Source of the DNA: Algoriphagus sp. Y33
GTDB lineage: Bacteria > Bacteroidota > Bacteroidia > Cytophagales > Cyclobacteriaceae
Assembly: GCF_014838715.1 (NCBI RefSeq)
Contig: NZ_CP061947.1
Span: 2,170,001-2,234,000, forward strand
Direction of reading: 5' to 3'
Length of the DNA stretch: 64,000 nt
Below are positions 1-64,000 of this stretch, one piece after another. The position numbers and the translations under genes are program-made. A model generated the notes under the pieces. The model was not told where the DNA came from. It worked only from the letters and a program-made list of their open reading frames with translations, and did no database searches. Position 1 is the stretch's first letter. Each line of letters opens with the position of its first letter.

Positions 1-705
1 TCAGTTTTGCAACTGGCAAAAAAAGGGTTTGATATCATCCTTACTTATCAAACAAAGAAAGAATTTGCAGATGAGGTGGTAAAGGAAATTGAAAGTATTG
101 GACAAAAAGCATTTGCATTATCTCTTGATATCTCAACAACGGCTGGTTTTGATCAATTCACAACGGAAGTGAAAAATACTTTGGATACACAATTTTCTTC
201 TGCAAAACTGGATGCACTCGTAAACAACGCAGGTATAGGAATAAACCAGAGCTTTGAAACGATGACGGAAGAAATCGTCGATTTAATGACAAATATTCAT
301 TTCAAAGGACCTTATTTCTTAACGCAGAAACTATTGCCATTATTAAATGACGGAAGCAGTATCGTGAATATTTCTTCGGGTTTGGCAAGATTCTCATCTC
401 CCGGGTACTCTGCTTATGGCGCTATGAAGGCGGCGATCGATGCACTATCAAGATACCAGGCTTTGGAACTGGGAAATAGAAAAATAAGAGTCAATGCACT
501 TGCCCCGGGTGCAATTGAAACTGATTTTGATGGCGGTGTTGTTCGTGATATGTCAGATGTAAATAAATACTTAGCTTCCGAAGCAGCTTTGGGAAGAGTT
601 GGTTTGCCGGATGATATTGGAAGTGTGGTTGCATTCCTTTGTTCTGATGATTCCAAATGGATTAATGCGCAACGAATAGAAGTCTCCGGAGGATATAGAA
701 TATAA
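1..705 (+). CDS. SDR family NAD(P)-dependent oxidoreductase, 5' truncated by the window edge
   Basis: This is a classical short-chain dehydrogenase/reductase. The reading frame is open back to base 1, so the N-terminal TGxxxGIG cofactor loop lies outside the window. Counting from the codon at base 7, the NNAG motif is near residue 73, the catalytic serine is in NISSG near 123, and the YxxxK pair is Tyr137/Lys141. The C-terminal 'EVSGGYRI' is the usual SDR ending. The family reduces or oxidises keto/hydroxy groups with NAD(P)(H) in the cytoplasm. The substrate cannot be told from sequence. A hairpin follows the stop, and the next gene is convergent. Confidence 0.9.
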   Translation, partial: SVLQLAKKGFDIILTYQTKKEFADEVVKEIESIGQKAFALSLDISTTAGFDQFTTEVKNTLDTQFSSAKLDALVNNAGIGINQSFETMTEEIVDLMTNIHFKGPYFLTQKLLPLLNDGSSIVNISSGLARFSSPGYSAYGAMKAAIDALSRYQALELGNRKIRVNALAPGAIETDFDGGVVRDMSDVNKYLASEAALGRVGLPDDIGSVVAFLCSDDSKWINAQRIEVSGGYRI

Positions 706-790
706 CAGACTTTAAGATAGACGGTTATATCATTTAGTTAGTAGGGATATAAGTTTAATCCTCCATGGAAAAACAGGATTGCACTCCTAA

Positions 791-820
791 GTAGGTAAAG
801 GTTCTATAGCCTTTACCTAC
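791..820. terminator. Hairpin between convergent genes, probable bidirectional terminator
   Basis: Perfect 11-bp arms (GTAGGTAAAGG and CCTTTACCTAC) flank an 8-nt loop. It lies between the SDR stop at 705 and the convergent permease stop at 876. There is no long T-tract directly after the stem on either strand, so termination strength is uncertain. Confidence 0.5.
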
Positions 821-875
821 AGTTTGAGCTCTTGGGTTTTTCAGTGTAATCTCGATTTAAATAAAGATTACTTTA

Positions 876-3497
876 TCATTCACTCTTCAAACTAGTTACA
901 GGGTTGCTTAAAGCTGCTTTTAACCCATGGATTCCCGAGGTTATCAGCCCAATTGCCAGCGTCAGAATAGCAGCTAACATTACCGCCCACCAGGGAGCGG
1001 AGATATGAAAAGCAAAATCATCCAACCAGCTACTCATTACGTAATAAGCAATCGGCGATGCAAGTACTATAGCGAACAAAATCAGACGAACAAAATTTCC
1101 TGAAAGTATATTGAGAACCTGAAAAGTCGAAGCTCCCAAGACTTTTCGGATGCTGATTTCCTTTAATCGCTGCTGAATCATATAAGAGGACAATCCAAAC
1201 AAGCCCAGACAGGCCAAAACAATAGCACAGGTGGAAAACAGGTTCATCAACTTGCCCAGCTGCATTTCAGACTGATACATGCGGTTATAATCCTCATCGA
1301 GAAAACGGTAAGTATATGGTCGTTCAGGCAGGATTTTCTCCCAGGTTTTCTCAATGAAACCTAAAGATTCATGCATATTTTCCCCATTGATTTTTACCAA
1401 CAATCTACCTCCCCAAGAGGCTGAAAACAATACCAGAGGTTGAAGATCATTTCTTAAGGATTGGAAATGAAAATCCTTGACCACACCCACTACTGTTCCC
1501 TGTTCGTTTAGGATCATTTCCTTACCAATGGCCTCTTCCGGACTCCATCCGAATTTACCCGCTGCACTTTCGGTCATGATGTAATGGAATTCCTTTTTTT
1601 CCCATGGTTCTATTTCCGTCTGCCGGATATGCTGTTCGGTAAAATTCGATCCTGCAATCACTTCCAGTCCTGTCACCGCTATGAAGTTTTCATCTACCGG
1701 ATTGGCATTGACGGAGATTACTTCATTTTCGGGCCTGGTCGGTAAGTTCATGCTGTATCCACTACTGATATTTACGGGACTGGAAGCAGCTCTGGAAACT
1801 TCAATGATCTGTGAACTGGCTTTTAACTCTTTTTTCAGTGTGTTGATTTTCTGAAAATCGGTATTCCAGCCTATCGGCAAAGAAACAATATGTGCTCTGT
1901 CGTATCCCAAATCCCTACTTTGGATATAGTTGAGTTGGCCTTGTATTACCAATGTGGCAATGATCAGAAAAACTGAAATTCCAAATTGGAAGACCGTAAG
2001 CGACTGCTGCAGCCACTTTGCCGATGACGTATTTTTGAATACTCCTTTCAAAACCTTCATGGGCTGGAATTTGGACAAAATAATCGCGGGGTAAGCACCC
2101 GCAATCACGCTCAATCCCAAGGTAAGCCCCAGTATAAAAGTCAAAAATGTGGGCGACATCAAGTCTCCAAGTATTAATTCTCGATCAATGAGATTATTGA
2201 AGCCTGGCAGTAATAGGTAAACCAATATAAAACTGACCACCACAGACAGGCCGCATAATAGAAATGACTCTCCGATAAACTGCCAGAAAAGTTGGGATTG
2301 GCCGGCTCCTGAGACTTTGCGGATTCCCACCTCTTTTGCCCGCTCCACAGATCTTGCGGTGCTTAAATTGATGTAGGTAAAACAAACGATCACCAAGATC
2401 AGCAACGCAATTCCTGCAAGCATGTAGAGGTATTTGATATTGGTATTGGCCACAAAATCCGAATAGGGAGAATACAGATGTACTCGGCTAAAATGCTCTA
2501 AAGTAAAGTTGATATCCGCTCCAAAACCAGCCGATTCCTTTGCCATAAATGGAGGCAACTTCTCTGCCATACTTGCAAAGGAATTTTTATCCTGTAAAAG
2601 AAAATAAGTAGTATAATTGGCATTCCAGTAAGATTCCTCCTGATTCACTCCCAGAGACGAGAAAGATGCCAAAAAGTCAAATCGAAACTGGGAATTGTAC
2701 GGGTAGTCTTCCATCACCCCTGTCACTTCATAGACTGTTTTATTATCCCCTACCTCTAGAGCCTGACCTACCGGATCAGATTCTCCAAAATACTTTTTGG
2801 CCATGCTTTCAGTCAAAACAACTTTCTTTGGGCCATTCAAGGCAGTTTTTGAATTCCCATGGATCATATTGTAAGCAAAGGCATCGAAAAAAGTGGAGTC
2901 CGCATACATGAAACCGGATTCTGTAACGGGGCTTCCCTCAAGTTGCAAAATTGCAGAAGTTTGAGTCATGCGTATTCCTTTTTCCACCTCGGGAAAAGTT
3001 CTGGAAAAATACGGAGCCACCTTGGTACTGGTGAATGTTCCTTTTGAGCTTTCTTCTCCGCCGTCAAATGAATATTCCATAATCACCCTACCTATCCTTT
3101 CAGCATTGGGCTGAAAGGTATCGTAACTCATTTCATGTTGGATGAAGAGCGCGATCAGCATGCACGAAGTTATCCCCACTATAAGACCCAGCATATTGAT
3201 GATTGTGGCGGACTTATTTTTCCAAAGTGTCCTTCTGGCTATTTTAAAATTATTTCGAAACATGTCAATGTAGTTAGTCTTGTATTCTTTGTTTTTGATT
3301 CCAATAATTCCGGGTCGGAAGAGCAATAGCACATCCCTGATAAAATGTAAGTCAGCTTTAAACTTGCCTTCTTTCAGAAGCCGCTCACGATATAGTTCAA
3401 ATAAGTCCCCTTCTATGGAAGGCAAAAGGTCTTTATCACAAAACCATCTAAAAAAGCGCTGAGCTAATCCCGGCGGTTGTATTTCTTTGTTTCCCAT
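876..3497 (-). CDS. ABC transporter permease (MacB/FtsX type) with N-terminal permease-prefix domain
   Basis: This is an 873-residue inner-membrane permease. Residues 1-75 form a cytosolic prefix like the 'permease prefix domain 2' found in PadR-linked transporters. A first membrane helix follows near 98-120, then a periplasmic MacB-type core. A first FtsX block lies near 355-480 (contains 'ERAKEVGIRKVSGA'). A second periplasmic core and a C-terminal FtsX block follow (contains 'RLKEISIRKVLGAS'). It has no ATPase domain, so a partner ATPase must be encoded elsewhere. It starts 6 bp after the PadR gene on the same strand, so the two are very probably one transcript. Such permeases usually export peptides, lipids or toxic compounds; the substrate here is unknown. 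Confidence 0.88.
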   Translation of the reverse strand: MGNKEIQPPGLAQRFFRWFCDKDLLPSIEGDLFELYRERLLKEGKFKADLHFIRDVLLLFRPGIIGIKNKEYKTNYIDMFRNNFKIARRTLWKNKSATIINMLGLIVGITSCMLIALFIQHEMSYDTFQPNAERIGRVIMEYSFDGGEESSKGTFTSTKVAPYFSRTFPEVEKGIRMTQTSAILQLEGSPVTESGFMYADSTFFDAFAYNMIHGNSKTALNGPKKVVLTESMAKKYFGESDPVGQALEVGDNKTVYEVTGVMEDYPYNSQFRFDFLASFSSLGVNQEESYWNANYTTYFLLQDKNSFASMAEKLPPFMAKESAGFGADINFTLEHFSRVHLYSPYSDFVANTNIKYLYMLAGIALLILVIVCFTYINLSTARSVERAKEVGIRKVSGAGQSQLFWQFIGESFLLCGLSVVVSFILVYLLLPGFNNLIDRELILGDLMSPTFLTFILGLTLGLSVIAGAYPAIILSKFQPMKVLKGVFKNTSSAKWLQQSLTVFQFGISVFLIIATLVIQGQLNYIQSRDLGYDRAHIVSLPIGWNTDFQKINTLKKELKASSQIIEVSRAASSPVNISSGYSMNLPTRPENEVISVNANPVDENFIAVTGLEVIAGSNFTEQHIRQTEIEPWEKKEFHYIMTESAAGKFGWSPEEAIGKEMILNEQGTVVGVVKDFHFQSLRNDLQPLVLFSASWGGRLLVKINGENMHESLGFIEKTWEKILPERPYTYRFLDEDYNRMYQSEMQLGKLMNLFSTCAIVLACLGLFGLSSYMIQQRLKEISIRKVLGASTFQVLNILSGNFVRLILFAIVLASPIAYYVMSSWLDDFAFHISAPWWAVMLAAILTLAIGLITSGIHGLKAALSNPVTSLKSE

Positions 3498-3503
3498 CGC
3501 CTT

Positions 3504-3842
3504 TTAGCTCATCTTTAGATTCCATGCAACCTCAGGAATGGCTTTCCAGAGATCCTCCCTGGTCTGCCGGGTATACTGCATGGCTTCCTTTCCCAAAGCA
3601 GTGATTTGGAAATATTTTTTGGGCCTGCCTGCCCGTTCATTCGTGCTCTCGCCTTCTCTAGATTTCAAGTACCCTTTCTCCTCTAAGCGTTTAAGCGCAG
3701 TTTGCAATGCGCCTACGCTGACGCTCCGTTCCAGTCTTGATTCAATTTCAGATTTTACTGACACTCCATAAGCCTCGTCAAACAGCACGCCTACTGTCAG
3801 CATTACGACCTCCTCAAATTCCCCCAGTTGATATTTCTTCAT
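3504..3842 (-). CDS. PadR family transcriptional regulator
   Basis: This 112-residue protein is a winged helix with a short C-terminal helix, the minimal PadR architecture. 'YGVSVKSEIE' and 'GALQTALKRLEEKGYLKSRE' are the recognition-helix and wing regions, and 'GRPKKYFQITALGKEAM' is the PadR signature. It is the first gene of a two-gene unit with the ABC permease, so it probably represses that transporter and itself until an exported compound binds. A 19-base palindrome lies 6 bp upstream of the start codon and is a candidate operator. Confidence 0.9.
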   Translation of the reverse strand: MKKYQLGEFEEVVMLTVGVLFDEAYGVSVKSEIESRLERSVSVGALQTALKRLEEKGYLKSREGESTNERAGRPKKYFQITALGKEAMQYTRQTREDLWKAIPEVAWNLKMS

Positions 3843-3848
3843 GGCAAA

Positions 3849-3867
3849 ACAATTAATTCCTAATTGT
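3849..3867. promoter_or_regulatory. Palindrome upstream of padR, candidate autoregulatory operator
   Basis: Arms ACAATTA and TAATTGT (7 bp, perfect) are separated by 5 nt. The site ends 6 bp upstream of the PadR start codon. Position and dyad symmetry suit a dimeric winged-helix repressor. Binding itself is inference. Confidence 0.4.
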
Positions 3868-4111
3868 AGTATTAAAAAATTATGCCGGGCTAAAAAATCG
3901 CTTCATATAGCAATTCCAGGGCTTTTTCAACGCTTAAGATTAATCAGAAGTGTACGATTTTGTTCGATTTTGGAACAAAGGTACCTAAGGATTTCAGCTT
4001 CTTCCTGCTGTTCTTTTCAAAAAACGATCGGATAAAGGGAGATGAAACAAGCCGTTGTACCCAATATGCTACAGCCTCTAAAAACAAGTAAAAATGAAAC
4101 GTTACTTGCGG

Positions 4112-5170
4112 CTAATCCACTTTGGCAATCACTGTCACATCCTCGCCTTTGTTGACCGGTGGAGTAGAAATAATCATAAGTAACAATCCGTCTTCTTCTG
4201 CATAGATAGTCTGAAGAATCACACCAAAATAATCGGTCACATGACCTAGCTTCATCCCCTTTATCACATAATCCCCCGCTTTTTTGGCAGGATAGAATAT
4301 GCCGTCAAAGTTGGAGGCGGAATAGATCCTATTGGAAATTAGGATAGGCGACTCTACTTCTACTCTTTTTGCATCTAGCGGAAGGAAGCCTAAATAATCC
4401 AGCAAGTTCAATACACTCCCGGTTACCTTATCCACTGCGTCCTGTTCCATGATTCCCAATCGACCACACTCAATATCTATAGAAGGTATTCCCCGTTTGA
4501 AAGCTTCTGCCGTACAATACAAGCTTGGCATATCGGCTTTCATATAATCCTTCCCATCCGTATTGAATACCACCACATGGTCAAAACCCAAGGAAAGGGC
4601 CATCTCTTTTCCTTTGGCAGAAATCTCCGGCATATCACTGTTGCTATAGTATGCTCCGTATTTCATCAGATCTTCAGGCGCATCTCCCGAGTGCATATCA
4701 AGGAAGTAATCTGCTCTGGATATGATATGTTCTGAGATAAAATTGGCCACTCTTTCCGTAGTCGTTCCATTTTCTTCACCGGGAAATGTTCTGTTTAAGT
4801 TCCTTCCATCCACCGGACTGATGTAGGGAGATCTTCCCAAGAAGCTTTCTACGCCTGCCACTTGAACCAGAATGACTACGCCTTTTAATTTCTGTGGATT
4901 GATCGAATGGATCAACTTCTGCGCACCCATAATCGGAGCATACTCATAGCCGTGAACTCCGGCGGTGATTCCCAAGGTCTCGCCGTCCTCTACGCCATTA
5001 AATACCGAAATAGGAATAAATGTAGAATCCTGCCCATTCACAATCGGTATACTAAAATGTTCCTTGGTACCTGCTTTAATTTCCTTATTTTGAAATATAA
5101 AGGAAGACTGGGCAGCAGCGTATCCTGACATGATCACCAAGCTGATGATCAAACTGATTTGTCTCTTCAT
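4112..5170 (-). CDS. Succinylglutamate desuccinylase/aspartoacylase (M14-like) family protein, exported
   Basis: I chose the ATG at 5170 because it gives a clean signal peptide (basic MKRQ, hydrophobic stretch, 'AAAQS' cleavage region). An upstream in-frame start at 5227 would add a charged leader without function. From 5170 the protein has about 352 residues. Zinc ligands are visible as His73/Glu76 in 'GVHGYEYA' and His160 in 'LDMHSGD'. 'DGRNLNRTFPG' and Glu234 in 'IDIECGR' match the substrate-binding and catalytic regions of AstE/AspA deacylases. The C-terminal part is a beta-rich lipoyl-like domain ('DGIFYPAKKAGDYVIKG') common in this family. It probably hydrolyses an N-acyl amino acid or peptide in the periplasm. 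A -7 box TATATTTG on this strand lies at 5264-5271. Confidence 0.85.
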   Translation of the reverse strand: MKRQISLIISLVIMSGYAAAQSSFIFQNKEIKAGTKEHFSIPIVNGQDSTFIPISVFNGVEDGETLGITAGVHGYEYAPIMGAQKLIHSINPQKLKGVVILVQVAGVESFLGRSPYISPVDGRNLNRTFPGEENGTTTERVANFISEHIISRADYFLDMHSGDAPEDLMKYGAYYSNSDMPEISAKGKEMALSLGFDHVVVFNTDGKDYMKADMPSLYCTAEAFKRGIPSIDIECGRLGIMEQDAVDKVTGSVLNLLDYLGFLPLDAKRVEVESPILISNRIYSASNFDGIFYPAKKAGDYVIKGMKLGHVTDYFGVILQTIYAEEDGLLLMIISTPPVNKGEDVTVIAKVD

Positions 5171-5345
5171 TTCTGATTTGATTTCATTGATTTTAAGATC
5201 AGTTAACCCTTCCCTTTCGGACACCACAATTGAGTATTAGCTTCGTTAACCGCAATAAAGTTGCAAATATAGCGTCTTTATTACAACTTAGTCCCCTTCA
5301 GGTCTCATATTACTTGATTGCTTTAGTTCTACTTCTGGCAATTAC

Positions 5346-5939
5346 TTATTTCAGACTCATAAACCTGTCTTGAATGTTATTAAGCCACTTGATTCTCTTT
5401 TCTGAGGGCACCATTTTCACCATATTAAAACTGATCCATTTGCGGTTCTTATAGCCCAACTTCCAAAAAGTGCCCCTCATTAAAGCTTTTTGGATGGCAT
5501 TGCCAAAAATCCCCCAATACAGAAATCCAGGCGTATTCATAGTAGTGATCATCGTGACTCCCTTGACCTTGTTCCAAAGAGGTTTCATTTTGGTGCTGCT
5601 GTCATTGACATAATCGTATGCCACTCCGGGGAAGATCACTTTATCGATAAAGCCCTTTGTCATCGCCGGCATCAATTCCCACCAGATCGGAAAAATGAAG
5701 ATCAGATGATCTACTTGCTCAAGACGGGTTTTATATTCCAGAACCATAGGATCCACAGGCTTTTTGTCCCGAAAGGCTTTCAGGTCTGCCGAGCTCATGA
5801 CAGGATTAAAATTATCCTTGTCAAGATGAATCAAGTCTACTTCGTGGTTTGACAGCCTAAGGCCTGTCATCACTGAATTTAAGATTGCATTACAAAAACT
5901 ACCCTCGTAAGGGTGATTGAATACGATAGCTACTTTCAT
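5346..5939 (-). CDS. NAD(P)H-dependent oxidoreductase, flavodoxin-like (NQO1/MdaB/KefF type)
   Basis: This 197-residue cytoplasmic flavoprotein begins with 'KVAIVFNHPYEGSFCNAIL', the FMN/FAD phosphate-binding start of the flavodoxin-2 fold. 'DHLIFIFPIWWELMPAMTKG' and 'FIDKVIFPGVAYDY' are hallmarks of NAD(P)H quinone reductases. The expected role is two-electron reduction of quinones or nitro compounds. It lies 82 bp downstream of a Crp/Fnr-type regulator on the same strand, an arrangement that suggests the regulator controls it, perhaps in electrophile or redox stress. Substrate specificity is not visible. Confidence 0.87.
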   Translation of the reverse strand: MKVAIVFNHPYEGSFCNAILNSVMTGLRLSNHEVDLIHLDKDNFNPVMSSADLKAFRDKKPVDPMVLEYKTRLEQVDHLIFIFPIWWELMPAMTKGFIDKVIFPGVAYDYVNDSSTKMKPLWNKVKGVTMITTMNTPGFLYWGIFGNAIQKALMRGTFWKLGYKNRKWISFNMVKMVPSEKRIKWLNNIQDRFMSLK

Positions 5940-6021
5940 GCTGTAGTGTTATTTTTAATGTACACCACAAATGTCCGCACGCTAAAATAGGAGGACGATA
6001 ACAAAAGATAAGAAAGAAAAA

Positions 6022-6570
6022 CTAGCGTCTATTTCTGATTCGGCTCAAAGAGACGGGCGTGATTCCCAGATAGGATGCAATGTAGTGCTGTGGGACTCGC
6101 TGCAAGATTTGGGGATATTCTGTCAACAACTCATTGTACCTTTTTTCCGGGTTATCCTTAATGCGGGAAAGAAATAGTTTCTGGTAAAAAATCAAGCGCT
6201 GAAATGTCTGCTCCTCAATCGCACTCTTTATCTCAGGAGAAGTCACAAAAATAGACTCCATGTCAATTTTGGAAACACTTCTAACCACAGATGGCTCTAT
6301 GCTTTCCAGACTAAACAAGCTGGGTTGATTCCCCCTAAAACTCTCGATAGAAGACACAATTTCCCCTTCAAAGAAAAACTGAAAAGTAATATCTTTCCCA
6401 TTGTTGTTGAACGAAAGCCTGAGACAACCTTTTTCAATAAAATAAGCTGTTTTGGACACCTGACCTTCCTGCAGCAAAGTCGTTTTGGCAGGTATTTCTT
6501 GGGGTGTGAAAAAATGACTAAACTGCTCCCACCATGGTTTTTCACTTGATATCGTCTCTTTCATATACAC
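6022..6570 (-). CDS. Crp/Fnr family transcriptional regulator (cyclic-nucleotide-binding-like domain)
   Basis: The protein has 182 residues. The N-terminal two thirds form a cNMP-binding-like jelly roll ('FFTPQEIPAKTTLLQEGQVS', 'AYFIEKGCLRLSF', 'ITFQFFFEGEIV'). The C-terminal HTH is short, ending 'YIASYLGITPVSLSRIRNRR', the common Bacteroidota ending for this subfamily. No cysteine cluster for an Fe-S centre is present, so oxygen sensing of the FNR type is unlikely. It is divergent from the alpha/beta hydrolase gene and upstream of the flavin oxidoreductase. The effector is unknown. Confidence 0.88.
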   Translation of the reverse strand: MYMKETISSEKPWWEQFSHFFTPQEIPAKTTLLQEGQVSKTAYFIEKGCLRLSFNNNGKDITFQFFFEGEIVSSIESFRGNQPSLFSLESIEPSVVRSVSKIDMESIFVTSPEIKSAIEEQTFQRLIFYQKLFLSRIKDNPEKRYNELLTEYPQILQRVPQHYIASYLGITPVSLSRIRNRR

Positions 6571-6673
6571 TTTAAATTTAAGTAAAAACCATGGATGTTC
6601 TGATTCTCTAAAAATTGGAAATAAGCGAACCTGATCCCTTGTATAATTTTGATTTATGCTCTACTTTAACTTA

Positions 6674-7504
6674 ATGAAAAAAACTACATTTTCATTAGTT
6701 CTTTTAGTCTATCTGGGCTTATTCAATCCGGCTTATTCCATAAATCCTGATAGGGAATACATCTTGACTCCGGACTCAGTTGACTGGAAGTACGAACAAT
6801 TGGAAATCAGGACGGAAGATCAGGTTAAGTTGATTTCATGGATCTATGAAGCGGATAAAGAAAATGATAAAGACACTGTCCTAATCCTGGCTTATCCTGA
6901 TGCCGGAAATATGTCCTATTTTGTTTATCACTCAGCTATTCTTGCCAATGAAGGGTATACGGTGGTTACGTTTGATTACAGGGGATTTGGAAAAAGTGAA
7001 GATTTTGAAATTCAGCGGGAATACCTTTACTCCACGGAATTTGCCTTAGATCTGAAAGCGGTGGTAAATACCATGGCGGAGAAATTCAAGGATAAGAAAA
7101 TTGGGATTTGGGGAATGTCGATGGGAACCACTATTGCTTCCAGAGCATATCCTGAGATAAAGGATAAAATTGATTTTATAATTGGAGAAGGATTTGTGAC
7201 GGATACTTCCACAATTGTGGATCGCTATAAAGGACTGGATAAACAAATCCTTCTTCCCGAGAACTCCGTACTTTACGAAACAGCTATTCAGTCCATTGAC
7301 GTTCCGCTCCTGATTTTGACAGCTTCCGACGATACAATCACCACCCATGGCGATGCATTAGCGCTTCAGGCTAAACTAGGTGAAAAATGCCAAATTGTCC
7401 AATTTTCCGGAAAACACCTGGCCGGATTTCAGGTCGACCATGAAAACAAGGGATTTGGCGGATGGTATATGGAGCAGCTTGATCGGTTTTTGCAAAATAT
7501 TTGA
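6674..7504 (+). CDS. Exported alpha/beta hydrolase
   Basis: The start at 6674 (MKKTTFSLVLL...) gives a normal signal peptide. An in-frame ATG at 6656 is possible, but it sits only 5 nt after a perfect -7 box (TAATTTTG, 6644-6651), so the later start is better. From 6674 the protein has about 276 residues. The nucleophile elbow is GMSMG with Ser149. The acid is in 'LTASDDTITTH' and the histidine in 'FSGKHLAGF'. 'VVTFDYRGFGKSED' is the family strand-4 motif. It resembles bacterial serine aminopeptidase/esterase-like hydrolases (Hydrolase_4 group). It is probably periplasmic; substrate unknown. Confidence 0.85.
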   Translation: MKKTTFSLVLLVYLGLFNPAYSINPDREYILTPDSVDWKYEQLEIRTEDQVKLISWIYEADKENDKDTVLILAYPDAGNMSYFVYHSAILANEGYTVVTFDYRGFGKSEDFEIQREYLYSTEFALDLKAVVNTMAEKFKDKKIGIWGMSMGTTIASRAYPEIKDKIDFIIGEGFVTDTSTIVDRYKGLDKQILLPENSVLYETAIQSIDVPLLILTASDDTITTHGDALALQAKLGEKCQIVQFSGKHLAGFQVDHENKGFGGWYMEQLDRFLQNI

Positions 7505-7589
7505 GCCATTATCGAAGTAGTTGAAATTAATTTGGTGACATTCTAAATTTTCTAAAAGTTAGCTTTTCTGCTTTTTTAAAATGCCCATT

Positions 7590-8018
7590 CTAAGTATAAT
7601 TCTTTATTTCATTACTCGGTAATAGTCTTGAATCCTCTAATGCAGCAGTCCGGTGTCCTACATTTTTCAGATAGTCTTGTTGTTGGGCAAATTCCATAAA
7701 CTTTGAAACAGATTCGTGTTCCACCAATAATATAGCGTCCCATGCTTCGAAATCAGGTCCAATTAGAAAATTTTTGGACTTTCCGTAATATATGATTTGA
7801 CTTCCCGCTTTTTCCAATTCAGGCAAGATGCCGGCCATATACAATTGATATGCTTCTTCTCCGCTGATTTCATCAGTAGGTTTTATTCTTTCCAAGTTTG
7901 TATAATCGGCAATTCTTCTAAACCTCAATAAATTTAGCATTACTACTTTCCCTTTATCGTGGAAGTTTTGGTAGAATCTTTTTCCTGCTTCCTGGCTTGC
8001 GTCAATGTATTTACTCAT
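7590..8018 (-). CDS. DUF1330 domain-containing protein
   Basis: This 142-residue cytoplasmic protein is related to the dimeric alpha-beta barrel proteins of the DUF1330 group. Features that match are 'GKVVMLNLLRFR' near the N-terminus, 'SGEEAYQLYMAGILPELEKAG' and 'WDAILLVEHESVSKFMEFA'. Members have no established reaction. It stands alone between two gene-free stretches, convergent with the hydrolase gene. The family assignment is fairly secure, the function open. Confidence 0.75.
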   Translation of the reverse strand: MSKYIDASQEAGKRFYQNFHDKGKVVMLNLLRFRRIADYTNLERIKPTDEISGEEAYQLYMAGILPELEKAGSQIIYYGKSKNFLIGPDFEAWDAILLVEHESVSKFMEFAQQQDYLKNVGHRTAALEDSRLLPSNEIKNYT

Positions 8019-8331
8019 ATCGGGATACTTTTCGTTTGATTAACCTATGGCGTTTATGGCCTCTATCTGTATTGGGCTTTCTCCTGTATCCAAATTAAAA
8101 ATTTCGTAGATGGCTGCAAACTAGTTATGAGAGTTTTCTCAAGAAATTGAAAAATTTAAACTTCTAATAGCCAGTCCCTACTACCGGATCCCGAAGCTCG
8201 TCATTCGTAAATCCCCATTATAGACTTTCTATTCAACAAGAGACTGCTTCAGGTTCGTACCTCACCATTCGCAGTGACGTAAAAACTCCCACAATTCCCT
8301 TTCTACCCAAGAAATCCTATTTTTGCATCCC
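8019..8331. other. Intergenic region with a dispersed-repeat relic and a -7 box
   Basis: I see no gene here. Bases 8241-8280, read on the minus strand, resemble the repeat at 27669-27711 (GTCACTGCGAATGG versus GTCATCGCGAGCGA, with a shared downstream AGCxATCT-like end). A perfect -7 box TATTTTTG lies at 8318-8325, directly before the hrpB start. No matching -33 box is evident. Confidence 0.5.
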
Positions 8332-10818
8332 ATGCTTCAAGATTTCGATCCCCTTTCCTTTGACCTCCCGGTAGCGGAGATAATTCCTCAAGTTAAATCC
8401 CGGCTTTCCAAAGCCAATTCTTTGATTATCCAGGCTCCTCCGGGTGCCGGAAAAAGCACCTTGCTTCCCCTCACGCTGCTGGATCAACCCTGGCTGGCGG
8501 GCAAGAAGATCATTATGCTGGAGCCTAGGAGATTGGCAACCAAGACCATTGCGCAGCGAATGGCGTCTATGACGGATACCAAGTTGGGTGATCTGATCGG
8601 CTATAGAATCCGCTTTGAATCGGCTATTTCTAAGAACACAAGACTGGAAGTGATCACAGAAGGGATTTTGACGCGCATGCTTCACTCAGACAATGCGCTG
8701 GAAGACGTGGGATTGGTGATTTTTGATGAATTTCATGAGCGAAATCTTCATTCTGAAGTTGCGCTGGCTCTATGCCGTGAAGTGCAGCAAGTGCTAAGAC
8801 CTGACCTGCGGATCCTGCTTATGTCTGCCACGATAGATGCCGGAGTGCTTTCTGGTTTGCTTAAATCAACCTTGATCGAAAGCAAAGGCCGGCAGTATCC
8901 AGTGGAAGTGAATTACATGAACGAGGTGGATGAATATGCCATAGGAGAAGATGCAGCGAGGCAGATTATTCCATTGACCAAGGTTCATACCGGTGATTTT
9001 CTGGTTTTCCTTCCCGGACAGGGAGAGATTCGGAAAGCACAGGAAATTATGAGAAAGGCATTACCGGACGATCTGGTTCTGCCTCTCTATGGACAGCTCT
9101 CACCAGGAGATCAGAATAGAGCGATCATGCCGCATCCTTCGGGGAAAAGAAAGATTGTGCTTTCCACTGATATAGCGGAAACATCCCTGACCATCGAAGG
9201 AGTGACCGTGGTGGTGGATTCAGGCTTCGCCAAATCATCCAAGTTCGATCCCAGATCAGGGCTCTCAAGACTAGTGTTGCATAGAATCAGCAAGGACTCT
9301 GCGGATCAGCGTAGTGGTAGAGCGGGAAGATTGACCGCAGGTCATAGCTATAGACTGTGGACTAAAGCCATTCAAAACCAACTCAATGAATACCGTACGC
9401 CGGAACTGATGGAAGCTGATCTCACAGGACTGGTACTGGATATGAAGGCCTGGGGCAAGCAGGATATCCGCTCCATGACTTGGCTTACTCCTCCTCCGGC
9501 AGGAACCTTGGCTTTGGCAGAAAAGACTTTGGAATCCATAGAGGCTATCGTGGATGGAGAACTGACGCCGCATGGAAAAGAGGTACACCAGTTACCTACG
9601 CATCCGCGCATCGCGCATATGCTAATAAATGCAGCAGAAATTGATCAACTGGGTTTGGCAACCGATATAGCAGCCATTTTGGATGAACGTGATCCATTGG
9701 GTCCTGATGCCGGTGTGGATTTGAACTTGAGGATTGAAGCACTGCGGAGATATAGAAAGCACGATGTGAGCATTCCCCGAATCAAGAAAATCGAAAAGAT
9801 AGCCGCATCCTACCGCAGGATGTTTTCCATTCAGGCTGATAAGAGTCCGGTTGATCCCTGGCAGACAGGGCTGCTCCTAGCCTATGCATATCCCGAACGG
9901 ATCGCAGCTGCAAGACCCGGAAATAATGCCCAGTTCCAATTGGCCAACGGAAAAATAGCTCAGATTGGTCACAAAGATGATCTCGCCCACGAATCATGGC
10001 TGGCCGTGGCTCATGTGGATGCCCGGGATGGAATGGGAAAAATATGGATGGCAGCTCCGATAAATCCAAAGGATTTGGCTCCCATGCTGAAGACTAAAGA
10101 GGTATTGAAATGGGATAGAAAAAAAGGTGGGCTTCAGGCCCATTCTGAGATTAGGATTGGATCCATTATCCTTGGTACCAGGCCTTTGGCAAAGTATCAG
10201 CCGGGAGATGTGACGGAAGCGATTTTGGAAGCCATACGTGAGGAAGGTGAATATTTGCTTGATTTCAATGAGGAGGTGGAGCAGTTGATTTTGCGGGTAG
10301 AATCACTAAAAAGATGGAATCCAGATCAGAACTGGCCTGAATGGTCGATCGCCACACTTTGTGAGAAACCTGAAATGTGGATAGCTCCATACTTGGAAGG
10401 AATCCAAAAGAATGATGATTTAAAAAAATTGAACATCAGTCATATTCTTTTGCACTCACTTGATTTTGAGCAACAAAAGGAATTGGAAAGACTTGCTCCT
10501 CAGTACATAGAAGTTCCTTCTGGAAGCAAGATCAAACTTGAGTATAGAAAAGAGGACATTCCGCTGCTTGCCGTAAGATTGCAGGAGTTGTTTGGTTTGC
10601 TGGAAACACTCACTGTGAATAATGGAAGTGTAAATGTACTGATTGAGCTGCTTTCTCCCGGGTACAAACCCGTGCAGCTTACGCAGGATCTGAAAAGCTT
10701 CTGGAAGAATGGTTATTTCGAAGTAAAGAAAGAGCTGAAAAGACGCTATCCCAAGCACGAATGGCCAGAAGATCCTATCGGTGCAGAAGCTGTTAGAGGA
10801 GTTAAGAGGAAGTTTTGA
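8332..10818 (+). CDS. hrpB: ATP-dependent helicase HrpB
   Basis: This is a DEAH-box RNA-helicase-like protein of 828 residues, the normal HrpB length. I chose ATG at 8332 over the in-frame TTG at 8323. Walker A is APPGAGKST (35-43), the DExH box is DEFH (132-135), and motif III is SAT (165-167). Motif VI is the 'QRSGRAGR' segment. The C-terminal third carries the HrpB-specific domain ('RLQELFGL' and 'LTQDLKSFWKNGYFEVKKE'). In other bacteria HrpB is non-essential with a poorly defined role in RNA metabolism. It is transcribed alone and is convergent, with an 18-bp gap, to the HEAT-like gene. Confidence 0.95.
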   Translation: MLQDFDPLSFDLPVAEIIPQVKSRLSKANSLIIQAPPGAGKSTLLPLTLLDQPWLAGKKIIMLEPRRLATKTIAQRMASMTDTKLGDLIGYRIRFESAISKNTRLEVITEGILTRMLHSDNALEDVGLVIFDEFHERNLHSEVALALCREVQQVLRPDLRILLMSATIDAGVLSGLLKSTLIESKGRQYPVEVNYMNEVDEYAIGEDAARQIIPLTKVHTGDFLVFLPGQGEIRKAQEIMRKALPDDLVLPLYGQLSPGDQNRAIMPHPSGKRKIVLSTDIAETSLTIEGVTVVVDSGFAKSSKFDPRSGLSRLVLHRISKDSADQRSGRAGRLTAGHSYRLWTKAIQNQLNEYRTPELMEADLTGLVLDMKAWGKQDIRSMTWLTPPPAGTLALAEKTLESIEAIVDGELTPHGKEVHQLPTHPRIAHMLINAAEIDQLGLATDIAAILDERDPLGPDAGVDLNLRIEALRRYRKHDVSIPRIKKIEKIAASYRRMFSIQADKSPVDPWQTGLLLAYAYPERIAAARPGNNAQFQLANGKIAQIGHKDDLAHESWLAVAHVDARDGMGKIWMAAPINPKDLAPMLKTKEVLKWDRKKGGLQAHSEIRIGSIILGTRPLAKYQPGDVTEAILEAIREEGEYLLDFNEEVEQLILRVESLKRWNPDQNWPEWSIATLCEKPEMWIAPYLEGIQKNDDLKKLNISHILLHSLDFEQQKELERLAPQYIEVPSGSKIKLEYRKEDIPLLAVRLQELFGLLETLTVNNGSVNVLIELLSPGYKPVQLTQDLKSFWKNGYFEVKKELKRRYPKHEWPEDPIGAEAVRGVKRKF

Positions 10819-10836
10819 AGCCTTTGATTTTGTATG

Positions 10837-11364
10837 TTATTCTTCGGCAAATAATTGTCGGATCTCTTTCAGAATTGGCTCTACTTCCAATTTTTTCAAT
10901 TCCAAGCTTCCTTCATCCTCTGGATTGTGCAGGTAGTGGTTCCAGTGCTTCTCAGCTTTGCGAAGCGTACGGGGTGTCATATCAAATTCCACCTCATCTA
11001 AATACATCTTGGCAAGGGTTTGTGCTTTGAAATTACCGAAGAGAAATACCCTGAAAATATCCACAAAACGCAGACTCAAGTCAAACTCCTCCAAAATCTG
11101 AACAAATGCTCCTTGGTGAGCTCTGTTCTTCTTGTCATTGATCGCATCAAAAATGGCATCAAGGGATTCTTCATTGAAGGTAGACTGAGAAAGTGCTCTA
11201 CAGGCCAAGTAGCCGACCTCCCAGTTATCTCCTTTTACCAGCTCAATTACGGTATCTCTTCCAGCTTCATCCAGAATTTTGCCCAGTTTATCCGCAAAAT
11301 AAAAAGCTTCTTTTTCACTTGGGTCAGACATTCGCTTGATCAAGCCTTGGATTTCATCCTCCAT
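10837..11364 (-). CDS. HEAT-repeat-like helical protein of unknown function
   Basis: This 175-residue all-helical acidic protein has no signal peptide. The segments 'VIELVKGDNWEVGYLACRAL' and 'LDAIFDAINDKKNRAHQGAFVQILEEFD' look like HEAT-type helix pairs, ending in a charged helix 'LKKLEVEPILKEIRQLFAEE'. It is probably a protein-protein interaction scaffold. Its start lies 48 bp from the divergent VLRF1-type gene, so the two may share control. A minus-strand -7 box TATATTTG lies at 11385-11392. No specific function can be assigned. Confidence 0.7.
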   Translation of the reverse strand: MEDEIQGLIKRMSDPSEKEAFYFADKLGKILDEAGRDTVIELVKGDNWEVGYLACRALSQSTFNEESLDAIFDAINDKKNRAHQGAFVQILEEFDLSLRFVDIFRVFLFGNFKAQTLAKMYLDEVEFDMTPRTLRKAEKHWNHYLHNPEDEGSLELKKLEVEPILKEIRQLFAEE

Positions 11365-11412
11365 GATTTTTCGGTTTATTTGTGCAAATATAATTGAAAA
11401 GCCTCCCCCGCT

Positions 11413-12123
11413 ATGATTTCCGGCAACGCAAAGTTAATTACTCCAGAAAAGTACCAGTTGATATTGGATATATCTGACAAGATGCAGCTGCAGGGAGCAT
11501 TTGATAAAGCCAAGCATCAGTGGGTAATTTCTGATTCAGATTCCTGGCTTGCCAAGGTTTCTCTTCCCTGGAATACTACACCAAGTGCCTTAGGGTTACT
11601 TTCTGTAAAAGATGATTTCCATTTGGGATTGGTAATGATCCGGGCAGGAATCGCTGTAGCGGGCTATTTTCATAATGGAGTTATGCTGGATCATAAAGTT
11701 TTCCGGGCTTATATGGTAAGGCAAAAACAGGGAAAAAGTCAGATCAAATACCTTAAAACCAAAGGAAAATCCAGAGCCGGTTCCAGATTGAGGCTTGGAG
11801 AATCCGAACAGTTTTTTGTGGAGATCAATGAGCGTCTTCAGCAGTATGATGAGAATTTTCCTGTTACCACCTGGGGAATCAGCTGTGGCAAAACGCTCTG
11901 GCCCTATTTCTTCGGAAGCGACACTCCTCCCCCATTTTCCAAAAATGCCGATAACCTGATCAGTATTCCTTTTCATGTGCAGCAGCCTGATTTCCAAACC
12001 CTACAATCAATCCATAGGAAGTTGAACGGGATTCATTTGACGATTTCTGAAAGTGGACTGGCGGTCTTTGGCTCTATGAAGGCTGATGCTTCGGAGCGTG
12101 TTGATGAGGAGGAAGATTGGTGA
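11413..12123 (+). CDS. VLRF1-type (Vms1/ANKZF1-like) peptidyl-tRNA hydrolase / release factor
   Basis: The protein has 236 residues and no signal peptide. Residues 94-148 carry the signature of the VLRF1 release-factor domain. It starts with 'HKVFRAYMVRQKQGKSQ', with glutamines at 106 and 110 in a Gly-rich loop. This is followed by a basic segment 'KGKSRAGSRLRLGES', like the 'KGG..RSAGSSLRR' stretch of eukaryotic Vms1/ANKZF1. Those proteins cleave peptidyl-tRNA on stalled 60S subunits, and bacterial and Bacteroidota-specific versions (bVLRF1) have been described computationally. I therefore infer a ribosome-rescue or nascent-chain-release role in the cytoplasm. The C-terminal region (150-236) is unassigned. 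The gene is divergent from a HEAT-like gene. Confidence 0.75.
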   Translation: MISGNAKLITPEKYQLILDISDKMQLQGAFDKAKHQWVISDSDSWLAKVSLPWNTTPSALGLLSVKDDFHLGLVMIRAGIAVAGYFHNGVMLDHKVFRAYMVRQKQGKSQIKYLKTKGKSRAGSRLRLGESEQFFVEINERLQQYDENFPVTTWGISCGKTLWPYFFGSDTPPPFSKNADNLISIPFHVQQPDFQTLQSIHRKLNGIHLTISESGLAVFGSMKADASERVDEEEDW

Positions 12124-12152
12124 GATTGATAAAATTCAATGATCAAGGCTGA

Positions 12153-12192
12153 GTATCTCCCGCAAGGGCGCAAAGGCGCAACTAATGCTATC
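12153..12192 (+). repeat. Direct repeat, copy 1 (copy 2 at 12373-12412)
   Basis: Both copies begin GTATCTCCCGCAAGGG and end in ATGCTATC; 36 of 40 bases are identical, spaced 220 bp start to start. Each is followed by a CCGGTT word and then a hairpin-like GCAG...CTGC segment, so the repeat unit may be longer and partly decayed. Confidence 0.65.
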
Positions 12193-12204
12193 TTCTATCC
12201 GGTT

Positions 12205-12248
12205 CAAGTCTCCTGACTTGGACCTATTTTAATGCAGTCTCTGACTGC
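12205..12248. repeat. Tandem REP-like hairpins
   Basis: The first hairpin has arms CAAGTC/GACTTG with loop TCCT (12205-12220). The second has arms GCAGTC/GACTGC with loop TCT (12234-12248). The block 12201-12223 matches 37230-37252 at 20 of 23 bases, and a GCAGTC-AGGA-GACTGC hairpin again follows there (37311-37326). This is therefore a dispersed intergenic element. Confidence 0.6.
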
Positions 12249-12372
12249 GGTTAAACCACAAAGCCAAGACTGTACGCAATTACATCTGGAAACAAGCACA
12301 ATTAATGCATAAAGTGGAGACCACTATGTTTTCTATGTGACTATGCGGCAAACATAATTTTAATCTGCAATT

Positions 12373-12412
12373 GTATCTCCCGCAAGGGTACAGAGGCGCA
12401 ACTTATGCTATC
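12373..12412 (+). repeat. Direct repeat, copy 2
   Basis: This is the partner of 12153-12192, with four substitutions. It is followed directly by CGGTTGAATGCAG, matching the sequence that follows copy 1 after a short insertion. Confidence 0.65.
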
Positions 12413-12461
12413 CGGTTGAATGCAGCCTACCTGCTACGGTTAAAACTGATAGCTTTTCTAC

Positions 12462-12492
12462 TTGTGAGGATTTGCTTTCTAGTTTACCTTTG
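12462..12492 (+). promoter_or_regulatory. Bacteroidota-type promoter for the GH29 gene
   Basis: TTG at 12462-12464, a 20-nt spacer, then a perfect -7 box TACCTTTG at 12485-12492. This matches the Bacteroidota sigma-ABfr consensus (TTTG, about 19-21 nt, TAnnTTTG). It predicts a 5' leader of roughly 45 nt before the start at 12543. Confidence 0.5.
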
Positions 12493-12542
12493 GCTCTAGA
12501 AGTTATCACTCACCTATTTTACTAGATATTCATTTTCTTACG

Positions 12543-13982
12543 ATGTCCAAGAAATTTAATTGGCTGGCATTACTTGCATTATTGATTGTAATTCAAGCCA
12601 ACGCACAAAACACCCTACATCCTACTTCCTCCCAATACGAATACCCTACGGATCCAAAAGTCATAGAAAAACTTGAAAAATGGAGAGACCAGAAATTTGG
12701 TATACTGATTCATTGGGGCATCTATGCAGTCCCCGGAATTATCGAGTCTTGGAGCATTGTAAACGAGGACTGGATTACTAGAAATGATACCACCCAAAGC
12801 TACGAAGAATATAAGAAGTGGTATTGGGGACTGAAGGAGCAGTTTAATCCCACAGGTTTTGATCCGGCTCAATGGGCCGATGCCGCATCCAAAGCGGGAA
12901 TGAAATACGTGGTCTTTACTACCAAACACCACGATGGATTCAATATGTTTGACACCCAATTCACTGATTATAAGATTTCTGACGGTCCTTTCAAAAGCAA
13001 TCCAAAATCCGATGTTGCGAAGCATGTATTTGATGCATTCCGGGACAAAGATATGATGATCGGAGCCTATTACTCCAAGCCGGATTGGCATTCCCAATAC
13101 TATTGGTGGGACTACCGTGCTACTCCTGACCGCAATGTGAATTATGATATCCGTAAGTATCCTTGGAGATGGAATCAATACGTACAATTCACCCACAATC
13201 AACTCAATGAGATCACGACTAATTACGGAGCTGTAGATATCCTTTGGCTAGACGGCGGTTGGGTAAGACCCCTCTCCACAGTAAATGAGGAAGTGATAAG
13301 CTGGGGAGCTCCTATCCCTGATTTTGATCAGGAAATCAATATGCCCAAAGTGGCTGAGATGGTAAGAAAAAACCAGGAAGGGATTCTGATTGTAGACCGC
13401 ACGGTGCATGGGCCTTTCGAAAATTATCGAACTCCGGAGCAAGGAATTCCTGCTACCATGTCTCCAGATCCTTGGGAAAGCTGCATCACGCTGGGTGGAG
13501 CATGGGGCTATGTGCCCAATGACGAATTCAAACCTTCCCGTAAAGTCATTCACCAACTGATTGAAATCGTGGCAAAAGGTGGAAACCTTTTACTTGGTGT
13601 AGGTCCCACTGCCGATGGACTTTTCCTTCCTGAACAGGTTTCCAGATTGGAGGAAATCGGTCAATGGCTGGAAATTAACGGCAAGGGGATTTACGGTACC
13701 CGGGCATTAGAAACTTTCCAAGACGGCAAACTATATTTTACCCAAGGGAAAACAGGAGAAATGTACGCGTTATTACCATTAGAAGATGGTGATAAACTAG
13801 AGGACAGCATCACTTGGACTCTGAATCCTCCTAAGAAAGGCAGTAAAATCATCATTCTCGGCGAAAACAAATCGCTTCAGTGGAAAACAGTGGAAGGAAA
13901 AACGGTAGTAACTCTTCCAAAGAATACCCGGGAGAAGCATTCCACTTCTCCTGCGGTAGTGTTGAGCTATTTGGTTGAATAA
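12543..13982 (+). CDS. Alpha-L-fucosidase (glycoside hydrolase family 29), exported
   Basis: The protein has 479 residues with a signal peptide (MSKKFNWLALLALLIVIQANA, cleaved near residue 21). The GH29 TIM barrel follows: 'FGILIHWGIYAVPG' (52-65), 'FTTKHHDGFNMFDT' (around 125-138) and 'LWLDGGW', where Asp237 is the expected nucleophile. 'DRTVHGPFENYRTPEQ' and 'WGYVPNDEF' belong to the later barrel. A beta-sandwich of about 100 residues closes the protein. It would release L-fucose from glycans by a retaining mechanism in the periplasm or at the surface. It is a single gene behind its own promoter. The sugar-oxidation set near 27-30 kb could use its product. Confidence 0.93.
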   Translation: MSKKFNWLALLALLIVIQANAQNTLHPTSSQYEYPTDPKVIEKLEKWRDQKFGILIHWGIYAVPGIIESWSIVNEDWITRNDTTQSYEEYKKWYWGLKEQFNPTGFDPAQWADAASKAGMKYVVFTTKHHDGFNMFDTQFTDYKISDGPFKSNPKSDVAKHVFDAFRDKDMMIGAYYSKPDWHSQYYWWDYRATPDRNVNYDIRKYPWRWNQYVQFTHNQLNEITTNYGAVDILWLDGGWVRPLSTVNEEVISWGAPIPDFDQEINMPKVAEMVRKNQEGILIVDRTVHGPFENYRTPEQGIPATMSPDPWESCITLGGAWGYVPNDEFKPSRKVIHQLIEIVAKGGNLLLGVGPTADGLFLPEQVSRLEEIGQWLEINGKGIYGTRALETFQDGKLYFTQGKTGEMYALLPLEDGDKLEDSITWTLNPPKKGSKIIILGENKSLQWKTVEGKTVVTLPKNTREKHSTSPAVVLSYLVE

Positions 13983-14185
13983 AATGTTCTCGGCCATTAT
14001 CTTGAATATTCTGAATAAGCTCTCCTCATTAGTTCGCAAGCACTGGATAATATTTTATTTGGAGCTTGCGTTCTTCTTACCACAAAAAAGAATAATTTCA
14101 GGCAAAAGACAGATCTTTGTATTTCTTTACCGTAAATAGCTTTTAATACATCCTTAATTACATTTACCAGCGCTTCAACCCGACT

Positions 14186-16135
14186 TTGAGGATCCTAATT
14201 TTCATCTCTATTTTTTCATTGATTTCAGCTGTCGCTGCACTGGCAGGTACTCCTGAAGAGGAGCTGAACAGCCACTTGACGGAGTATGCCCAGTTTGCTT
14301 CTACAAATCCCGAAAAAGCCTGGTTTCATGCCAAAAAAATGCTTGAATTGAGCAAGGAATACGAATTGCCTGTCTTCACTGCAAAAGCACACTATGCCAT
14401 AGGTAACCTCTATTTCAAACAAGGGAATTATGACTCCACTGTGGTTAATCTTAAAACAGCCATTCAATTGCTGGATAATGCCAATGTTGAAAATGGCAAA
14501 CCCGTTGCTTTTAGTTTGATGGGCTTGGCTTATAAGTATAAGGGTGATCTGACCAACTCTATGCATTTCCTTCAGAAAAGCTTGGAATGGGCACAAAAAC
14601 TTAAAGAAGAGAATCAGGAAGCCAATGCCTATCAAAATATTGCATTGATATATTTCCAGCAAAAAAAATACCTGGATGCTGCCAACAACTTGGATCTAGC
14701 AGTCCAAATTTACCATAAATTGGATGATTATTCCGGTATTATGTCGACCAGATTCAATTTTGCCAATATTCTCAAAGAACAGGGTGAGTTTGAGAAGGCA
14801 AGAAATTTTTATGGGGAAGCTTTAACTTATTATACGCAAACTGAAAACCTGACAAAGCAAGCCCATATCGAAATGAATCTGGGACAAATGCTGGTGGAAG
14901 AAGGAAAGTACAATGAGGCATTTAACCTATTGCTGGAGACTAGGGAGAAATTAACCAGACTGAATTACACTGCTGATCTGGCCATCGTACTCAACGATTT
15001 GGGGCTATGTGCAAGGGCTATGGGAAGAAATGAAATCGCTTTGGAGTATTTTCGGCAAGCACTCTCCAAAACCAGTGATGACCTTTACTTCAAAGCTGAT
15101 CTTCTTCAAAATATTTCCAACCTGTATTTGAAAATGAAGGACTATGAATCGGCCTTGGCTTACTATAGACAGAGCGTGGAAAGTAAAGAAGCCTATACTT
15201 CATTGGAAAAAGAAAAGCACCTTGCGGAAATCCAGGCACAGTATGAAGATCAATTGAAAGAAAGCAAGATTTTGCTGTTAGAGCAGGAGAAATCCCTTCA
15301 AGAAGCCGAAATTCAGAAATCGGCACTTTCATTGAAAAGGCAGAGAGTCATTAGAAATTTTATGATTTCGGGCTTTATCCTTATAATAATCGGACTTTTG
15401 GTACTCAGATATTTTTACAGACAAAAGATAGTTGCCCAGCAAAGGTTAGCAGAGCAACAAGAAGAGAATGCACGTAGAAAGACTTCTGAAATAATCAAAG
15501 ACTTCAGACTGAAAGCTATAGAGCGTTATCAGGAAGGGCAGCAAGAAGAAAGAAAAAGGATCGCACGGGAGATTCACGATGGCATTGGCAGTGACTTGGC
15601 AGGTATTAAAATGGCAGTGGAACATCACCTCGGACGGACACCGGAAGATACACGAACGCAGAGAATTTTGCTTGGTTTGCAAGATGCCTGCAAGGCAGTG
15701 AGGTCTATTTCCCATCAATTGCACCCTCCGCCATTTGCCCAAACAGACTTCTGTGCGTATTTATCGGATTTTGTGGATGGGATAACTGAAAATGTAGAAA
15801 TTGAAGTCGATAAAATTTTCTATCCCACGGAAGAAATAGACAAACTTCCCGATGAATTGCTCGCTGAGGTGTATAGAATAGTGCAGGAATTACTCAATAA
15901 CAGCATCAAGCACGCTCAAGCTTCAGTGTTAGAACTCCAGCTTAGTCTACATGAAGCTTATCTGAATATAATGGTAAGTGATAATGGGATAGGAATGCCT
16001 CAAAAAGCCGCACTAAAAGGCATAGGAATGAGAAATATAAGTGAAAGAGTAGAGATGCTGAAAGGTAAACTTGAAATAGACAGTTCGCCGGGAAATGGCG
16101 CATCAATTAGTATAGACCTACCGGTGACTAGTTAA
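14186..16135 (+). CDS. TPR-repeat sensor histidine kinase (HisKA_3 / NarL-partner type)
   Basis: The protein has 649 residues. The start appears to be TTG at 14186: the frame upstream is closed at 14144 without an ATG, and TTG yields a good signal peptide ('ILIFISIFSLISAVAALAG'). Residues 25-335 are TPR repeats, predicted periplasmic. A coiled coil (340-390) and one membrane helix (390-409) follow, then a second coiled coil and the HisKA_3 dimerisation helix with phospho-acceptor His464 in 'AREIHDGIGSDL'. The ATPase domain has its N box at 'QELLNNSIKHA' (Asn571/572), 'DNGIGMP' and 'GIGMRNISERV'. It is followed after 18 bp by its cognate response regulator. The signal is unknown. Confidence 0.92.
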   Translation: MRILIFISIFSLISAVAALAGTPEEELNSHLTEYAQFASTNPEKAWFHAKKMLELSKEYELPVFTAKAHYAIGNLYFKQGNYDSTVVNLKTAIQLLDNANVENGKPVAFSLMGLAYKYKGDLTNSMHFLQKSLEWAQKLKEENQEANAYQNIALIYFQQKKYLDAANNLDLAVQIYHKLDDYSGIMSTRFNFANILKEQGEFEKARNFYGEALTYYTQTENLTKQAHIEMNLGQMLVEEGKYNEAFNLLLETREKLTRLNYTADLAIVLNDLGLCARAMGRNEIALEYFRQALSKTSDDLYFKADLLQNISNLYLKMKDYESALAYYRQSVESKEAYTSLEKEKHLAEIQAQYEDQLKESKILLLEQEKSLQEAEIQKSALSLKRQRVIRNFMISGFILIIIGLLVLRYFYRQKIVAQQRLAEQQEENARRKTSEIIKDFRLKAIERYQEGQQEERKRIAREIHDGIGSDLAGIKMAVEHHLGRTPEDTRTQRILLGLQDACKAVRSISHQLHPPPFAQTDFCAYLSDFVDGITENVEIEVDKIFYPTEEIDKLPDELLAEVYRIVQELLNNSIKHAQASVLELQLSLHEAYLNIMVSDNGIGMPQKAALKGIGMRNISERVEMLKGKLEIDSSPGNGASISIDLPVTS

Positions 16136-16153
16136 CTATCTATCCCTGAGAAA

Positions 16154-16795
16154 ATGAAAGAATCTTATAATATCATTATTGCCGACGATCATGTGATGTT
16201 CTTGGATGGACTGCACAATATCCTCACCGAAATCCCACAAATCAACACTATCCACCTAGCTACTGACGGCTTGCAAGTGCTGCGGATATTGTCTCATTTT
16301 CACAACATAGATCTGGTAATCAGCGATATCAATATGCCCAAAATGAATGGACTGGAACTCCTGTCAAAAGTAAAGGAATCCCATCCGGAAATTAAATTCT
16401 TCTTGCTCAGCATGCTTGATGACATCAGAACAATCAACAATGCCATAAGAAAGCAGGCAGATGGTTACCTACTGAAATTTGCCGATAAGGAAGAGCTAAA
16501 AGCAGGGATCGCTGAAGTCTTGTTGGGGCAGCAATACTTCTCTCCTGCTGTAAAAACAAAGTACATGGAGGGCGTATTCAACAACAAAGCCAACCAAGAA
16601 GTAAAGTTGTCCAAGAGGGAAAAAGAAATTCTGAAACTGCTGGCTGATGAATTGACTTCCAATGAAGTGGCAGAGAAGCTATTTATTTCTATCAATACCG
16701 TGGAAACCCACAGGAAAAACATTCTGCTCAAAACAGGCTCAAAGACAACAATCGGAGCCGTTAAATTTGCCATAGAGAATGGCTATTTTGATTGA
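16154..16795 (+). CDS. NarL/LuxR-family response regulator
   Basis: The protein has 213 residues. The receiver domain starts 'NIIIADDHVMFLDGL' with the acidic pair Asp11/Asp12, and the phospho-acceptor is Asp58 in 'VISDINMPKMNG'. The C-terminal LuxR-type HTH (about 148-213) reads 'LSKREKEILKLLADELTSNE' then 'LFISINTVETHRKNIL'. It lies 18 bp behind the TPR histidine kinase and is almost certainly its partner. Targets are not visible in the window. Confidence 0.94.
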   Translation: MKESYNIIIADDHVMFLDGLHNILTEIPQINTIHLATDGLQVLRILSHFHNIDLVISDINMPKMNGLELLSKVKESHPEIKFFLLSMLDDIRTINNAIRKQADGYLLKFADKEELKAGIAEVLLGQQYFSPAVKTKYMEGVFNNKANQEVKLSKREKEILKLLADELTSNEVAEKLFISINTVETHRKNILLKTGSKTTIGAVKFAIENGYFD

Positions 16796-17280
16796 GGTCC
16801 TAGTTTGTGACACCTTCTATCCTCAGGGAAGCCGCTCTTAGCCTTAAAACCCTTCGGGGGTTTTAAATAAGTCTGATGGATATATTCAAATTGGGGCTAT
16901 CCCTTCAACCCGGGTTATGCATTAGGTTTCGTTATGAAGACATTAGTTGCAAGAAAATCAGGCTGTTTGGAGATTCAGTCCGCCGCGGCGGATATGGTGA
17001 AATCGAAAATAGCAATGTAATGGCTGATTTTGAAGCAATTAATGGCTGTAACAACTTGTGCGCCGTGGCGTAGAATTGCTAATGCGTATTTCGGGTTCAG
17101 GGGATCAACCCTCGATGGGTTTCTCACTTCAGTATTGATAAAGGCGATTTCCCTACTTCTATCCTGAACTCCACCAAATCGCCTCACGGAATACCATGAG
17201 ATTTGGAATTCACGGGACTCGGTTAGGACAGGAATTATAGTTTAAGATAATTTTGATCGTATAATCTTAATCAATAATCT
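16796..17280. other. Non-coding block with palindromes between the two-component genes and a small unknown gene
   Basis: No ORF here has coding character. It contains a hairpin at 16844-16866, a perfect 14-bp GC-rich palindrome TCCGCCGCGGCGGA at 16979-16992, a related GCGCCGTGGCG word near 17060, and a -7 box TAATTTTG at 17248-17255 for the next gene. The middle of the block is markedly more GC-rich in patches than nearby intergenic DNA. Confidence 0.5.
16844..16866. terminator. Hairpin after the response regulator, probable terminator
   Basis: Arms TTAAAACCC and GGGTTTTAA (9 bp, perfect) flank loop TTCGG. It sits 49 bp after the response-regulator stop at 16795. The A/T-rich base of the stem could act as the A/U tract in either direction. 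Confidence 0.5.
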
Positions 17281-17676
17281 ATGGGACTTCAGGAAAAAAA
17301 AGCCGCTCAAAGCATCAAAGACGAATATCTTGGTGCGTATCAAAAAGAACTTAATGAGATTGTGGGTAAAGAATTACCTATTGAAATCAATTGGGATTCA
17401 TTTAATCTCAATGCAATCAAATTTATCCCAAGTGTTTGTTTACAGAGAACAGTAGATGCATTCAAAGGCCTTTGTGCTGACTCTTTTGGAAAAGAAGCTG
17501 CACAGGAAAGCATCAACTCTATCACTGTCGATAATATTCCGGAGGAAGGTGCTGACACTCAGAAAAGTTTGCTTCTGGAAGAGGGAGTTTTCAAGATCAA
17601 AGCTAGCTATGGTGGTCACTACAGTGGTTTCTTCACAGATGACACAATCAAAGAGTATTTAGAAAACGCCTTGTAG
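17281..17676 (+). CDS. Small conserved-looking hypothetical protein
   Basis: This is a 131-residue cytoplasmic protein without signal peptide or membrane segment. It has a charged amphipathic N-terminal helix (4-30), a central region around 'FIPSVCLQRTVDAFKGLCAD' with two cysteines, and a beta-rich end 'EGVFKIKASYGGHYSGFFTDD'. A perfect -7 promoter box (TAATTTTG, 17248-17255) precedes the ATG by 25 nt, which supports it being a real gene. I do not recognise the family. It is followed by the convergent TonB receptor gene. Confidence 0.65.
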   Translation: MGLQEKKAAQSIKDEYLGAYQKELNEIVGKELPIEINWDSFNLNAIKFIPSVCLQRTVDAFKGLCADSFGKEAAQESINSITVDNIPEEGADTQKSLLLEEGVFKIKASYGGHYSGFFTDDTIKEYLENAL

Positions 17677-17890
17677 ATAAAAACGCAACTATCCCCAGTG
17701 AAACCAGTCCTTTCCTTTTCTTAGTTTTAGGGGTAAGAAGACAAAAGACAGGAGTAAACTTGGTGATAGTTGCATTTTATACTTCGCCAATTAGTCGTGG
17801 TCTTTTGGATCTAATCTCCTGTAAAAAAAGGTTGCGCATACTAATCGAGGCATACTGAAAAACTGAAATTTACAAAAATCTAACTTTTTA

Positions 17891-20173
17891 TCATTCTGAA
17901 ATTCTAAATCTAACACCCAAGAAACCTCGAATGCCTTGGTTTGGAGCATACACATAAGTAGGATCAAAAGTAAGTGCATTGGGATTATCAGGGGTAGGAA
18001 CCACCGAGCCATCAGGGGCAACAATGACGTTTTTGTCAAAAGGATCAAAAGCTCTTGCGATACTGTTTGCAGGAGGAGTAAAGTCCAATAAGTTTTTGAC
18101 TCCTCCATAGATCTCCCATTTTTCCCCCAGAGACTTGGTCAGCTGTATATTTTGAATACTATACCAAGACGAATAACCAGGACGATCATCCAACGCTCCC
18201 AATAGTGGTAAACGCATCGGACTGTAGACATTCCCTGTGTAATCCACCGAAAGTCCGAGACGGAAAAACTCATAACCTACTGACCAAACACCGGAAAAAC
18301 GCTCAGTAAGCAATTGTCGTGTCTTAATCCCCTCCTCCTCTATATTTACATCCATCAGCGTAGCGCCCCCTGTTAGATTGAAGCCATTCGCCCATATCGC
18401 ATTGACATTCAATGAAATACCTTTAGAAACCGCCGAACCATCCAGATTGGCGTAAATTATCTGATTTGGGTTTGACTCGTAGTCAGGAATAATACGGTTT
18501 GTGAAATAAGTGTAGAATGCAGAGCCATCCAACCCAATAAAAGTCCCCTTATCAGTATAGATTTTCTTCACCAGATTGGCGTTTACATTCCAGCTTTGTT
18601 CAGGCTTCAACTCCTCCGTAAATATCACTTCCCTTGCACCGGTCAATGCTGCATGATCCTCGGTAAACACATTGGCTACCCGAAAACCATTTCCGGCAGA
18701 AAGCCTGAATACCATGCTTTTGTCAGAAGAGGAAAGTTTGTAATTCATGCGTGGGGAAAAAATCGATCCATGAATGGAATTGTAATCGTAACGGACTCCC
18801 AACAGTAAACTTTGATTGGCAGTCAGCTTAATTTCATCCTGCAGAAAAGCTCCCGGTAGATGAATGACAGAAGGCGCATTTTCGTCTGAACCTGACTTAG
18901 CAGTAGCGACCGTATTATCATCATAATAAGTATATCGATAAGCCATCCCAAGTAACAACCCATGCTTTTGAGCCGTTTTGGCCCAAGTCAATTGCCCGAA
19001 GCCTATGTATTGATCGGCGTTGTAGACTGTTGTTCCATACACTGAGTTTTGGCTATGTCCATTCGCGGAAAATTGGAAGTTTATAGCCTCGGCAGTTGGT
19101 AGCTCCCATGTTCCAAAAGCCTCCCATCTACTGGTATAAATACTCTCTCCATACACTTCATCTCCTCCCCGATCCGCACTGGTCCAGTTCATTTCCCCTC
19201 CCCAACGATCTTCATAGACATACCTTCCCGCAACAGTAAATAGTCTGTTTTCCGGTCTCATAACATTGATTTTCTGGAAAAACGAGATTCGCTTCGAAAG
19301 TGTCACATCTGTAAAGCCATCGCTATTATTGTCAATAGGATTGTCATAATAAAAAGCATTCACACCGGTAAGCGATTGAATAGTTGATCCCCAATTTGAA
19401 CGTAAGCCCAGATCCAGATTCATTTCTCCCCAACCTGTCGCCAAGATGTCCGTCGACACCAAGGGTGCAGATTCCGGCTTTTTTGTGATTACGTTGATCA
19501 ACCCTCCCACAGCCTCTGAACCATATAGTGTAGATGCAGGTCCTTTTACCACTTCCACTCTGTCGATTAATGATTGAGGAATCCCCGTCAAACCATAAAC
19601 CGTCGCCAATCCACTCACAATTGGCATTCCGTCTATCAAAACCATGGTGTATGGGCCTTCTAAGCCATTGATGTGAATATCACCCGTGTTGCATACATTG
19701 CAGTTGATCTGCGGACGAACACCGTTCACATTTTGGAGGGATTCAAAAATCGAAGGAGTGGGATTTGCCCTAAAGAAATTGGCACTATACACTTCTACGG
19801 GTACAGGACTATCCAGTTTTGAGACTTCCTGCATTGTTCCGCTGACTACGACCTCATCCAATCCTCCGTCCATCTCCTGAAGCTCAAAAACCAAAGTTGA
19901 CATGTTCTCACTTGGAATTTTCACCACTTTCTGTGCAGTTTGAAAGCCCACCATGGATGCCTGAACAGTGTAAGTACCAGTTTCGGAAATAGCTATTGAA
20001 AAGCCTCCATCCCTATCTGTGACAGCTCCTTTGGACAAGCCCTTGACATAGACATTGGCAAATTCAACAGGTTCTCCCTTCGAAATAACTTTCCCTTTCA
20101 GAAGCATATTCTGGCTGAAAAGACTGTTAGTAATTATGAAATAAAGGAGTAAAAAAGTAAAAATCTGTCTCAT
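17891..20173 (-). CDS. TonB-dependent outer-membrane receptor with N-terminal carboxypeptidase-regulatory domain
   Basis: The protein has 760 residues. A signal peptide (1-20) is followed by a CarboxypepD_reg-like beta-sandwich (about 24-105; 'GKVISKGEPVEFANVYVKGL'), the plug domain (about 115-230) and a 22-strand barrel. The plug includes 'CNVCNTGDIHINGLEG' and 'VLIDGMPIVSG', then 'GPASTLYGSEAVGGLINVIT'. It should import a large or scarce ligand using TonB energy. The gene is divergent from a DtxR-type metalloregulator, and its promoter contains a palindrome that would fit such a repressor. Metal or metallophore uptake is therefore the best inference. The ligand is not shown by sequence. Confidence 0.92.
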   Translation of the reverse strand: MRQIFTFLLLYFIITNSLFSQNMLLKGKVISKGEPVEFANVYVKGLSKGAVTDRDGGFSIAISETGTYTVQASMVGFQTAQKVVKIPSENMSTLVFELQEMDGGLDEVVVSGTMQEVSKLDSPVPVEVYSANFFRANPTPSIFESLQNVNGVRPQINCNVCNTGDIHINGLEGPYTMVLIDGMPIVSGLATVYGLTGIPQSLIDRVEVVKGPASTLYGSEAVGGLINVITKKPESAPLVSTDILATGWGEMNLDLGLRSNWGSTIQSLTGVNAFYYDNPIDNNSDGFTDVTLSKRISFFQKINVMRPENRLFTVAGRYVYEDRWGGEMNWTSADRGGDEVYGESIYTSRWEAFGTWELPTAEAINFQFSANGHSQNSVYGTTVYNADQYIGFGQLTWAKTAQKHGLLLGMAYRYTYYDDNTVATAKSGSDENAPSVIHLPGAFLQDEIKLTANQSLLLGVRYDYNSIHGSIFSPRMNYKLSSSDKSMVFRLSAGNGFRVANVFTEDHAALTGAREVIFTEELKPEQSWNVNANLVKKIYTDKGTFIGLDGSAFYTYFTNRIIPDYESNPNQIIYANLDGSAVSKGISLNVNAIWANGFNLTGGATLMDVNIEEEGIKTRQLLTERFSGVWSVGYEFFRLGLSVDYTGNVYSPMRLPLLGALDDRPGYSSWYSIQNIQLTKSLGEKWEIYGGVKNLLDFTPPANSIARAFDPFDKNVIVAPDGSVVPTPDNPNALTFDPTYVYAPNQGIRGFLGVRFRISE

Positions 20174-20204
20174 GCTTTCCGGGCTGTTTTTAAATTAGAT
20201 AGCA

Positions 20205-20236
20205 CAAATCTACATTGTTAGATCATTCTAACAAAA
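20205..20236 (-). promoter_or_regulatory. Promoter of the TonB receptor gene (TTTG-N19-TAGATTTG)
   Basis: On the minus strand TTTTG (20232-20236) is followed by exactly 19 nt and then TAGATTTG (20205-20212). This is a full match to the Bacteroidota -33/-7 consensus. The predicted leader to the start at 20173 is about 25 nt. The spacer is almost entirely occupied by a palindrome. Confidence 0.65.
20215..20234. promoter_or_regulatory. 20-bp palindrome, candidate DtxR-family operator
   Basis: Arms TTGTTAGA and TCTAACAA (8 bp, perfect) flank TCAT. The TTAGA-N4-TCTAA core resembles the TTAGG/CCTAA half-sites of DtxR/IdeR operators. It lies between the -33 and -7 boxes of the TonB receptor promoter and just upstream of the -33 box of the regulator's own promoter, so one bound repressor could control both genes. 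Binding is inference. Confidence 0.6.
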
Positions 20237-20265
20237 TTGTTTTCAATAATATTTTACCATATTTG
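20237..20265 (+). promoter_or_regulatory. Probable promoter of the DtxR-type regulator gene
   Basis: TTG (20237-20239), an 18-nt spacer, then CATATTTG (20258-20265), one mismatch from TAnnTTTG. The start codon at 20285 is 19 nt downstream. The box begins only 2 bp after the palindrome. Confidence 0.4.
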
Positions 20266-20284
20266 AATACTAAAGCAATAGGAT

Positions 20285-20944
20285 ATGGCATCTCAGACTG
20301 AAGAAAATTACCTCAAATCACTTTTCAACCTGGCAAATGACAAGAATGAGATCAACATCTCGGAGCTTGCAAACCAGATGCAAGTCAGTATGCCCACTGT
20401 AAATAGCATGGTAAAAACACTTCAGAAAAATGAATGGGTGGTCTATGAAAAGTATAAACCTGTGGCACTTACCCCCAAAGGCAAAAAAGAAGCTGCGCTG
20501 ATCATCCGAAAGCATAGACTAACGGAGATGTTTTTGGTCAATAAAATGGGGTTTGGATGGGAAGAGGTACATGAAATAGCAGAACAGGTGGAACATATCC
20601 ACGCTCCAAAATTCTTTGAGCGAATGGATGAAATGATGGGTTTTCCGACCATTGACCCCCATGGTTCCCCTATTCCAGACAAGCTAGGAAGAATACAAGA
20701 AATTAATTACCTCAGTTTATCTGATTGTAAGGCTGGTCAAACTGTTATACTCGCTGCGCTTACGAATTCATCTACTGAATTTTTGGAATTTCTCAATGGA
20801 CGAAACCTCAGTTTAGGCACTGAGCTTAAAATTCTATCCAAAGAAGTATATGACCAAAGTATTGTTGTGTGCTATTTAGACCACAACAGTGAAACTTTGT
20901 CAGAAAAGGTCTGTGAGAAGTTGTTGGTGAAGGTGGTGGAGTAA
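20285..20944 (+). CDS. DtxR/MntR-family metal-dependent transcriptional regulator
   Basis: The protein has 219 residues. The N-terminal winged helix ('ISELANQMQVSMPTVNSMVK') is followed by the DtxR dimerisation and metal-binding helices: 'HRLTEMFLVNKMGFGWEEVH', 'EQVEHIHAPKFFERMDEMMG' and 'HGSPIP'. A FeoA/SH3-like C-terminal domain (about 150-219) is present. With Fe(II) or Mn(II) bound, such proteins repress uptake genes. The divergent TonB receptor with a palindrome in its promoter is the obvious target. The gene is followed after 33 bp by an amidohydrolase, possibly co-transcribed. Confidence 0.92.
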   Translation: MASQTEENYLKSLFNLANDKNEINISELANQMQVSMPTVNSMVKTLQKNEWVVYEKYKPVALTPKGKKEAALIIRKHRLTEMFLVNKMGFGWEEVHEIAEQVEHIHAPKFFERMDEMMGFPTIDPHGSPIPDKLGRIQEINYLSLSDCKAGQTVILAALTNSSTEFLEFLNGRNLSLGTELKILSKEVYDQSIVVCYLDHNSETLSEKVCEKLLVKVVE

Positions 20945-20977
20945 TTGCTATATTAACCAAGAACCAATTTTTGAAAC

Positions 20978-21790
20978 ATGATCATAGACGTACATACCCA
21001 CATCAATAATTACCATGAAGAGCGGGTGGTTTCACTGGAAGATTGTCTGAATAAGCTGACCGAAACCATGGAGGAAAATCAGGTAGACTACTCTTTGGTC
21101 CTCACATCGTACAAAGTCAACGAACACAGACCAAGCACCCAAAAGGTGGTTGAGGCTATTGCAAATAGGAATAATCTGGGTGTGGTCGCTGGTATAAGTT
21201 ACCTAAATTACAACCACCATGACTTACAGGAAATTGCTGAATACCTAGAATCAGGTCTTATCAAAGGCTTGAAACTCTACCCTGGCTATGAGCCGTTTTA
21301 CCCAAATGATATGCGTATGAAGGTAGTCTATGACATGGCAATAGAATATGATGTACCGGTGATGTTTCATTCCGGAGATACCTATTCACCCACAGGACGG
21401 GTAAAATATTCCCACCCTCTTCATCACGATGATCTTGCGGTAGATTATCCTGAGTTGAAAATCGTGATTTGTCATGTAGGCAATCCATGGATCAAAGACT
21501 GCATGGAAGTCACTTATAAAAACCAGAATGTACACGCCGATTTTTCCGGATTAGTGCTTGGTGATTTTTCAGAGAAATTTGAGAAGTGGATGAAACATGA
21601 GCTGGAGCAAATGATCACCTATGCAGGAAATCCAAAATATTTGCTTTATGGAACTGATTGGCCCATTTCTTCGATGAAATCCTATTTGAATTTTATGAAA
21701 AACCTGGATTTGCCTGATGATAAAAAAGAAATGATCCTTTGGAAAAACGCCGCCGAATTGTTCAAAATAGACGTGGATAATCTCAAATAG
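20978..21790 (+). CDS. Amidohydrolase family protein (metal-dependent, TIM barrel)
   Basis: The protein has 270 residues and no signal peptide. The metal-binding start is 'IIDVHTHINNYHEE' (His7, His9). A later ligand histidine is in 'PVMFHSGDTYS', another in 'IVICHVGNPWI', and the conserved Asp is in 'LLYGTDWPISS'. This matches the amidohydrolase-2 (ACMSD/lactonase-like) group. Members hydrolyse lactones or amides or decarboxylate small acids; the exact reaction is not visible. It sits 33 bp behind the DtxR-type regulator. Confidence 0.85.
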   Translation: MIIDVHTHINNYHEERVVSLEDCLNKLTETMEENQVDYSLVLTSYKVNEHRPSTQKVVEAIANRNNLGVVAGISYLNYNHHDLQEIAEYLESGLIKGLKLYPGYEPFYPNDMRMKVVYDMAIEYDVPVMFHSGDTYSPTGRVKYSHPLHHDDLAVDYPELKIVICHVGNPWIKDCMEVTYKNQNVHADFSGLVLGDFSEKFEKWMKHELEQMITYAGNPKYLLYGTDWPISSMKSYLNFMKNLDLPDDKKEMILWKNAAELFKIDVDNLK

Positions 21791-21799
21791 CAGGACTGA

Positions 21800-22207
21800 C
21801 TATCGATTATAGGGATACTCATTGATCCAATGAAAACCTCTTTGCACTAGCGGATATTCTGATGTCAGCTTTCTAGCGCCATTTACCTTGGTGATTTTAT
21901 TCCCTATCCTCAATTCAAGTTCATACTCTTTTTCAGAAAGTTCTTTGATGGATAGTTCATTGGGTTCCTCTTGGTTTCCGGAATTTTTTAGGCTGATTTT
22001 TCCTTCCGGATTGATTTCCTGAATAGATAGAAACTCCCTTTCCCCATCTTTTCTCAGAAGTACTAAGTAGTTGTCTTCCACCATAACCCGATCCCAAGTT
22101 CTGGATTCATCCGCTTCGAATCCGCTGTAAATCCCCTCCCACTCATTATCAAAGGTGCGAAACTTTTGACCTTGATAATGACCAAACATCCTACTAACCG
22201 GGATCAC
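21800..22207 (-). CDS. C-terminal part of a DoxX-like membrane protein, separated by an in-frame TAG
   Basis: These 135 codons start at GTG 22207. They are in the same frame as the upstream DoxX-like ORF, and the only interruption is one TAG at 22235-22237. The nine codons between the TAG and the GTG encode 'LLINIYFVG', which with the following 'VIPVSRMF' forms a membrane helix. The rest is a soluble beta-rich domain ending 'RGFHWINEYPYNR', an ending I associate with longer DoxX-type proteins of Bacteroidota (recollection, unchecked). The fragment is most likely not an independent gene. It could still be expressed by reinitiation or read-through. Confidence 0.6.
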   Translation of the reverse strand: MIPVSRMFGHYQGQKFRTFDNEWEGIYSGFEADESRTWDRVMVEDNYLVLLRKDGEREFLSIQEINPEGKISLKNSGNQEEPNELSIKELSEKEYELELRIGNKITKVNGARKLTSEYPLVQRGFHWINEYPYNR

Positions 22208-22234
22208 TCCTACAAAATAAATATTGATCAGTAA

Positions 22235-23026
22235 CTAAAGTATTTTGAATTTCCGTTGAGTAAATAACGGTTTGAATTCTCCAAGCGCGGCAGTTTTATG
22301 AAGAATTAGGAAGTCGAAAAGTGACCTCAAACTTGGCAATAAAACCAAAATTGACAGGACAAGGAGATGGGATGAAAAAAGCTTAACGGGTACATCAAAT
22401 GAGAAATTGACCAGAACTATATTAGTACAGACAGCAATAGAAACCAGTGCTCCTAAGATGGCTGTGCGGCGAAAAAGCAATAAGAACCCTGCTATGATTT
22501 CGGATAAGCCCATGAAAATTTTGTAGGAATCAGAATAACCTAAAAACCTCCAAGCCAGCCCCATTGGCGACATTTCTCCATACATCACTTCCATAGAGTA
22601 AAGGCTAGGGCCTGGAAATTGCCCTACTAAAAACTTGGCCACTCCATAAGAAATAAGTGTCAGTCCTACAAAATATCGCGCATATACCAAAGACCAATTA
22701 TAGAACCCACCAGCATTGCGGTTTATCTTCTTTATGAAAATCACAAGCAAGCCAATGAAAAATGAAATGCTCAACATAGCTGGAATCATGACGTAGTCGA
22801 AGGTCGTATCCCCACTTCCAGTCAATTCTATTTTCTCCAAATTCTCAATACCCAGAATAGATTTTCCAAAAAACAGAATGAAGCCGGTTTTTAGCTGAAG
22901 AATATATTTACTGAACAATTCATGGGTAAAAGGTATATGACTCAATGGAAACGGAAATCCATAGATAAAAATGTAGATACCCACCCAGATCATTAAAAAG
23001 CTCTTTATAATCGTGTTTTCCTTCAT
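22235..23026 (-). CDS. DoxX-like integral membrane protein, prematurely stopped by TAG
   Basis: These 263 residues contain about seven membrane helices ('FLMIWVGIYIFIYGFPFPL', 'MLSISFFIGLLVIFI', 'FVGLTLISYGVAKFLVGQF', 'MGLSEIIAGFLLLF', 'AVCTNIVLVNFSF', 'LLVLSILVLLPSL'). The 'YGVAKFL...LSEIIAGFLLLFRR' pattern is DoxX-like. The ORF ends at TAG (22235-22237) in 'RKFKIL*', but coding continues in the same frame for another 145 codons. The full product would be about 408 residues. Possible explanations are a real nonsense mutation, a sequencing error or read-through. Function of the intact family is unclear (membrane redox or quinone-related roles are proposed for DoxX). Confidence 0.75.
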   Translation of the reverse strand: MKENTIIKSFLMIWVGIYIFIYGFPFPLSHIPFTHELFSKYILQLKTGFILFFGKSILGIENLEKIELTGSGDTTFDYVMIPAMLSISFFIGLLVIFIKKINRNAGGFYNWSLVYARYFVGLTLISYGVAKFLVGQFPGPSLYSMEVMYGEMSPMGLAWRFLGYSDSYKIFMGLSEIIAGFLLLFRRTAILGALVSIAVCTNIVLVNFSFDVPVKLFSSHLLVLSILVLLPSLRSLFDFLILHKTAALGEFKPLFTQRKFKIL

Positions 23027-23188
23027 AGTTAGCCAGATTAGCTTGTTAAACTAAGAGAAATTAAAAAAATAAGAAAAAAGAATTTTTGACCTTAACCAAA
23101 ATTAAGAGTCCTATTTCCAGCAGTTGTCAAAGGAAAGGTTAAATCCAGATCATCACAATCAAAAAGGAACATCAGGGTATATAATCAG

Positions 23189-23224
23189 AAAAACCACCTG
23201 CCAATAAATTCAGCAGGTGGTTTT
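23189..23224 (-). terminator. Rho-independent terminator of the DPP-like peptidase gene
   Basis: A 12-bp perfect stem (AAAACCACCTGC / GCAGGTGGTTTT) with an 11-nt loop starts 20 bp after the stop at 23245. On the minus strand the stem is followed by a run of five T, as expected for intrinsic termination. Confidence 0.75.
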
Positions 23225-23244
23225 AAATTAGAATGAAATCTTGA

Positions 23245-25320
23245 TTAACGAACTTCTTTCTTATAATCCGTCACCAAATGTTCGATGAAAAACTCCATCA
23301 TTCTATCTCGATTTAAAGCTGTGTGGCCTCCATCCGGGGCAATCTGCACTTCTATGCTTTTGCCGGCGTCCTGAAATGCTTTGATTAGCATTAGCGAGTT
23401 GGATGGATGTACGTTATTATCCGCAGTACCGAAGAAAATCAATAATTCTCCCTCAAGCTGATCAGCCTTATTCATTAAGCTGAATCTATTATAACCTTCC
23501 TCGTTAGTATCCAGCGTACTCATAAAGCGCTCGGTGTAGATATTGTCATACAATCTCCAGTCTGTCACCGATGAGTTGGCAACCGCTGCATGAACCAACT
23601 CCGGGAATCTAAGCAGCATGGAAGCCGCGGTAGTTCCACCGTAAGAAGTCCCGTAAACACCCACTCTATCCTTGTCGAAATATGGACGGTCATGAAGTGA
23701 TTTAATGCCTTCGGCAAAATCATCCATTTCTACCAAGCCCAAATTCCCATATAACTGATCAAGCAATTTCTTGCCACGTCCTCTAACATTTCTACCGTCA
23801 ATATTCAACACCAAGAAGCCATATTCTGTCAATGGATCAGGCAATGTAAATGACTCTCTGAAAGCGTTAGTCGCCGGTCCGCCGTAGTTACTTAGAATTA
23901 CAGGATATTTCTTAGCTGGATCAAAATCAGAAGGGAAATGAATCATTCCGTGCAATTCAGTCACTCCATCTCTTGATGTGAAAGTAAATACTTCCACTTT
24001 TTTCAATCCCAGTTCTTTAAACTTACTCATGTCACTTTTTGCCAACTCGGAAACTACCTTGCCTTTGGCGTCCACCAAATTGGTGAACGGAGCTATATCA
24101 TGAGTCTGTGCAATATCCACAAAGTATTTCCCGTCAGGAGAGATTGTCACTGTGTGATTGTAAGTCGGATCTGTCAACCTGGTATCTTTTGATCCATCAA
24201 GCTGTACTCGATGAAGCTGCATAAGCATATGGTTATCGCCGCTGCGAGCCATATAATATAGCATTTTAGCATCCTCATCTACCTTGACGATATTGGATAC
24301 TTCGAAAGGATGAGTGGTAATTGGATTCACCAATGTTCCATCAAAATTATACAGGTAATAATTATTGAAACCAGATCTTTCCGAGGCCCAGATAAAGTGT
24401 TTGCCGTCAGCTAAAACTTCAATCTCCGGAGAGTTCTCCACAAAACTTGGAAGCCACTCTTCTCTGATTACAGTTCTGCTTTTTCCTGTCTCAGGATTAG
24501 CAGCGCGTAATTCCAGTATATTCTGCCGTCTATTGGTACTGTGGTAAAGCAATTCCTTGCCATCGGGAGTCCAGGAAATGTCATAAATATAAGTTCCCAA
24601 ATCTCCATCACTGTAAGGCTTGCCATCCCTGATATCCAGCTCAGTCACCTTTTTAGTAGCTAGATCATAGACCATCAGATCCACAGGAAGATTAGGCTCA
24701 CCTACTTTGGGATAGGCTTCGATCTCAAGAGAATCATACAAACTCAGTTGATTCAAAAGCACATAGTATTTTTTTACATCCTTTTCCACAAATCTGTAAA
24801 AAGCGATCTTACTTCCATCAGGAGACCACCACATTGCGGTATTTTGTCCCAATTCCTCACCATAAACCCAAGTCGCAATACCGTATTTTATCTGATTTTC
24901 TTCGTTGCCATCTGAAGTGATGGCGATTACATTGCTGCCATCAGCATCACTGAGGTACATGTTTCTATCTTTGGTGAATGCTTTGAATTTCCCATCCGGA
25001 GACTCAGCGGAATCAAATTGACGGCCACGGGCAGGGCGGTTCCAGATTCTCCTTTCTGGCTTAGGCGCATCTCCAACTTCAGTTACCTTTTTGGTCTTTA
25101 CTGAGAAAGACAGAAGTTTACCATCTTCTACATATTCGAAGGATTTGCCATCTTCTGTCCAGGTTACATTTAGGCTGCCTGGTTTTACTGAAAATCTAAT
25201 TTGAGGGGTTATTTTTTGGTATTGCTCATAACCGGGCATGCTTTTCAGCTTATCCTGAGCTTGAGAAACAGAAATGGCGGCTAGTGCTACCGCCATAGTA
25301 AGGAAGAACTTATTCTTCAT
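23245..25320 (-). CDS. S9 family peptidase, dipeptidyl-peptidase IV type, exported
   Basis: The protein has 691 residues. A signal peptide (1-21, 'AVALAAISVSQAQ') precedes an N-terminal beta-propeller of DPP IV type (about 40-440, with the paired Glu region 'IATWVYGEELGQNTAMWWSP'). An alpha/beta hydrolase domain follows. The triad is Ser559 in GTSYGG, Asp634 in 'GTADNNVH' and His666 in 'DGGHTA'. Family members remove X-Pro or similar dipeptides from peptides in the periplasm. It has its own terminator and appears to be a single-gene unit. Confidence 0.92.
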   Translation of the reverse strand: MKNKFFLTMAVALAAISVSQAQDKLKSMPGYEQYQKITPQIRFSVKPGSLNVTWTEDGKSFEYVEDGKLLSFSVKTKKVTEVGDAPKPERRIWNRPARGRQFDSAESPDGKFKAFTKDRNMYLSDADGSNVIAITSDGNEENQIKYGIATWVYGEELGQNTAMWWSPDGSKIAFYRFVEKDVKKYYVLLNQLSLYDSLEIEAYPKVGEPNLPVDLMVYDLATKKVTELDIRDGKPYSDGDLGTYIYDISWTPDGKELLYHSTNRRQNILELRAANPETGKSRTVIREEWLPSFVENSPEIEVLADGKHFIWASERSGFNNYYLYNFDGTLVNPITTHPFEVSNIVKVDEDAKMLYYMARSGDNHMLMQLHRVQLDGSKDTRLTDPTYNHTVTISPDGKYFVDIAQTHDIAPFTNLVDAKGKVVSELAKSDMSKFKELGLKKVEVFTFTSRDGVTELHGMIHFPSDFDPAKKYPVILSNYGGPATNAFRESFTLPDPLTEYGFLVLNIDGRNVRGRGKKLLDQLYGNLGLVEMDDFAEGIKSLHDRPYFDKDRVGVYGTSYGGTTAASMLLRFPELVHAAVANSSVTDWRLYDNIYTERFMSTLDTNEEGYNRFSLMNKADQLEGELLIFFGTADNNVHPSNSLMLIKAFQDAGKSIEVQIAPDGGHTALNRDRMMEFFIEHLVTDYKKEVR

Positions 25321-25527
25321 ATCATATTCGGGTTAAGTTTATTCGTGTTGCGATGATACTATTTTTAGCTGTAAAAAACAGGCATAAATACACGATAGGC
25401 TGCTCACACTCAATATTATTTACTTTTTATTGAAGTAATAATCATATAAAATCCAGTTCGAACAAAGCTAATTTTGTAACCATATCACAGTTTCCAGTAT
25501 CCAAGAGACAATCAACAAACTCCCCAC

Positions 25528-26607
25528 ATGAAGTCCTTTAACCCACTAAGCAAACTGCTGATTGTTACCTTTTGCCTCTTTTCACAAATCCCTCAACTCG
25601 TCTATTCCCAAGCATTGGATGCTAAGATAGATTCTTTGCTCGAAACTGCTTTTTCTCCTGAAGGTCCAGGAGCTGTTTTCTTGGTGGCCAAAGCCGGAAA
25701 ACCTATTTATAGAAAAGCGTTTGGAAAGGCTAACTTGGAGCTAAATGTTCCAATGGCTCCCGGTAACGTCTTCGAAATTGGCTCCATGACCAAGCAATTT
25801 ACAGCTGTATCTATCTTGATGCTGGTAGACCAAGGAAAACTCCGACTTAACGATGAAATCACGAATTTTATTCCCGACTACCCTACCCGTGGCAAAAGCA
25901 TTACAGTTCATCACCTGCTGACACATACCTCAGGCATCAAAAGCTTCACAAGTATGAAGGCTCTGCGTACTATTGAAAGGGGAGATTTGACCCCACCAGA
26001 ATTGATTGATTTCTTCAATAATGAACCTATGGACTTTGATCCCGGAGAAGAGTTCAAATACAACAACTCAGGCTATGTCATTTTAGGGCATATCATAGAA
26101 ATACTGTCAGGGCAGTCTTATGCTGAATTTGTAAAAGAACACATTTTCACCAAGCTCGAAATGAACTCTTCCCAATATGCCAGCCATTCCCAAGTTATTG
26201 AAAACCGCGCATATGGCTACCACCGCAAGGATAAATATGTAAACAAGAACTACGTCAGTTTGAGTTTGCCGTATGCATCAGGATCGCTGATGTCCACTGT
26301 AGATGATATGCTCAAATGGAATGAAGCAATCAAAAACAACACATTGGTCAAAGAAGCAACCAAGAACAAAGCATTTGAAAATTATACCTTAAAAAATGGC
26401 GAAAAGATCAACTACGGTTATGGCTGGCATATTACCACTTTGAATGATGCTGTAAGTTTTGAGCATGGGGGCAGCATTTTTGGGTTTAAATCCATGGGGG
26501 TGTACTTGCCTGAAGAAGATATTTATGTAGTCGGATTAAGTAATTGTGATTGTAACTCGCCCACTGAATTGGCAAGAGATATTGCGGAGTTAGCTATGGG
26601 AAATTGA
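25528..26607 (+). CDS. Serine hydrolase (beta-lactamase class C / esterase-like), exported
   Basis: The protein has 359 residues with a signal peptide ('LLIVTFCLFSQIPQLVYSQA'). The SxxK motif is Ser86-Met-Thr-Lys89 in 'EIGSMTKQFTA', the YxN motif is 'KYNNSGYVILG', and the third motif is 'FEHGGSIFGF'. This is the penicillin-binding-protein-like serine hydrolase family, which includes esterases and D-aminopeptidases; true lactamase activity cannot be inferred. A -7 box TAATTTTG at 25469-25476 precedes it. It is transcribed divergently from the DPP-like peptidase. Confidence 0.9.
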   Translation: MKSFNPLSKLLIVTFCLFSQIPQLVYSQALDAKIDSLLETAFSPEGPGAVFLVAKAGKPIYRKAFGKANLELNVPMAPGNVFEIGSMTKQFTAVSILMLVDQGKLRLNDEITNFIPDYPTRGKSITVHHLLTHTSGIKSFTSMKALRTIERGDLTPPELIDFFNNEPMDFDPGEEFKYNNSGYVILGHIIEILSGQSYAEFVKEHIFTKLEMNSSQYASHSQVIENRAYGYHRKDKYVNKNYVSLSLPYASGSLMSTVDDMLKWNEAIKNNTLVKEATKNKAFENYTLKNGEKINYGYGWHITTLNDAVSFEHGGSIFGFKSMGVYLPEEDIYVVGLSNCDCNSPTELARDIAELAMGN

Positions 26608-26700
26608 AAGTTTTAGTCCATCTGCGGTAATTGGATTTCCCTACTGGCAAAAACTCCATATATTGGAATTAAAAATTACACCCCAACAATAACCCAGTTT

Positions 26701-27633
26701 ATGGAATACCGAAAGTTAGGAAACACAGGTTTAGATTTGTCTGTTCTTGGATTTGGAGCATCACCCATGGGAGATGTTTTTAATGTTTCTGACGAAAAAG
26801 ATGGATATCGTGCCGTTCATTATGCGATTGACCATGGTGTGAATTTCTTCGATGTTTCACCTTTTTATGGAATTACCTTAGCGGAAAAGCGATTGGGCAA
26901 TGCTCTCGAAGGAAAACGTGACCAAGTGGTTTTAGCAACTAAATGTGGGCGTTATGACTTGCAGGAATTTGATTTTTCTGAGAAGAGAATCCTTCAAAGC
27001 GTAGATGAATCACTTAGCCGCCTTAAAACTGACTATGTAGACTTACTCCAACTTCACGACATCGAGTTTGTAGATAAGCACCAAATACTCAATGAAGCCT
27101 GGCCTACTTTGGTAAAGCTAAAAGAATCCGGAAAAGCCCGGTTTATAGGAATCACTGGGCTACCGGTAAATTACCTGGCAGAAATCACACGAAATATAAA
27201 GGTGGACACTGTGCTTTCTTGGGCACATTACAATTTGCTGGAAGACGAAATCAATCGGGAACTCGTGCCGCTTTCGAAGAAAAAAGGATTCGGACTGATG
27301 AATGCAGCTCCTTTGATGCAGCGTATTCTTTCAGATGCTCCATTGCCGGACTGGCATCGATCTCCTCCTGCTATGAAAGCAATGCAATCAGAGTTGCTTA
27401 AGCTTTGTGCGGGCTATGGAGTAAAACTAAGTGATGTCGCAATCCGCTATGCATTGGATCATCCCGATATTACTACCACGATCGTGGGGATGTGTGATCT
27501 TGCCACTATCACGCAAAATGTGGGTGCTCTGGATTTCAGAATTCCTGTAGGGCTGTTAGGAGAAATAGAAACGCTGGTAGCTCCTGTCAAAAACCAAATG
27601 TGGTATGAAGGCAAGCCCGAAAACAATATTTAG
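26701..27633 (+). CDS. Aldo/keto reductase, L-galactose/L-fucose dehydrogenase-like
   Basis: The protein has 310 residues. The AKR tetrad is visible: Asp51 and Tyr56 in 'FFDVSPFYG', Lys81 in 'LATKCGR' and His119 in 'LLQLHDIE'. The C-terminal 'TTTIVGMCDLATITQNV' resembles the plant L-galactose dehydrogenase / bacterial L-fucose dehydrogenase group, which oxidises the C1 of 6-deoxy or L-sugars to lactones using NAD(P). It is the first of four same-strand sugar genes (zinc dehydrogenase, TIM-barrel isomerase, RhaM mutarotase). Substrate choice (fucose, galactose, rhamnose) is inference. Confidence 0.87.
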   Translation: MEYRKLGNTGLDLSVLGFGASPMGDVFNVSDEKDGYRAVHYAIDHGVNFFDVSPFYGITLAEKRLGNALEGKRDQVVLATKCGRYDLQEFDFSEKRILQSVDESLSRLKTDYVDLLQLHDIEFVDKHQILNEAWPTLVKLKESGKARFIGITGLPVNYLAEITRNIKVDTVLSWAHYNLLEDEINRELVPLSKKKGFGLMNAAPLMQRILSDAPLPDWHRSPPAMKAMQSELLKLCAGYGVKLSDVAIRYALDHPDITTTIVGMCDLATITQNVGALDFRIPVGLLGEIETLVAPVKNQMWYEGKPENNI

Positions 27634-27668
27634 CAGGCAGATGGCAGTAGTCAGATCACAGTTGGCAG

Positions 27669-27711
27669 CGTCATCGCGAGCGACGAAGGAGAGAAGCGAT
27701 CTCTTCGCATG
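27669..27711 (+). repeat. Dispersed intergenic repeat (CGTCATCGCGAG type)
   Basis: The unit begins CGTCATCGCGAGCGACGAAG and ends near GATCTCTTCGCATG. It resembles the CGTCATTGCGAGGAACGAAG repeats I know from many Bacteroidota genomes. A decayed copy lies in the opposite orientation at 8241-8280. Confidence 0.6.
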
Positions 27712-27839
27712 TAGATAAAACTAAATTTGTCAAATAATGTCAGGCAAACTCAGACTTTGACTAGACTTATCTTATTCCAATCTGCCAATCAAAAAACATA
27801 TAATTTCTAGGATTAATTTAATACAGTAACTCAAACCTT

Positions 27840-28859
27840 ATGAAAGCACTAGTCCTCACAGCTATCGGTAAAACTGAACTCCGGGAAGTAGAAAAACCAG
27901 TTCCAAAATCCGGGGAAGTCCTCCTTAAAGTAGGTATGGTCGGTTTTTGCGGAGGAGATCTGAATAGTTATCGAGGTCTTTTTCCATTGCAAGAATACCC
28001 AAATATTCTAGGTCATGAAGTTGGCGGTACAATTGAGGACTTAGGTAATAATGTTCCGGCTGATATCAAAGTTGGTATGAAAGTGACGGTGTATCCTTAT
28101 TTGAACTGTGGAAAATGCATAGCCTGCCGCAAAGGAGCCCGAAATGCCTGCAAGGAAAATAAAACTATGGGTGTGCGACGTCCCGGCGCTATGTGTAGAT
28201 ACATTGCCTTGCCATGGCAGGATGTTTTTCCATCAGAGAAATTGTCCCTTCGGGAATTAGCGTTGGCTGAGCCCCTCACCGTTGGTTTTCACTCAGTAAA
28301 CCGCGCTAAAGCCACTTCTCAAGATCGTGTAGCTGTGATCGGCTGTGGAATCGTCGGTTTGGGAGCTGTCGCTGCTGCGGTTGAGCGGGGTGCGGAAGTG
28401 ATCGCCATTGATCTGGATGATGCCAAGCTGGATATTGCAAAGAAAATCGGAGTCAGGCATACCATTAACCCAAAGAAATTAGACTTGCATCAGGCTCTAC
28501 AGGAAATGACTACCAACGATGGCCCCGACGTGATTATTGAAGCAGTGGGTAGCCCTATTACTTATCGCCAAGCCGTAGAAGAAGTCGCATTTACCGGAAG
28601 AGTAGTTTGTATAGGCTATGCAAAAACACCCGTAGAATTCAACACTTCTCTTTTTGTACAGAAAGAAATAGAAATCTTGGGTTCGAGAAACTGCACAACA
28701 GAATTCCCTGAAGTGATCAGTTACTTGGAACAGGGAAAATTTCCTGTAGATGAAGTGATCAGCAAAGTGGTACCCCTAGACGAGTCCGAAAAAGCACTTG
28801 CTGACTGGGCCATAGATCAGCAGGGAATTATTAAAATAATGATAGATTTTGACAAGTAA
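27840..28859 (+). CDS. Zinc-type alcohol/polyol dehydrogenase (L-galactonate/sorbitol dehydrogenase group)
   Basis: This 339-residue protein belongs to the medium-chain dehydrogenases. Catalytic zinc ligands are Cys37 ('VGFCGGDLNSY') and His59-Glu60 ('LGHEVGG'). Structural zinc cysteines are 90, 93, 96 and 104 ('LNCGKCIACRKGARNAC'). The Rossmann motif is 'VIGCGIVGLGA' with an acidic residue after beta-2 ('IAIDLDDAK'), which suggests NAD rather than NADP. The closest functional group by eye is the L-galactonate-5-dehydrogenase / sorbitol dehydrogenase cluster. It is followed after 4 bp by the TIM-barrel gene, so the two are translationally coupled. Confidence 0.87.
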   Translation: MKALVLTAIGKTELREVEKPVPKSGEVLLKVGMVGFCGGDLNSYRGLFPLQEYPNILGHEVGGTIEDLGNNVPADIKVGMKVTVYPYLNCGKCIACRKGARNACKENKTMGVRRPGAMCRYIALPWQDVFPSEKLSLRELALAEPLTVGFHSVNRAKATSQDRVAVIGCGIVGLGAVAAAVERGAEVIAIDLDDAKLDIAKKIGVRHTINPKKLDLHQALQEMTTNDGPDVIIEAVGSPITYRQAVEEVAFTGRVVCIGYAKTPVEFNTSLFVQKEIEILGSRNCTTEFPEVISYLEQGKFPVDEVISKVVPLDESEKALADWAIDQQGIIKIMIDFDK

Positions 28860-28863
28860 AAAA

Positions 28864-29679
28864 ATGATAAAATCCTGCGTAACAATCGCCCTGGTACCTC
28901 AGATCAAAACCGGTCCTTGGATTTTTTGGGAAGACTTGGAAGCCGGAATGGCAAAAGCTGCCAAGCTTGGTTTTGATGCGATAGAGCTTTTTACGGCTTC
29001 CCCTGATGCAATTTCAATCCCAAGACTTAAAGAGCTGCTGGAAAAATATAAGCTAAAACTAGCTGCCGTGGGAACGGGTGCCGGTAAGGTAATTCACGGA
29101 CTGACGCTTACTGACCCTGATTCAGAAATTAGAAAAAAAGCTATTTCCTTTATCTCAGACATGATTGACTTTGGTGCTGCTTTAGGAGCTCCTGCAATTA
29201 TCGGCTCAATGCAGGGAAATGTACTTCCCGAAAGTAACAGGGAAGAAACCATGTCTTGGCTGGCTGAAGGATTAAATAAACTGGGAAAACATGCTGAATC
29301 AAACCAAGTGATTCTGATCTATGAACCGCTTAATCGCTACGAAACCAACTTACTAAACACGCTTGAAGCCGGATCAAATTTCTTGGATACCCTAGAAACC
29401 AAGTCAGTGAAACTGTTGGCAGATTTATTCCATATGAATATTGAAGAAGGAAATCCGGAAGAAAGTATTTTGAACTGGGGAAAAAATATCGGCCACGTAC
29501 ATTTTGCGGACAGCAACAGAAGACCCATGGGTTTTGGACATACTTCCATGAAACCGATCGCTGAAGCGCTTAATACAATTGGGTATAGTGATTATGCCTC
29601 TGCGGAAGCTTTCCCCTACCCAGATCCTGATGCTGCAGCTGAGCAGACGATAGCTGAGTTTAGGAAATGGTTTCGTTAA
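28864..29679 (+). CDS. Sugar phosphate isomerase/epimerase (xylose-isomerase-like TIM barrel)
   Basis: I chose ATG at 28864, 4 bp after the dehydrogenase stop, rather than the in-frame TTG at 28849 that overlaps it. The 271-residue protein is an AP-endonuclease-2-type TIM barrel. Metal-binding positions are suggested by 'ILIYEPLNRYETNLL' (Glu), 'LLADLFHMNIEE' (Asp, His), 'IGHVHFADSNRR' (His) and 'YASAEAFPY' (Glu). It should isomerise or epimerise a ketose or keto-acid intermediate made by the preceding dehydrogenases. Substrate unknown. Confidence 0.87.
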   Translation: MIKSCVTIALVPQIKTGPWIFWEDLEAGMAKAAKLGFDAIELFTASPDAISIPRLKELLEKYKLKLAAVGTGAGKVIHGLTLTDPDSEIRKKAISFISDMIDFGAALGAPAIIGSMQGNVLPESNREETMSWLAEGLNKLGKHAESNQVILIYEPLNRYETNLLNTLEAGSNFLDTLETKSVKLLADLFHMNIEEGNPEESILNWGKNIGHVHFADSNRRPMGFGHTSMKPIAEALNTIGYSDYASAEAFPYPDPDAAAEQTIAEFRKWFR

Positions 29680-29877
29680 AGGGAAGTTGGATTTACGAAA
29701 TACGATTTACAAGATTCTTAGGTACTCCAACCCATGAATTCACTAGTGAACCGTATCTTCTACTTCTATCAACCGGTGTTCTTCATTCTCTCATTTCTTG
29801 ATTCTAGACTCTAATTTCTAAAATCTTAAGCTTATTAATATCTTGATACTTACATCTAGCTACTTGATACTGCACAA

Positions 29878-30219
29878 ATGAAACGTTACGCACTTACACT
29901 AGACCTCATCGACAATGAGGAATCCATCAAAGAATACGAGCAGCATCACGCCGCCGGAGCTGCATGGCCTGAAGTTACACAGCATGATAAAGACGCTGGA
30001 ATTCTAAATCTTGAAATATTCCGCACTGGCAATCGCATGTTTATGCTGTTGGAAACAGTTGATGAATTTGATTTCGCTGAGAAGGCTAAATTCGATGCCT
30101 CTAATCCAAAAATCTTAGAATGGGAGGCATTCATGTGGAAGTATCAGCAGCCTATTCCCTGGGCAAAACCAGGTGAAAAGTGGGTATTGATGAAAAGAAT
30201 ATTCAAGTCAGGTGAATAA
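29878..30219 (+). CDS. L-rhamnose/L-fucose mutarotase (RhaM family)
   Basis: This 113-residue protein is a dimeric alpha-beta barrel. Tyr20 and His24 in 'EYEQHHAAGAAWPEV' match the catalytic Tyr18/His22 and WPE region of E. coli RhaM. 'GNRMFMLLETVDEFD' is the second family block. It interconverts alpha and beta anomers of a deoxysugar in the cytoplasm. Together with the upstream reductase and dehydrogenase this supports a role in L-fucose or L-rhamnose oxidation. Bases 29680-29877 upstream show nothing recognisable. Confidence 0.85.
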   Translation: MKRYALTLDLIDNEESIKEYEQHHAAGAAWPEVTQHDKDAGILNLEIFRTGNRMFMLLETVDEFDFAEKAKFDASNPKILEWEAFMWKYQQPIPWAKPGEKWVLMKRIFKSGE

Positions 30220-30288
30220 TTAACAACCATTGACAAAGTGTTTTCTGATTTTATTAGCAATTTCCTAGTACACAAACTTTTCTCACAA

Positions 30289-30858
30289 ATGAAAAACCTC
30301 ATTAAATTCCCGCTGTTATTTACCTTAGCCCTTACCTCTTCAGTTTTTGCCTTCGGGCAAAACACAATGAATCCTCCCGCAGGCTACGATCATGATATAG
30401 GAACTATGGTATCCATGCTGGAAAACCTAAGGGCAAGGATAATTTACAGTACCCAAGGAATAAATCAGGATCAAACCGACTTTCTGCTGGACGATAAAGC
30501 CAATCGGATCGGTGCCATGATCATGCATTTGGCGGCTACAGAAGTTTACTACCAAGCATACACATTCGAAGGCAGAAGTTATAATGAAGAGGAAAAAGAG
30601 AAATGGGAAACTGCTTTGAATCTGGGAGATGAAGCGAGAGCTAAGTTTGTCGGCAAGCCTATTAAATACTATCTGGACATCTGGGCTGAAGTCCGCCAAA
30701 AGACATTGGATACACTCAAAACCAAGGATGACAAATGGTTTGCCGCATTGGCAGAAGGCGGACAGACTGACAATCACTGGGCTTGGTTTCATGTGATGGA
30801 GCATCAGGCCAATCACATGGGACAAATCAATATGCTGAGAAGTAGGCTGCCCAAGTAA
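30289..30858 (+). CDS. DinB family protein with a signal peptide
   Basis: The ATG at 30289 gives 189 residues beginning with a signal peptide ('MKNLIKFPLLFTLALTSSVFA' then FGQ). An upstream GTG at 30238 would only add a leader. The four-helix DinB fold is marked by metal-binding His in 'MIMHLAATEVYY' and by 'HVMEHQANHMGQ' (second and third His) near the C-terminus. DinB-like proteins are usually cytoplasmic metal-dependent thiol transferases or of unknown function, so the export signal is unusual. It may be co-transcribed with the RhaM gene 69 bp upstream. Confidence 0.8.
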   Translation: MKNLIKFPLLFTLALTSSVFAFGQNTMNPPAGYDHDIGTMVSMLENLRARIIYSTQGINQDQTDFLLDDKANRIGAMIMHLAATEVYYQAYTFEGRSYNEEEKEKWETALNLGDEARAKFVGKPIKYYLDIWAEVRQKTLDTLKTKDDKWFAALAEGGQTDNHWAWFHVMEHQANHMGQINMLRSRLPK

Positions 30859-30866
30859 TCAACGCT

Positions 30867-33634
30867 TTATTTAACTACGACTTCAAAAGTCTTCACAAAG
30901 GCTAATCCGTCCTTAGTCAATCCCTCAACCCTCAGATTTAGATGTTTCTGAGATTGGGGGATTTTTACTTTAAAAGAGTAAACACCTTTTTCAGTCTCGG
31001 CAGTTGGATCCCAAAACAGCGTAGGTTTGATTTCAACTGGCTGATCACTTTCAGAGCTGTTTGGGAAAAGGATTTCCCGTGAGAAACCACGAATCTTAAA
31101 CTGCTGAAATTCTGTAGAATTAAACGTATTTTCCTTAGTTGGATCAATTCTCTTTCCCTTTTTGTCGTGATCATAATTACTCCCCCAAATCCCGCCATAC
31201 CAAAAGGTGGCGAATTAAATGTGTACACTTTAATTGACTCCAGTTCGGCAGGAATAAAGGATTCCATCAAAGTTTCGAAGGCTGTATCGTCCAAAAAAGG
31301 ATATTGAGCTCCATCAATTATCAACAGAGGATTGGAAGATTTCAAACCATAATTGTAATTCCCAATACTTTTTCCACCTCTCTTAAATCCAAAATACGCT
31401 GCTAAAGCCGCATCTGAAATGGTTCCCAACCTATCCCCACTTAGTTCTCTGTCCGGTGTCCCATAGCCATAGTTTCTATCTTCCAGAGTTTCTATTTTGA
31501 CATCTTCCTTTACAAATTCTTCCAGCAGGATATAATCCCCATAATCATCAAAGACTAATGCTTCATTTTCTCTTGAGTAAGTATGATACTGGAGCTTGGG
31601 ATAAGAACCTCTAAAAACAGGTTTGGTTTTATCATTTAGCAACACAGATCCATAATGCCTTTGTCTTTGATCCAATGCTGCAATTGAGATCGTCGCCGTA
31701 TATGTGAAGTACAAACCTGTAGCTCGGAAATATCCTGAGGAATCAGTGTTGACTATTCCATAATCTGCCAAATCATCTCTTACAATAGTGATGGGATTGA
31801 CCAATGGATCCCGCTTCTTATCTCTGGTGAACTGCCCTTCTATTGTAATCCCAAACTCGATTTGATGATTGCCAAGGGTAAGGTTCTTAGGTGGATCTTT
31901 TACATCAAGCCATTCCATAGCATTTAAAATAGTCATTTGATCAGCAACAGTTGAGACCAAATCTGCATCCGTTAAGGAAACTGTAAACTGTGCGTCTGTC
32001 AGCTCCTCCGTTTCATCCAGAAGTGATAACTGAAATTCCATTTCTTTATAAGAATCTCTGAAAAACAATGAGTCTTTCAAATTGATAGTCAGATCTCCAA
32101 AAAGATCAGGATTGGTAATGGCGACGGTTTGGATATTTTCTTCTTTTTTCAAAATAGGAAGTGCTCGCAGAAAAATATCCTGCTCGGGATAATTGCGCAT
32201 CCATTCAGTGTATGCTCGCAGGAAGTAATCACCTGATTTAATTTCATTTGGCAAAACGAATGCTCCTGCAATCTTTCCTGCTTTCACAGGGTAAGCTTCA
32301 GATTGGATCAGTTCAGCATCTTCATTCATCAAGTCTATATATAAAACTCTACTCAGCGTATCCGACATGATATTATTTTGATAGAGCATTTGTCCTCCAA
32401 ACCAAACCGTTTCTCCGGGATAGTAATAGGGCTTGTTAGTACTGATGTACGGCTTTTCCCTCAGGTTATTCCAGCGGGAAAATTTGTATTGGGATTCATC
32501 CAGTTCCGTCAACAAGCTTTCAAAATCCTCCGAGGGCTCATAGTCATGCGGTAAAAATCTGCCCATACGCTGTCTTCCCATATACCCGGACAGAACAACC
32601 TGAGAAGGTTCCACTGGGATTCCATTTCTATCGATATCAAAGTAGCCCAATGGTGCTGAAATCCAGCTGATTGGGTAATAAACATCGGTATAATAGTCAT
32701 TCAACCATTTTTTCCCGCGGTAGTGAATCTCTGCATCAAAGGGCCAGATTACCCGATAATTCCCATTTTCCAATGGTATTCTCTGTATAGAATCTGCATA
32801 TACACGGCTAGTAGATTTGTCAAGTTCCTCTATATATACATTTGTACGGTCCCTAAAATGATCAACAGGAAGCAATTTGAAAATCTCGAAATCTTCTTCA
32901 TACACCTTCGCCAGCAATACTGATTTCAACAGATGTCTAATTGACCCCATATAGCTAGTCACCTTGCCGGATTCTACTTTGGCTACCTCGGTAGAGTCAG
33001 TCAACTCATGAGCATCAAAAAACACAAACCCAACATAGGTGGAGCGATTGTTATAAAAACGATAATCCTTCAAATAATATGTCACATCGTATCCTAAAGC
33101 ATTGTTTACAATCTGTAACGGCTCCTGGGCAGTGGCATGGACGTAGTTTGGTCCTCTTTCTTTTATGGTCTCAAAATCCAACACCCAGGGATTCTTAATA
33201 TCAAGCAGGGAAGCAAATGGATCTTCAGGAAGAGCCAAAAAAACCTGTTTAAACCGTCTAAGGTCACGTTCCCACTTTTTGTCACGACGTGATTTCAATT
33301 CTACCTCAGTCAGCACAGATTCCAAAGGTTCCAACTTAAAATTCATCGTGGTGGAACCAGAAAGATTCAATGTCTTAGTAGCTGTTTCAAAACCTACAAA
33401 GGAAGCTACCAACTCAACATTCCTTGGGAGATCTCCACTTATACGATAATGGCCTTCATCATCCGTAGTATTTCCCAAAGTAGTGTTGTTAATAAAAACA
33501 TTGGCAAAAGGCATGGCCTCACCTGTTTTTGCATTTTTTACTGTTCCGGAGATTGTTTGGGCATTCGCCAAAAAATTTACTCCCAGACAAAATATCACTA
33601 GAAGATTCCTGATGCTGGGAAACAATAAATTCAT
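30867..33634 (-). pseudogene. Carboxypeptidase-regulatory / TonB-plug-like exported protein, frameshifted near the 3' end
   Basis: Signal peptide (1-26) is followed by a CarboxypepD_reg-like domain (about 27-110; 'SGTVKNAKTGEAMPFANVFI') and a large beta-rich middle containing 'YISTNKPYYYPGETVWF', like macroglobulin MG domains. Near residue 800 there is a plug-like end with 'LLIIDGAQYPFLDD' and 'GMAGFGGVIMITTK'. Coding then breaks at an A-run (31159-31163). In the zero frame it ends at 30965 with an atypical basic tail. In the -1 frame it continues 'RIDPTKENTFN...TLFWDP' and 'LRVEGLTKDGLAFVK' to a TAA at 30867-30869, matching the usual family ending. One added A would restore the gene (about 921 residues). 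This may be a real lesion or a homopolymer error. Confidence 0.8.
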
Positions 33635-33827
33635 TTGGCTAAAATTGGGTTTGGCCTATTAAGATAGCCGTTTTACGGAAATAATATTGCCAACCAGTGT
33701 AGTGATAACCAAAACCTGTCAGGTTTATCAGATACTTTTCACACTTAACATTAAGACTAGCCCTGCTTCTGGAGAAGCAGGGCAACATCAATCAGTGCAC
33801 TCTGATTTAGCCTCCTCTTACACTGTT

Positions 33828-33857
33828 AAAAAAAACCGCTCGTTTTAGGAGCGGTTT
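33828..33857 (-). terminator. Rho-independent terminator of the arginine decarboxylase gene
   Basis: Stem AAACCGCT/AGCGGTTT (8 bp, perfect) with a 9-nt loop. On the minus strand it is followed by eight T (A-run 33828-33835 on plus). It begins 6 bp after the stop codon at 33864. Confidence 0.85.
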
Positions 33858-33863
33858 CAATTC

Positions 33864-35252
33864 TTAGTATCCAAGAGTTTTCAGCATACTTTCTTCTGTC
33901 TGGTCTTCTGCGAATAGCTTATGGGTAATATTCCCATCTTTATCCCGATCTATCAGCACATGTTTGGGTGCCGGGATCAGACAGTGTTGGATCCCACCGT
34001 ATCCACCAAGGGATTCCTGGTAAGCTCCTGTATGGAAGAAGCCCAAATACTGTACTTTCTTTTCCCGCGCCTTTGGAAGGTAAATATTGAACTGGTGAGC
34101 TTCAGAATTATAGTAATCCATGCTGTCACAAGTCAATCCTCCTAAGTTGATGTTGTGATATTCCTCATCCCAGTTGTTTACGGCAAGCATAATATACTTC
34201 TGGTTAAGCCCCCAGCTATCAGGTAACTGTGTGATAAATGAGCCATCGATCATGTACCAAAGTTCCTTGTCGTTTTGAAGCTTTTCTTCCAGTACAGAAT
34301 AAAGTACCGCTCCACTCTCTCCTACTGTATAGCTCCCAAACTCTGTGAAGATATTCGGTTCTTCCGCATTGTTTTTACCACACATCCACTTGATATTTTT
34401 CACGATTTGCTCCGCCATGTATTGGTAGTCATAGTCGAAAAAGACATTAGTCTTGATCGGCCACCCTCCCCCGATATCCATGGTATCCAAGGTAGGGGCG
34501 ACTTTTTTCAAATCCACATATTTCTGGATAAAACGGGTCAATTCGGACCAGTAATAGGCAGTATCCCTTATTCCCGAATTGATGAAGAAATGCAGCATTT
34601 TCAGGCTTACATTCGGATTATCCCTGATTTTCTCTTCATACAACTTGATGATGTCATTATATCTCACTCCTAGCCTTGAAGTATAAAAACCAAACTTAGG
34701 TTCTTCATCGGCAGCTATTCTTATCCCTACTTGGAAAGGCACCTTCACATGCTCCAGATAGTAATCGATCTCAGTCAGATTATCTAAAATCGGCACACAG
34801 TTCACAAAACCGTCATTGAGCAATTCGGTAATGTATTGCTTGTACAGTTCACGCTTGAAGCCATTGCACACGATAAAAGTCTCCTTGGTTATCTTGCCCT
34901 GAGCATAAAGACTTCTGACTAAAGGAATATCAAAAGTCGAAGAAGTTTCAATATGAATATCATTTTTCAACGCCTCATTGAGCACAAAACTGAAGTGCGA
35001 TGACTTGGTGCAATAGCAGTATGTATACTTGCCTTTGTAGTCATGCTGTTCCATCGCATTCTTAAAATACAACTTGGCATTCTGAATACTCTCGGAGATT
35101 TTAGGTAAATAAGAAAGCTTAAGTGGAGTTCCATAGGTCTGTATGATCTCCATCATATTCACTCCATTGAAGTGCAGCTCATTGTTTTCTACTTTAAATT
35201 CTTTGGTAGGAAAATCAAATGTCTGCTCAATCAGGTCTTTGTAGGTATTCAT
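33864..35252 (-). CDS. speA: Arginine decarboxylase (fold-III PLP type, Bacteroidota form)
   Basis: I chose ATG at 35252; an in-frame TTG at 35258 lies two codons upstream. About 462 residues, shorter than E. coli SpeA and typical of the Bacteroidota decarboxylases. The PLP lysine is in 'YTYCYCTKSSHFSFVL'. The glycine-rich phosphate-binding region is 'LDTMDIGGGWP', and the second-subunit cysteine motif is 'GGLTCDSMDYY'. It should convert arginine to agmatine for polyamine synthesis in the cytoplasm. Arginase and ArgS genes lie within 5 kb. It ends in a strong terminator. Confidence 0.88.
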   Translation of the reverse strand: MNTYKDLIEQTFDFPTKEFKVENNELHFNGVNMMEIIQTYGTPLKLSYLPKISESIQNAKLYFKNAMEQHDYKGKYTYCYCTKSSHFSFVLNEALKNDIHIETSSTFDIPLVRSLYAQGKITKETFIVCNGFKRELYKQYITELLNDGFVNCVPILDNLTEIDYYLEHVKVPFQVGIRIAADEEPKFGFYTSRLGVRYNDIIKLYEEKIRDNPNVSLKMLHFFINSGIRDTAYYWSELTRFIQKYVDLKKVAPTLDTMDIGGGWPIKTNVFFDYDYQYMAEQIVKNIKWMCGKNNAEEPNIFTEFGSYTVGESGAVLYSVLEEKLQNDKELWYMIDGSFITQLPDSWGLNQKYIMLAVNNWDEEYHNINLGGLTCDSMDYYNSEAHQFNIYLPKAREKKVQYLGFFHTGAYQESLGGYGGIQHCLIPAPKHVLIDRDKDGNITHKLFAEDQTEESMLKTLGY

Positions 35253-35377
35253 TAGCAAGAGTAGTTGGTGTTAAAGGCATGCAAAAATTGCTTTTTATCA
35301 GGGGAATTCAAACGAAAAAAGGACAAATCCCAAAGGACTGTCCCATTAATAGATAAAGGTAATGATTTCTTAATTTT

Positions 35378-35803
35378 CTACAGACCCATCAATGCATTCT
35401 GAAGCAGAAATTGCTCAGAATTAAAATGTCTTCGGTTACCGATTACCTCTTTCAACACTTTTTTAAATTTCACCTCCTTTTCCAAAAGTGAGACTAATCG
35501 GGAGAAGAATAGAGTTACTTCAGGATGACTTGGCGCAGGATAATGAAAATAAACAGACTTGTCTGATGGGGAAAACCCCAAATCCAAACTTTTCGGTTTT
35601 CCTCCTTCACTCAATCCTCTAAAAAGTGGATATAGCTCCTCAAAACACTCTTCAAACTTGCACATCCCCTGCATAACGATACCTGATTTTTCGTTGAAAA
35701 TCTTCATGACCTCCTGCTGATTTACGGAAACTTTAGAAAAGCCAACGGATAAACTAAGTAATTGGTCAAAAGACGAAACCTTGGTCTGTTGTAATGCACT
35801 CAT
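35378..35803 (-). CDS. Hypothetical protein of unknown function
   Basis: This 141-residue protein has no signal peptide or membrane segment and looks mixed alpha/beta: 'SGIVMQGMCKFEECFEELYP', 'DLGFSPSDKSVYFHYPAPSH' and a helical end 'LLEKEVKFKKVLKEV'. A -7 box on this strand (TATTTTTG) lies at 35834-35841, about 30 nt before the start, which supports expression. I do not recognise the family. It lies between the arginine decarboxylase and methionine aminotransferase genes on the same strand. Confidence 0.6.
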   Translation of the reverse strand: MSALQQTKVSSFDQLLSLSVGFSKVSVNQQEVMKIFNEKSGIVMQGMCKFEECFEELYPLFRGLSEGGKPKSLDLGFSPSDKSVYFHYPAPSHPEVTLFFSRLVSLLEKEVKFKKVLKEVIGNRRHFNSEQFLLQNALMGL

Positions 35804-35926
35804 TTTTTTGAGTTTTAGAAGTTAAAATACCCTCAAAAATAAGTCAGAATAGCTTAAAATCCTATATTCCCTATAATTTTTATAGGGTTTTTATAAAATA
35901 CAAACATACACACTTAATATACAACT

Positions 35927-37075
35927 CTATAACTTCACTTTCAGTAATCTATCCAGTGCCAGATGAAGTTCCGAATTATCCTTTGCAAAGCAAAATCGAA
36001 GAATTTTACGGTCACTTCCATCCGAAAAAAACACGGAAATCGGAATACTCGCAACTCCAATTTCCTTGGTTAGCCTCACAGAAAGGCCATAGTCAGATTC
36101 GTCCGACAGGTGGGCATAGGATACCATTTGGAAGAAGCTTCCCTGCGCCGGCGTGAATTGAAATGGAGTATTTTTCAGTCCATCGCAGAAAAGATCCCTT
36201 TTCTTTTGATAAAAATGCGGAAGTGTCAAATAGCGTCCCGCATCAGACAAGTAATCGGCAAGTGCATATTGTAAAGGTGTAGCTGTGCTAAAAGTCAAAA
36301 ATTGGTGGATCTTACGGAATTCCTCCGTTAGCTTCGGCGGAGCAATACAATAGCCGATCTTCCAACCCGTCACATGAAAGGTTTTCCCAAAAGAACCACA
36401 GATAAACGTTCTTTCTCTCAGCGCCGGGTGGGTCAAAAGAGAATGGTGTACCCGCCCGTCAAAGGTGATGTGCTCATAAACTTCATCACTTACTATCAAA
36501 ATATTGGTGTCCTGAATCAAGTCAGCCAACGTATCCAGATCTTGCCTAGTCCACACATAGCCGCTCGGATTATGCGGTGTATTGACCATGATCAATCGTG
36601 TCTTGTCAGAGATAGCCGATTTCACTCTTTCCCAGTTAACCGAAAAGTCAGGCATCTCCAAGGGTACAAAAACCGGAATTCCTCCACTCAACTCCACCGC
36701 AGGTGCATAGGAATCATATGCAGGATCTAAGAGGATCACTTCATCGTCCTGCTTCACCACCGCGGTCACAGCAGCATACAGCGCTTCAGTAGCGCCTGAG
36801 ACTACAGTCACTTCTGACTCTGAATTCAAGTCAACCCCATAAACCAACTTGGTTTTTTCAGCGATCCGCTCACGTAATAAAGGCACTCCGCCCATAGGGG
36901 CGTATTGATTGAAACCTGCTCTCATGTAGTGATTTACCAAATCAAGCAATACCGGATCACATCCGAAGCCCGGAAATCCCTGCGAGAGATTAATTGCCTT
37001 GCTATCACTTGCAAGCTTCGACATGACTGTGAAAATTGTAGTCCCTACATGGGGAAGTTTGGATGAACTCGGCAT
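35927..37075 (-). CDS. Methionine aminotransferase (class I/II PLP enzyme, YbdL-like)
   Basis: The protein has 382 residues. Family features are 'INLSQGFPGFGCDP', 'GFNQYAPMGGVPLLRE', 'VVSGATEALYAA', 'NTPHNPSGYVW', 'IVSDEVYEHITFDG' and the PLP lysine in 'GSFGKTFHVTGWKIG'. This is the fold-I aminotransferase group of E. coli YbdL, which transaminates methionine (also His, Phe) with 2-oxoacids. It probably takes part in methionine salvage or amino-acid turnover. A minus-strand -7 box TAGTTTTG lies at 37081-37088, very close to the start. Confidence 0.87.
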   Translation of the reverse strand: MPSSSKLPHVGTTIFTVMSKLASDSKAINLSQGFPGFGCDPVLLDLVNHYMRAGFNQYAPMGGVPLLRERIAEKTKLVYGVDLNSESEVTVVSGATEALYAAVTAVVKQDDEVILLDPAYDSYAPAVELSGGIPVFVPLEMPDFSVNWERVKSAISDKTRLIMVNTPHNPSGYVWTRQDLDTLADLIQDTNILIVSDEVYEHITFDGRVHHSLLTHPALRERTFICGSFGKTFHVTGWKIGYCIAPPKLTEEFRKIHQFLTFSTATPLQYALADYLSDAGRYLTLPHFYQKKRDLFCDGLKNTPFQFTPAQGSFFQMVSYAHLSDESDYGLSVRLTKEIGVASIPISVFFSDGSDRKILRFCFAKDNSELHLALDRLLKVKL

Positions 37076-37456
37076 AACTTCAAAACTATTGATTTTGCGA
37101 TAGTATTTTTCAATGTGAACGAATTGAGTACAGAATTGTCTTTATTTTCCGCAGATTAGCGCAGAAAAACACCGCAGATCTACGCTGATTTTCTTAGTAG
37201 AATTTCCAATAAATATGGACTACTGTAACGGTTCGAATCTCCCGACTTGGACAAAATAATTACTGCCTTTCAATTGGTCTCAGCTGAATTTATTATGAAA
37301 GTTTTATGAAGCAGTCAGGAGACTGCAATATGATCAGCACAAGCCTGCCCGACCGGTAGGCAGGTCTGAAGACTTTGCGCCAGATGAATTTTAGGCATTT
37401 TTGACTACTTTTGCCTCGCTTTAGCCAACCCAATATAACTTTAAAACTCCACCAAA
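37076..37456. other. Intergenic region made of dispersed-repeat fragments
   Basis: No gene is visible. From left to right it holds a -7 box for the aminotransferase (minus), two CCGCAGAT words (37149 and 37172) like those around GxxExxY genes, the 23-nt block 37230-37252 shared with 12201-12223, a hairpin at 37311-37326, a GGCAGG palindrome at 37344-37364, and a -7 box TACTTTTG (37406-37413) for arginase. Confidence 0.6.
37344..37364. repeat. REP-like palindrome CCTGCC...GGCAGG
   Basis: Perfect 6-bp arms surround a 9-nt centre (CGACCGGTA). Similar palindromes occur at 40767-40781 and 62743-62757, all intergenic. Confidence 0.55.
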
Positions 37457-38407
37457 ATGCGAGATATTAAACTAGTAGAAGTACGTTCGGAAATAGCTGC
37501 CGGCACCCGGGGAGCAAGTATGGGGATTGACGCATTGAAAATTGCAAGTTTGGATAAGAAGTCTGATTTCTTCACCCAGTTTGATCCAATTAATGTTCCT
37601 GATGCCAATAATTACCTTTGGAAAGGAAATAATTTTCCCCATGCCAAGTACATAGACGGTGTATATCAGGTGTTGAAAAATGTGTATTCCACCATAGAAT
37701 CACTGAGGATGGAAAAGAAATTCCCTATCGTCCTGGCAGGGGATCACAGCACCGCCGCAGGAACTATCATGGGAATCAAAGCTGCCGATCCCGAAAAGCG
37801 ACTGGGGGTGATCTGGATAGATGCCCATGCTGATTTGCACACTCCTTTCACCACTCCTTCCGGAAATATGCATGGAATGCCATTGGCGATGGTTTCCCAA
37901 TTGGACAACCTGGACTGCCGGGTCAATGAGCCATCCGAGGAGACTTTGGCGATCTGGAAGAAAATCAAAACCATCGGTGGTGACTTCCCAAAAATCATCC
38001 CAAGTGATATAGTATTCATCACAGTCAGGGACACGCAAGCTCCGGAGGATCATTTGATGAAAAATTACGGAATAAAAAACTTCAGTACCCAAGAAGTTCG
38101 CTCAAAGGGAATAGAACAGATCGCCACTGAAGCCTTAGAAACACTTAAAGACTGCGATCAAATCTATATTTCATTTGATGTGGACAGTCTGGATAGTTCT
38201 ATTTCTGTAGGTACGGGCACACCTGTTCCTGATGGATTGACAGTCCAAGAAGCGATAGAGTTAAATGTCAAACTCATACGGGACAAACGCGTCTGCTGCT
38301 GGGAAATCGTGGAAGTAAACCCCACGCTGGATTCAGAGAATTTGATGGCTGAAAACGCTTTCGAAGTCCTCGAAGCAACAACTAAAAGCCTGGTAGATAA
38401 TTTCTAA
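37457..38407 (+). CDS. Arginase family protein (ureohydrolase)
   Basis: The protein has 316 residues. Manganese-binding motifs are 'VLAGDHSTAAG', 'VIWIDAHADLHTP' and 'ISFDVDSLDSS', all with the expected His and Asp residues. 'GNMHGMPLAM' is the substrate-loop region of arginases (agmatinases and formimidoylglutamases differ here). It should hydrolyse arginine to ornithine and urea in the cytoplasm. Arginine decarboxylase and arginyl-tRNA synthetase genes lie nearby, which supports arginine as substrate. A -7 box TACTTTTG is at 37406-37413. Confidence 0.87.
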   Translation: MRDIKLVEVRSEIAAGTRGASMGIDALKIASLDKKSDFFTQFDPINVPDANNYLWKGNNFPHAKYIDGVYQVLKNVYSTIESLRMEKKFPIVLAGDHSTAAGTIMGIKAADPEKRLGVIWIDAHADLHTPFTTPSGNMHGMPLAMVSQLDNLDCRVNEPSEETLAIWKKIKTIGGDFPKIIPSDIVFITVRDTQAPEDHLMKNYGIKNFSTQEVRSKGIEQIATEALETLKDCDQIYISFDVDSLDSSISVGTGTPVPDGLTVQEAIELNVKLIRDKRVCCWEIVEVNPTLDSENLMAENAFEVLEATTKSLVDNF

Positions 38408-38413
38408 CTTAAG

Positions 38414-38440
38414 CCACAAAGAACACAAAGTGACACAAAG
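38414..38440 (+). repeat. Left inverted repeat flanking the GxxExxY gene
   Basis: This 27-nt arm begins CCACAAAGAACACAAAG and ends exactly before the ATG of the GxxExxY gene. Its reverse complement matches the right arm (38854-38880) at 21 of 27 positions. The internal periodicity is CACAAAG repeated three times. Confidence 0.65.
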
Positions 38441-38851
38441 ATGGACCTGAAAAAAGAATTGAATGAAGATGAATTATCCAATATCGTTCTGGGTGTTGCA
38501 ATTGATGTTCATACGCAACTAGGTCCTGGATTGCTTGAGAATGTCTACAAAAAAGTTTTAGCAATAAAACTTCAAAACTTAGGTTTGCAAGTTGAAGTTG
38601 AAAAGACAATGCCAATTACGATTGATGGGATTTCAATTGACCTCGGTTATAAAATCGATCTACTTGTTCAAAAATAGTTGGTCATCGAACTGAAGTCTGT
38701 TAAAGAAATATCTGACGTCCATTTGGCCCAAGCAATAAATTATTTAAAGCTTGGAGGTTATAAATTAGGTTTAATTATAAACTTTAATGTCTCAAAATTG
38801 CGATACGGAATCAAGAGGGTTATAAATACTAAAGGGCCAAGACCTTTTTAA
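38441..38851 (+). pseudogene. GxxExxY protein (PD-(D/E)XK_3-like), interrupted by TAG
   Basis: These 137 codons run from ATG to TAA at 38849-38851, but an in-frame TAG at 38675-38677 stops translation after 78 residues. The first part contains 'GVAIDVHTQLGPGLLENVYK', the GxxExxY motif of the family. After the TAG, 'LVIELKSVKEISDVHLAQAI' and 'YLKLGGYKLGLIINFNV' complete the nuclease-like core, with the ELK motif just behind the stop. The TAG replaces one codon before 'LVIELK', so it is a simple nonsense change. Flanking inverted repeats (38414-38440, 38854-38880) suggest the gene arrived or spreads with a repeat element. Family function is unknown; a nuclease-like fold is predicted. Confidence 0.85.
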
Positions 38852-38853
38852 TC

Positions 38854-38880
38854 CTTTGCGAACCTTTGCGCTCTTTGTGG
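38854..38880 (-). repeat. Right inverted repeat flanking the GxxExxY gene
   Basis: It begins 2 bp after the TAA of the GxxExxY gene and ends CTCTTTGTGG. It is the inverted partner of 38414-38440 (21/27 identity) and stops 13 bp before the argS start codon. Confidence 0.65.
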
Positions 38881-38893
38881 CAAAATTATTATC

Positions 38894-40684
38894 ATGAACA
38901 TACAAGAATCAATACACAACGGCATTCAGCTTGCCTTTCAGCATATCTTCAATCACGACCTGCCGTTGGAGCAGATCAGTCTCGCTCCTACGCGGAAGGA
39001 ATTTGAAGGAACCTATACTTTCGTTGTCTTTCCTTACCTGAAAGTATCGAAGGCAACTCCGGAAGCTACCGCCACTTTGATCGGTGAATACCTCAAAGAA
39101 AATGTCGCTGAAGTATCGGGGTTCAATGTGGTGAAGGGTTTTCTGAATCTGGAACTGAACAATATGATCTGGGTAGATGTGTTCCAAAAGCTTTTTGCAA
39201 ATGAAAACATCGGCCAGCTTCCTGCCAACGGTCAGAAAGTGATGGTGGAATATTCTTCCCCAAACACGAACAAACCATTACATCTAGGCCACTTGAGAAA
39301 TAACTTTTTGGGTTTCTCAGTCGCCAATATTCTAGAAGCAAATGGCTATGAAGTGATCAAAGCCAACCTGGTAAACGACAGGGGAATTCACATCTGTAAG
39401 TCCATGGTGGCTTACCGGCATTTTGCCAATGGTGAAACTCCGGAGTCTTCCGGACTGAAAGGAGATCATCTGGCCGGCAAATACTATGTGATTTTTGATC
39501 AGGAATACAAAAAGCAGATTGCTGAACTAAAAGAAAAAGGACAGACAGAAGAGGAAGCCAAAAAGAATGCCCCCCTGCTCCTTGAAGCGCAGGATATGCT
39601 CCGCAAGTGGGAAGCCAATGACGAAGAAGTGGTCTCACTGTGGAAGCAGATGAATGCTTGGGTGTATGCCGGGTTTGAAAAAACCTACCGACGTATGGGA
39701 GTTAGTTTTGACAAGTATTATTATGAGTCGGACACCTATCTGTTAGGCAAGGATATTGTCGCTGAGGGTCTCGATAAGGGAGCCTTTTTCAAGAAGGAAA
39801 ATAGCTCAGTTTGGGTGGATCTTACTAATGAGGGATTGGACGAAAAGCTTGTTCTTCGTGGGGACGGCACCTCTGTTTACATCACTCAAGATATGGGAAC
39901 TGCTGATCTGAAGTACGATGATTTCGGAATCAGTAAATCTGTATATGTAGTTGGAAATGAGCAGGATTATCACTTTGATGTCTTATTTAAGATTATGAGA
40001 AAATTGGGCAGACCTTATGGTGAAGGACTGTATCATTTGTCCTATGGCATGGTAGATTTACCAACAGGAAAAATGAAATCCCGTGAGGGAACTGTGGTAG
40101 ATGCTGATGATCTGATGCAGGAGATGGTAGATACTGCAGCTCAACACACCAAGGAGCTTGGCAAAATCGATGGCTTCAATGAAGAGCAGGCAGCCGAACT
40201 CTATGAGACCCTTGGAATGGGAGCTTTGAAGTACTTTCTGCTGAAGGTAGATCCAAAAAAACGAATGCTTTTCAATCCTCAAGAATCTATAGAGTTTCAG
40301 GGAAACACAGGGCCTTTTATCCAATACTCACATGCCCGAATCGCTTCTATCTTGAGAAAAGCAGCGCAAATTGGAGTTGATTACAAGCAAGCGGATTTCT
40401 CCGCTATTTCTAAAATTGAAGAATCAGAGTCGAGTTTAATTTACCTGCTTAATGATTTTGAAAAGAAAATCTCTCAGGCTGGATTGGATTATTCTCCTGC
40501 AGTATTAGCACAATACCTTTTCGATTTAGCCAAGGAATACAATAGATTCTATGCAGATCTCCCTATATTTCTGGAAAATGATCCAACTGTTCTTTCTTTC
40601 CGCGTAGCACTTTCGGCGCATACTGCCAAAACTCTGAAAAGAGGAATGCTGCTACTTGGAATCACGGTACCGGAACGAATGTAA
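38894..40684 (+). CDS. argS: Arginine--tRNA ligase
   Basis: This is a 596-residue class I aminoacyl-tRNA synthetase. The N-terminal additional domain (1-110) is followed by the HIGH motif as HLGH in 'SSPNTNKPLHLGHLRNN'. The KMSKS-like loop is 'GKMKSREGTVVDADDL', and the arginyl-specific anticodon domain ends 'AKTLKRGMLLLGITVPERM'. It charges tRNA-Arg in the cytoplasm. The start lies only 13 bp behind a repeat arm of the GxxExxY element, so its promoter must lie within or upstream of that element, or expression comes from arginase read-through. Confidence 0.96.
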   Translation: MNIQESIHNGIQLAFQHIFNHDLPLEQISLAPTRKEFEGTYTFVVFPYLKVSKATPEATATLIGEYLKENVAEVSGFNVVKGFLNLELNNMIWVDVFQKLFANENIGQLPANGQKVMVEYSSPNTNKPLHLGHLRNNFLGFSVANILEANGYEVIKANLVNDRGIHICKSMVAYRHFANGETPESSGLKGDHLAGKYYVIFDQEYKKQIAELKEKGQTEEEAKKNAPLLLEAQDMLRKWEANDEEVVSLWKQMNAWVYAGFEKTYRRMGVSFDKYYYESDTYLLGKDIVAEGLDKGAFFKKENSSVWVDLTNEGLDEKLVLRGDGTSVYITQDMGTADLKYDDFGISKSVYVVGNEQDYHFDVLFKIMRKLGRPYGEGLYHLSYGMVDLPTGKMKSREGTVVDADDLMQEMVDTAAQHTKELGKIDGFNEEQAAELYETLGMGALKYFLLKVDPKKRMLFNPQESIEFQGNTGPFIQYSHARIASILRKAAQIGVDYKQADFSAISKIEESESSLIYLLNDFEKKISQAGLDYSPAVLAQYLFDLAKEYNRFYADLPIFLENDPTVLSFRVALSAHTAKTLKRGMLLLGITVPERM

Positions 40685-40766
40685 TACTAAAACCGAGCAC
40701 GACTCAATCGACTCACAACTTGTTTCGGGAGAGGGATGATTATTAACTGTGCGAGGTTCCATTTGA

Positions 40767-40781
40767 CTGCCCGGAAGGCAG
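40767..40781. repeat. REP-like palindrome CTGCC...GGCAG
   Basis: Perfect 5-bp arms flank CGGAA. It is directly followed by the 26-nt block 40787-40812, which recurs at 61402-61427. Confidence 0.5.
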
Positions 40782-40786
40782 GTTCA

Positions 40787-40812
40787 GTTTCCTTGGTCAC
40801 AGGACAGATTAT
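40787..40812 (+). repeat. Dispersed 26-nt repeat, copy 1 (copy 2 at 61402-61427)
   Basis: It begins GTTTCCTTGGTCACAGGACA. Copy 2 differs at 3 of 26 bases. In both places the repeat lies 26-27 nt upstream of a start codon (40839 and 61455), so it may contribute to the 5' leader. Confidence 0.6.
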
Positions 40813-40838
40813 AACTTTAAAAAATAAATTATAAACAA

Positions 40839-41426
40839 ATGAAAAACTTACTATTTCTAGGCTGCCTCCTTTTACTTGTGAGTGCTTATTCTATCAGTAA
40901 AACCCATTTGTCTAAAGCTAAGACCAGTTTAGTTTCCAAACATGGCAAGGTAAAATCCTTTTATGAATTCACCATGAAAGACTTAGAGGGCAATGAAGTT
41001 GATTTCAAGACTTTCAAGGGCAAAAAAATCATGGTAGTAAATGTCGCTTCCAAATGCGGCTACACCCCACAATACGAAGCATTGCAAAAATTGTATTCTG
41101 AGAATAGTGACAAACTGATCATTTTAGGTTTTCCTGCCAACAATTTCGGCGGACAGGAGCCCGGTTCGAACGAGGAAATCAAATCTTTCTGTTCGGAAAA
41201 TTATGGGGTCACTTTCCCGGTGTTTGAAAAAGTCTCAGTAAAAGGTTTTGACAAACACCCTATTTACAGATGGCTTTCGGATGCCGAACTAAACGGCTGG
41301 AATAACGAAGAACCGAGTTGGAACTTCTGTAAATACATGCTTAATGAAAAAGGTGAACTGATCAAATTTTTTCCTTCGAAAGTTGAACCATTAGATCAGG
41401 AAATCCTGGATTTAATCAACGCTTAA
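40839..41426 (+). CDS. Glutathione peroxidase family protein (Cys type)
   Basis: The protein has 195 residues. A hydrophobic N-terminus (1-19) suggests export or membrane anchoring. The peroxidatic residue is Cys73 in 'NVASKCGYTPQYEAL', not selenocysteine. The conserved Gln lies in 'GFPANNFGGQEPGSNEEI' and the Trp in 'PSWNFCKYML', completing the family tetrad. Bacterial members usually reduce lipid or organic peroxides with thioredoxin. The gene is 19 bp upstream of menA and the two probably form one transcript. Confidence 0.92.
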   Translation: MKNLLFLGCLLLLVSAYSISKTHLSKAKTSLVSKHGKVKSFYEFTMKDLEGNEVDFKTFKGKKIMVVNVASKCGYTPQYEALQKLYSENSDKLIILGFPANNFGGQEPGSNEEIKSFCSENYGVTFPVFEKVSVKGFDKHPIYRWLSDAELNGWNNEEPSWNFCKYMLNEKGELIKFFPSKVEPLDQEILDLINA

Positions 41427-41445
41427 TCAGACTATTCCCTACTGA

Positions 41446-42366
41446 GTGAAACAAGCAATACATACAAAAAAGGAAGCCTGGCTGCATGCGGTCAGGCTTC
41501 GAACTTTACCCCTTGCTCTAGCGAGTATTTTCGCAGGATCATTTTTGGCAGCTTACAAGGAAGTTTTCCGCTGGGAGATTTTACTATTCGCTTCATTGAC
41601 CACCATCTTTCTACAGATCCTATCCAACCTTTCCAACGACTATGGGGACACTGTGCACGGCGCAGACCACCAAGAGCGTCAGGGTCCTGTGAGAGCCGTA
41701 CAATCCGGTCTGATCTCTTTACCCGAAATGAAGAAAGCCATGTACTTATTTGGTGCATTGGCCCTGGTTTCAGGCTTGCTTTTGTTATTCCTCGCAATAC
41801 AGGACTGGGTACTTTTCGGAGTATTCTTAGGCTTGGGACTAGCTGCTATCTGGGCATCTATTTCATATACCTCCGGGAGTAATCCTTACGGATATGCCGG
41901 GTTTGGGGATATTTCCGTGTTTGTATTCTTCGGTTTGCTGGGTGTTTATGGCACTTACTTTCTCCATAGTTTAGCTTGGGATGATTCGGTCATTTGGATT
42001 GGAATAGCATTAGGATTTTTCAGCGCCGCGGTGCTAAACATCAATAATATCCGGGATATAGATTCTGATACAACGGCCGGAAAAAGATCTATTCCTGTAC
42101 GGATTGGCAAGAAGGCGGCTATTGTTTACAACTGGTTCTTGATTTTGGGAGGAAATTATTGTCTGGTGATTTTCGCTTTTATCACCAAAGAATGGACTGC
42201 TATACTTGCCCTGGTGGTTTTGCCGTTGATGATCAAAATTGGAATAGGCGTACAAAAAGGAAAGGATTCTCAAGCGATAGATCCCAATCTAAAAAAAATG
42301 GCAATCAGCACTTTGCTATGGGTTATTCTTTTTGGGATAGGTTTGGTTTTTTTAGGGAAAAGCTGA
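41446..42366 (+). CDS. menA: 1,4-dihydroxy-2-naphthoate polyprenyltransferase
   Basis: This 306-residue UbiA-superfamily membrane enzyme has about nine helices. It starts at GTG 41446; no ATG is near, and the N-terminal 'AWLHAVRLRTLPLALASIF' is the usual MenA beginning. The first aspartate motif is 'NLSNDYGDTVHGAD' and the second is 'NNIRDIDSDTTAGKRSIPV'. It attaches a polyprenyl chain to DHNA in menaquinone synthesis at the inner membrane. It follows the glutathione peroxidase gene after 19 bp. Confidence 0.93.
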   Translation: MKQAIHTKKEAWLHAVRLRTLPLALASIFAGSFLAAYKEVFRWEILLFASLTTIFLQILSNLSNDYGDTVHGADHQERQGPVRAVQSGLISLPEMKKAMYLFGALALVSGLLLLFLAIQDWVLFGVFLGLGLAAIWASISYTSGSNPYGYAGFGDISVFVFFGLLGVYGTYFLHSLAWDDSVIWIGIALGFFSAAVLNINNIRDIDSDTTAGKRSIPVRIGKKAAIVYNWFLILGGNYCLVIFAFITKEWTAILALVVLPLMIKIGIGVQKGKDSQAIDPNLKKMAISTLLWVILFGIGLVFLGKS

Positions 42367-42428
42367 TAAAAGTCCTTTTCTAATCTTCAAATTAGAGGTA
42401 ATTTGGCATAAACCAACTCAGTGCTAAT

Positions 42429-43280
42429 ATGAACAAAATACTTGTCCCTTTCGATTTTTCAGAACAGGCACAGCATGCTCTGGATCTATCCACTAACCTT
42501 TCTAGTAAACTTGATAATGTGGAAATTACTGTATTGCATGTCATAGAAATCCCTTCTACAGCCGGAATGAATACCATGGGCGGTGGGGAAATGGTTCCTG
42601 ATTATGAAAATCAAATATTCTTTATCGAACTGATGGACCGCCGAAAAGCGCAGTTTAAAGAAATGGAATCCAAGTATTCCGGAAACAACTATTCCTTCAG
42701 AACTAAATTAGTATTGGGAAATGCCTTCAAAAGTATTTCTTCTGCAATATTGGAGGAAGATCCGGATTTAGTTGTGATGGGTTCTAAAGGATCTAGCGGA
42801 ATGGAAGAAGTTTTGATTGGAAGTAATACCGAAAAGGTAGTACGTACAGCCCATTGCCCCGTTGTCACTGTCAAAACCGCAACAGATCCCGCTACCATTA
42901 AAAAAATTGTGTTTGCAAGTGATTTCCGTGAAGATCAGGATGAGTTAGCCAATCAGCTCATAGCTCTCCAAAAATTATTTGATGCCGATCTCTACTTGGT
43001 AATAATCAATACTCCGGGAAGTTTTGAGACCACCAGGGAGTCAGCTGTTAGAATTAAAAGATTTGTCAACAAGTACGCTATTGTAGGAGCTGTAGCTGAA
43101 ATATATAATTCATATTCTGAAGAAGCAGGGATCGTGGAATTTGCAGGAGATATTGATGCAGATATGATTGCTATGGCAACTCATGGAAGAACCGGTTTGG
43201 CCCACCTGTTTACGGGAAGCATCGCTGAAGATGTGGTCAACCATGCAAAACGTCCTGTCTGGACATTTAAAACTAAGTAG
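42429..43280 (+). CDS. Universal stress protein, tandem UspA domains
   Basis: The protein has 283 residues in two Usp domains (about 1-150 and 155-283). The first carries an ATP-binding pattern GSKGSSGMEEVLIGSNTEKV. The second ends 'ATHGRTGLAHLFTGSIAEDV', so both loops look competent. It is a cytoplasmic stress-response nucleotide-binding protein; a specific role cannot be named. It starts 62 bp after menA. Confidence 0.92.
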   Translation: MNKILVPFDFSEQAQHALDLSTNLSSKLDNVEITVLHVIEIPSTAGMNTMGGGEMVPDYENQIFFIELMDRRKAQFKEMESKYSGNNYSFRTKLVLGNAFKSISSAILEEDPDLVVMGSKGSSGMEEVLIGSNTEKVVRTAHCPVVTVKTATDPATIKKIVFASDFREDQDELANQLIALQKLFDADLYLVIINTPGSFETTRESAVRIKRFVNKYAIVGAVAEIYNSYSEEAGIVEFAGDIDADMIAMATHGRTGLAHLFTGSIAEDVVNHAKRPVWTFKTK

Positions 43281-43411
43281 ATTCCTCAATTGATAAATTG
43301 GGGCTGTTTCACAAATCATAATTGTCAGGCTGATCGACTACCACCTCCAGGAGGACAGGCACTCAGTCTGACAAGAAAACCTGATTTTGAGATAGCCTCT
43401 TTCGTTTTAAT

Positions 43412-43765
43412 ATGACAAAAAAAAGTAACGACTGGAAAAAGCGCGATGGTGTGGTGTATTCCACCAGTGATGATTTTGAATTTCAAACAGGAAATGATGA
43501 AATCGAAGAAACTCTTGCAGCAAATCAGCAAAACCTTAAAGTATTGCTGGACAAAAAAGCCCGTGCAGGCAAGAAAGTAACTTTGATTGAAGGTTTCATC
43601 GGAAGTGATGATGATCTTAAAGAATTGGGAAAAATGCTTAAAAATAAATGTGGAGTCGGTGGATCGGCAAAGGATGGGGAGATCCTTATCCAAGGCGATC
43701 ATCGAGACAAGGTAGTTCAGGTTTTGCTGGCAGCCGGTTACAGAGCAAAAAAGTCAGGAGGATAA
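43412..43765 (+). CDS. SUI1/eIF1-like translation factor (YciH family)
   Basis: The protein has 117 residues. The SUI1 fold occupies about 45-117: '[20 protein letters not shown]' then '[20 protein letters not shown]' and '[17 protein letters not shown]'. Bacterial YciH-type proteins are related to eukaryotic eIF1 and can influence start-codon discrimination. The N-terminal 45 residues are charged and variable. A DMT transporter follows 59 bp downstream. Confidence 0.9.
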
Positions 43766-43824
43766 ACGGTAAAAGTTGAAGTACAATGCCCTTAAAAGCT
43801 AACTGATAATTTTACGGAAATCTA

Positions 43825-44706
43825 TTGCACGATACATTACTCCTTTCTGTTGTTATCATCCTAAGGATCATTTCCAATCCTCTTGCAAATGTCTTCCAAA
43901 AGCAATTAACGATTCAGGGATCGCATCCCCTATGGGTGAATTTCCTCACTTATTTCCTCTTGGCAAGTGCTTGTTTAGTAGGGTTATTATTTTTGGATTT
44001 GAGTGATCTGGCCGATGGCTTCTGGTTTTACGCTATACTTGGGGGGATTTTTGGTGCTTTGGGAAATGGGCTCTTGGTTAAAGCACTCCATAGAGGCAAT
44101 CTTTCCATTCTCGGCCCAATCAATTCATACAAATCTATTGTAGGGCTAATTTTCGGGATTTTTCTTTTGAGAGAAACCCCCAGCCTTTGGGGAATTTTGG
44201 GTATTGGGATTATCGTTTTCGGAAGTTACCTTGTGCTTGACACTACTGAAGAACGCTTCTCACCTGCTCTTTTGAGAAACAGGGAAATCCAGTTCCGCCT
44301 CGGGGCTATGGTTCTAACGGCTATAGAAGCAGTATTTGTAAAGAAAGTCATACTTGCCTCCTCTACTACTCTGGCCTTTATCTCTTGGTGTTTGTTTGGT
44401 GCCCTATTTTCATTTTTACTTTTGCTGATTTTCAGGATAAATCCCGCCCGGGAGTTCTCCAATGTTAAGTTCTACAGTCTTGGCAAACTCATTTTTCTGA
44501 TTAGTTGCATTGGCATCATGCAGCTTTCCACGAATTACGTCTTCAAAAATATGGAGGTAGGATACGCACTTTCGCTTTTCCAACTCTCCGTTATCGTCAG
44601 TGTACTTTTAGGCTATAGAATATTTAAGGAGAAAGAGATCCGGAAGAAAATCATTGGATCAGCCATTATGGTTGTAGGATCAGCACTGATTATCCTCTTT
44701 AACTAA
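43825..44706 (+). CDS. EamA/DMT superfamily transporter
   Basis: The protein has 293 residues with about ten membrane helices in two EamA halves ('GLIFGIFLLRETPSLWGILG' in the first half, 'LGYRIFKEKEIRKKIIGSAI' in the second). The start appears to be TTG 43825, as no ATG lies near the first helix. Such carriers export or import amino acids, nucleobases or sugars; substrate unknown. Convergent with the HD-PycTM gene. Confidence 0.85.
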   Translation: MHDTLLLSVVIILRIISNPLANVFQKQLTIQGSHPLWVNFLTYFLLASACLVGLLFLDLSDLADGFWFYAILGGIFGALGNGLLVKALHRGNLSILGPINSYKSIVGLIFGIFLLRETPSLWGILGIGIIVFGSYLVLDTTEERFSPALLRNREIQFRLGAMVLTAIEAVFVKKVILASSTTLAFISWCLFGALFSFLLLLIFRINPAREFSNVKFYSLGKLIFLISCIGIMQLSTNYVFKNMEVGYALSLFQLSVIVSVLLGYRIFKEKEIRKKIIGSAIMVVGSALIILFN

Positions 44707-44756
44707 CCCAAAAAGGGTTGTCGAGTCTATTTGGTCCTATATCACTACGCAATCCT

Positions 44757-45944
44757 TCAATACTGAATCGGATCAAAAAAAAGTGTGGCTATCAAAAAGG
44801 AAATTATTGATATAACAAACCCAAACATAAAAATATTATAACTCTTCCTTAGCATCCGGTACTTCACTGAAAGTACTTTTCCCAGATAATAAATATCAGT
44901 AATCATACTTCCGTATAAGTATCCCCCGTCCTCCATCAACGTATACATCCCTTCCTTATATTCAGAAAGTGACATTTCGTGGAAATTCCCAAAGTAGAGG
45001 AGATTACCTTGTTTCTTTTGGATATCCTCTTTAGTCACCACCCCGTTAGATACCTTGGGTCTGGTAGCCAAAATAGCAAAAACCATCGCCGTAAGACATG
45101 TAGCCACCAGCAAAAATGTAGGAATCATATAATTGGGATACTCCTCCAGCTTACGGATCAAGACCGTCACTACTATGGATAAGATGATCGAATTCACGGA
45201 TATCATGATATTGGCTTTGTTGTCCGCTAAAGCCGAAAGCTGCAAATGATTGGTAGAAGTAACGCGGAACATCGTCTCTACTCCCCGTTCAGACTTCTTT
45301 TTATCCTTTTTATTTTTTTTCCCCTGAGAACTGGACTCTTCCTCTTTCAATGCTTCTTTTATCTTCATTTCAATAAGTTTCAGATTTTTTTCCTTTCCCG
45401 GCTGCAGAAATCTCCTCGCATACTCGGTATGGTAGCGATGCGAAAGCATAAATACTTGACTGCCTCTCAACCAATCACTGAGTGGAACTTTCCCATATCC
45501 TGAATTTTCCTTTTCCTTTTTCAATAAAAGCGTTTGCTCATAAAACTTCTCTGAACTCAAGTGATACAAATCCGCATCACATATGATTTCTTCCAACAGG
45601 TTTTGAGGATTTTGGGGAATCCTTGTCGCTAGAATAATGGATTTTATCCGGTCAACCCGTTCCTTCCCAATCCCCAGTTGCAGCAAGCATTCCTGCGCTA
45701 TCTTTGCTCCCCGTGCCTCATGCCCCTCTCCTTTTCCTTCCCAATAGCCCACATCATGCATCCATCCTGCAAAAAATAAATCCTCGCTCTCCTCTCTCGC
45801 TAGTTTGTAGTACTCGCCTATCTCTCTGACTTTCTCCACAATCTGCAGTGTATGATCAATGTTATGATAGCAAATCTCGGATTTTTGCCTATTTTCAAAC
45901 ATGTTCCTGATCCAGGATTCGAATTTTTCCAATTGTTTATCCAC
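44757..45944 (-). CDS. HD-domain phosphohydrolase fused to a Pycsar-effector-like transmembrane domain (PycTM)
   Basis: The protein has 395 residues. The N-terminal HD domain (about 1-190) shows His27/His31 in 'CYHNIDHT', the HD pair His63-Asp64 in 'GWMHDVGY', 'EGHEARGA' and Asp123/Asp125 in 'ICDADLYHLS'. A lysine-rich linker (205-220) follows. The rest matches the Pycsar system effector family: 'FRVTSTNHLQLSALADNKAN' then helices near 247-265 and 273-293, a conserved 'SLSEYKEGM' cytosolic part, and a last helix near 371-390. PycTM proteins respond to cyclic nucleotides in anti-phage defence. The HD part could degrade such a nucleotide. No cyclase gene is nearby in this window. Confidence 0.82.
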   Translation of the reverse strand: MDKQLEKFESWIRNMFENRQKSEICYHNIDHTLQIVEKVREIGEYYKLAREESEDLFFAGWMHDVGYWEGKGEGHEARGAKIAQECLLQLGIGKERVDRIKSIILATRIPQNPQNLLEEIICDADLYHLSSEKFYEQTLLLKKEKENSGYGKVPLSDWLRGSQVFMLSHRYHTEYARRFLQPGKEKNLKLIEMKIKEALKEEESSSQGKKNKKDKKKSERGVETMFRVTSTNHLQLSALADNKANIMISVNSIILSIVVTVLIRKLEEYPNYMIPTFLLVATCLTAMVFAILATRPKVSNGVVTKEDIQKKQGNLLYFGNFHEMSLSEYKEGMYTLMEDGGYLYGSMITDIYYLGKVLSVKYRMLRKSYNIFMFGFVISIISFLIATLFFDPIQY

Positions 45945-46003
45945 AGTTATTCACTTATTTTGAGCATACCAAATTCAAGGTAATTAGTTCCCGTTGAATA
46001 ACG

Positions 46004-46855
46004 ATGCATTACTTCAATATATTAGTCTTACTCCTATTTCTGACCAGTAAATGTAGCCCGAGTGTATCGGATTTGGAAAACATGCCATTTCCTGAAGGAT
46101 ATAAACTGGAAACATTTGAGAAAATTATACTTCAAGATGAAATGGAGGAAATTTCCGGCTTGGAATGGGTTGGTAAGGATCAGCTTTGGGCTATAGAAGA
46201 TGAATCTTCCATTATTTATAGACTTGACCCGAAAACAGGCAAAATTCTAAAAAAAAAGAAATTTGCAAAGAACAAGGATATTGAAGATCTCTTGGTCCGT
46301 GACAAAGTCGCCTGGGTTCTACAAAGCAACGGAACTCTCTACGAAGTCACTTCTCCGCTCAGCAAAAATCCAGAAACTACCCTACACCATTTTCCAGTCA
46401 AAAAAAAGAGGGATATTGAGGCAATAATAGCTTCCAAAACAGAACCATACTTGTTTGTTGTTTGTAAAGCTTGTAAATGGGACATTGGGCCTGAACAAGC
46501 TTCTATTTTTAGGTTTGACCTGACTACTAAAAGCTATGATTCTATCCCGTTCACTGTCTTGAAAAGAGAAGATTTACAGCCTTTGTTACTGACCAAAAAG
46601 ACAGAACCATTGAAAATACAGCCTTCTGCGGCGGCATTGCATCCGATAGAAAATCTTATCTATATTCTCTCTTCCAGTGGTAAGTGGCTATGTATTACGG
46701 ATACGGATTTCAATCCGAAAAATGTATATAGGCTAGATTCTAGGTTATTCAAACAACCCGAGGGGATTACATTCGATCCACAGGGCAATATGTACATATC
46801 AAATGAAGCGCAAGACGGTGACGCCAATATTCTCAAATTCACTTATACCCCATGA
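46004..46855 (+). CDS. SdiA-regulated-like beta-propeller lipoprotein
   Basis: The protein has 283 residues. A lipoprotein signal ends in LTSKC with Cys17 as the lipidation site. The body is repetitive beta-propeller sequence ('ISGLEWVGKDQLWAIEDESS', 'YRLDPKTGKILKKKKFAKN', 'QPEGITFDPQGNMYISNEA'), like the SdiA-regulated family. Function is unknown; it is probably an extracytoplasmic binding or phytase-like protein. Its stop overlaps the next start by four bases (ATGA at 46852-46855), so it is translationally coupled to the phosphoesterase-barrel gene. Confidence 0.8.
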   Translation: MHYFNILVLLLFLTSKCSPSVSDLENMPFPEGYKLETFEKIILQDEMEEISGLEWVGKDQLWAIEDESSIIYRLDPKTGKILKKKKFAKNKDIEDLLVRDKVAWVLQSNGTLYEVTSPLSKNPETTLHHFPVKKKRDIEAIIASKTEPYLFVVCKACKWDIGPEQASIFRFDLTTKSYDSIPFTVLKREDLQPLLLTKKTEPLKIQPSAAALHPIENLIYILSSSGKWLCITDTDFNPKNVYRLDSRLFKQPEGITFDPQGNMYISNEAQDGDANILKFTYTP

Positions 46856-49800
46856 AGAAATTTATTTTGCTTCTGATTTTTAGCACACTGTCGTCTATTC
46901 TATGGGCACAGCAGGAAGCTTCGCTAAAATTCCGTATTTACCTGATCGGGGACGCGGGAGAAATGGAAAATGGTCATCATCCAGTAGTTGAAGATCTGCG
47001 GGGCAAACTTCAAAATGATGGAAATATCCAAACCCACATCATATACTTAGGTGATGATATATATCCCTCCGGTATGCCTGACTATGAAAATAAAGACAGG
47101 AAAGAGGCTGAACTGATATTGAAGACACAGCTCGATCTGTATCAGTACGTTTCAGGAAAAATTTGGATGGTGCCCGGCAACCACGATTGGGAACGGGGAA
47201 AATCCGGTGGCTGGGCTGCGGTGCTTCGTGCGGAAGAGTATGTCTTGGACAATTATCCCGAAGACAAGGTGGAGTGGATACCAAGTGGTGGCTGTCCCGG
47301 TCCCAATGTGATACCGTTAGATGCAGAGACAATTCTGATTACCCTGGATAGCCAGTGGTGGCTACAGCTCAAGGACAAACCCGCTGCAGATTCAGATTGT
47401 GAGTACAAGTCAGAAGATGAAGTTTTGGCTGCTCTGGGGTATGTTTTTGAAGAAAATCAGGATAAAACCATCTTGGTGGCAATGCATCATCCCCTCCGAT
47501 CCTATGGACCACATAATGGTGCTTACAGCTGGAAAGATCATCTGTTTCCGCTCACTGCAACCTCACCAAACTTATATATCCCTCTACCGATAATTGGTTC
47601 CATTTATCCATTATATAGAAGCTGGTTTGGGGACATACAAGATCTTCCCCACCCAAAATATGAAGCGATGACCAGAGCTTTGGACAGGATTTTTGAAAGT
47701 CATCCCAATGTAATACATGTTGCGGGGCATGAGCATGGCCTGGCATATACACGGGAGAACAATGTGCACTATGTCATCAGCGGTGCCGGGGCCAAAAACA
47801 CCTACATAAAAAAGCGTAATCCTGCAGACTTCACTTATCCCATGCAGGGTTATGCAGCGTTGGATTTTTATGACAATCATGAAGTAAAGATTGCCTTTTT
47901 TGATCCCCTGAAGACAGAACCACTCTATGAAGCACAGTTAATAGAGCCATTTGCGGGCAGTATTTCGGAACTGGAATTGTTTGACCGAAGCATACCCGAA
48001 AAAGTCACACGTCCCATTTCTACCCAATACTTGCATGGGAAAGGTTACTATAATTTCTTGGGAAAAAACTACCGCGAATCTTGGGCTATACCCGCCACTT
48101 TCGAATCCATAGATATCACCACAGCCAAAACAGGCCTTAAAATCATCAAAAAAGGTGGTGGCTTACAAACACATTCCTTAAGACTGGCTAACAAAGACGG
48201 CAAGGAATATGTGATGCGCTCCGTCAACAAATATCCTGAAAAGGCACTTTCACCGGAACTCCGCCAAACTATCGCCAAACAGGTAGTAGAGGATCAAATC
48301 TCTTCTTCACACCCCTATGCGGCACTCGCAGTAGCCAGACTGGCTGAGGAAGTTGGGGTAGTGCACACCAACCCTAAAATAGTCTATTTACCCGATGACC
48401 CTTTGTTGGGGATTTACAGAAAGGATTTTGGAGATGATTTGTATCTTTTTGAAGAGCGGGAAATAGCGGGAAAAGACGCTCCCGAAGATGTGAAGTTTTT
48501 CAGCACGGACAAAATGCTCAAAAAAATCCATGGTGACAACGATCATCAGGTAATGCAGAAGGAAGTTTTGAAAGCCAGAATATTTGATTTTTGGATAGCC
48601 GATTGGGACCGCCATGACGATCAGTGGAGATGGGTTGGAGAAAAAGGAAAAAAAGGGTGGGAATTCACTCCTATGCCGAGAGATAGAGATCAGGCATTTT
48701 TCGTAAACCAAGGCATACTTCCAAAAATTGCAAGCCGAAAATGGTTAGATCCGCGTTTTCAGGGATTTGATTATACCCCTCCCCGCTTTGTATCAGGGTT
48801 TATGTTTAACCCGAGATATTTTGACCGCAGCTTTCTAAATGAACTGGATCGGGAAGATTGGGAAAAAGCATTGGACAAGATCATCCCCCAGATGAGTGAG
48901 CAAACGATCTCAGAGGCATTTAGAGACTGGCCCGATACCATTGCGGCAAAGGATGCTCCCGAGATTCAGGCAAAACTTCGCCAGCGAAAAACGTGGTTAA
49001 AAGAAGAGATGCTGAAACATTACGCATTCCTGGCCAAGAATGTCGATATCGTGGGCTCCAATAAAAATGAGGAATTTGAAATAACCTACCGCGAAGATGG
49101 TCGGGTAAAAGTGGAACTGAGAAAAATCGATAAATCAGGAAACTTGGAACAGAAACTTTATGAGCGAACTTTCCTTCCCGAGGAAACCCGGGAAATCCGA
49201 CTTTATGGACTAAAAGGCGGGGATACTTTTCGTTCCAAGGGAGAAGGACCGGGTAAAATCAAAGTGAGAATAATTCCGGGAAACGGAGAAAAAATAGTTG
49301 AAGACAAAGGCTATACAAAAAAGAAGAATACGCTCATTTACCAAAACCCCAAAGAAAAACGATCACTGGAACTAGGTGAAAGCGCTAAAATCAAATATGC
49401 ACCTTCTCTTTCCTATTTAAACTACAACAGAAAAGAATTCAAGTATGACAAACTTATGCCATTGGCTTCTGTTGCGTTCAATCGGGATGATGGCCTCTTC
49501 TTGGGAGCCGGAGTACTATGGGAAAAGCAGGGCTTCAAAAAAGAGCCATTTTCTATCCGCCAATCCATTGTGGGCAATTATGCGATTAGTTCATTTGCTT
49601 TCAATATTGAATACAAAGGCCATGCAGTGGATGTACTGGGAAACCTTGATGTAGTGTGGAAAGCTGATGTAAAGGCACCTGACTTTGCTTTCAACTTCTT
49701 CGGAATTGGAAATGAGACTGAATACAACACAGGCATTTATAACATAGACTACTACAGAGCACGATTCAACTGGTATGAATTGTATTCAGGATTACAAACA

Positions 49801-50499
49801 AAACTGGGTGAAAGCGGAACCTTAACAGTCGGGCCGCACTACCAGATGTTTAGATTTGATTCGGATGACAATGCCGGTAAGTTCGTTACCTCCCCCGAAA
49901 GTGGTCTGGATCAGGCAATTTTGGAAAAGACCAAATTATACACCGGACTTTCCTCCAAAATTGTTTTTGACAGAAGAGATCACAAAGAACTACCCAGCAG
50001 AGGGTTGTACTTTGAAGGGCAGGCAAAAAGAATGTGGGGACTGAACGATTACGCCGGGAACTTCACTAGAATTGATGGCGAACTTGCCCTATATTGGTCA
50101 TTTAGGTATCCTTCCAGATTAGTCTGGGCTACTAGATTTGGTGGCGGAAAGAACTGGGGTGATTTTGAATTTTTTCAAGGACAAACGCTTGGTGGCTTGG
50201 ATAACCTACGCGGTTACAGAAGATACCGCTTCAACGGTGATGCAATGGTTTACAACAATACTGAAGTCAGAATCCGACTATTCAATCTGAAAACCTATAT
50301 ACTTCCTGCTACTGTAGGGATATTGGCGTACAATGATTTCGGGCGCGTGTGGTTACAAAACGAAAAATCAACTAAATGGCACAATTCAGTAGGTACCGGA
50401 ATCTGGCTGGCACCGCTAAATCAGCTAGTAGCGACCTTTTCTGTAGGCTTCAATGAGGAGGAGTTTTTACCCTTCTTTACCTTCGGATATCAATTTTGA
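46852..50499 (+). CDS. Outer-membrane fusion: metallophosphoesterase, possible kinase-fold middle region, BamA/TamA-like barrel
   Basis: The protein has 1215 residues with a signal peptide (1-19). Residues 25-350 are a calcineurin-like phosphoesterase: GDAGE (Asp34), GDDIY (Asp68), GNHDW (110-114), 'MHHPLRSYG' (His212) and GHEHG (292-296). Residues about 425-720 lack a clear family. They show a Gly-rich strand 'KKGGGLQTHSLRLANKDG', a 'YVMRS' strand, then 'WIADWDRHDDQW' (581-592) and 'MPRDRDQAF' (608-616), an order resembling CotH/Fam20C-like kinases. From about 860 to the end is a surface-antigen-type barrel with terminal aromatic 'TFGYQF'. The phosphatase part would face the periplasm or surface. 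Only the first and last domains are secure. Confidence 0.85.
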   Translation: MKKFILLLIFSTLSSILWAQQEASLKFRIYLIGDAGEMENGHHPVVEDLRGKLQNDGNIQTHIIYLGDDIYPSGMPDYENKDRKEAELILKTQLDLYQYVSGKIWMVPGNHDWERGKSGGWAAVLRAEEYVLDNYPEDKVEWIPSGGCPGPNVIPLDAETILITLDSQWWLQLKDKPAADSDCEYKSEDEVLAALGYVFEENQDKTILVAMHHPLRSYGPHNGAYSWKDHLFPLTATSPNLYIPLPIIGSIYPLYRSWFGDIQDLPHPKYEAMTRALDRIFESHPNVIHVAGHEHGLAYTRENNVHYVISGAGAKNTYIKKRNPADFTYPMQGYAALDFYDNHEVKIAFFDPLKTEPLYEAQLIEPFAGSISELELFDRSIPEKVTRPISTQYLHGKGYYNFLGKNYRESWAIPATFESIDITTAKTGLKIIKKGGGLQTHSLRLANKDGKEYVMRSVNKYPEKALSPELRQTIAKQVVEDQISSSHPYAALAVARLAEEVGVVHTNPKIVYLPDDPLLGIYRKDFGDDLYLFEEREIAGKDAPEDVKFFSTDKMLKKIHGDNDHQVMQKEVLKARIFDFWIADWDRHDDQWRWVGEKGKKGWEFTPMPRDRDQAFFVNQGILPKIASRKWLDPRFQGFDYTPPRFVSGFMFNPRYFDRSFLNELDREDWEKALDKIIPQMSEQTISEAFRDWPDTIAAKDAPEIQAKLRQRKTWLKEEMLKHYAFLAKNVDIVGSNKNEEFEITYREDGRVKVELRKIDKSGNLEQKLYERTFLPEETREIRLYGLKGGDTFRSKGEGPGKIKVRIIPGNGEKIVEDKGYTKKKNTLIYQNPKEKRSLELGESAKIKYAPSLSYLNYNRKEFKYDKLMPLASVAFNRDDGLFLGAGVLWEKQGFKKEPFSIRQSIVGNYAISSFAFNIEYKGHAVDVLGNLDVVWKADVKAPDFAFNFFGIGNETEYNTGIYNIDYYRARFNWYELYSGLQTKLGESGTLTVGPHYQMFRFDSDDNAGKFVTSPESGLDQAILEKTKLYTGLSSKIVFDRRDHKELPSRGLYFEGQAKRMWGLNDYAGNFTRIDGELALYWSFRYPSRLVWATRFGGGKNWGDFEFFQGQTLGGLDNLRGYRRYRFNGDAMVYNNTEVRIRLFNLKTYILPATVGILAYNDFGRVWLQNEKSTKWHNSVGTGIWLAPLNQLVATFSVGFNEEEFLPFFTFGYQF

Positions 50500-52845
50500 C
50501 GAAGTATCAGTTGTAGGAGGAGTTTTTGAAGTCATCGCTACCCGAATAGCTTTTAACCCATGAACTCCCTGCATCTCTTCCAGTTCAAGTTCCTCAATTT
50601 GATCTTGTAGTTTCCCTTTGTTCTGAAGATAATTTATAAAGTCCCTGTACTCCCTGGCTTCCCGCTGCTGAGAATAGACGATGGCAATTTTACCTGGTTG
50701 AACCAAGCGCTCATGAGTTCCTACCACCAAGGCCTTATCAATACGCTTTTTCATGATCTCATAGCGGATATTGTAGGCACCTTCCACATCAAACTTTCGC
50801 TCATCCAAACGAAAACTTATTGAAATAGGTGTGCTATGGGCAAGAATAAGCTGAGTCACTTCAAGTGGACTCTCTAATTCGGGCTTTTTATCCTCGATTA
50901 GATGATATACTTCTATCAAACTTTGAAGTTGCCAAAGTCTTAAGTTTTTCAGATAAATAAGATCAAACTTCCTGTGCTTCACCAAAGACTGACCGATGTA
51001 AATATTGTATTCTATGCCGTCAGTTTTGAATTTCTCAAAGTAGTGGGGAAAAATATTTTGAATTTTCTGTTCTTGCGCATCCATAAAAGATCCTACAGTC
51101 TGATTGATTAACTGAAGGCTTTTTTCGAAGGCTTTTCTATGTCTACTCACTACCTGAAGCTGTGAATCCAAACTATCAAAATAAGCCTTGACCTCCTGTT
51201 GTAAGTCCTTATAAGTTTCACTTAAATGGATAAAAGTGGGTTCTAGCTCGTACTGAAAAAACTCTGTAATCCTTACTTCTTCTTCACTGAGCAAAATCAA
51301 ATTAATCCGACGCTTGTACTCATCAATTTGATCGATAAGACTATCCAGTAAAGGCAAGTAGTGCAAAGTTCCGGCAAGTTCCAAAATAGCTTTTCCCTTA
51401 TCCAGTTGGATAACAAAATCATCGTGAATCGCTTTATTCCGTTCGATGGAGGAGTTTTTTATATCTATGGCCGCATAGAGTGGATACACATCCTGAAACA
51501 GGATCGCTTTTATCTCAGGGTTCCTACCCTCCTCTTCATCCAGCACATAATCCAAGGCAATTTCATCAAACTTCCATTCAACCACAGGATGTATAGCGGT
51601 GAAATTTTTTCTGATAATGGCCTTAATTTTATAATCCAAGTTCTCCGCCTGCCTGTTCAAGGCCAAGGAAAGAGAGGGAGCCAAGTGATCTAGGGTATGA
51701 ACCATCATAGGATCAAAAGTTCCTTTTTCGAAAGAACATATTTCCAAAACCCCTACCAGATTACCGTTATGTCTCAAAGGATATAGGATCACTTCCTGTA
51801 GTCCCATTTCTACCATCCGGTTTACCAGATCCAAATCATCTAGCGTGTCTTGTATATCTTTTAAAAATACAGGCTTATTCACTTGGGAGAGAAATTCCAT
51901 AATCGCATGATAAGGTTCCTCATTTCCGGCTGTCAATAGTCGACGGATCAAATAACTATAGGCCAGTCGACTCTCAGACATAATTATCCTACCGGAAATA
52001 TTCTGCAGTACTGCCAGCCCTACTTTTAAGCCTCCCACACCCAAAAGACTTTTGACAGAATCCTCCACAATCTCCATGAATTCTTCTGAGCTAACCTGAT
52101 CTTGCTTTAGCACAGCTTCATTCAATGTCGCCACGCTCTGCGCCACCGTCAGATCAATCGCTTCCATGATAATAAAGCCATGGAATTCGAAAAGATCCAA
52201 AGGAAGCAATTTCTGTAGACGATCCAGTTCAAACTGGTATGATTCATTTTTGTCACATAATTCAGATGGATTCGGGATTTCCGGTAAATTCCCCTTCGCC
52301 ACTACTCTGACAAACTGTGTATTGAGTTGGATTTGATAGTGCTTATTTACACCGTCTGCTCCTCTGAATTTAAAAATCATCGGAGGAAATTGATTTATAT
52401 TTATTCCGTAAAACTGATGTACGATCATGCTATATACATGTACCAGCTTATCAAATGCCACACGTTCAACGTTTAGATCTTGAGGCATGTTTATTCTACC
52501 ATTTTCATCTAAAAATTGTGCCTTGAAGGTAGGCGTAGCATAAATAGGATTATACTCAAATGGTTTGGATAAGGCTAGGATTTTTTTGTCCTCTTGACCC
52601 GATAGAGGAAATAAGGAACTGAGGATCAAACCAAACCCTAGTCTATTCTGATCATTGTCTAAGATTTGAGGGTCAATGTTTGAGGTCAGCAGCTGAGGAA
52701 ATTTGCTTATCCGTTGCAGATAATCATGATACAGACATGTACCCGGATGTGATTTGTCTGCAAGAGCTTCCCATCTTTCAAATAAAAGTTTAAAGTCAAG
52801 AAAAGAGCTTTTGAAATCCAGCTTAATTTTATCCTGTGAATCCAT
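50467..52845 (-). CDS. Large GAF-domain protein of unknown function
   Basis: The protein has 792 residues, no signal peptide and no membrane segment. A GAF domain is recognisable at about 265-410 ('EFMEIVEDSVKSLLGVGGLK', 'LYPLRHNGNLVGVLEICS'). No kinase, cyclase or HTH output follows; the C-terminal 380 residues are helical ('DSLIDQIDEYKRRINLI') and unassigned. Its 3' end overlaps the convergent barrel gene by 33 bp. It lies 290 bp downstream of the transglutaminase cluster on the same strand; a hairpin at 53020-53043 sits in the gap. A signal-integrating role is plausible. Confidence 0.78.
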   Translation of the reverse strand: MDSQDKIKLDFKSSFLDFKLLFERWEALADKSHPGTCLYHDYLQRISKFPQLLTSNIDPQILDNDQNRLGFGLILSSLFPLSGQEDKKILALSKPFEYNPIYATPTFKAQFLDENGRINMPQDLNVERVAFDKLVHVYSMIVHQFYGININQFPPMIFKFRGADGVNKHYQIQLNTQFVRVVAKGNLPEIPNPSELCDKNESYQFELDRLQKLLPLDLFEFHGFIIMEAIDLTVAQSVATLNEAVLKQDQVSSEEFMEIVEDSVKSLLGVGGLKVGLAVLQNISGRIIMSESRLAYSYLIRRLLTAGNEEPYHAIMEFLSQVNKPVFLKDIQDTLDDLDLVNRMVEMGLQEVILYPLRHNGNLVGVLEICSFEKGTFDPMMVHTLDHLAPSLSLALNRQAENLDYKIKAIIRKNFTAIHPVVEWKFDEIALDYVLDEEEGRNPEIKAILFQDVYPLYAAIDIKNSSIERNKAIHDDFVIQLDKGKAILELAGTLHYLPLLDSLIDQIDEYKRRINLILLSEEEVRITEFFQYELEPTFIHLSETYKDLQQEVKAYFDSLDSQLQVVSRHRKAFEKSLQLINQTVGSFMDAQEQKIQNIFPHYFEKFKTDGIEYNIYIGQSLVKHRKFDLIYLKNLRLWQLQSLIEVYHLIEDKKPELESPLEVTQLILAHSTPISISFRLDERKFDVEGAYNIRYEIMKKRIDKALVVGTHERLVQPGKIAIVYSQQREAREYRDFINYLQNKGKLQDQIEELELEEMQGVHGLKAIRVAMTSKTPPTTDTSSKLISEGKEG

Positions 52846-53019
52846 TTTCGAATTGTCTAATAATACAAAATACCTTAATTCGGGAAGATAAGTTCAAAAA
52901 TGGCTCTCCAAGTTGGAAATTTGATGATTTAGGGATTTCTTCGGTAAGAATAGGCGGGTACAAATAGGGTTTGAAGAGATTCTTTGCACGGGTGTTTGAT
53001 GGCATTATATGCTGTAATC

Positions 53020-53043
53020 AGTCTCAGTTTTCAATCTGAGACT
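53020..53043. repeat. Hairpin AGTCTCAG...CTGAGACT
   Basis: Perfect 8-bp arms around an 8-nt loop, in the 290-bp gap between the GAF gene and the transglutaminase gene. It may act as terminator of the minus-strand cluster or be another REP-like relic. No T-run follows. Confidence 0.4.
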
Positions 53044-53135
53044 ATGGATGATTGTAGGCATGGACTAAGATAACAACGTCTTAACTTTTAAGAATTCACT
53101 GCAACACCAAAAAACTGCTTCCTGTGACCAAAAAA

Positions 53136-54017
53136 TCAAGTCTTCTTCAGATTCCTTACATCTACACTCACTTTCATCTCCTGCTCACTTCCACTGTAAA
53201 CTATTCCTTTGAGAGGGGTTACATCAGCAAAATCCCGTCCTACCGCTACCCTTATATGCCTATCATCGACCAATAAATTATTCGTAGCATCAAACTCCAC
53301 CCAATCATGGCCTGGAATATACACTGCAATCCACGCATGGGAAGCATCCGCACCAATCAATTTAGATTTGCCGGGAGGAGGCAAAGTTTCCAGATATCCA
53401 CTGACATAACGAGCTGCTAAACCTATTACGCGTAAACATGCAAGTGAAAAATGGGCAAAATCCTGACATACTCCCTTTTTGTGTTTAAATACTTTTTCTA
53501 GCGGAGTACTGATATCTGAGAAACCGGGAGTAAAAGCAAAATCCCTAAATATCCTGGTATTCAAATCCATCATTGCTTCCATTATAGGCCGTCCGGGTGT
53601 GAATGATTTCACAGTATACCGATGTATCCCTTCCACAAATTGAACATGGTTCGACTCCAAGTAGTATTGTCTTACATCCGTAGCAGTAGCGGTAGTATGG
53701 AGCAAATCGACTACCTCCTCCCAAGGCATAGTATCAGAAGGATCTACGTCCATCCAAGGTGGAGAAGAGAGGGACACCACACTCTTGGAGGTTACGCTAA
53801 GATTCTTATGCGATCTTTCCACAGAAAAATATAGGTACTTGTTTCCAAAAAAATCAACCCGTTCCATTTCAGAGCTTGGCTTTGGGCTAATTTCACAACT
53901 ATACTCTTGCACATCCTGGAATGGCAGATTCGGAGGAATCTGAAACATTAAATTATGGCAGAGTGTCGCCGGGAATTCGTAGATATAATCTGTGATATGT
54001 GTGACCTTATATTTCAT
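53136..54017 (-). CDS. Transglutaminase-like family protein
   Basis: The protein has 293 residues. An N-terminal beta domain (bacterial transglutaminase N) spans 1-80. The papain-like core has Cys184 in 'KKGVCQDFAHFS', His227 in 'DASHAWIAVYI' and Asp243 in 'WVEFDATNN', a complete triad. Without a signal peptide it should act in the cytoplasm, probably as a peptidase or amidase. It is the third gene of the cluster with ATP-grasp/alpha-E and DUF2126 proteins, a recurrent set in bacteria. Confidence 0.9.
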   Translation of the reverse strand: MKYKVTHITDYIYEFPATLCHNLMFQIPPNLPFQDVQEYSCEISPKPSSEMERVDFFGNKYLYFSVERSHKNLSVTSKSVVSLSSPPWMDVDPSDTMPWEEVVDLLHTTATATDVRQYYLESNHVQFVEGIHRYTVKSFTPGRPIMEAMMDLNTRIFRDFAFTPGFSDISTPLEKVFKHKKGVCQDFAHFSLACLRVIGLAARYVSGYLETLPPPGKSKLIGADASHAWIAVYIPGHDWVEFDATNNLLVDDRHIRVAVGRDFADVTPLKGIVYSGSEQEMKVSVDVRNLKKT

Positions 54018-54177
54018 ATGATTGTAATAGTTTTTCAGCGGAAGGCAGGTCGAATTGAATAATCATCACAGTGTGTGACTCTTGAGTCATGCTCGATTTC
54101 ATGGGCCTCTACTTAGTCTTTATTGGTCTTCCGTCTACCCATAGAGTCATGCCTCTATGTCTCAGACAGGCTCAATT

Positions 54178-56718
54178 TCATATTTCGGGAATTACGGCGG
54201 ATTGAATCATACTGTATCTTGAATCTGTATGACTGAAATATTTCTCATAAATCGAATCAGAAGTCTCGTGTAGCAACCCAATGATTTGATCCAAAAGAGA
54301 AGTCATCTCATCAAACTCCTGAGTAAGCGAATTCGCGATGGAAATCACCTCTATATCACATAATCTGATTTTAGTGATTGCTTCCAGCAATTTCTTTCGC
54401 TCAGTACTAAAAAGCTCCTTTTCATCTTGATTTGGCAATGTCTTTAGATGATTGTCTATTTCCAATAATTGGAAAATCAATGATCTCGGGTTGTCTTCAT
54501 GCAGAATCAACAAACTCAATACACCGTTCATTTCCAGATTGGATCGGTAACGGTAGCGGTAAGTGACCAAACTTTCATTGCATCTCAGGGTATCCTCCAT
54601 CAGTTCCTTGTTGGATTCAACATCAAAAGATTTACTTAGCATTCCCTTCAAAATCAAACAGTTATTAGCTGCTGATTCTATAAATCTTCCGATATTTAAC
54701 AGGTGCCAAGTGGGTTCACGAGTCATATTGTCTATATTCAACCCATAAAACGCCATCAATTTCACAACCATATTATCCAGGCTTTGGTAAGCTTGCGTAA
54801 GTGAAGAATCTGATTTACGCATACGGGTAAGCTCTTCAGAAATGCTATCCAGAATCCTCCAAGTATCCAAGCTCAACCTATCCCTAACGGAGTAGGCATT
54901 TGTAAGGAAACATTGGATAGAATAAGCCAGACTACCGGGCTTATCTACATCATGAACCAAAGCAAGCAACTCAGGTTCCGGATTTTTCAGGTTCTTTTTC
55001 ACCGTAAACCCCGGTAAGGTGCCAGTCGTCACGGTTAGTGTTTGCAAAAGAGTGCTGAGTACCGGATTTTCATGAATATGAATATCCTCGTCGGCTTCAT
55101 TATATGAGAGCAAAGTCATCCGCATCAAGCGCACAGCATAGGCGGATCTCTCCAGATATCTTCCCAACCAAAACAAACGTTCTCCTGTCCGGCTTGGCAG
55201 CACATTGCGTACCAATGGCTGAGTTTTTACCGTCTTCGCCGCAGGAGCAGTGACGTATTTTCCCTTTCCCAGGACCCAAGTATCCTTGCTGATTCCACCT
55301 GTTTGATTTGAAACCAAAAAGGCTCCTTTGGTAGGTGAACTTCTGGACAATCCACCAGGCATTACTTTATAGCTTTTATTTTCTGAATCGGCCACTACAT
55401 AACTTCTGAATACAGCGTTTCTGGCTTCCAGTTTGTTGTTGATCCAAGAAGGTGTGGTAGAGAACTCCACCATCTCCTGTCCCACATACATATATGGGCT
55501 TCGGCGGATTTCCCGTTTTAGATCATCTAGTTCGGCTTTCGACAAATCACCTCCAAAAACAGATTTTTTTTGAGTGCCCCGATATATATTTCGGATCACC
55601 AATGAGTCTATTTTTTCAAAAACGTACTTCATTTCCTCATGCTGCCCACACCACCAGGTAGCTACTGAAGGCAAAATAAGATCTTCACCCAGCAGATGTT
55701 TGCTGATTTTAGGCAAAAAAGCCATAAGGCCGGGATTTTCCAGCAACCTGCATCCCAGTGGGTTAATCACCAATACTTTCCGCTGTCTTACCGCTTCCAT
55801 CAGCCCCACGACTCCGAGATGTGAATCATTTTTAAATTCCAAAGGATCACAAAACACATCATCCACCCTTCGGATAATTACATCCACTTTTTCCAATCCC
55901 TTGATAGTCTTCAGCCACACATAGCCATCACTTACAGTAAGATCTTCGCCGAAAGCAAGCGTAAATCCCATAAAAGAGGAGATGTATGCGTGCTCAAAAA
56001 AAGTTTCGTTCGTAGGACCAGGAGACAGTAAAACTACCCTTGGGTTTTCTTTATTGTTTGTGGTTAGATTGCCAAGTGTATTTTTGAAGGTCTGGTAATA
56101 GGAAGTAATTTTACGGGCATGATTCTCTCGGATCAATTCGGGAAATACCCTTGTCATGGCCGCGCGGTTTTCAAATGTATAGCCGGCACCTGAAGGAGCA
56201 TCAGTGCGATCATGTAGCACCCACATTTTCCCATTGGGGCCACGTGCCAAATCGGAAGAATACTGGATGAGCTGCTGGTCACCGTCCAATTTGATGTTGT
56301 GAGCTTGCCTGAGAAATCCACCGTGATTATAGATCAATTCAAATGGAACATGCCCCTCTTTAATCAATGTCTGATCCCCGTATAAATCAGTTAGAACTAG
56401 ATTCAATAATTCTGTACGCTGAAGCAGTCCTTTCTCAATGCCCTCCCATTCATCACTGCTGAATACCATAGGCACAGGATCCAAAATCCATGGTCTGTTC
56501 ATCCCATTGGGATCTCCATAGACATTATAAGTCACTCCATTTTCACGAAGTTGGCGCCCCACTTCTTCATGAAACTGCCCCATTTTTTCCGGACCGATTT
56601 GCTCATAATATTTTGCCAATCTATCCCAATGGGGATGTATTTTACCTTGGTCGGTTGCCATTTCATCCAGAAATGGTGCATTATTGAACATTTTGTCAAT
56701 AAGATAAGACTCAATCAT
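54178..56718 (-). CDS. Circularly permuted type 2 ATP-grasp protein fused to an alpha-E domain
   Basis: The protein has 846 residues. The N-terminal half (about 75-480) is the circularly permuted ATP-grasp ligase: 'YGDPNGMNRPWILDPVPMVF', 'MWVLHDRTDAPSGAGYTFEN' and 'VLLSPGPTNETFFEHAYI'. The C-terminal half (about 520-840) is the all-helical alpha-E domain ('RLFWLGRYLERSAYAVRLMR'). In most genomes these are separate genes, and fusions are known. The pair is predicted to form amide bonds, making a peptide-like product. It is flanked by the DUF2126 and transglutaminase genes on the same strand. Confidence 0.9.
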   Translation of the reverse strand: MIESYLIDKMFNNAPFLDEMATDQGKIHPHWDRLAKYYEQIGPEKMGQFHEEVGRQLRENGVTYNVYGDPNGMNRPWILDPVPMVFSSDEWEGIEKGLLQRTELLNLVLTDLYGDQTLIKEGHVPFELIYNHGGFLRQAHNIKLDGDQQLIQYSSDLARGPNGKMWVLHDRTDAPSGAGYTFENRAAMTRVFPELIRENHARKITSYYQTFKNTLGNLTTNNKENPRVVLLSPGPTNETFFEHAYISSFMGFTLAFGEDLTVSDGYVWLKTIKGLEKVDVIIRRVDDVFCDPLEFKNDSHLGVVGLMEAVRQRKVLVINPLGCRLLENPGLMAFLPKISKHLLGEDLILPSVATWWCGQHEEMKYVFEKIDSLVIRNIYRGTQKKSVFGGDLSKAELDDLKREIRRSPYMYVGQEMVEFSTTPSWINNKLEARNAVFRSYVVADSENKSYKVMPGGLSRSSPTKGAFLVSNQTGGISKDTWVLGKGKYVTAPAAKTVKTQPLVRNVLPSRTGERLFWLGRYLERSAYAVRLMRMTLLSYNEADEDIHIHENPVLSTLLQTLTVTTGTLPGFTVKKNLKNPEPELLALVHDVDKPGSLAYSIQCFLTNAYSVRDRLSLDTWRILDSISEELTRMRKSDSSLTQAYQSLDNMVVKLMAFYGLNIDNMTREPTWHLLNIGRFIESAANNCLILKGMLSKSFDVESNKELMEDTLRCNESLVTYRYRYRSNLEMNGVLSLLILHEDNPRSLIFQLLEIDNHLKTLPNQDEKELFSTERKKLLEAITKIRLCDIEVISIANSLTQEFDEMTSLLDQIIGLLHETSDSIYEKYFSHTDSRYSMIQSAVIPEI

Positions 56719-56758
56719 GTCTCAAAATTGAACTAAATAACTCTGAAATAATAAACAA

Positions 56759-59700
56759 TTATCGCTTTTTATATCGCCTGAGATCCATTGTATAAGGAAA
56801 TTCAGGATTAACTATCTCAGGTGAGTCATCATAAGTGGTTTCTAAATTCACCTTGGTAATATACCTGCCTGATTTCTGGTCATCCTTCACAGTTTTCTGT
56901 GCTGCAGTCGCTGGGGTTATGGTGTGGCCAAAATCAAAAAACCTGGAAATTCGACGGGATTCTGCTTCATTGCTGTTTATAGGAAAATTATCATAGCTCC
57001 TTCCTCCCGGGTGAACTACATGATATTGGCATGCCGCTACCGACTTCTTTGTCCAAGTATCATACAAATCAATCACCAATGGTGTATCAATACCGATGGT
57101 AGGGTGCAATGCAGAATATGGCTGCCATGCACGATATCGTATACCTGCAACATATTCTCCTTGGACTCCCGTGTTTTTCAAAGGAATCCGATGTCCGTTA
57201 CAAAGCAAATGATACCTGGAGTCTGTCAACCCCGAGATTTTCACCTGTAATCTTTCTAAAGAAGAATCTACGTAGCGGGCAGTCCCTGTACTTGACATCT
57301 CTTCTCCAAGCACATGCCATGGCTCAATTGCCATTTTCAGATCAACATGAATATCATCCACTTGAAGCTCTCCGATGAAAGGAAAACGGAAAGAAAAGAA
57401 AGGATCGAACCAAGCAATATCAAAATTGTATCCGGCACCTTTCAGGTCGGCCACAATCTCTTTCATGTCTTTCTCACAATAATGAGGAAGCAGAAATTTA
57501 TCATGCAAAGATGTACCCCAACGCACAAGTTTATGAGTATATGGCTCTTTCCAAAACCAACTCATCAGTGCCCTGATAAGCAGCAACTGCACCATGCTCA
57601 TTCTGTAATGCGGAGGCATGTCAAATCCCCTGAATTCTAGGATCCCTAGCCTACCAGTGCTGGAATCCGGGGAGTAAAGCTTATCAATGCAAAACTCAGC
57701 CCTGTGGGTATTGCCCGTGATATCCACCAGCAAGTTTCTAAAGATCCTGTCCACCATCCAGAATGGAATCTCATTTTCCTTTCCCTCGGGAACTTGCTGA
57801 AATGCCAACTCTAACTCATACAGCATATCGTCTCTGCCTTCGTCCACTCTTGGCGCCTGACTGGTAGGTCCGATAAATTGTGTGGAAAACAAGTACGACA
57901 AGGAAGGGTGATGCTGCCAATAGGTAATAAAACTTCTCAGCACATCAGGTCTCCTTAGCAAGGGGCTATGTTCCGGTGACGAACCGCCAAGGGTTATGTG
58001 ATTACCTCCTCCTGTTCCAGTGTGCTTTCCATCTACATTGAATTTCTCGCTGATTAGACGTGATTCCCGTGCTTTTTCGTAGAGTATCCCATAATTGGTC
58101 GTGATTTCTTTCCAGCTTTTGGCAGGCTGAATATTCACTTCGATCACCCCAGGATCAGGCGTGATCATCATCTTTTCGATCCGCTTGTCCGAAGGTGGAT
58201 CATATCCTTCTATCAAAATCGGGAGTTGTAGCTTTTCGGCCGTACGTTCCACCGCACTGACCAAATCCAGATAATTCTCAATAAGGTTGAGCGGAGGAAA
58301 AAACACAAACAACTTTCCTTCTCTTACTTCCACTACCAGGGAAGTCTTGAAAATCCGCTGAGAATTCTTGGGAGCTACTTTAAATTCTGTAGCTTCAATT
58401 TCAGAATCCGGCAATGCGGGAACTTCAGCAAATAAATCTGTTTCCGGCTTTATCGGCTCTTCTTCAGGAGGCGTAAACTCTATAGAGTCCAGAGGCAATC
58501 GTAATCCGGCAGGAGAATTCCCCGGCATCAAGAACAAATTCTTTCGCCTAAATCTCCATCGACAGCTTTGCCAAACACCTTCCTCCAAATCCCATTCAAG
58601 AGGTATAGAAAATGCTACCGGTTTATCTAGACCTTCATTGAGTAATTCCGCTAATTTCTGGCGCTCTAAAGGAGATTTCAAATCATATTTATACGGATCT
58701 ATATTTACGGGAATTTTCCCTTCCTGCCAGATAAAGTAGAATGGATCCTCATACAGCGGGGTCAAATTGCTTTTGTCAAGATTCAGCTGTGAAACCAATT
58801 CAGCCATAAACTTTCCCGCATCCTTGTCTCCCATGCCATAGTCTTTTGACAGATCGGCCATCAATGCATCGTTGTGCCACATCGGTTTGCCGTCCTTTCT
58901 CCAGAAACACGCAAGCTTCCAGCGGGGCAAAGGTTCACCCGGATACCATTTTCCCTGACCATATTGCATCAACGCTCCTGTACCGAATTCTCCCTTAAGT
59001 TTGTGAAAAAGTGTGTTGGAAAGACTTCGCTTATGGGCTCCATCAGCCTCGGAATTCCACTCGGGAGCATCCTGATTGTCAACTGAAACGAAAGTCGGTT
59101 CCCCTCCCATCGTAAGCCGTACATCATTGGAGACCAAATCTTCGTCTACAGTATCTCCTACAGCGAGGATTTGTTCCCATTGCTCCTCTGAATATGGTTT
59201 GGTCACACGTGGTGTTTCTTCTATCCGAGTGACTTCGTTTTTGAAAAAAAACTCCGTCTCTGCAGGTTCAGCCAATCCTGAAATCGGGGCTGCATCCTGA
59301 GGATTAGGTGTACAGGCAAGGGGTATATGCCCTTCTCCCGCAAATAATCCGGAAGTCGAGTCCAATCCGATCCATCCTGCACCGGGCACATACACTTCCG
59401 TCCATGCATGCAAATCCGTAAAATCGGCCTCCGGGCCGGATGGCCCATCCAAGGATTTTTCATCAGCAGTCAATTGCACCAAATAGCCGGAAGCAAACCG
59501 TGAAGCAAGGCCTACATGACGGAGAACCTGAACTAAAAGCCATGCAAAATCCCGGCAAGAACCGGAGCCGATGGTCAGGGTTTCGCTACAGGATTGCACC
59601 CCCGGTTCCATACGTACATTGTATTTGAGTTCCTGATTGATCATTGCATTGATCGCTACCAGGTAATCAACAGTAATAATATCTTCAGTAATCAATCCTT

Positions 59701-60103
59701 TGGCCTTCTCCACCAACTTCATCAGCAAAGGGTCTTTTTCCTTGATCTCCAGATATGGGCCTAGCTGTACTTTCAGGCTTTCTTCATAGCCAAAAGGGAA
59801 CTTAGAGGCGTAGTCATCCACAAAAAAATCGAAGGGATTTATTACCACCATATCGGCTATCACTTCCACATCAATCTCAAAAAACTTCACTTTCTCAGGA
59901 AAAACTACCCGTGCCAGATAGTTACCAAAGGGATCTTGCTGCCAATTGATAAAGTGATTTTCCGGCTTGATGTTCAATGAATAACCTTTGATATACGTCC
60001 TTGAATGCGGAGCAGGACGCAATCGAATCACTTGAGGACTTAGACTGATATGATGATCATACTCATACTTGGTATAGTGCCGAATAGCAACTTTTATAGA
60101 CAT
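56759..60103 (-). CDS. DUF2126 protein with N-terminal transglutaminase domain
   Basis: The protein has 1114 residues. The N-terminal transglutaminase (1-270) carries Cys183 in 'GSGSCRDFAWLL', His232 in 'DLHAWTEVYVP' and Asp248 in 'WIGLDST'. The DUF2126 region (about 310-1114) includes 'LTMGGEPTFVSVDN', 'GTGGGNHITLGG' and 'HRAEFCIDKLYSP', a pattern related to glutamine-synthetase-like carboxylate-amine ligases. It is the first gene of the ATP-grasp cluster. The cluster is predicted to build and trim peptide-like metabolites or protein tags. A strong -33/-7 promoter lies about 150 bp upstream of the start. Confidence 0.9.
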   Translation of the reverse strand: MSIKVAIRHYTKYEYDHHISLSPQVIRLRPAPHSRTYIKGYSLNIKPENHFINWQQDPFGNYLARVVFPEKVKFFEIDVEVIADMVVINPFDFFVDDYASKFPFGYEESLKVQLGPYLEIKEKDPLLMKLVEKAKGLITEDIITVDYLVAINAMINQELKYNVRMEPGVQSCSETLTIGSGSCRDFAWLLVQVLRHVGLASRFASGYLVQLTADEKSLDGPSGPEADFTDLHAWTEVYVPGAGWIGLDSTSGLFAGEGHIPLACTPNPQDAAPISGLAEPAETEFFFKNEVTRIEETPRVTKPYSEEQWEQILAVGDTVDEDLVSNDVRLTMGGEPTFVSVDNQDAPEWNSEADGAHKRSLSNTLFHKLKGEFGTGALMQYGQGKWYPGEPLPRWKLACFWRKDGKPMWHNDALMADLSKDYGMGDKDAGKFMAELVSQLNLDKSNLTPLYEDPFYFIWQEGKIPVNIDPYKYDLKSPLERQKLAELLNEGLDKPVAFSIPLEWDLEEGVWQSCRWRFRRKNLFLMPGNSPAGLRLPLDSIEFTPPEEEPIKPETDLFAEVPALPDSEIEATEFKVAPKNSQRIFKTSLVVEVREGKLFVFFPPLNLIENYLDLVSAVERTAEKLQLPILIEGYDPPSDKRIEKMMITPDPGVIEVNIQPAKSWKEITTNYGILYEKARESRLISEKFNVDGKHTGTGGGNHITLGGSSPEHSPLLRRPDVLRSFITYWQHHPSLSYLFSTQFIGPTSQAPRVDEGRDDMLYELELAFQQVPEGKENEIPFWMVDRIFRNLLVDITGNTHRAEFCIDKLYSPDSSTGRLGILEFRGFDMPPHYRMSMVQLLLIRALMSWFWKEPYTHKLVRWGTSLHDKFLLPHYCEKDMKEIVADLKGAGYNFDIAWFDPFFSFRFPFIGELQVDDIHVDLKMAIEPWHVLGEEMSSTGTARYVDSSLERLQVKISGLTDSRYHLLCNGHRIPLKNTGVQGEYVAGIRYRAWQPYSALHPTIGIDTPLVIDLYDTWTKKSVAACQYHVVHPGGRSYDNFPINSNEAESRRISRFFDFGHTITPATAAQKTVKDDQKSGRYITKVNLETTYDDSPEIVNPEFPYTMDLRRYKKR

Positions 60104-60250
60104 AAGCTAGGGAGAAAATTCTGGTTCAAAACGGATCAAATAATTCGTTGGATAAAATGATTTGGGTTATCTGGGTTGCCGGTGATGCATGTAATTTAAA
60201 GCAAGAAATGTGACATCATAGCATTTGATTAAAGAAAAATCATTTTAAGC

Positions 60251-60280
60251 CAAAATTATATTTGCATCATACTAAAGCAA
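60251..60280 (-). promoter_or_regulatory. Promoter for the DUF2126/ATP-grasp/transglutaminase cluster
   Basis: On the minus strand TTG (60278-60280), a 19-nt spacer, then a perfect -7 box TAATTTTG (60251-60258). The leader to the start at 60103 would be about 140 nt. A plus-strand -7 box (TATATTTG, 60257-60264) overlaps it and may serve the ROK kinase gene at 60352. Confidence 0.5.
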
Positions 60281-60351
60281 TTTATGGGCAAATTTCGGAA
60301 TTGAATCAAAATCTGTTTCGGTAATTAAACATTTCTATTTAGTTTCAATGG

Positions 60352-61026
60352 ATGGAAAAAAACAGAAAGAAAATCCTTGTGATTGATATCGGTGGCTCAA
60401 ATGTTAAAATTTTGGCCACAGGAGCTCCCGAGCGGATTAAAATCCCTTCCGGAGCCGACTTTAAACCGGAGGAAATGGTGGAATTGGTTAAAGAGAATGC
60501 CTCCCAATGGGAGTACGATATGATTACAATTGGTTTTCCGGGTGTCGTAAAGGACAACAGAATAGTCTCAGAGCCTGTAAACCTCGGTGAAGGGTGGAAT
60601 ACATTCGATTATCAAGCTGCCTTCAATTGTCCAATAAAAATAATCAACGATGCCGCCATGCAGGCTCTTGGAAGTTATGAAGGTAAAAAGCTCCTATTCC
60701 TTGGCTTGGGTACCGGATTAGGAACTGCGATAGTTCACCATAACACCATCATCCCCATTGAAGGCGGACATCTCCCCTACAAGAAAAAGACATTTGAAGA
60801 GTACGTGGGCAAAGAATACCTGACCAAAAGCGGTTCAAAGAGATGGGAGAAAAACGTACTAAAGGCGGTGGAAATTTTCCGTGCAGCTTTTCAGCCCGAA
60901 GATATTCTACTCGGTGGCGGAAATTCTAAGTTACTTAGCACTCTTCCCGAAGGATGTAGACTGGGAACTAACGAAAATGCTTTCAAAGGTGGATTTAAAT
61001 TTTGGGAAGAGGATTTCAAACTGTAA
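60352..61026 (+). CDS. ROK-family kinase, polyphosphate-glucokinase-like
   Basis: The protein has 224 residues. The phosphate-binding start is 'ILVIDIGGSNVKILATG', the catalytic Asp region is 'PIKIINDAAMQALGSYEG', and the ATP-site glycine loop is 'LFLGLGTGLGTAIVHH'. It is short for a ROK protein and lacks the CxCGxxGC zinc motif of sugar-repressor members, which fits polyphosphate glucokinases. It would phosphorylate glucose or a similar hexose in the cytoplasm, donor uncertain (ATP or polyphosphate). Confidence 0.87.
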   Translation: MEKNRKKILVIDIGGSNVKILATGAPERIKIPSGADFKPEEMVELVKENASQWEYDMITIGFPGVVKDNRIVSEPVNLGEGWNTFDYQAAFNCPIKIINDAAMQALGSYEGKKLLFLGLGTGLGTAIVHHNTIIPIEGGHLPYKKKTFEEYVGKEYLTKSGSKRWEKNVLKAVEIFRAAFQPEDILLGGGNSKLLSTLPEGCRLGTNENAFKGGFKFWEEDFKL

Positions 61027-61454
61027 GATTTTAGAAGTCAAGAATAGCTTTACTTTCAAATTAGATTTTAATCGCAGAGGAGGACGCTGAGATCGCAAAG
61101 AAAATCGTAGTGTTTTTTGGAAAAAAAAACACACTTTATAAGGTATAAACTCAGCGTACTTTATGGTAAAACTCTTCCTTTTCCTCTGGATTTTTAAGAC
61201 TTAATATCTACATGTTTTTTCGTATTTTCCAAACTGATTGAATACCAATACTCAATTAGCCAACCAATCCAAAAACCAAACCTATGAAATCGACCTTGTC
61301 TTTGGGAGAAAGACCTGTAGTAATCGACACCTTTTGGAATTTTCCGCTAGTTATAGATATACTATGTGAGATTCGCTGTCTGTACGACAACCGGGTATCC
61401 GGTTTCCTTCGTCACGGGACAGGTTATGGCCATAGAAAATCAAATAATTAACAC
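61027..61454. other. Intergenic region with hairpins and repeat relics
   Basis: No gene is visible. A hairpin with GTGTTTTTT/AAAAAACAC arms lies near 61112-61132. ACGCTGAG and CTCAGCGT (about 65 bp apart) form an inverted pair, with CGCAGAGG and GATCGCAAAG words like those around the GxxExxY element. The 26-nt repeat 61402-61427 precedes the serine hydrolase start. Confidence 0.5.
61402..61427 (+). repeat. Dispersed 26-nt repeat, copy 2 (copy 1 at 40787-40812)
   Basis: It begins GTTTCCTTCGTCACGGGACA; 23 of 26 bases match copy 1. It is preceded by ACCGGGTATCCGGT, itself palindromic, where copy 1 is preceded by CTGCCCGGAAGGCAG. Confidence 0.6.
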
Positions 61455-62735
61455 ATGAAACAGTTATTCCTTTATGCCTGTGCAATCCTATTTTTTTCTA
61501 GCGGATGTGAAAAAAAGCAAGAACAGGAATCCGTAGATACTTTGCTCGTAGATGATCAAGTGAGGGAGAGAATTGACTCTACCCTATCGGACTTTGTAGA
61601 TAGCGGCAATATTGCCGGTGTTTCAGCTTTAATTTTTGAAAAAAATCAGGAAGTCTATTTCAATGCTTTTGGGTATGCTGACAAGGAAAATGAGGTAAAA
61701 ATGGATAGAAATACCATTGTGCAGATTTATTCCATGACTAAGCCGATCACCGGAACGGCCTTGATGACTCTCTATGAAGAAGGCAAATTTCAATTGGACG
61801 ATTCCTTGGCAAAATACGCCTCTGAGTTTGCAAATATGAAAGTGTATGATGGCGTAGATGAAAATGGCAACATTCAGCTTGTAGCCGCTGACAGGCCAGT
61901 AACCATTCGGGATATTACCCGCCATACCGCCGGATTTCCCAACCGAGCCGATATCCCGGGATTGAGTGAAATTCTTGAGGAAAAAGATCCTAGAAGTTTT
62001 GAGATTACGCTAACCGAAATGGCTAAGCGGATTGGAGAGGTTCCGCTTTGGTTTCAACCCGGTACACAATGGGAATATGGTCAGTCAGTGGATGTGCAAG
62101 CTTTTTTGGTAGAAAGAATTTCAGGAATACCATATAATGAATATGTGCAAGAACATGTTCTCAATCCGCTGAAAATGAATGAAACCAGGTACTTCGTACC
62201 CGAAGCCGACCGGGGCCGTTTGGCATCCTCCTATCGAAGAACAGGTGAAGGCCAGTTGGAGAAAATTCCAAATGAAGAAGCTCATGATTTTAATATAAAT
62301 AAATATCCTTTGACTCCAGGCGGTTTCGGACTGACCTCAACTTTGGATGATTACATGACTTTTGCCAGAATGCTGGTTCATAAGGGGGAATTTGGAGAAG
62401 CAAGAATTCTCAAACCAGAAACAGTAGAACTGATGGCTACAAATCATCTTCCGGATTCGGTAAGCGAAAGATCTTGGCTGCCCACCAAAGGCAAGGTTGG
62501 ATTTGGAATCGACTTCGCAGTACGGATTGCTCCTCCCGCCAGTGCTGAAGAAATTACAGGAACTGTCGGTGAATTCTTTTGGGATGGAGCTGCCAGCACA
62601 TTATTCTGGGTAGATCCGGTAAATGAAATTACTGCCGTACTCTTTGTGCAGTTATTTCCATATGATGGAATCGGGCTTCATAAGAAATTCAAGGATGCTG
62701 TTTATGGGAAGTATCAGCCGGCAAAAACCAACTAG
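61455..62735 (+). CDS. Serine hydrolase lipoprotein (beta-lactamase class C family)
   Basis: The protein has 426 residues. The lipoprotein signal ends FSSGC with Cys18. The SxxK motif is Ser93-Met-Thr-Lys96 in 'IYSMTKPITG', the Tyr motif is 'WEYGQSVDVQAFL', and a third-motif equivalent lies in the 'FFWDGAASTLFWVDP' segment, where the usual HTG is absent. This resembles the esterase-type (EstB-like) members, so lactam hydrolysis is not implied. It is probably anchored in the inner or outer membrane facing the periplasm. Confidence 0.9.
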   Translation: MKQLFLYACAILFFSSGCEKKQEQESVDTLLVDDQVRERIDSTLSDFVDSGNIAGVSALIFEKNQEVYFNAFGYADKENEVKMDRNTIVQIYSMTKPITGTALMTLYEEGKFQLDDSLAKYASEFANMKVYDGVDENGNIQLVAADRPVTIRDITRHTAGFPNRADIPGLSEILEEKDPRSFEITLTEMAKRIGEVPLWFQPGTQWEYGQSVDVQAFLVERISGIPYNEYVQEHVLNPLKMNETRYFVPEADRGRLASSYRRTGEGQLEKIPNEEAHDFNINKYPLTPGGFGLTSTLDDYMTFARMLVHKGEFGEARILKPETVELMATNHLPDSVSERSWLPTKGKVGFGIDFAVRIAPPASAEEITGTVGEFFWDGAASTLFWVDPVNEITAVLFVQLFPYDGIGLHKKFKDAVYGKYQPAKTN

Positions 62736-63252
62736 TATGAAGGGCAGGCTGCCTGCCAGATTTTGCTATCAGAATCGCACAAACTTTGCCGTTGTTCGAG
62801 TCCCACGAACCACTCCTTTTGACGTCTTTCCTTTTACCGTAAGCGACCAAACCAAAGCGTAGAATCAATTGGTCATACATCAAGATTAGAGATTAGCCTC
62901 CGATCAGCTTACCTCGCCGCAGTGAGCAGCAGAGAAATCGCTTTTAGAATATATTTCACCTCCTTCGGGGTTAACATAAAGTCGTAATCCTGCATTTTCT
63001 ATAAATGTTCGAACCCTTCAGCTTTTAAACCCTTCGTCGTCGTTCGTGTCATAAACGACATCTTAACAATTGTTCAGTTTGCCTAGCCGTGGTGGGGTGG
63101 GTAAAACGCTAGTTGGACTTACAAAGAATATGTAAGTAACTTAATGCTGGTTTTAAATTACCTTTGTCCCAATCAGAACCAATTTTATAGAAACTGCTGT
63201 TCTACACTCATTGTAACCTAGTGGACCTTGAATCCATTACTTATTACAGCGT
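62736..63252. other. Intergenic region upstream of mnmA
   Basis: No gene is visible on either strand. It contains a perfect GGCAGG-CTG-CCTGCC palindrome at 62743-62757, ACCTCCTTCGGGGTTAA and ACCCTTCGTCG words near 62970-63040 that resemble the hairpin sequence at 16844-16866, and a -7 box TACCTTTG at 63159-63166, probably for mnmA. Confidence 0.5.
62743..62757. repeat. REP-like palindrome GGCAGGCTGCCTGCC
   Basis: Perfect 6-bp arms with a 3-nt loop, 8 bp after the serine hydrolase stop. It is of the same family as 37344-37364 and 40767-40781. It may also act as a 3'-end hairpin. Confidence 0.55.
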
Positions 63253-64000
63253 ATGAAAACAAGACCAAGAGTAGTAGTCGGCCTCTCCGGAGGGGTCGAT
63301 AGTTCCGTCGCCGCTCACCTACTCATCGAGCAAGGCTACGAAGTCATCGGGATGTTTATGAAAAACTGGCACGATGAATCCGTCACTATTTCCAATGAGT
63401 GCCCCTGGATGGAAGACTCCACCGACGCGATGCTCGTGGCTGAGAAATTGGGAATTCCTTTCCAAGCGATTGATCTAAGTGAAGAATACAAGGATAGAAT
63501 CGTGGATTATATGTTTGCCGAATACAAAGCCGGTAGAACTCCCAATCCGGATATTCTTTGCAACAGGGAGATCAAATTTGACATTTTCCTGAAAGCTGCC
63601 GAGAAACTTAAAGCTGATTTTGTAGCCACAGGGCATTATTGCCGGAAAAGCGAAACCATGGGAAAAGATGGGAAAGTAGTCAATCAGTTGCTCGCCGGAG
63701 CCGATCCTAATAAGGATCAGAGTTATTTTCTCTGTCAATTGAACCAAAGTCAGTTGAGTAAGGCGCTTTTCCCAATCGGACATAAGCTAAAGCCTGATGT
63801 AAGGGCTATAGCTAAAGAGCAGGATCTGATCACTGCTGATAAAAAAGACAGTCAAGGACTTTGCTTTATAGGAAAAGTACGTTTGCCTGACTTTCTTCAG
63901 CAGCAATTGAAGCCTAAAAAGGGAAAAATTATACAAATTCCCGAAGAGCTTCCAATTTATCAGAAATTCAAAATTCCCGCTGGAATAGCTCCTGAAGATT
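63253..64000 (+). CDS. mnmA: tRNA-specific 2-thiouridylase MnmA, 3' truncated by the window edge
   Basis: ATG at 63253; 249 codons are in the window and the frame remains open at the end. The PP-loop is '[17 protein letters not shown]'. The next motifs are '[16 protein letters not shown]' (first catalytic Cys), '[15 protein letters not shown]' and '[13 protein letters not shown]' (second catalytic Cys). It thiolates U34 of tRNA-Lys, -Glu and -Gln using ATP and sulfur relay. '[13 protein letters not shown]' replaces the shorter loop of E. coli MnmA and is typical of Bacteroidota. A -7 box lies at 63159-63166. Confidence 0.95.

Follow-up and report, generated by a model that had tools for sequence, protein, structure and literature searches.

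A predicted kinase-fold family joined to a phosphoesterase and an Omp85 barrel in Bacteroidota

Bacteria have few known kinases with a site of action outside the cytoplasm; the spore-coat kinase CotH (PF08757) and Fam20C are the model cases of kinases working in such a location. Related folds occur in the CtkA and HipA-type kinases (PF07804), in the human lipid kinase type II phosphatidylinositol 4-kinase, and in Fam20/Golgi casein kinase. The closest described arrangement on the side of the barrel is the 'Metallo' subfamily of Omp85 proteins, which likewise carries PF00149 on an Omp85 barrel (PMC4104836), a likeness of domain content. In the parts of their paper that deal with this class, Heinz and Lithgow (2014) treat PF00149 as a metalloprotease and mention no kinase (PMC4104836), whereas in Pfam PF00149 is the calcineurin-like phosphoesterase model. 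The titles and abstract openings of the openly licensed literature yielded no description of a kinase domain of the kind reported here or of its neighbourhood.

The window, a stretch of 64,000 nucleotides from Algoriphagus sp. Y33, contains a gene that joins these elements in a single protein. Its parts and neighbours are as follows, with positions counted within the window.

44757..45944, - strand: HD-PycTM protein, an HD domain plus a Pycsar-effector-type membrane domain, divergent neighbour (PycTM E 5.3e-34, HD E 2.4e-8)
46004..46855, + strand: propeller-type protein, probable lipoprotein (PF06977), with an ATGA overlap with the fusion
46852..50499, + strand: fusion gene, 1215 aa, signal sequence, phosphoesterase, kinase-fold domain and Omp85 barrel
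46852..46911, + strand: signal sequence, residues 1-20, read by eye
46930..47886, + strand: calcineurin-like phosphoesterase, about residues 27-345 (Pfam PF00149 at 27-228, motifs, Foldseek)
48034..49056, + strand: kinase-fold domain, residues 395-735 (structure prediction, fold and profile comparison)
48154..48171, + strand: Gly-rich loop GGGLQT, residues 435-440 (motif position, alignment)
48217..48231, + strand: Arg456, where an N-lobe strand ends, and Lys460, beyond it (RSVNKY from 456), candidate phosphate binders (conservation, strand order)
48451..48453, + strand: Glu534, at a strand end, possible hinge (conservation, strand order)
48601..48627, + strand: putative catalytic-loop motif DWDRHDDQW, residues 584-592 (CtkA alignment, conservation)
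48676..48699, + strand: putative metal-site motif PRDRDQAF, residues 609-616, with Asp611 and Asp613 (conservation)
49450..50496, + strand: Omp85/BamA-like beta barrel, about residues 867-1215 (Pfam, full model, fold matches)
50467..52845, - strand: 792-aa protein with a weak GAF-like match, convergent, overlapping the 3' end of the fusion by 33 nt (ORF, Pfam)

We consider it fairly probable that the product is an envelope enzyme anchored in the outer membrane, in which a new kinase family and a calcineurin-like phosphoesterase on an Omp85 barrel add and remove envelope phosphate, and that it belongs to a conserved neighbourhood. New here are the predicted kinase-type family, its likely location at the outer membrane and the genes linked to it; the ingredients are known.

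The reading frame stays open for 1215 codons (46852-50499, + strand), and its start codon lies in an ATGA (46852-46855) shared with the upstream gene, just as the initial annotation had it. That gene had also been called a propeller lipoprotein; a propeller-type match (SdiA-regulated, PF06977, E 6.4e-10) bears out the first word, and its lipoprotein character was read by eye from the N-terminus only. The first enzyme belongs to the Metallophos family (PF00149, residues 27-228, E 5.4e-7, 30.7 bits against a cut-off of 21.5), and the metal-site motifs that had pointed to it are located at residues 33 (GDAGE), 67 (GDDIY), 109 (GNHDW) and 292 (GHEHG), with a further one, HH, at 212. In the full model of the mature fusion (pLDDT 87.7, pTM 0.83), this part matches GAP50 in Foldseek (3tgh, E 1.4e-10). 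A second long ORF of the same genome (G000:C1:1698800-1699519, 1245 aa) also has a Metallophos match and was missed by both the full-length and the middle-domain searches.

The C-terminal barrel, likewise proposed at the outset, is matched by the Omp85 model at 963-1203 (E 4.2e-12, 46.6 bits against a cut-off of 24) and by the BamA/TamA/Sam50 folds in the full model. A further beta-rich segment lies ahead of it at about 730-820, and the Pfam matches of the fusion include no POTRA model. Because BamA and TamA have their N-terminal parts on the periplasmic side, both enzymes would lie in the periplasm, and the barrel would hold the kinase domain and the phosphoesterase most likely on the periplasmic face. 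An Omp85 barrel that lies C-terminal to the enzyme domains would also suit a type V-like secretion, in which the barrel brings both enzymes out to the cell surface, a route proposed for the patatin-Omp85 protein PlpD. For the Metallo class, the relevant section of Heinz and Lithgow (2014) discusses periplasmic or exported placement, with translocation as one of the two options and the periplasm favoured (PMC4104836). Since some relatives of the kinase domain have no barrel at all, and two loci (L041 and L042) encode enzymes and barrel separately, export is unlikely.

Between the Metallophos and Omp85 matches of the fusion, Pfam gave no match at E<=1, and an NCBIfam scan of the protein returned no kinase name. 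The initial annotation had suspected a kinase fold in residues 425-720. Structure prediction supports this reading with a two-lobed kinase fold, with limits that have to be moved to about 395-735; the leading Foldseek matches of the middle-domain model have query TM-scores below 0.5 (0.38-0.44, rmsd 8-11 Å). Its fold relatives are CotH (5jda, 5jd9), CtkA/HipA (3akj, 2wiu), type II PI4-kinase (4wtv, 4yc4) and Fam20 (4kqb, 5yh0), the last with a lower Z than CotH and type II PI4-kinase. A sequence-profile search of the middle domain gave six matches, from which type II PI4-kinase is absent, and aligned Asp586 with the Asp of FDRHNGNW in CtkA.

Profile-profile comparison was less decisive. With hhalign, the middle domain scored 21.3 against CotH and 20.9 against HipA_C (30 sequences each, including a few short fragments), within the range of seven controls (13.0-25.7). 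These controls were unrelated neighbour families, among which polyphosphate kinase (PPK1) outscored both CotH and HipA_C. The test is weak because CotH against HipA_C itself reaches only 22.6. The CotH alignment sets DWDRH and PRDRDQAF on the Asp sites of CotH; it is not counted as support. A Pfam scan of 50 members found scattered weak matches to DUF1598 (three members), HipA_C (two), CotH (one) and DUF4135 (one). Judged by its E-value of 0.21, the CotH match falls short of the PF08757 cut-off of 23.8 bits, and the better HipA_C match (E 0.18) likewise falls short of the 30.5 bits of PF07804. The middle domain appears to be a kinase-type family of its own, predicted to share the fold of the CotH, HipA-CtkA, type II PI4-kinase and Fam20C group. 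It differs from CotH in sequence-level membership and in being fused to, or encoded beside, an outer-membrane barrel, and its fusion partners are not those of the CtkA/HipA-type or Fam20 kinases.

The earlier numbering of three aspartates proved exact (DWDRHDDQW from 584, PRDRDQAF from 609), and the poor conservation that would speak against a kinase was not found: in an alignment of 130 rows, which includes some near-duplicates and the window sequence twice, Asp586 is present in 126, Asp611 in all and Asp613 in 129. Arg456, Glu534, Asp584 and Arg587 are also invariant, and Lys460 is kept in 128 rows. The proposed order, in which a Gly-rich loop is followed by a basic residue, the catalytic Asp and then the metal Asp, is thus present and conserved, and this order, the motifs and the CtkA alignment suggest that Asp586 is probably catalytic and that Asp611 and Asp613 probably bind metal. 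CotH is described as inactive with D228Q or D251A in the portion of the study consulted (PMC7821199), and the spacing of these two residues (23) resembles that of 586 and 611 here (25).

A kinase fold need not phosphorylate, as the AMPylation by SelO illustrates, and the domain might instead perform AMPylation or another transfer or be a regulatory pseudokinase. This would accord with an invariant Arg456 at the position of the ATP-lysine strand, where Lys460 comes only further on, and with the four rows that have no Asp586. However, the complete invariance of Arg456, Glu534, Asp584 and Asp611 and the near invariance of Asp586 fit catalysis, and each copy without Asp586 adjoins one that keeps it, which makes a non-phosphorylating family quite unlikely. 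The four exceptions are one copy each in L032, L033, L034 and L051 (three standalone, one kinase-barrel), and such pairs could resemble those in which a pseudokinase accompanies an active kinase. At L032:5501-8851, L033:5436-8775 and L034:4129-9148, standalone kinase-fold genes with lipoprotein-type N-termini form divergent pairs or a triplet in which one copy per locus has Ser in place of Asp586. L051:5600-10819 holds tandem kinase-barrel genes, the second without the Gly-rich loop, Asp586 and Asp613. The Asp, Glu, Arg and Lys residues checked in the kinase part are intact in 46/46 full fusions, whereas at least one of seven checked phosphoesterase residues is lost in 10 of the 46, and for this reason the kinase part looks more constrained. 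It may be the core of the system, with the phosphoesterase optional.

Of 395 Bacteroidota genomes sampled, 142 contain the middle domain (query residues 395-735), and the nearest named relative found, from Algoriphagus resistens, is 89% identical to it. If the proposed function is true, this would be a common envelope phosphorylation system, which annotation passes over because neither Pfam nor NCBIfam has a model of the middle domain. Among the matches listed, the ORFs of 150 comprise 95 of at least 1100 aa, 40 of 800-1000 aa and 15 shorter than 700 aa. The survey of fusion partners that had been suggested, made on fetched loci sorted by flank length, gave three forms: phosphoesterase-kinase-barrel, kinase-barrel and kinase alone. 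Pfam found Omp85 in both of two long fusions scanned and Metallophos in one, the other (L129) having a degenerate site. Omp85 was also found in three of five kinase-barrel relatives; the other two (L007 and L005) and a standalone protein (L035) had no Pfam match at E<=0.001.

At L041:2841-6829 and L042:4949-9094, the kinase-like, Metallophos and Omp85 parts are three adjacent co-oriented genes, and both Pfam domains were confirmed in L041. By eye, the kinase-like and Metallophos proteins of these loci have lipoprotein-type N-termini and the Omp85 protein a signal sequence. In L042, the three-gene set is preceded by ABC-2 transporter genes and followed by an MgtE magnesium transporter gene. Other standalone N-termini, also read by eye, are of lipoprotein type, signal type or single-helix type, apart from a few ORFs that are cut by a contig end or have no clear start. 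These secretion-type N-termini suggest a site of action beyond the cytoplasm for the domain.

Clustering of the genes around 99 fetched long loci, with ORFs below 110 aa left out, found HD-PycTM in 44, the propeller protein in 31, PPK1 in 19, a class III cyclase in 17 and PAP2 in 10. Of the 31 propeller genes, 30 are upstream of the kinase gene and co-oriented with it, and 18 of the 99 loci have a homologue of the 792-aa GAF-like protein no more than 1 kb from the kinase gene; the L082 homologue had no Pfam match. Clusters of histidine kinases (18 loci) and LytTR proteins (9 loci) were set aside as large families whose recurrence is likely due to chance. PPK1 was identified in L071 by its four Pfam PPK domains and in the other loci by similarity to that member. 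By label, 80 named loci fall into 44 genus-level groups; HD-PycTM occurs in 29 of these, and PPK1 in 7 and in 3 further loci. In the genome of the window, the HD-PycTM, propeller and GAF-like genes adjoin the fusion, and two PPK1 genes lie elsewhere.

The linkages were tested in 80 of the 142 positive genomes, where the matches listed include 95 kinase places in 71 genomes. PycTM, mostly as HD-PycTM, occurs within 5 kb of 50 kinase places (50/71 genomes, 18 families). For PPK1, 24 places have the gene within 10 kb (20/71 genomes, 9 families) and 71 do not. Both counts are far above the rough chance expectations of about 0.25 and 0.6, calculated for uniformly placed genes in genomes averaging 4.3 Mb. 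The linkages are not independent events because the genomes are related, and their spread over families suggests that they have been kept. PycTM occurs in 74/80 positive genomes against 6 of the 20 negative ones listed, an uneven sample of mostly close kin whose scores are weaker than the best positive scores.

The Pycsar anti-phage system combines a pyrimidine cyclase with a PycTM effector. The locus might be part of an anti-phage or envelope-alarm system that signals outer-membrane damage through a cyclase and HD-PycTM; the class III cyclase, present in 17 of 99 loci, could be of another specificity. The HD-PycTM neighbour matches the PADLOC PycTM model (E 1.8e-19), and the fusion itself has a weak match to the candidate defence model PDC-M03A (E 0.00083). 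This last match is limited to the catalytic-loop region (558-601), and a PycTM link spread over 18 families is more than we would expect of a mobile defence island, so that a defence role is very improbable. HD-PycTM may pair with the class III cyclase at those loci or serve outside phage defence.

The most economical reading of the domains and their neighbours is probably that an acceptor in the envelope is reversibly phosphorylated. The kinase would add phosphate to a protein, a lipid or LPS, and the phosphoesterase would strip that phosphate or trim a related one. The acceptor could be a protein, as for CotH and Fam20C, or a lipid, as for type II PI4-kinase; the fold alone cannot decide. 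An envelope lipid or LPS kinase like type II PI4-kinase, whose lipid pool would also be the target of the phosphoesterase and the nearby PAP2, is one branch of this reading with another acceptor. The fold does not set the substrate, and standalone copies have no tie to the barrel, and we regard this branch as a tentative possibility. No large ATP pool is known in the periplasm, which makes the phosphate donor the main problem of a kinase there. With PPK1 linked to the gene, polyphosphate may be involved, and the partners (HD-PycTM, the propeller and, among some relatives, PPK1 and the class III cyclase) suggest a connection with the state of polyphosphate or nucleotides. A doubtful extension is a system widespread in Bacteroidota. 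In it, PPK1 and HD-PycTM with the cyclase would control reversible outer-envelope phosphorylation by the Omp85-barrel kinase, possibly from a donor other than cytoplasmic ATP. Counting against reversible phosphorylation as the explanation are the TM-scores, the hhalign scores within the control range, the weak Pfam E-values (0.18-0.21), the distant PPK1 genes of the genome itself, the 71 of 95 kinase places that lack a nearby PPK1 and the four copies without Asp586. The fusion and its neighbour links nevertheless suggest that the bacterial envelope has a phosphorylation system not yet studied, which the PycTM and PPK1 links make testable by gene removal.

Two arrangements bring most of these genes together. 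In six loci from Mucilaginibacter and Pedobacter (L082, L083, L109, L112, L113 and L119), HD-PycTM, PPK1, propeller, GAF-like and kinase-barrel genes are co-directional, two of them with PAP2. In L063, L071 and L085, the cyclase and PPK1 are followed by an opposite-strand HD/PycTM pair and then by the propeller and the fusion. Some PycTM genes also adjoin PPK1.
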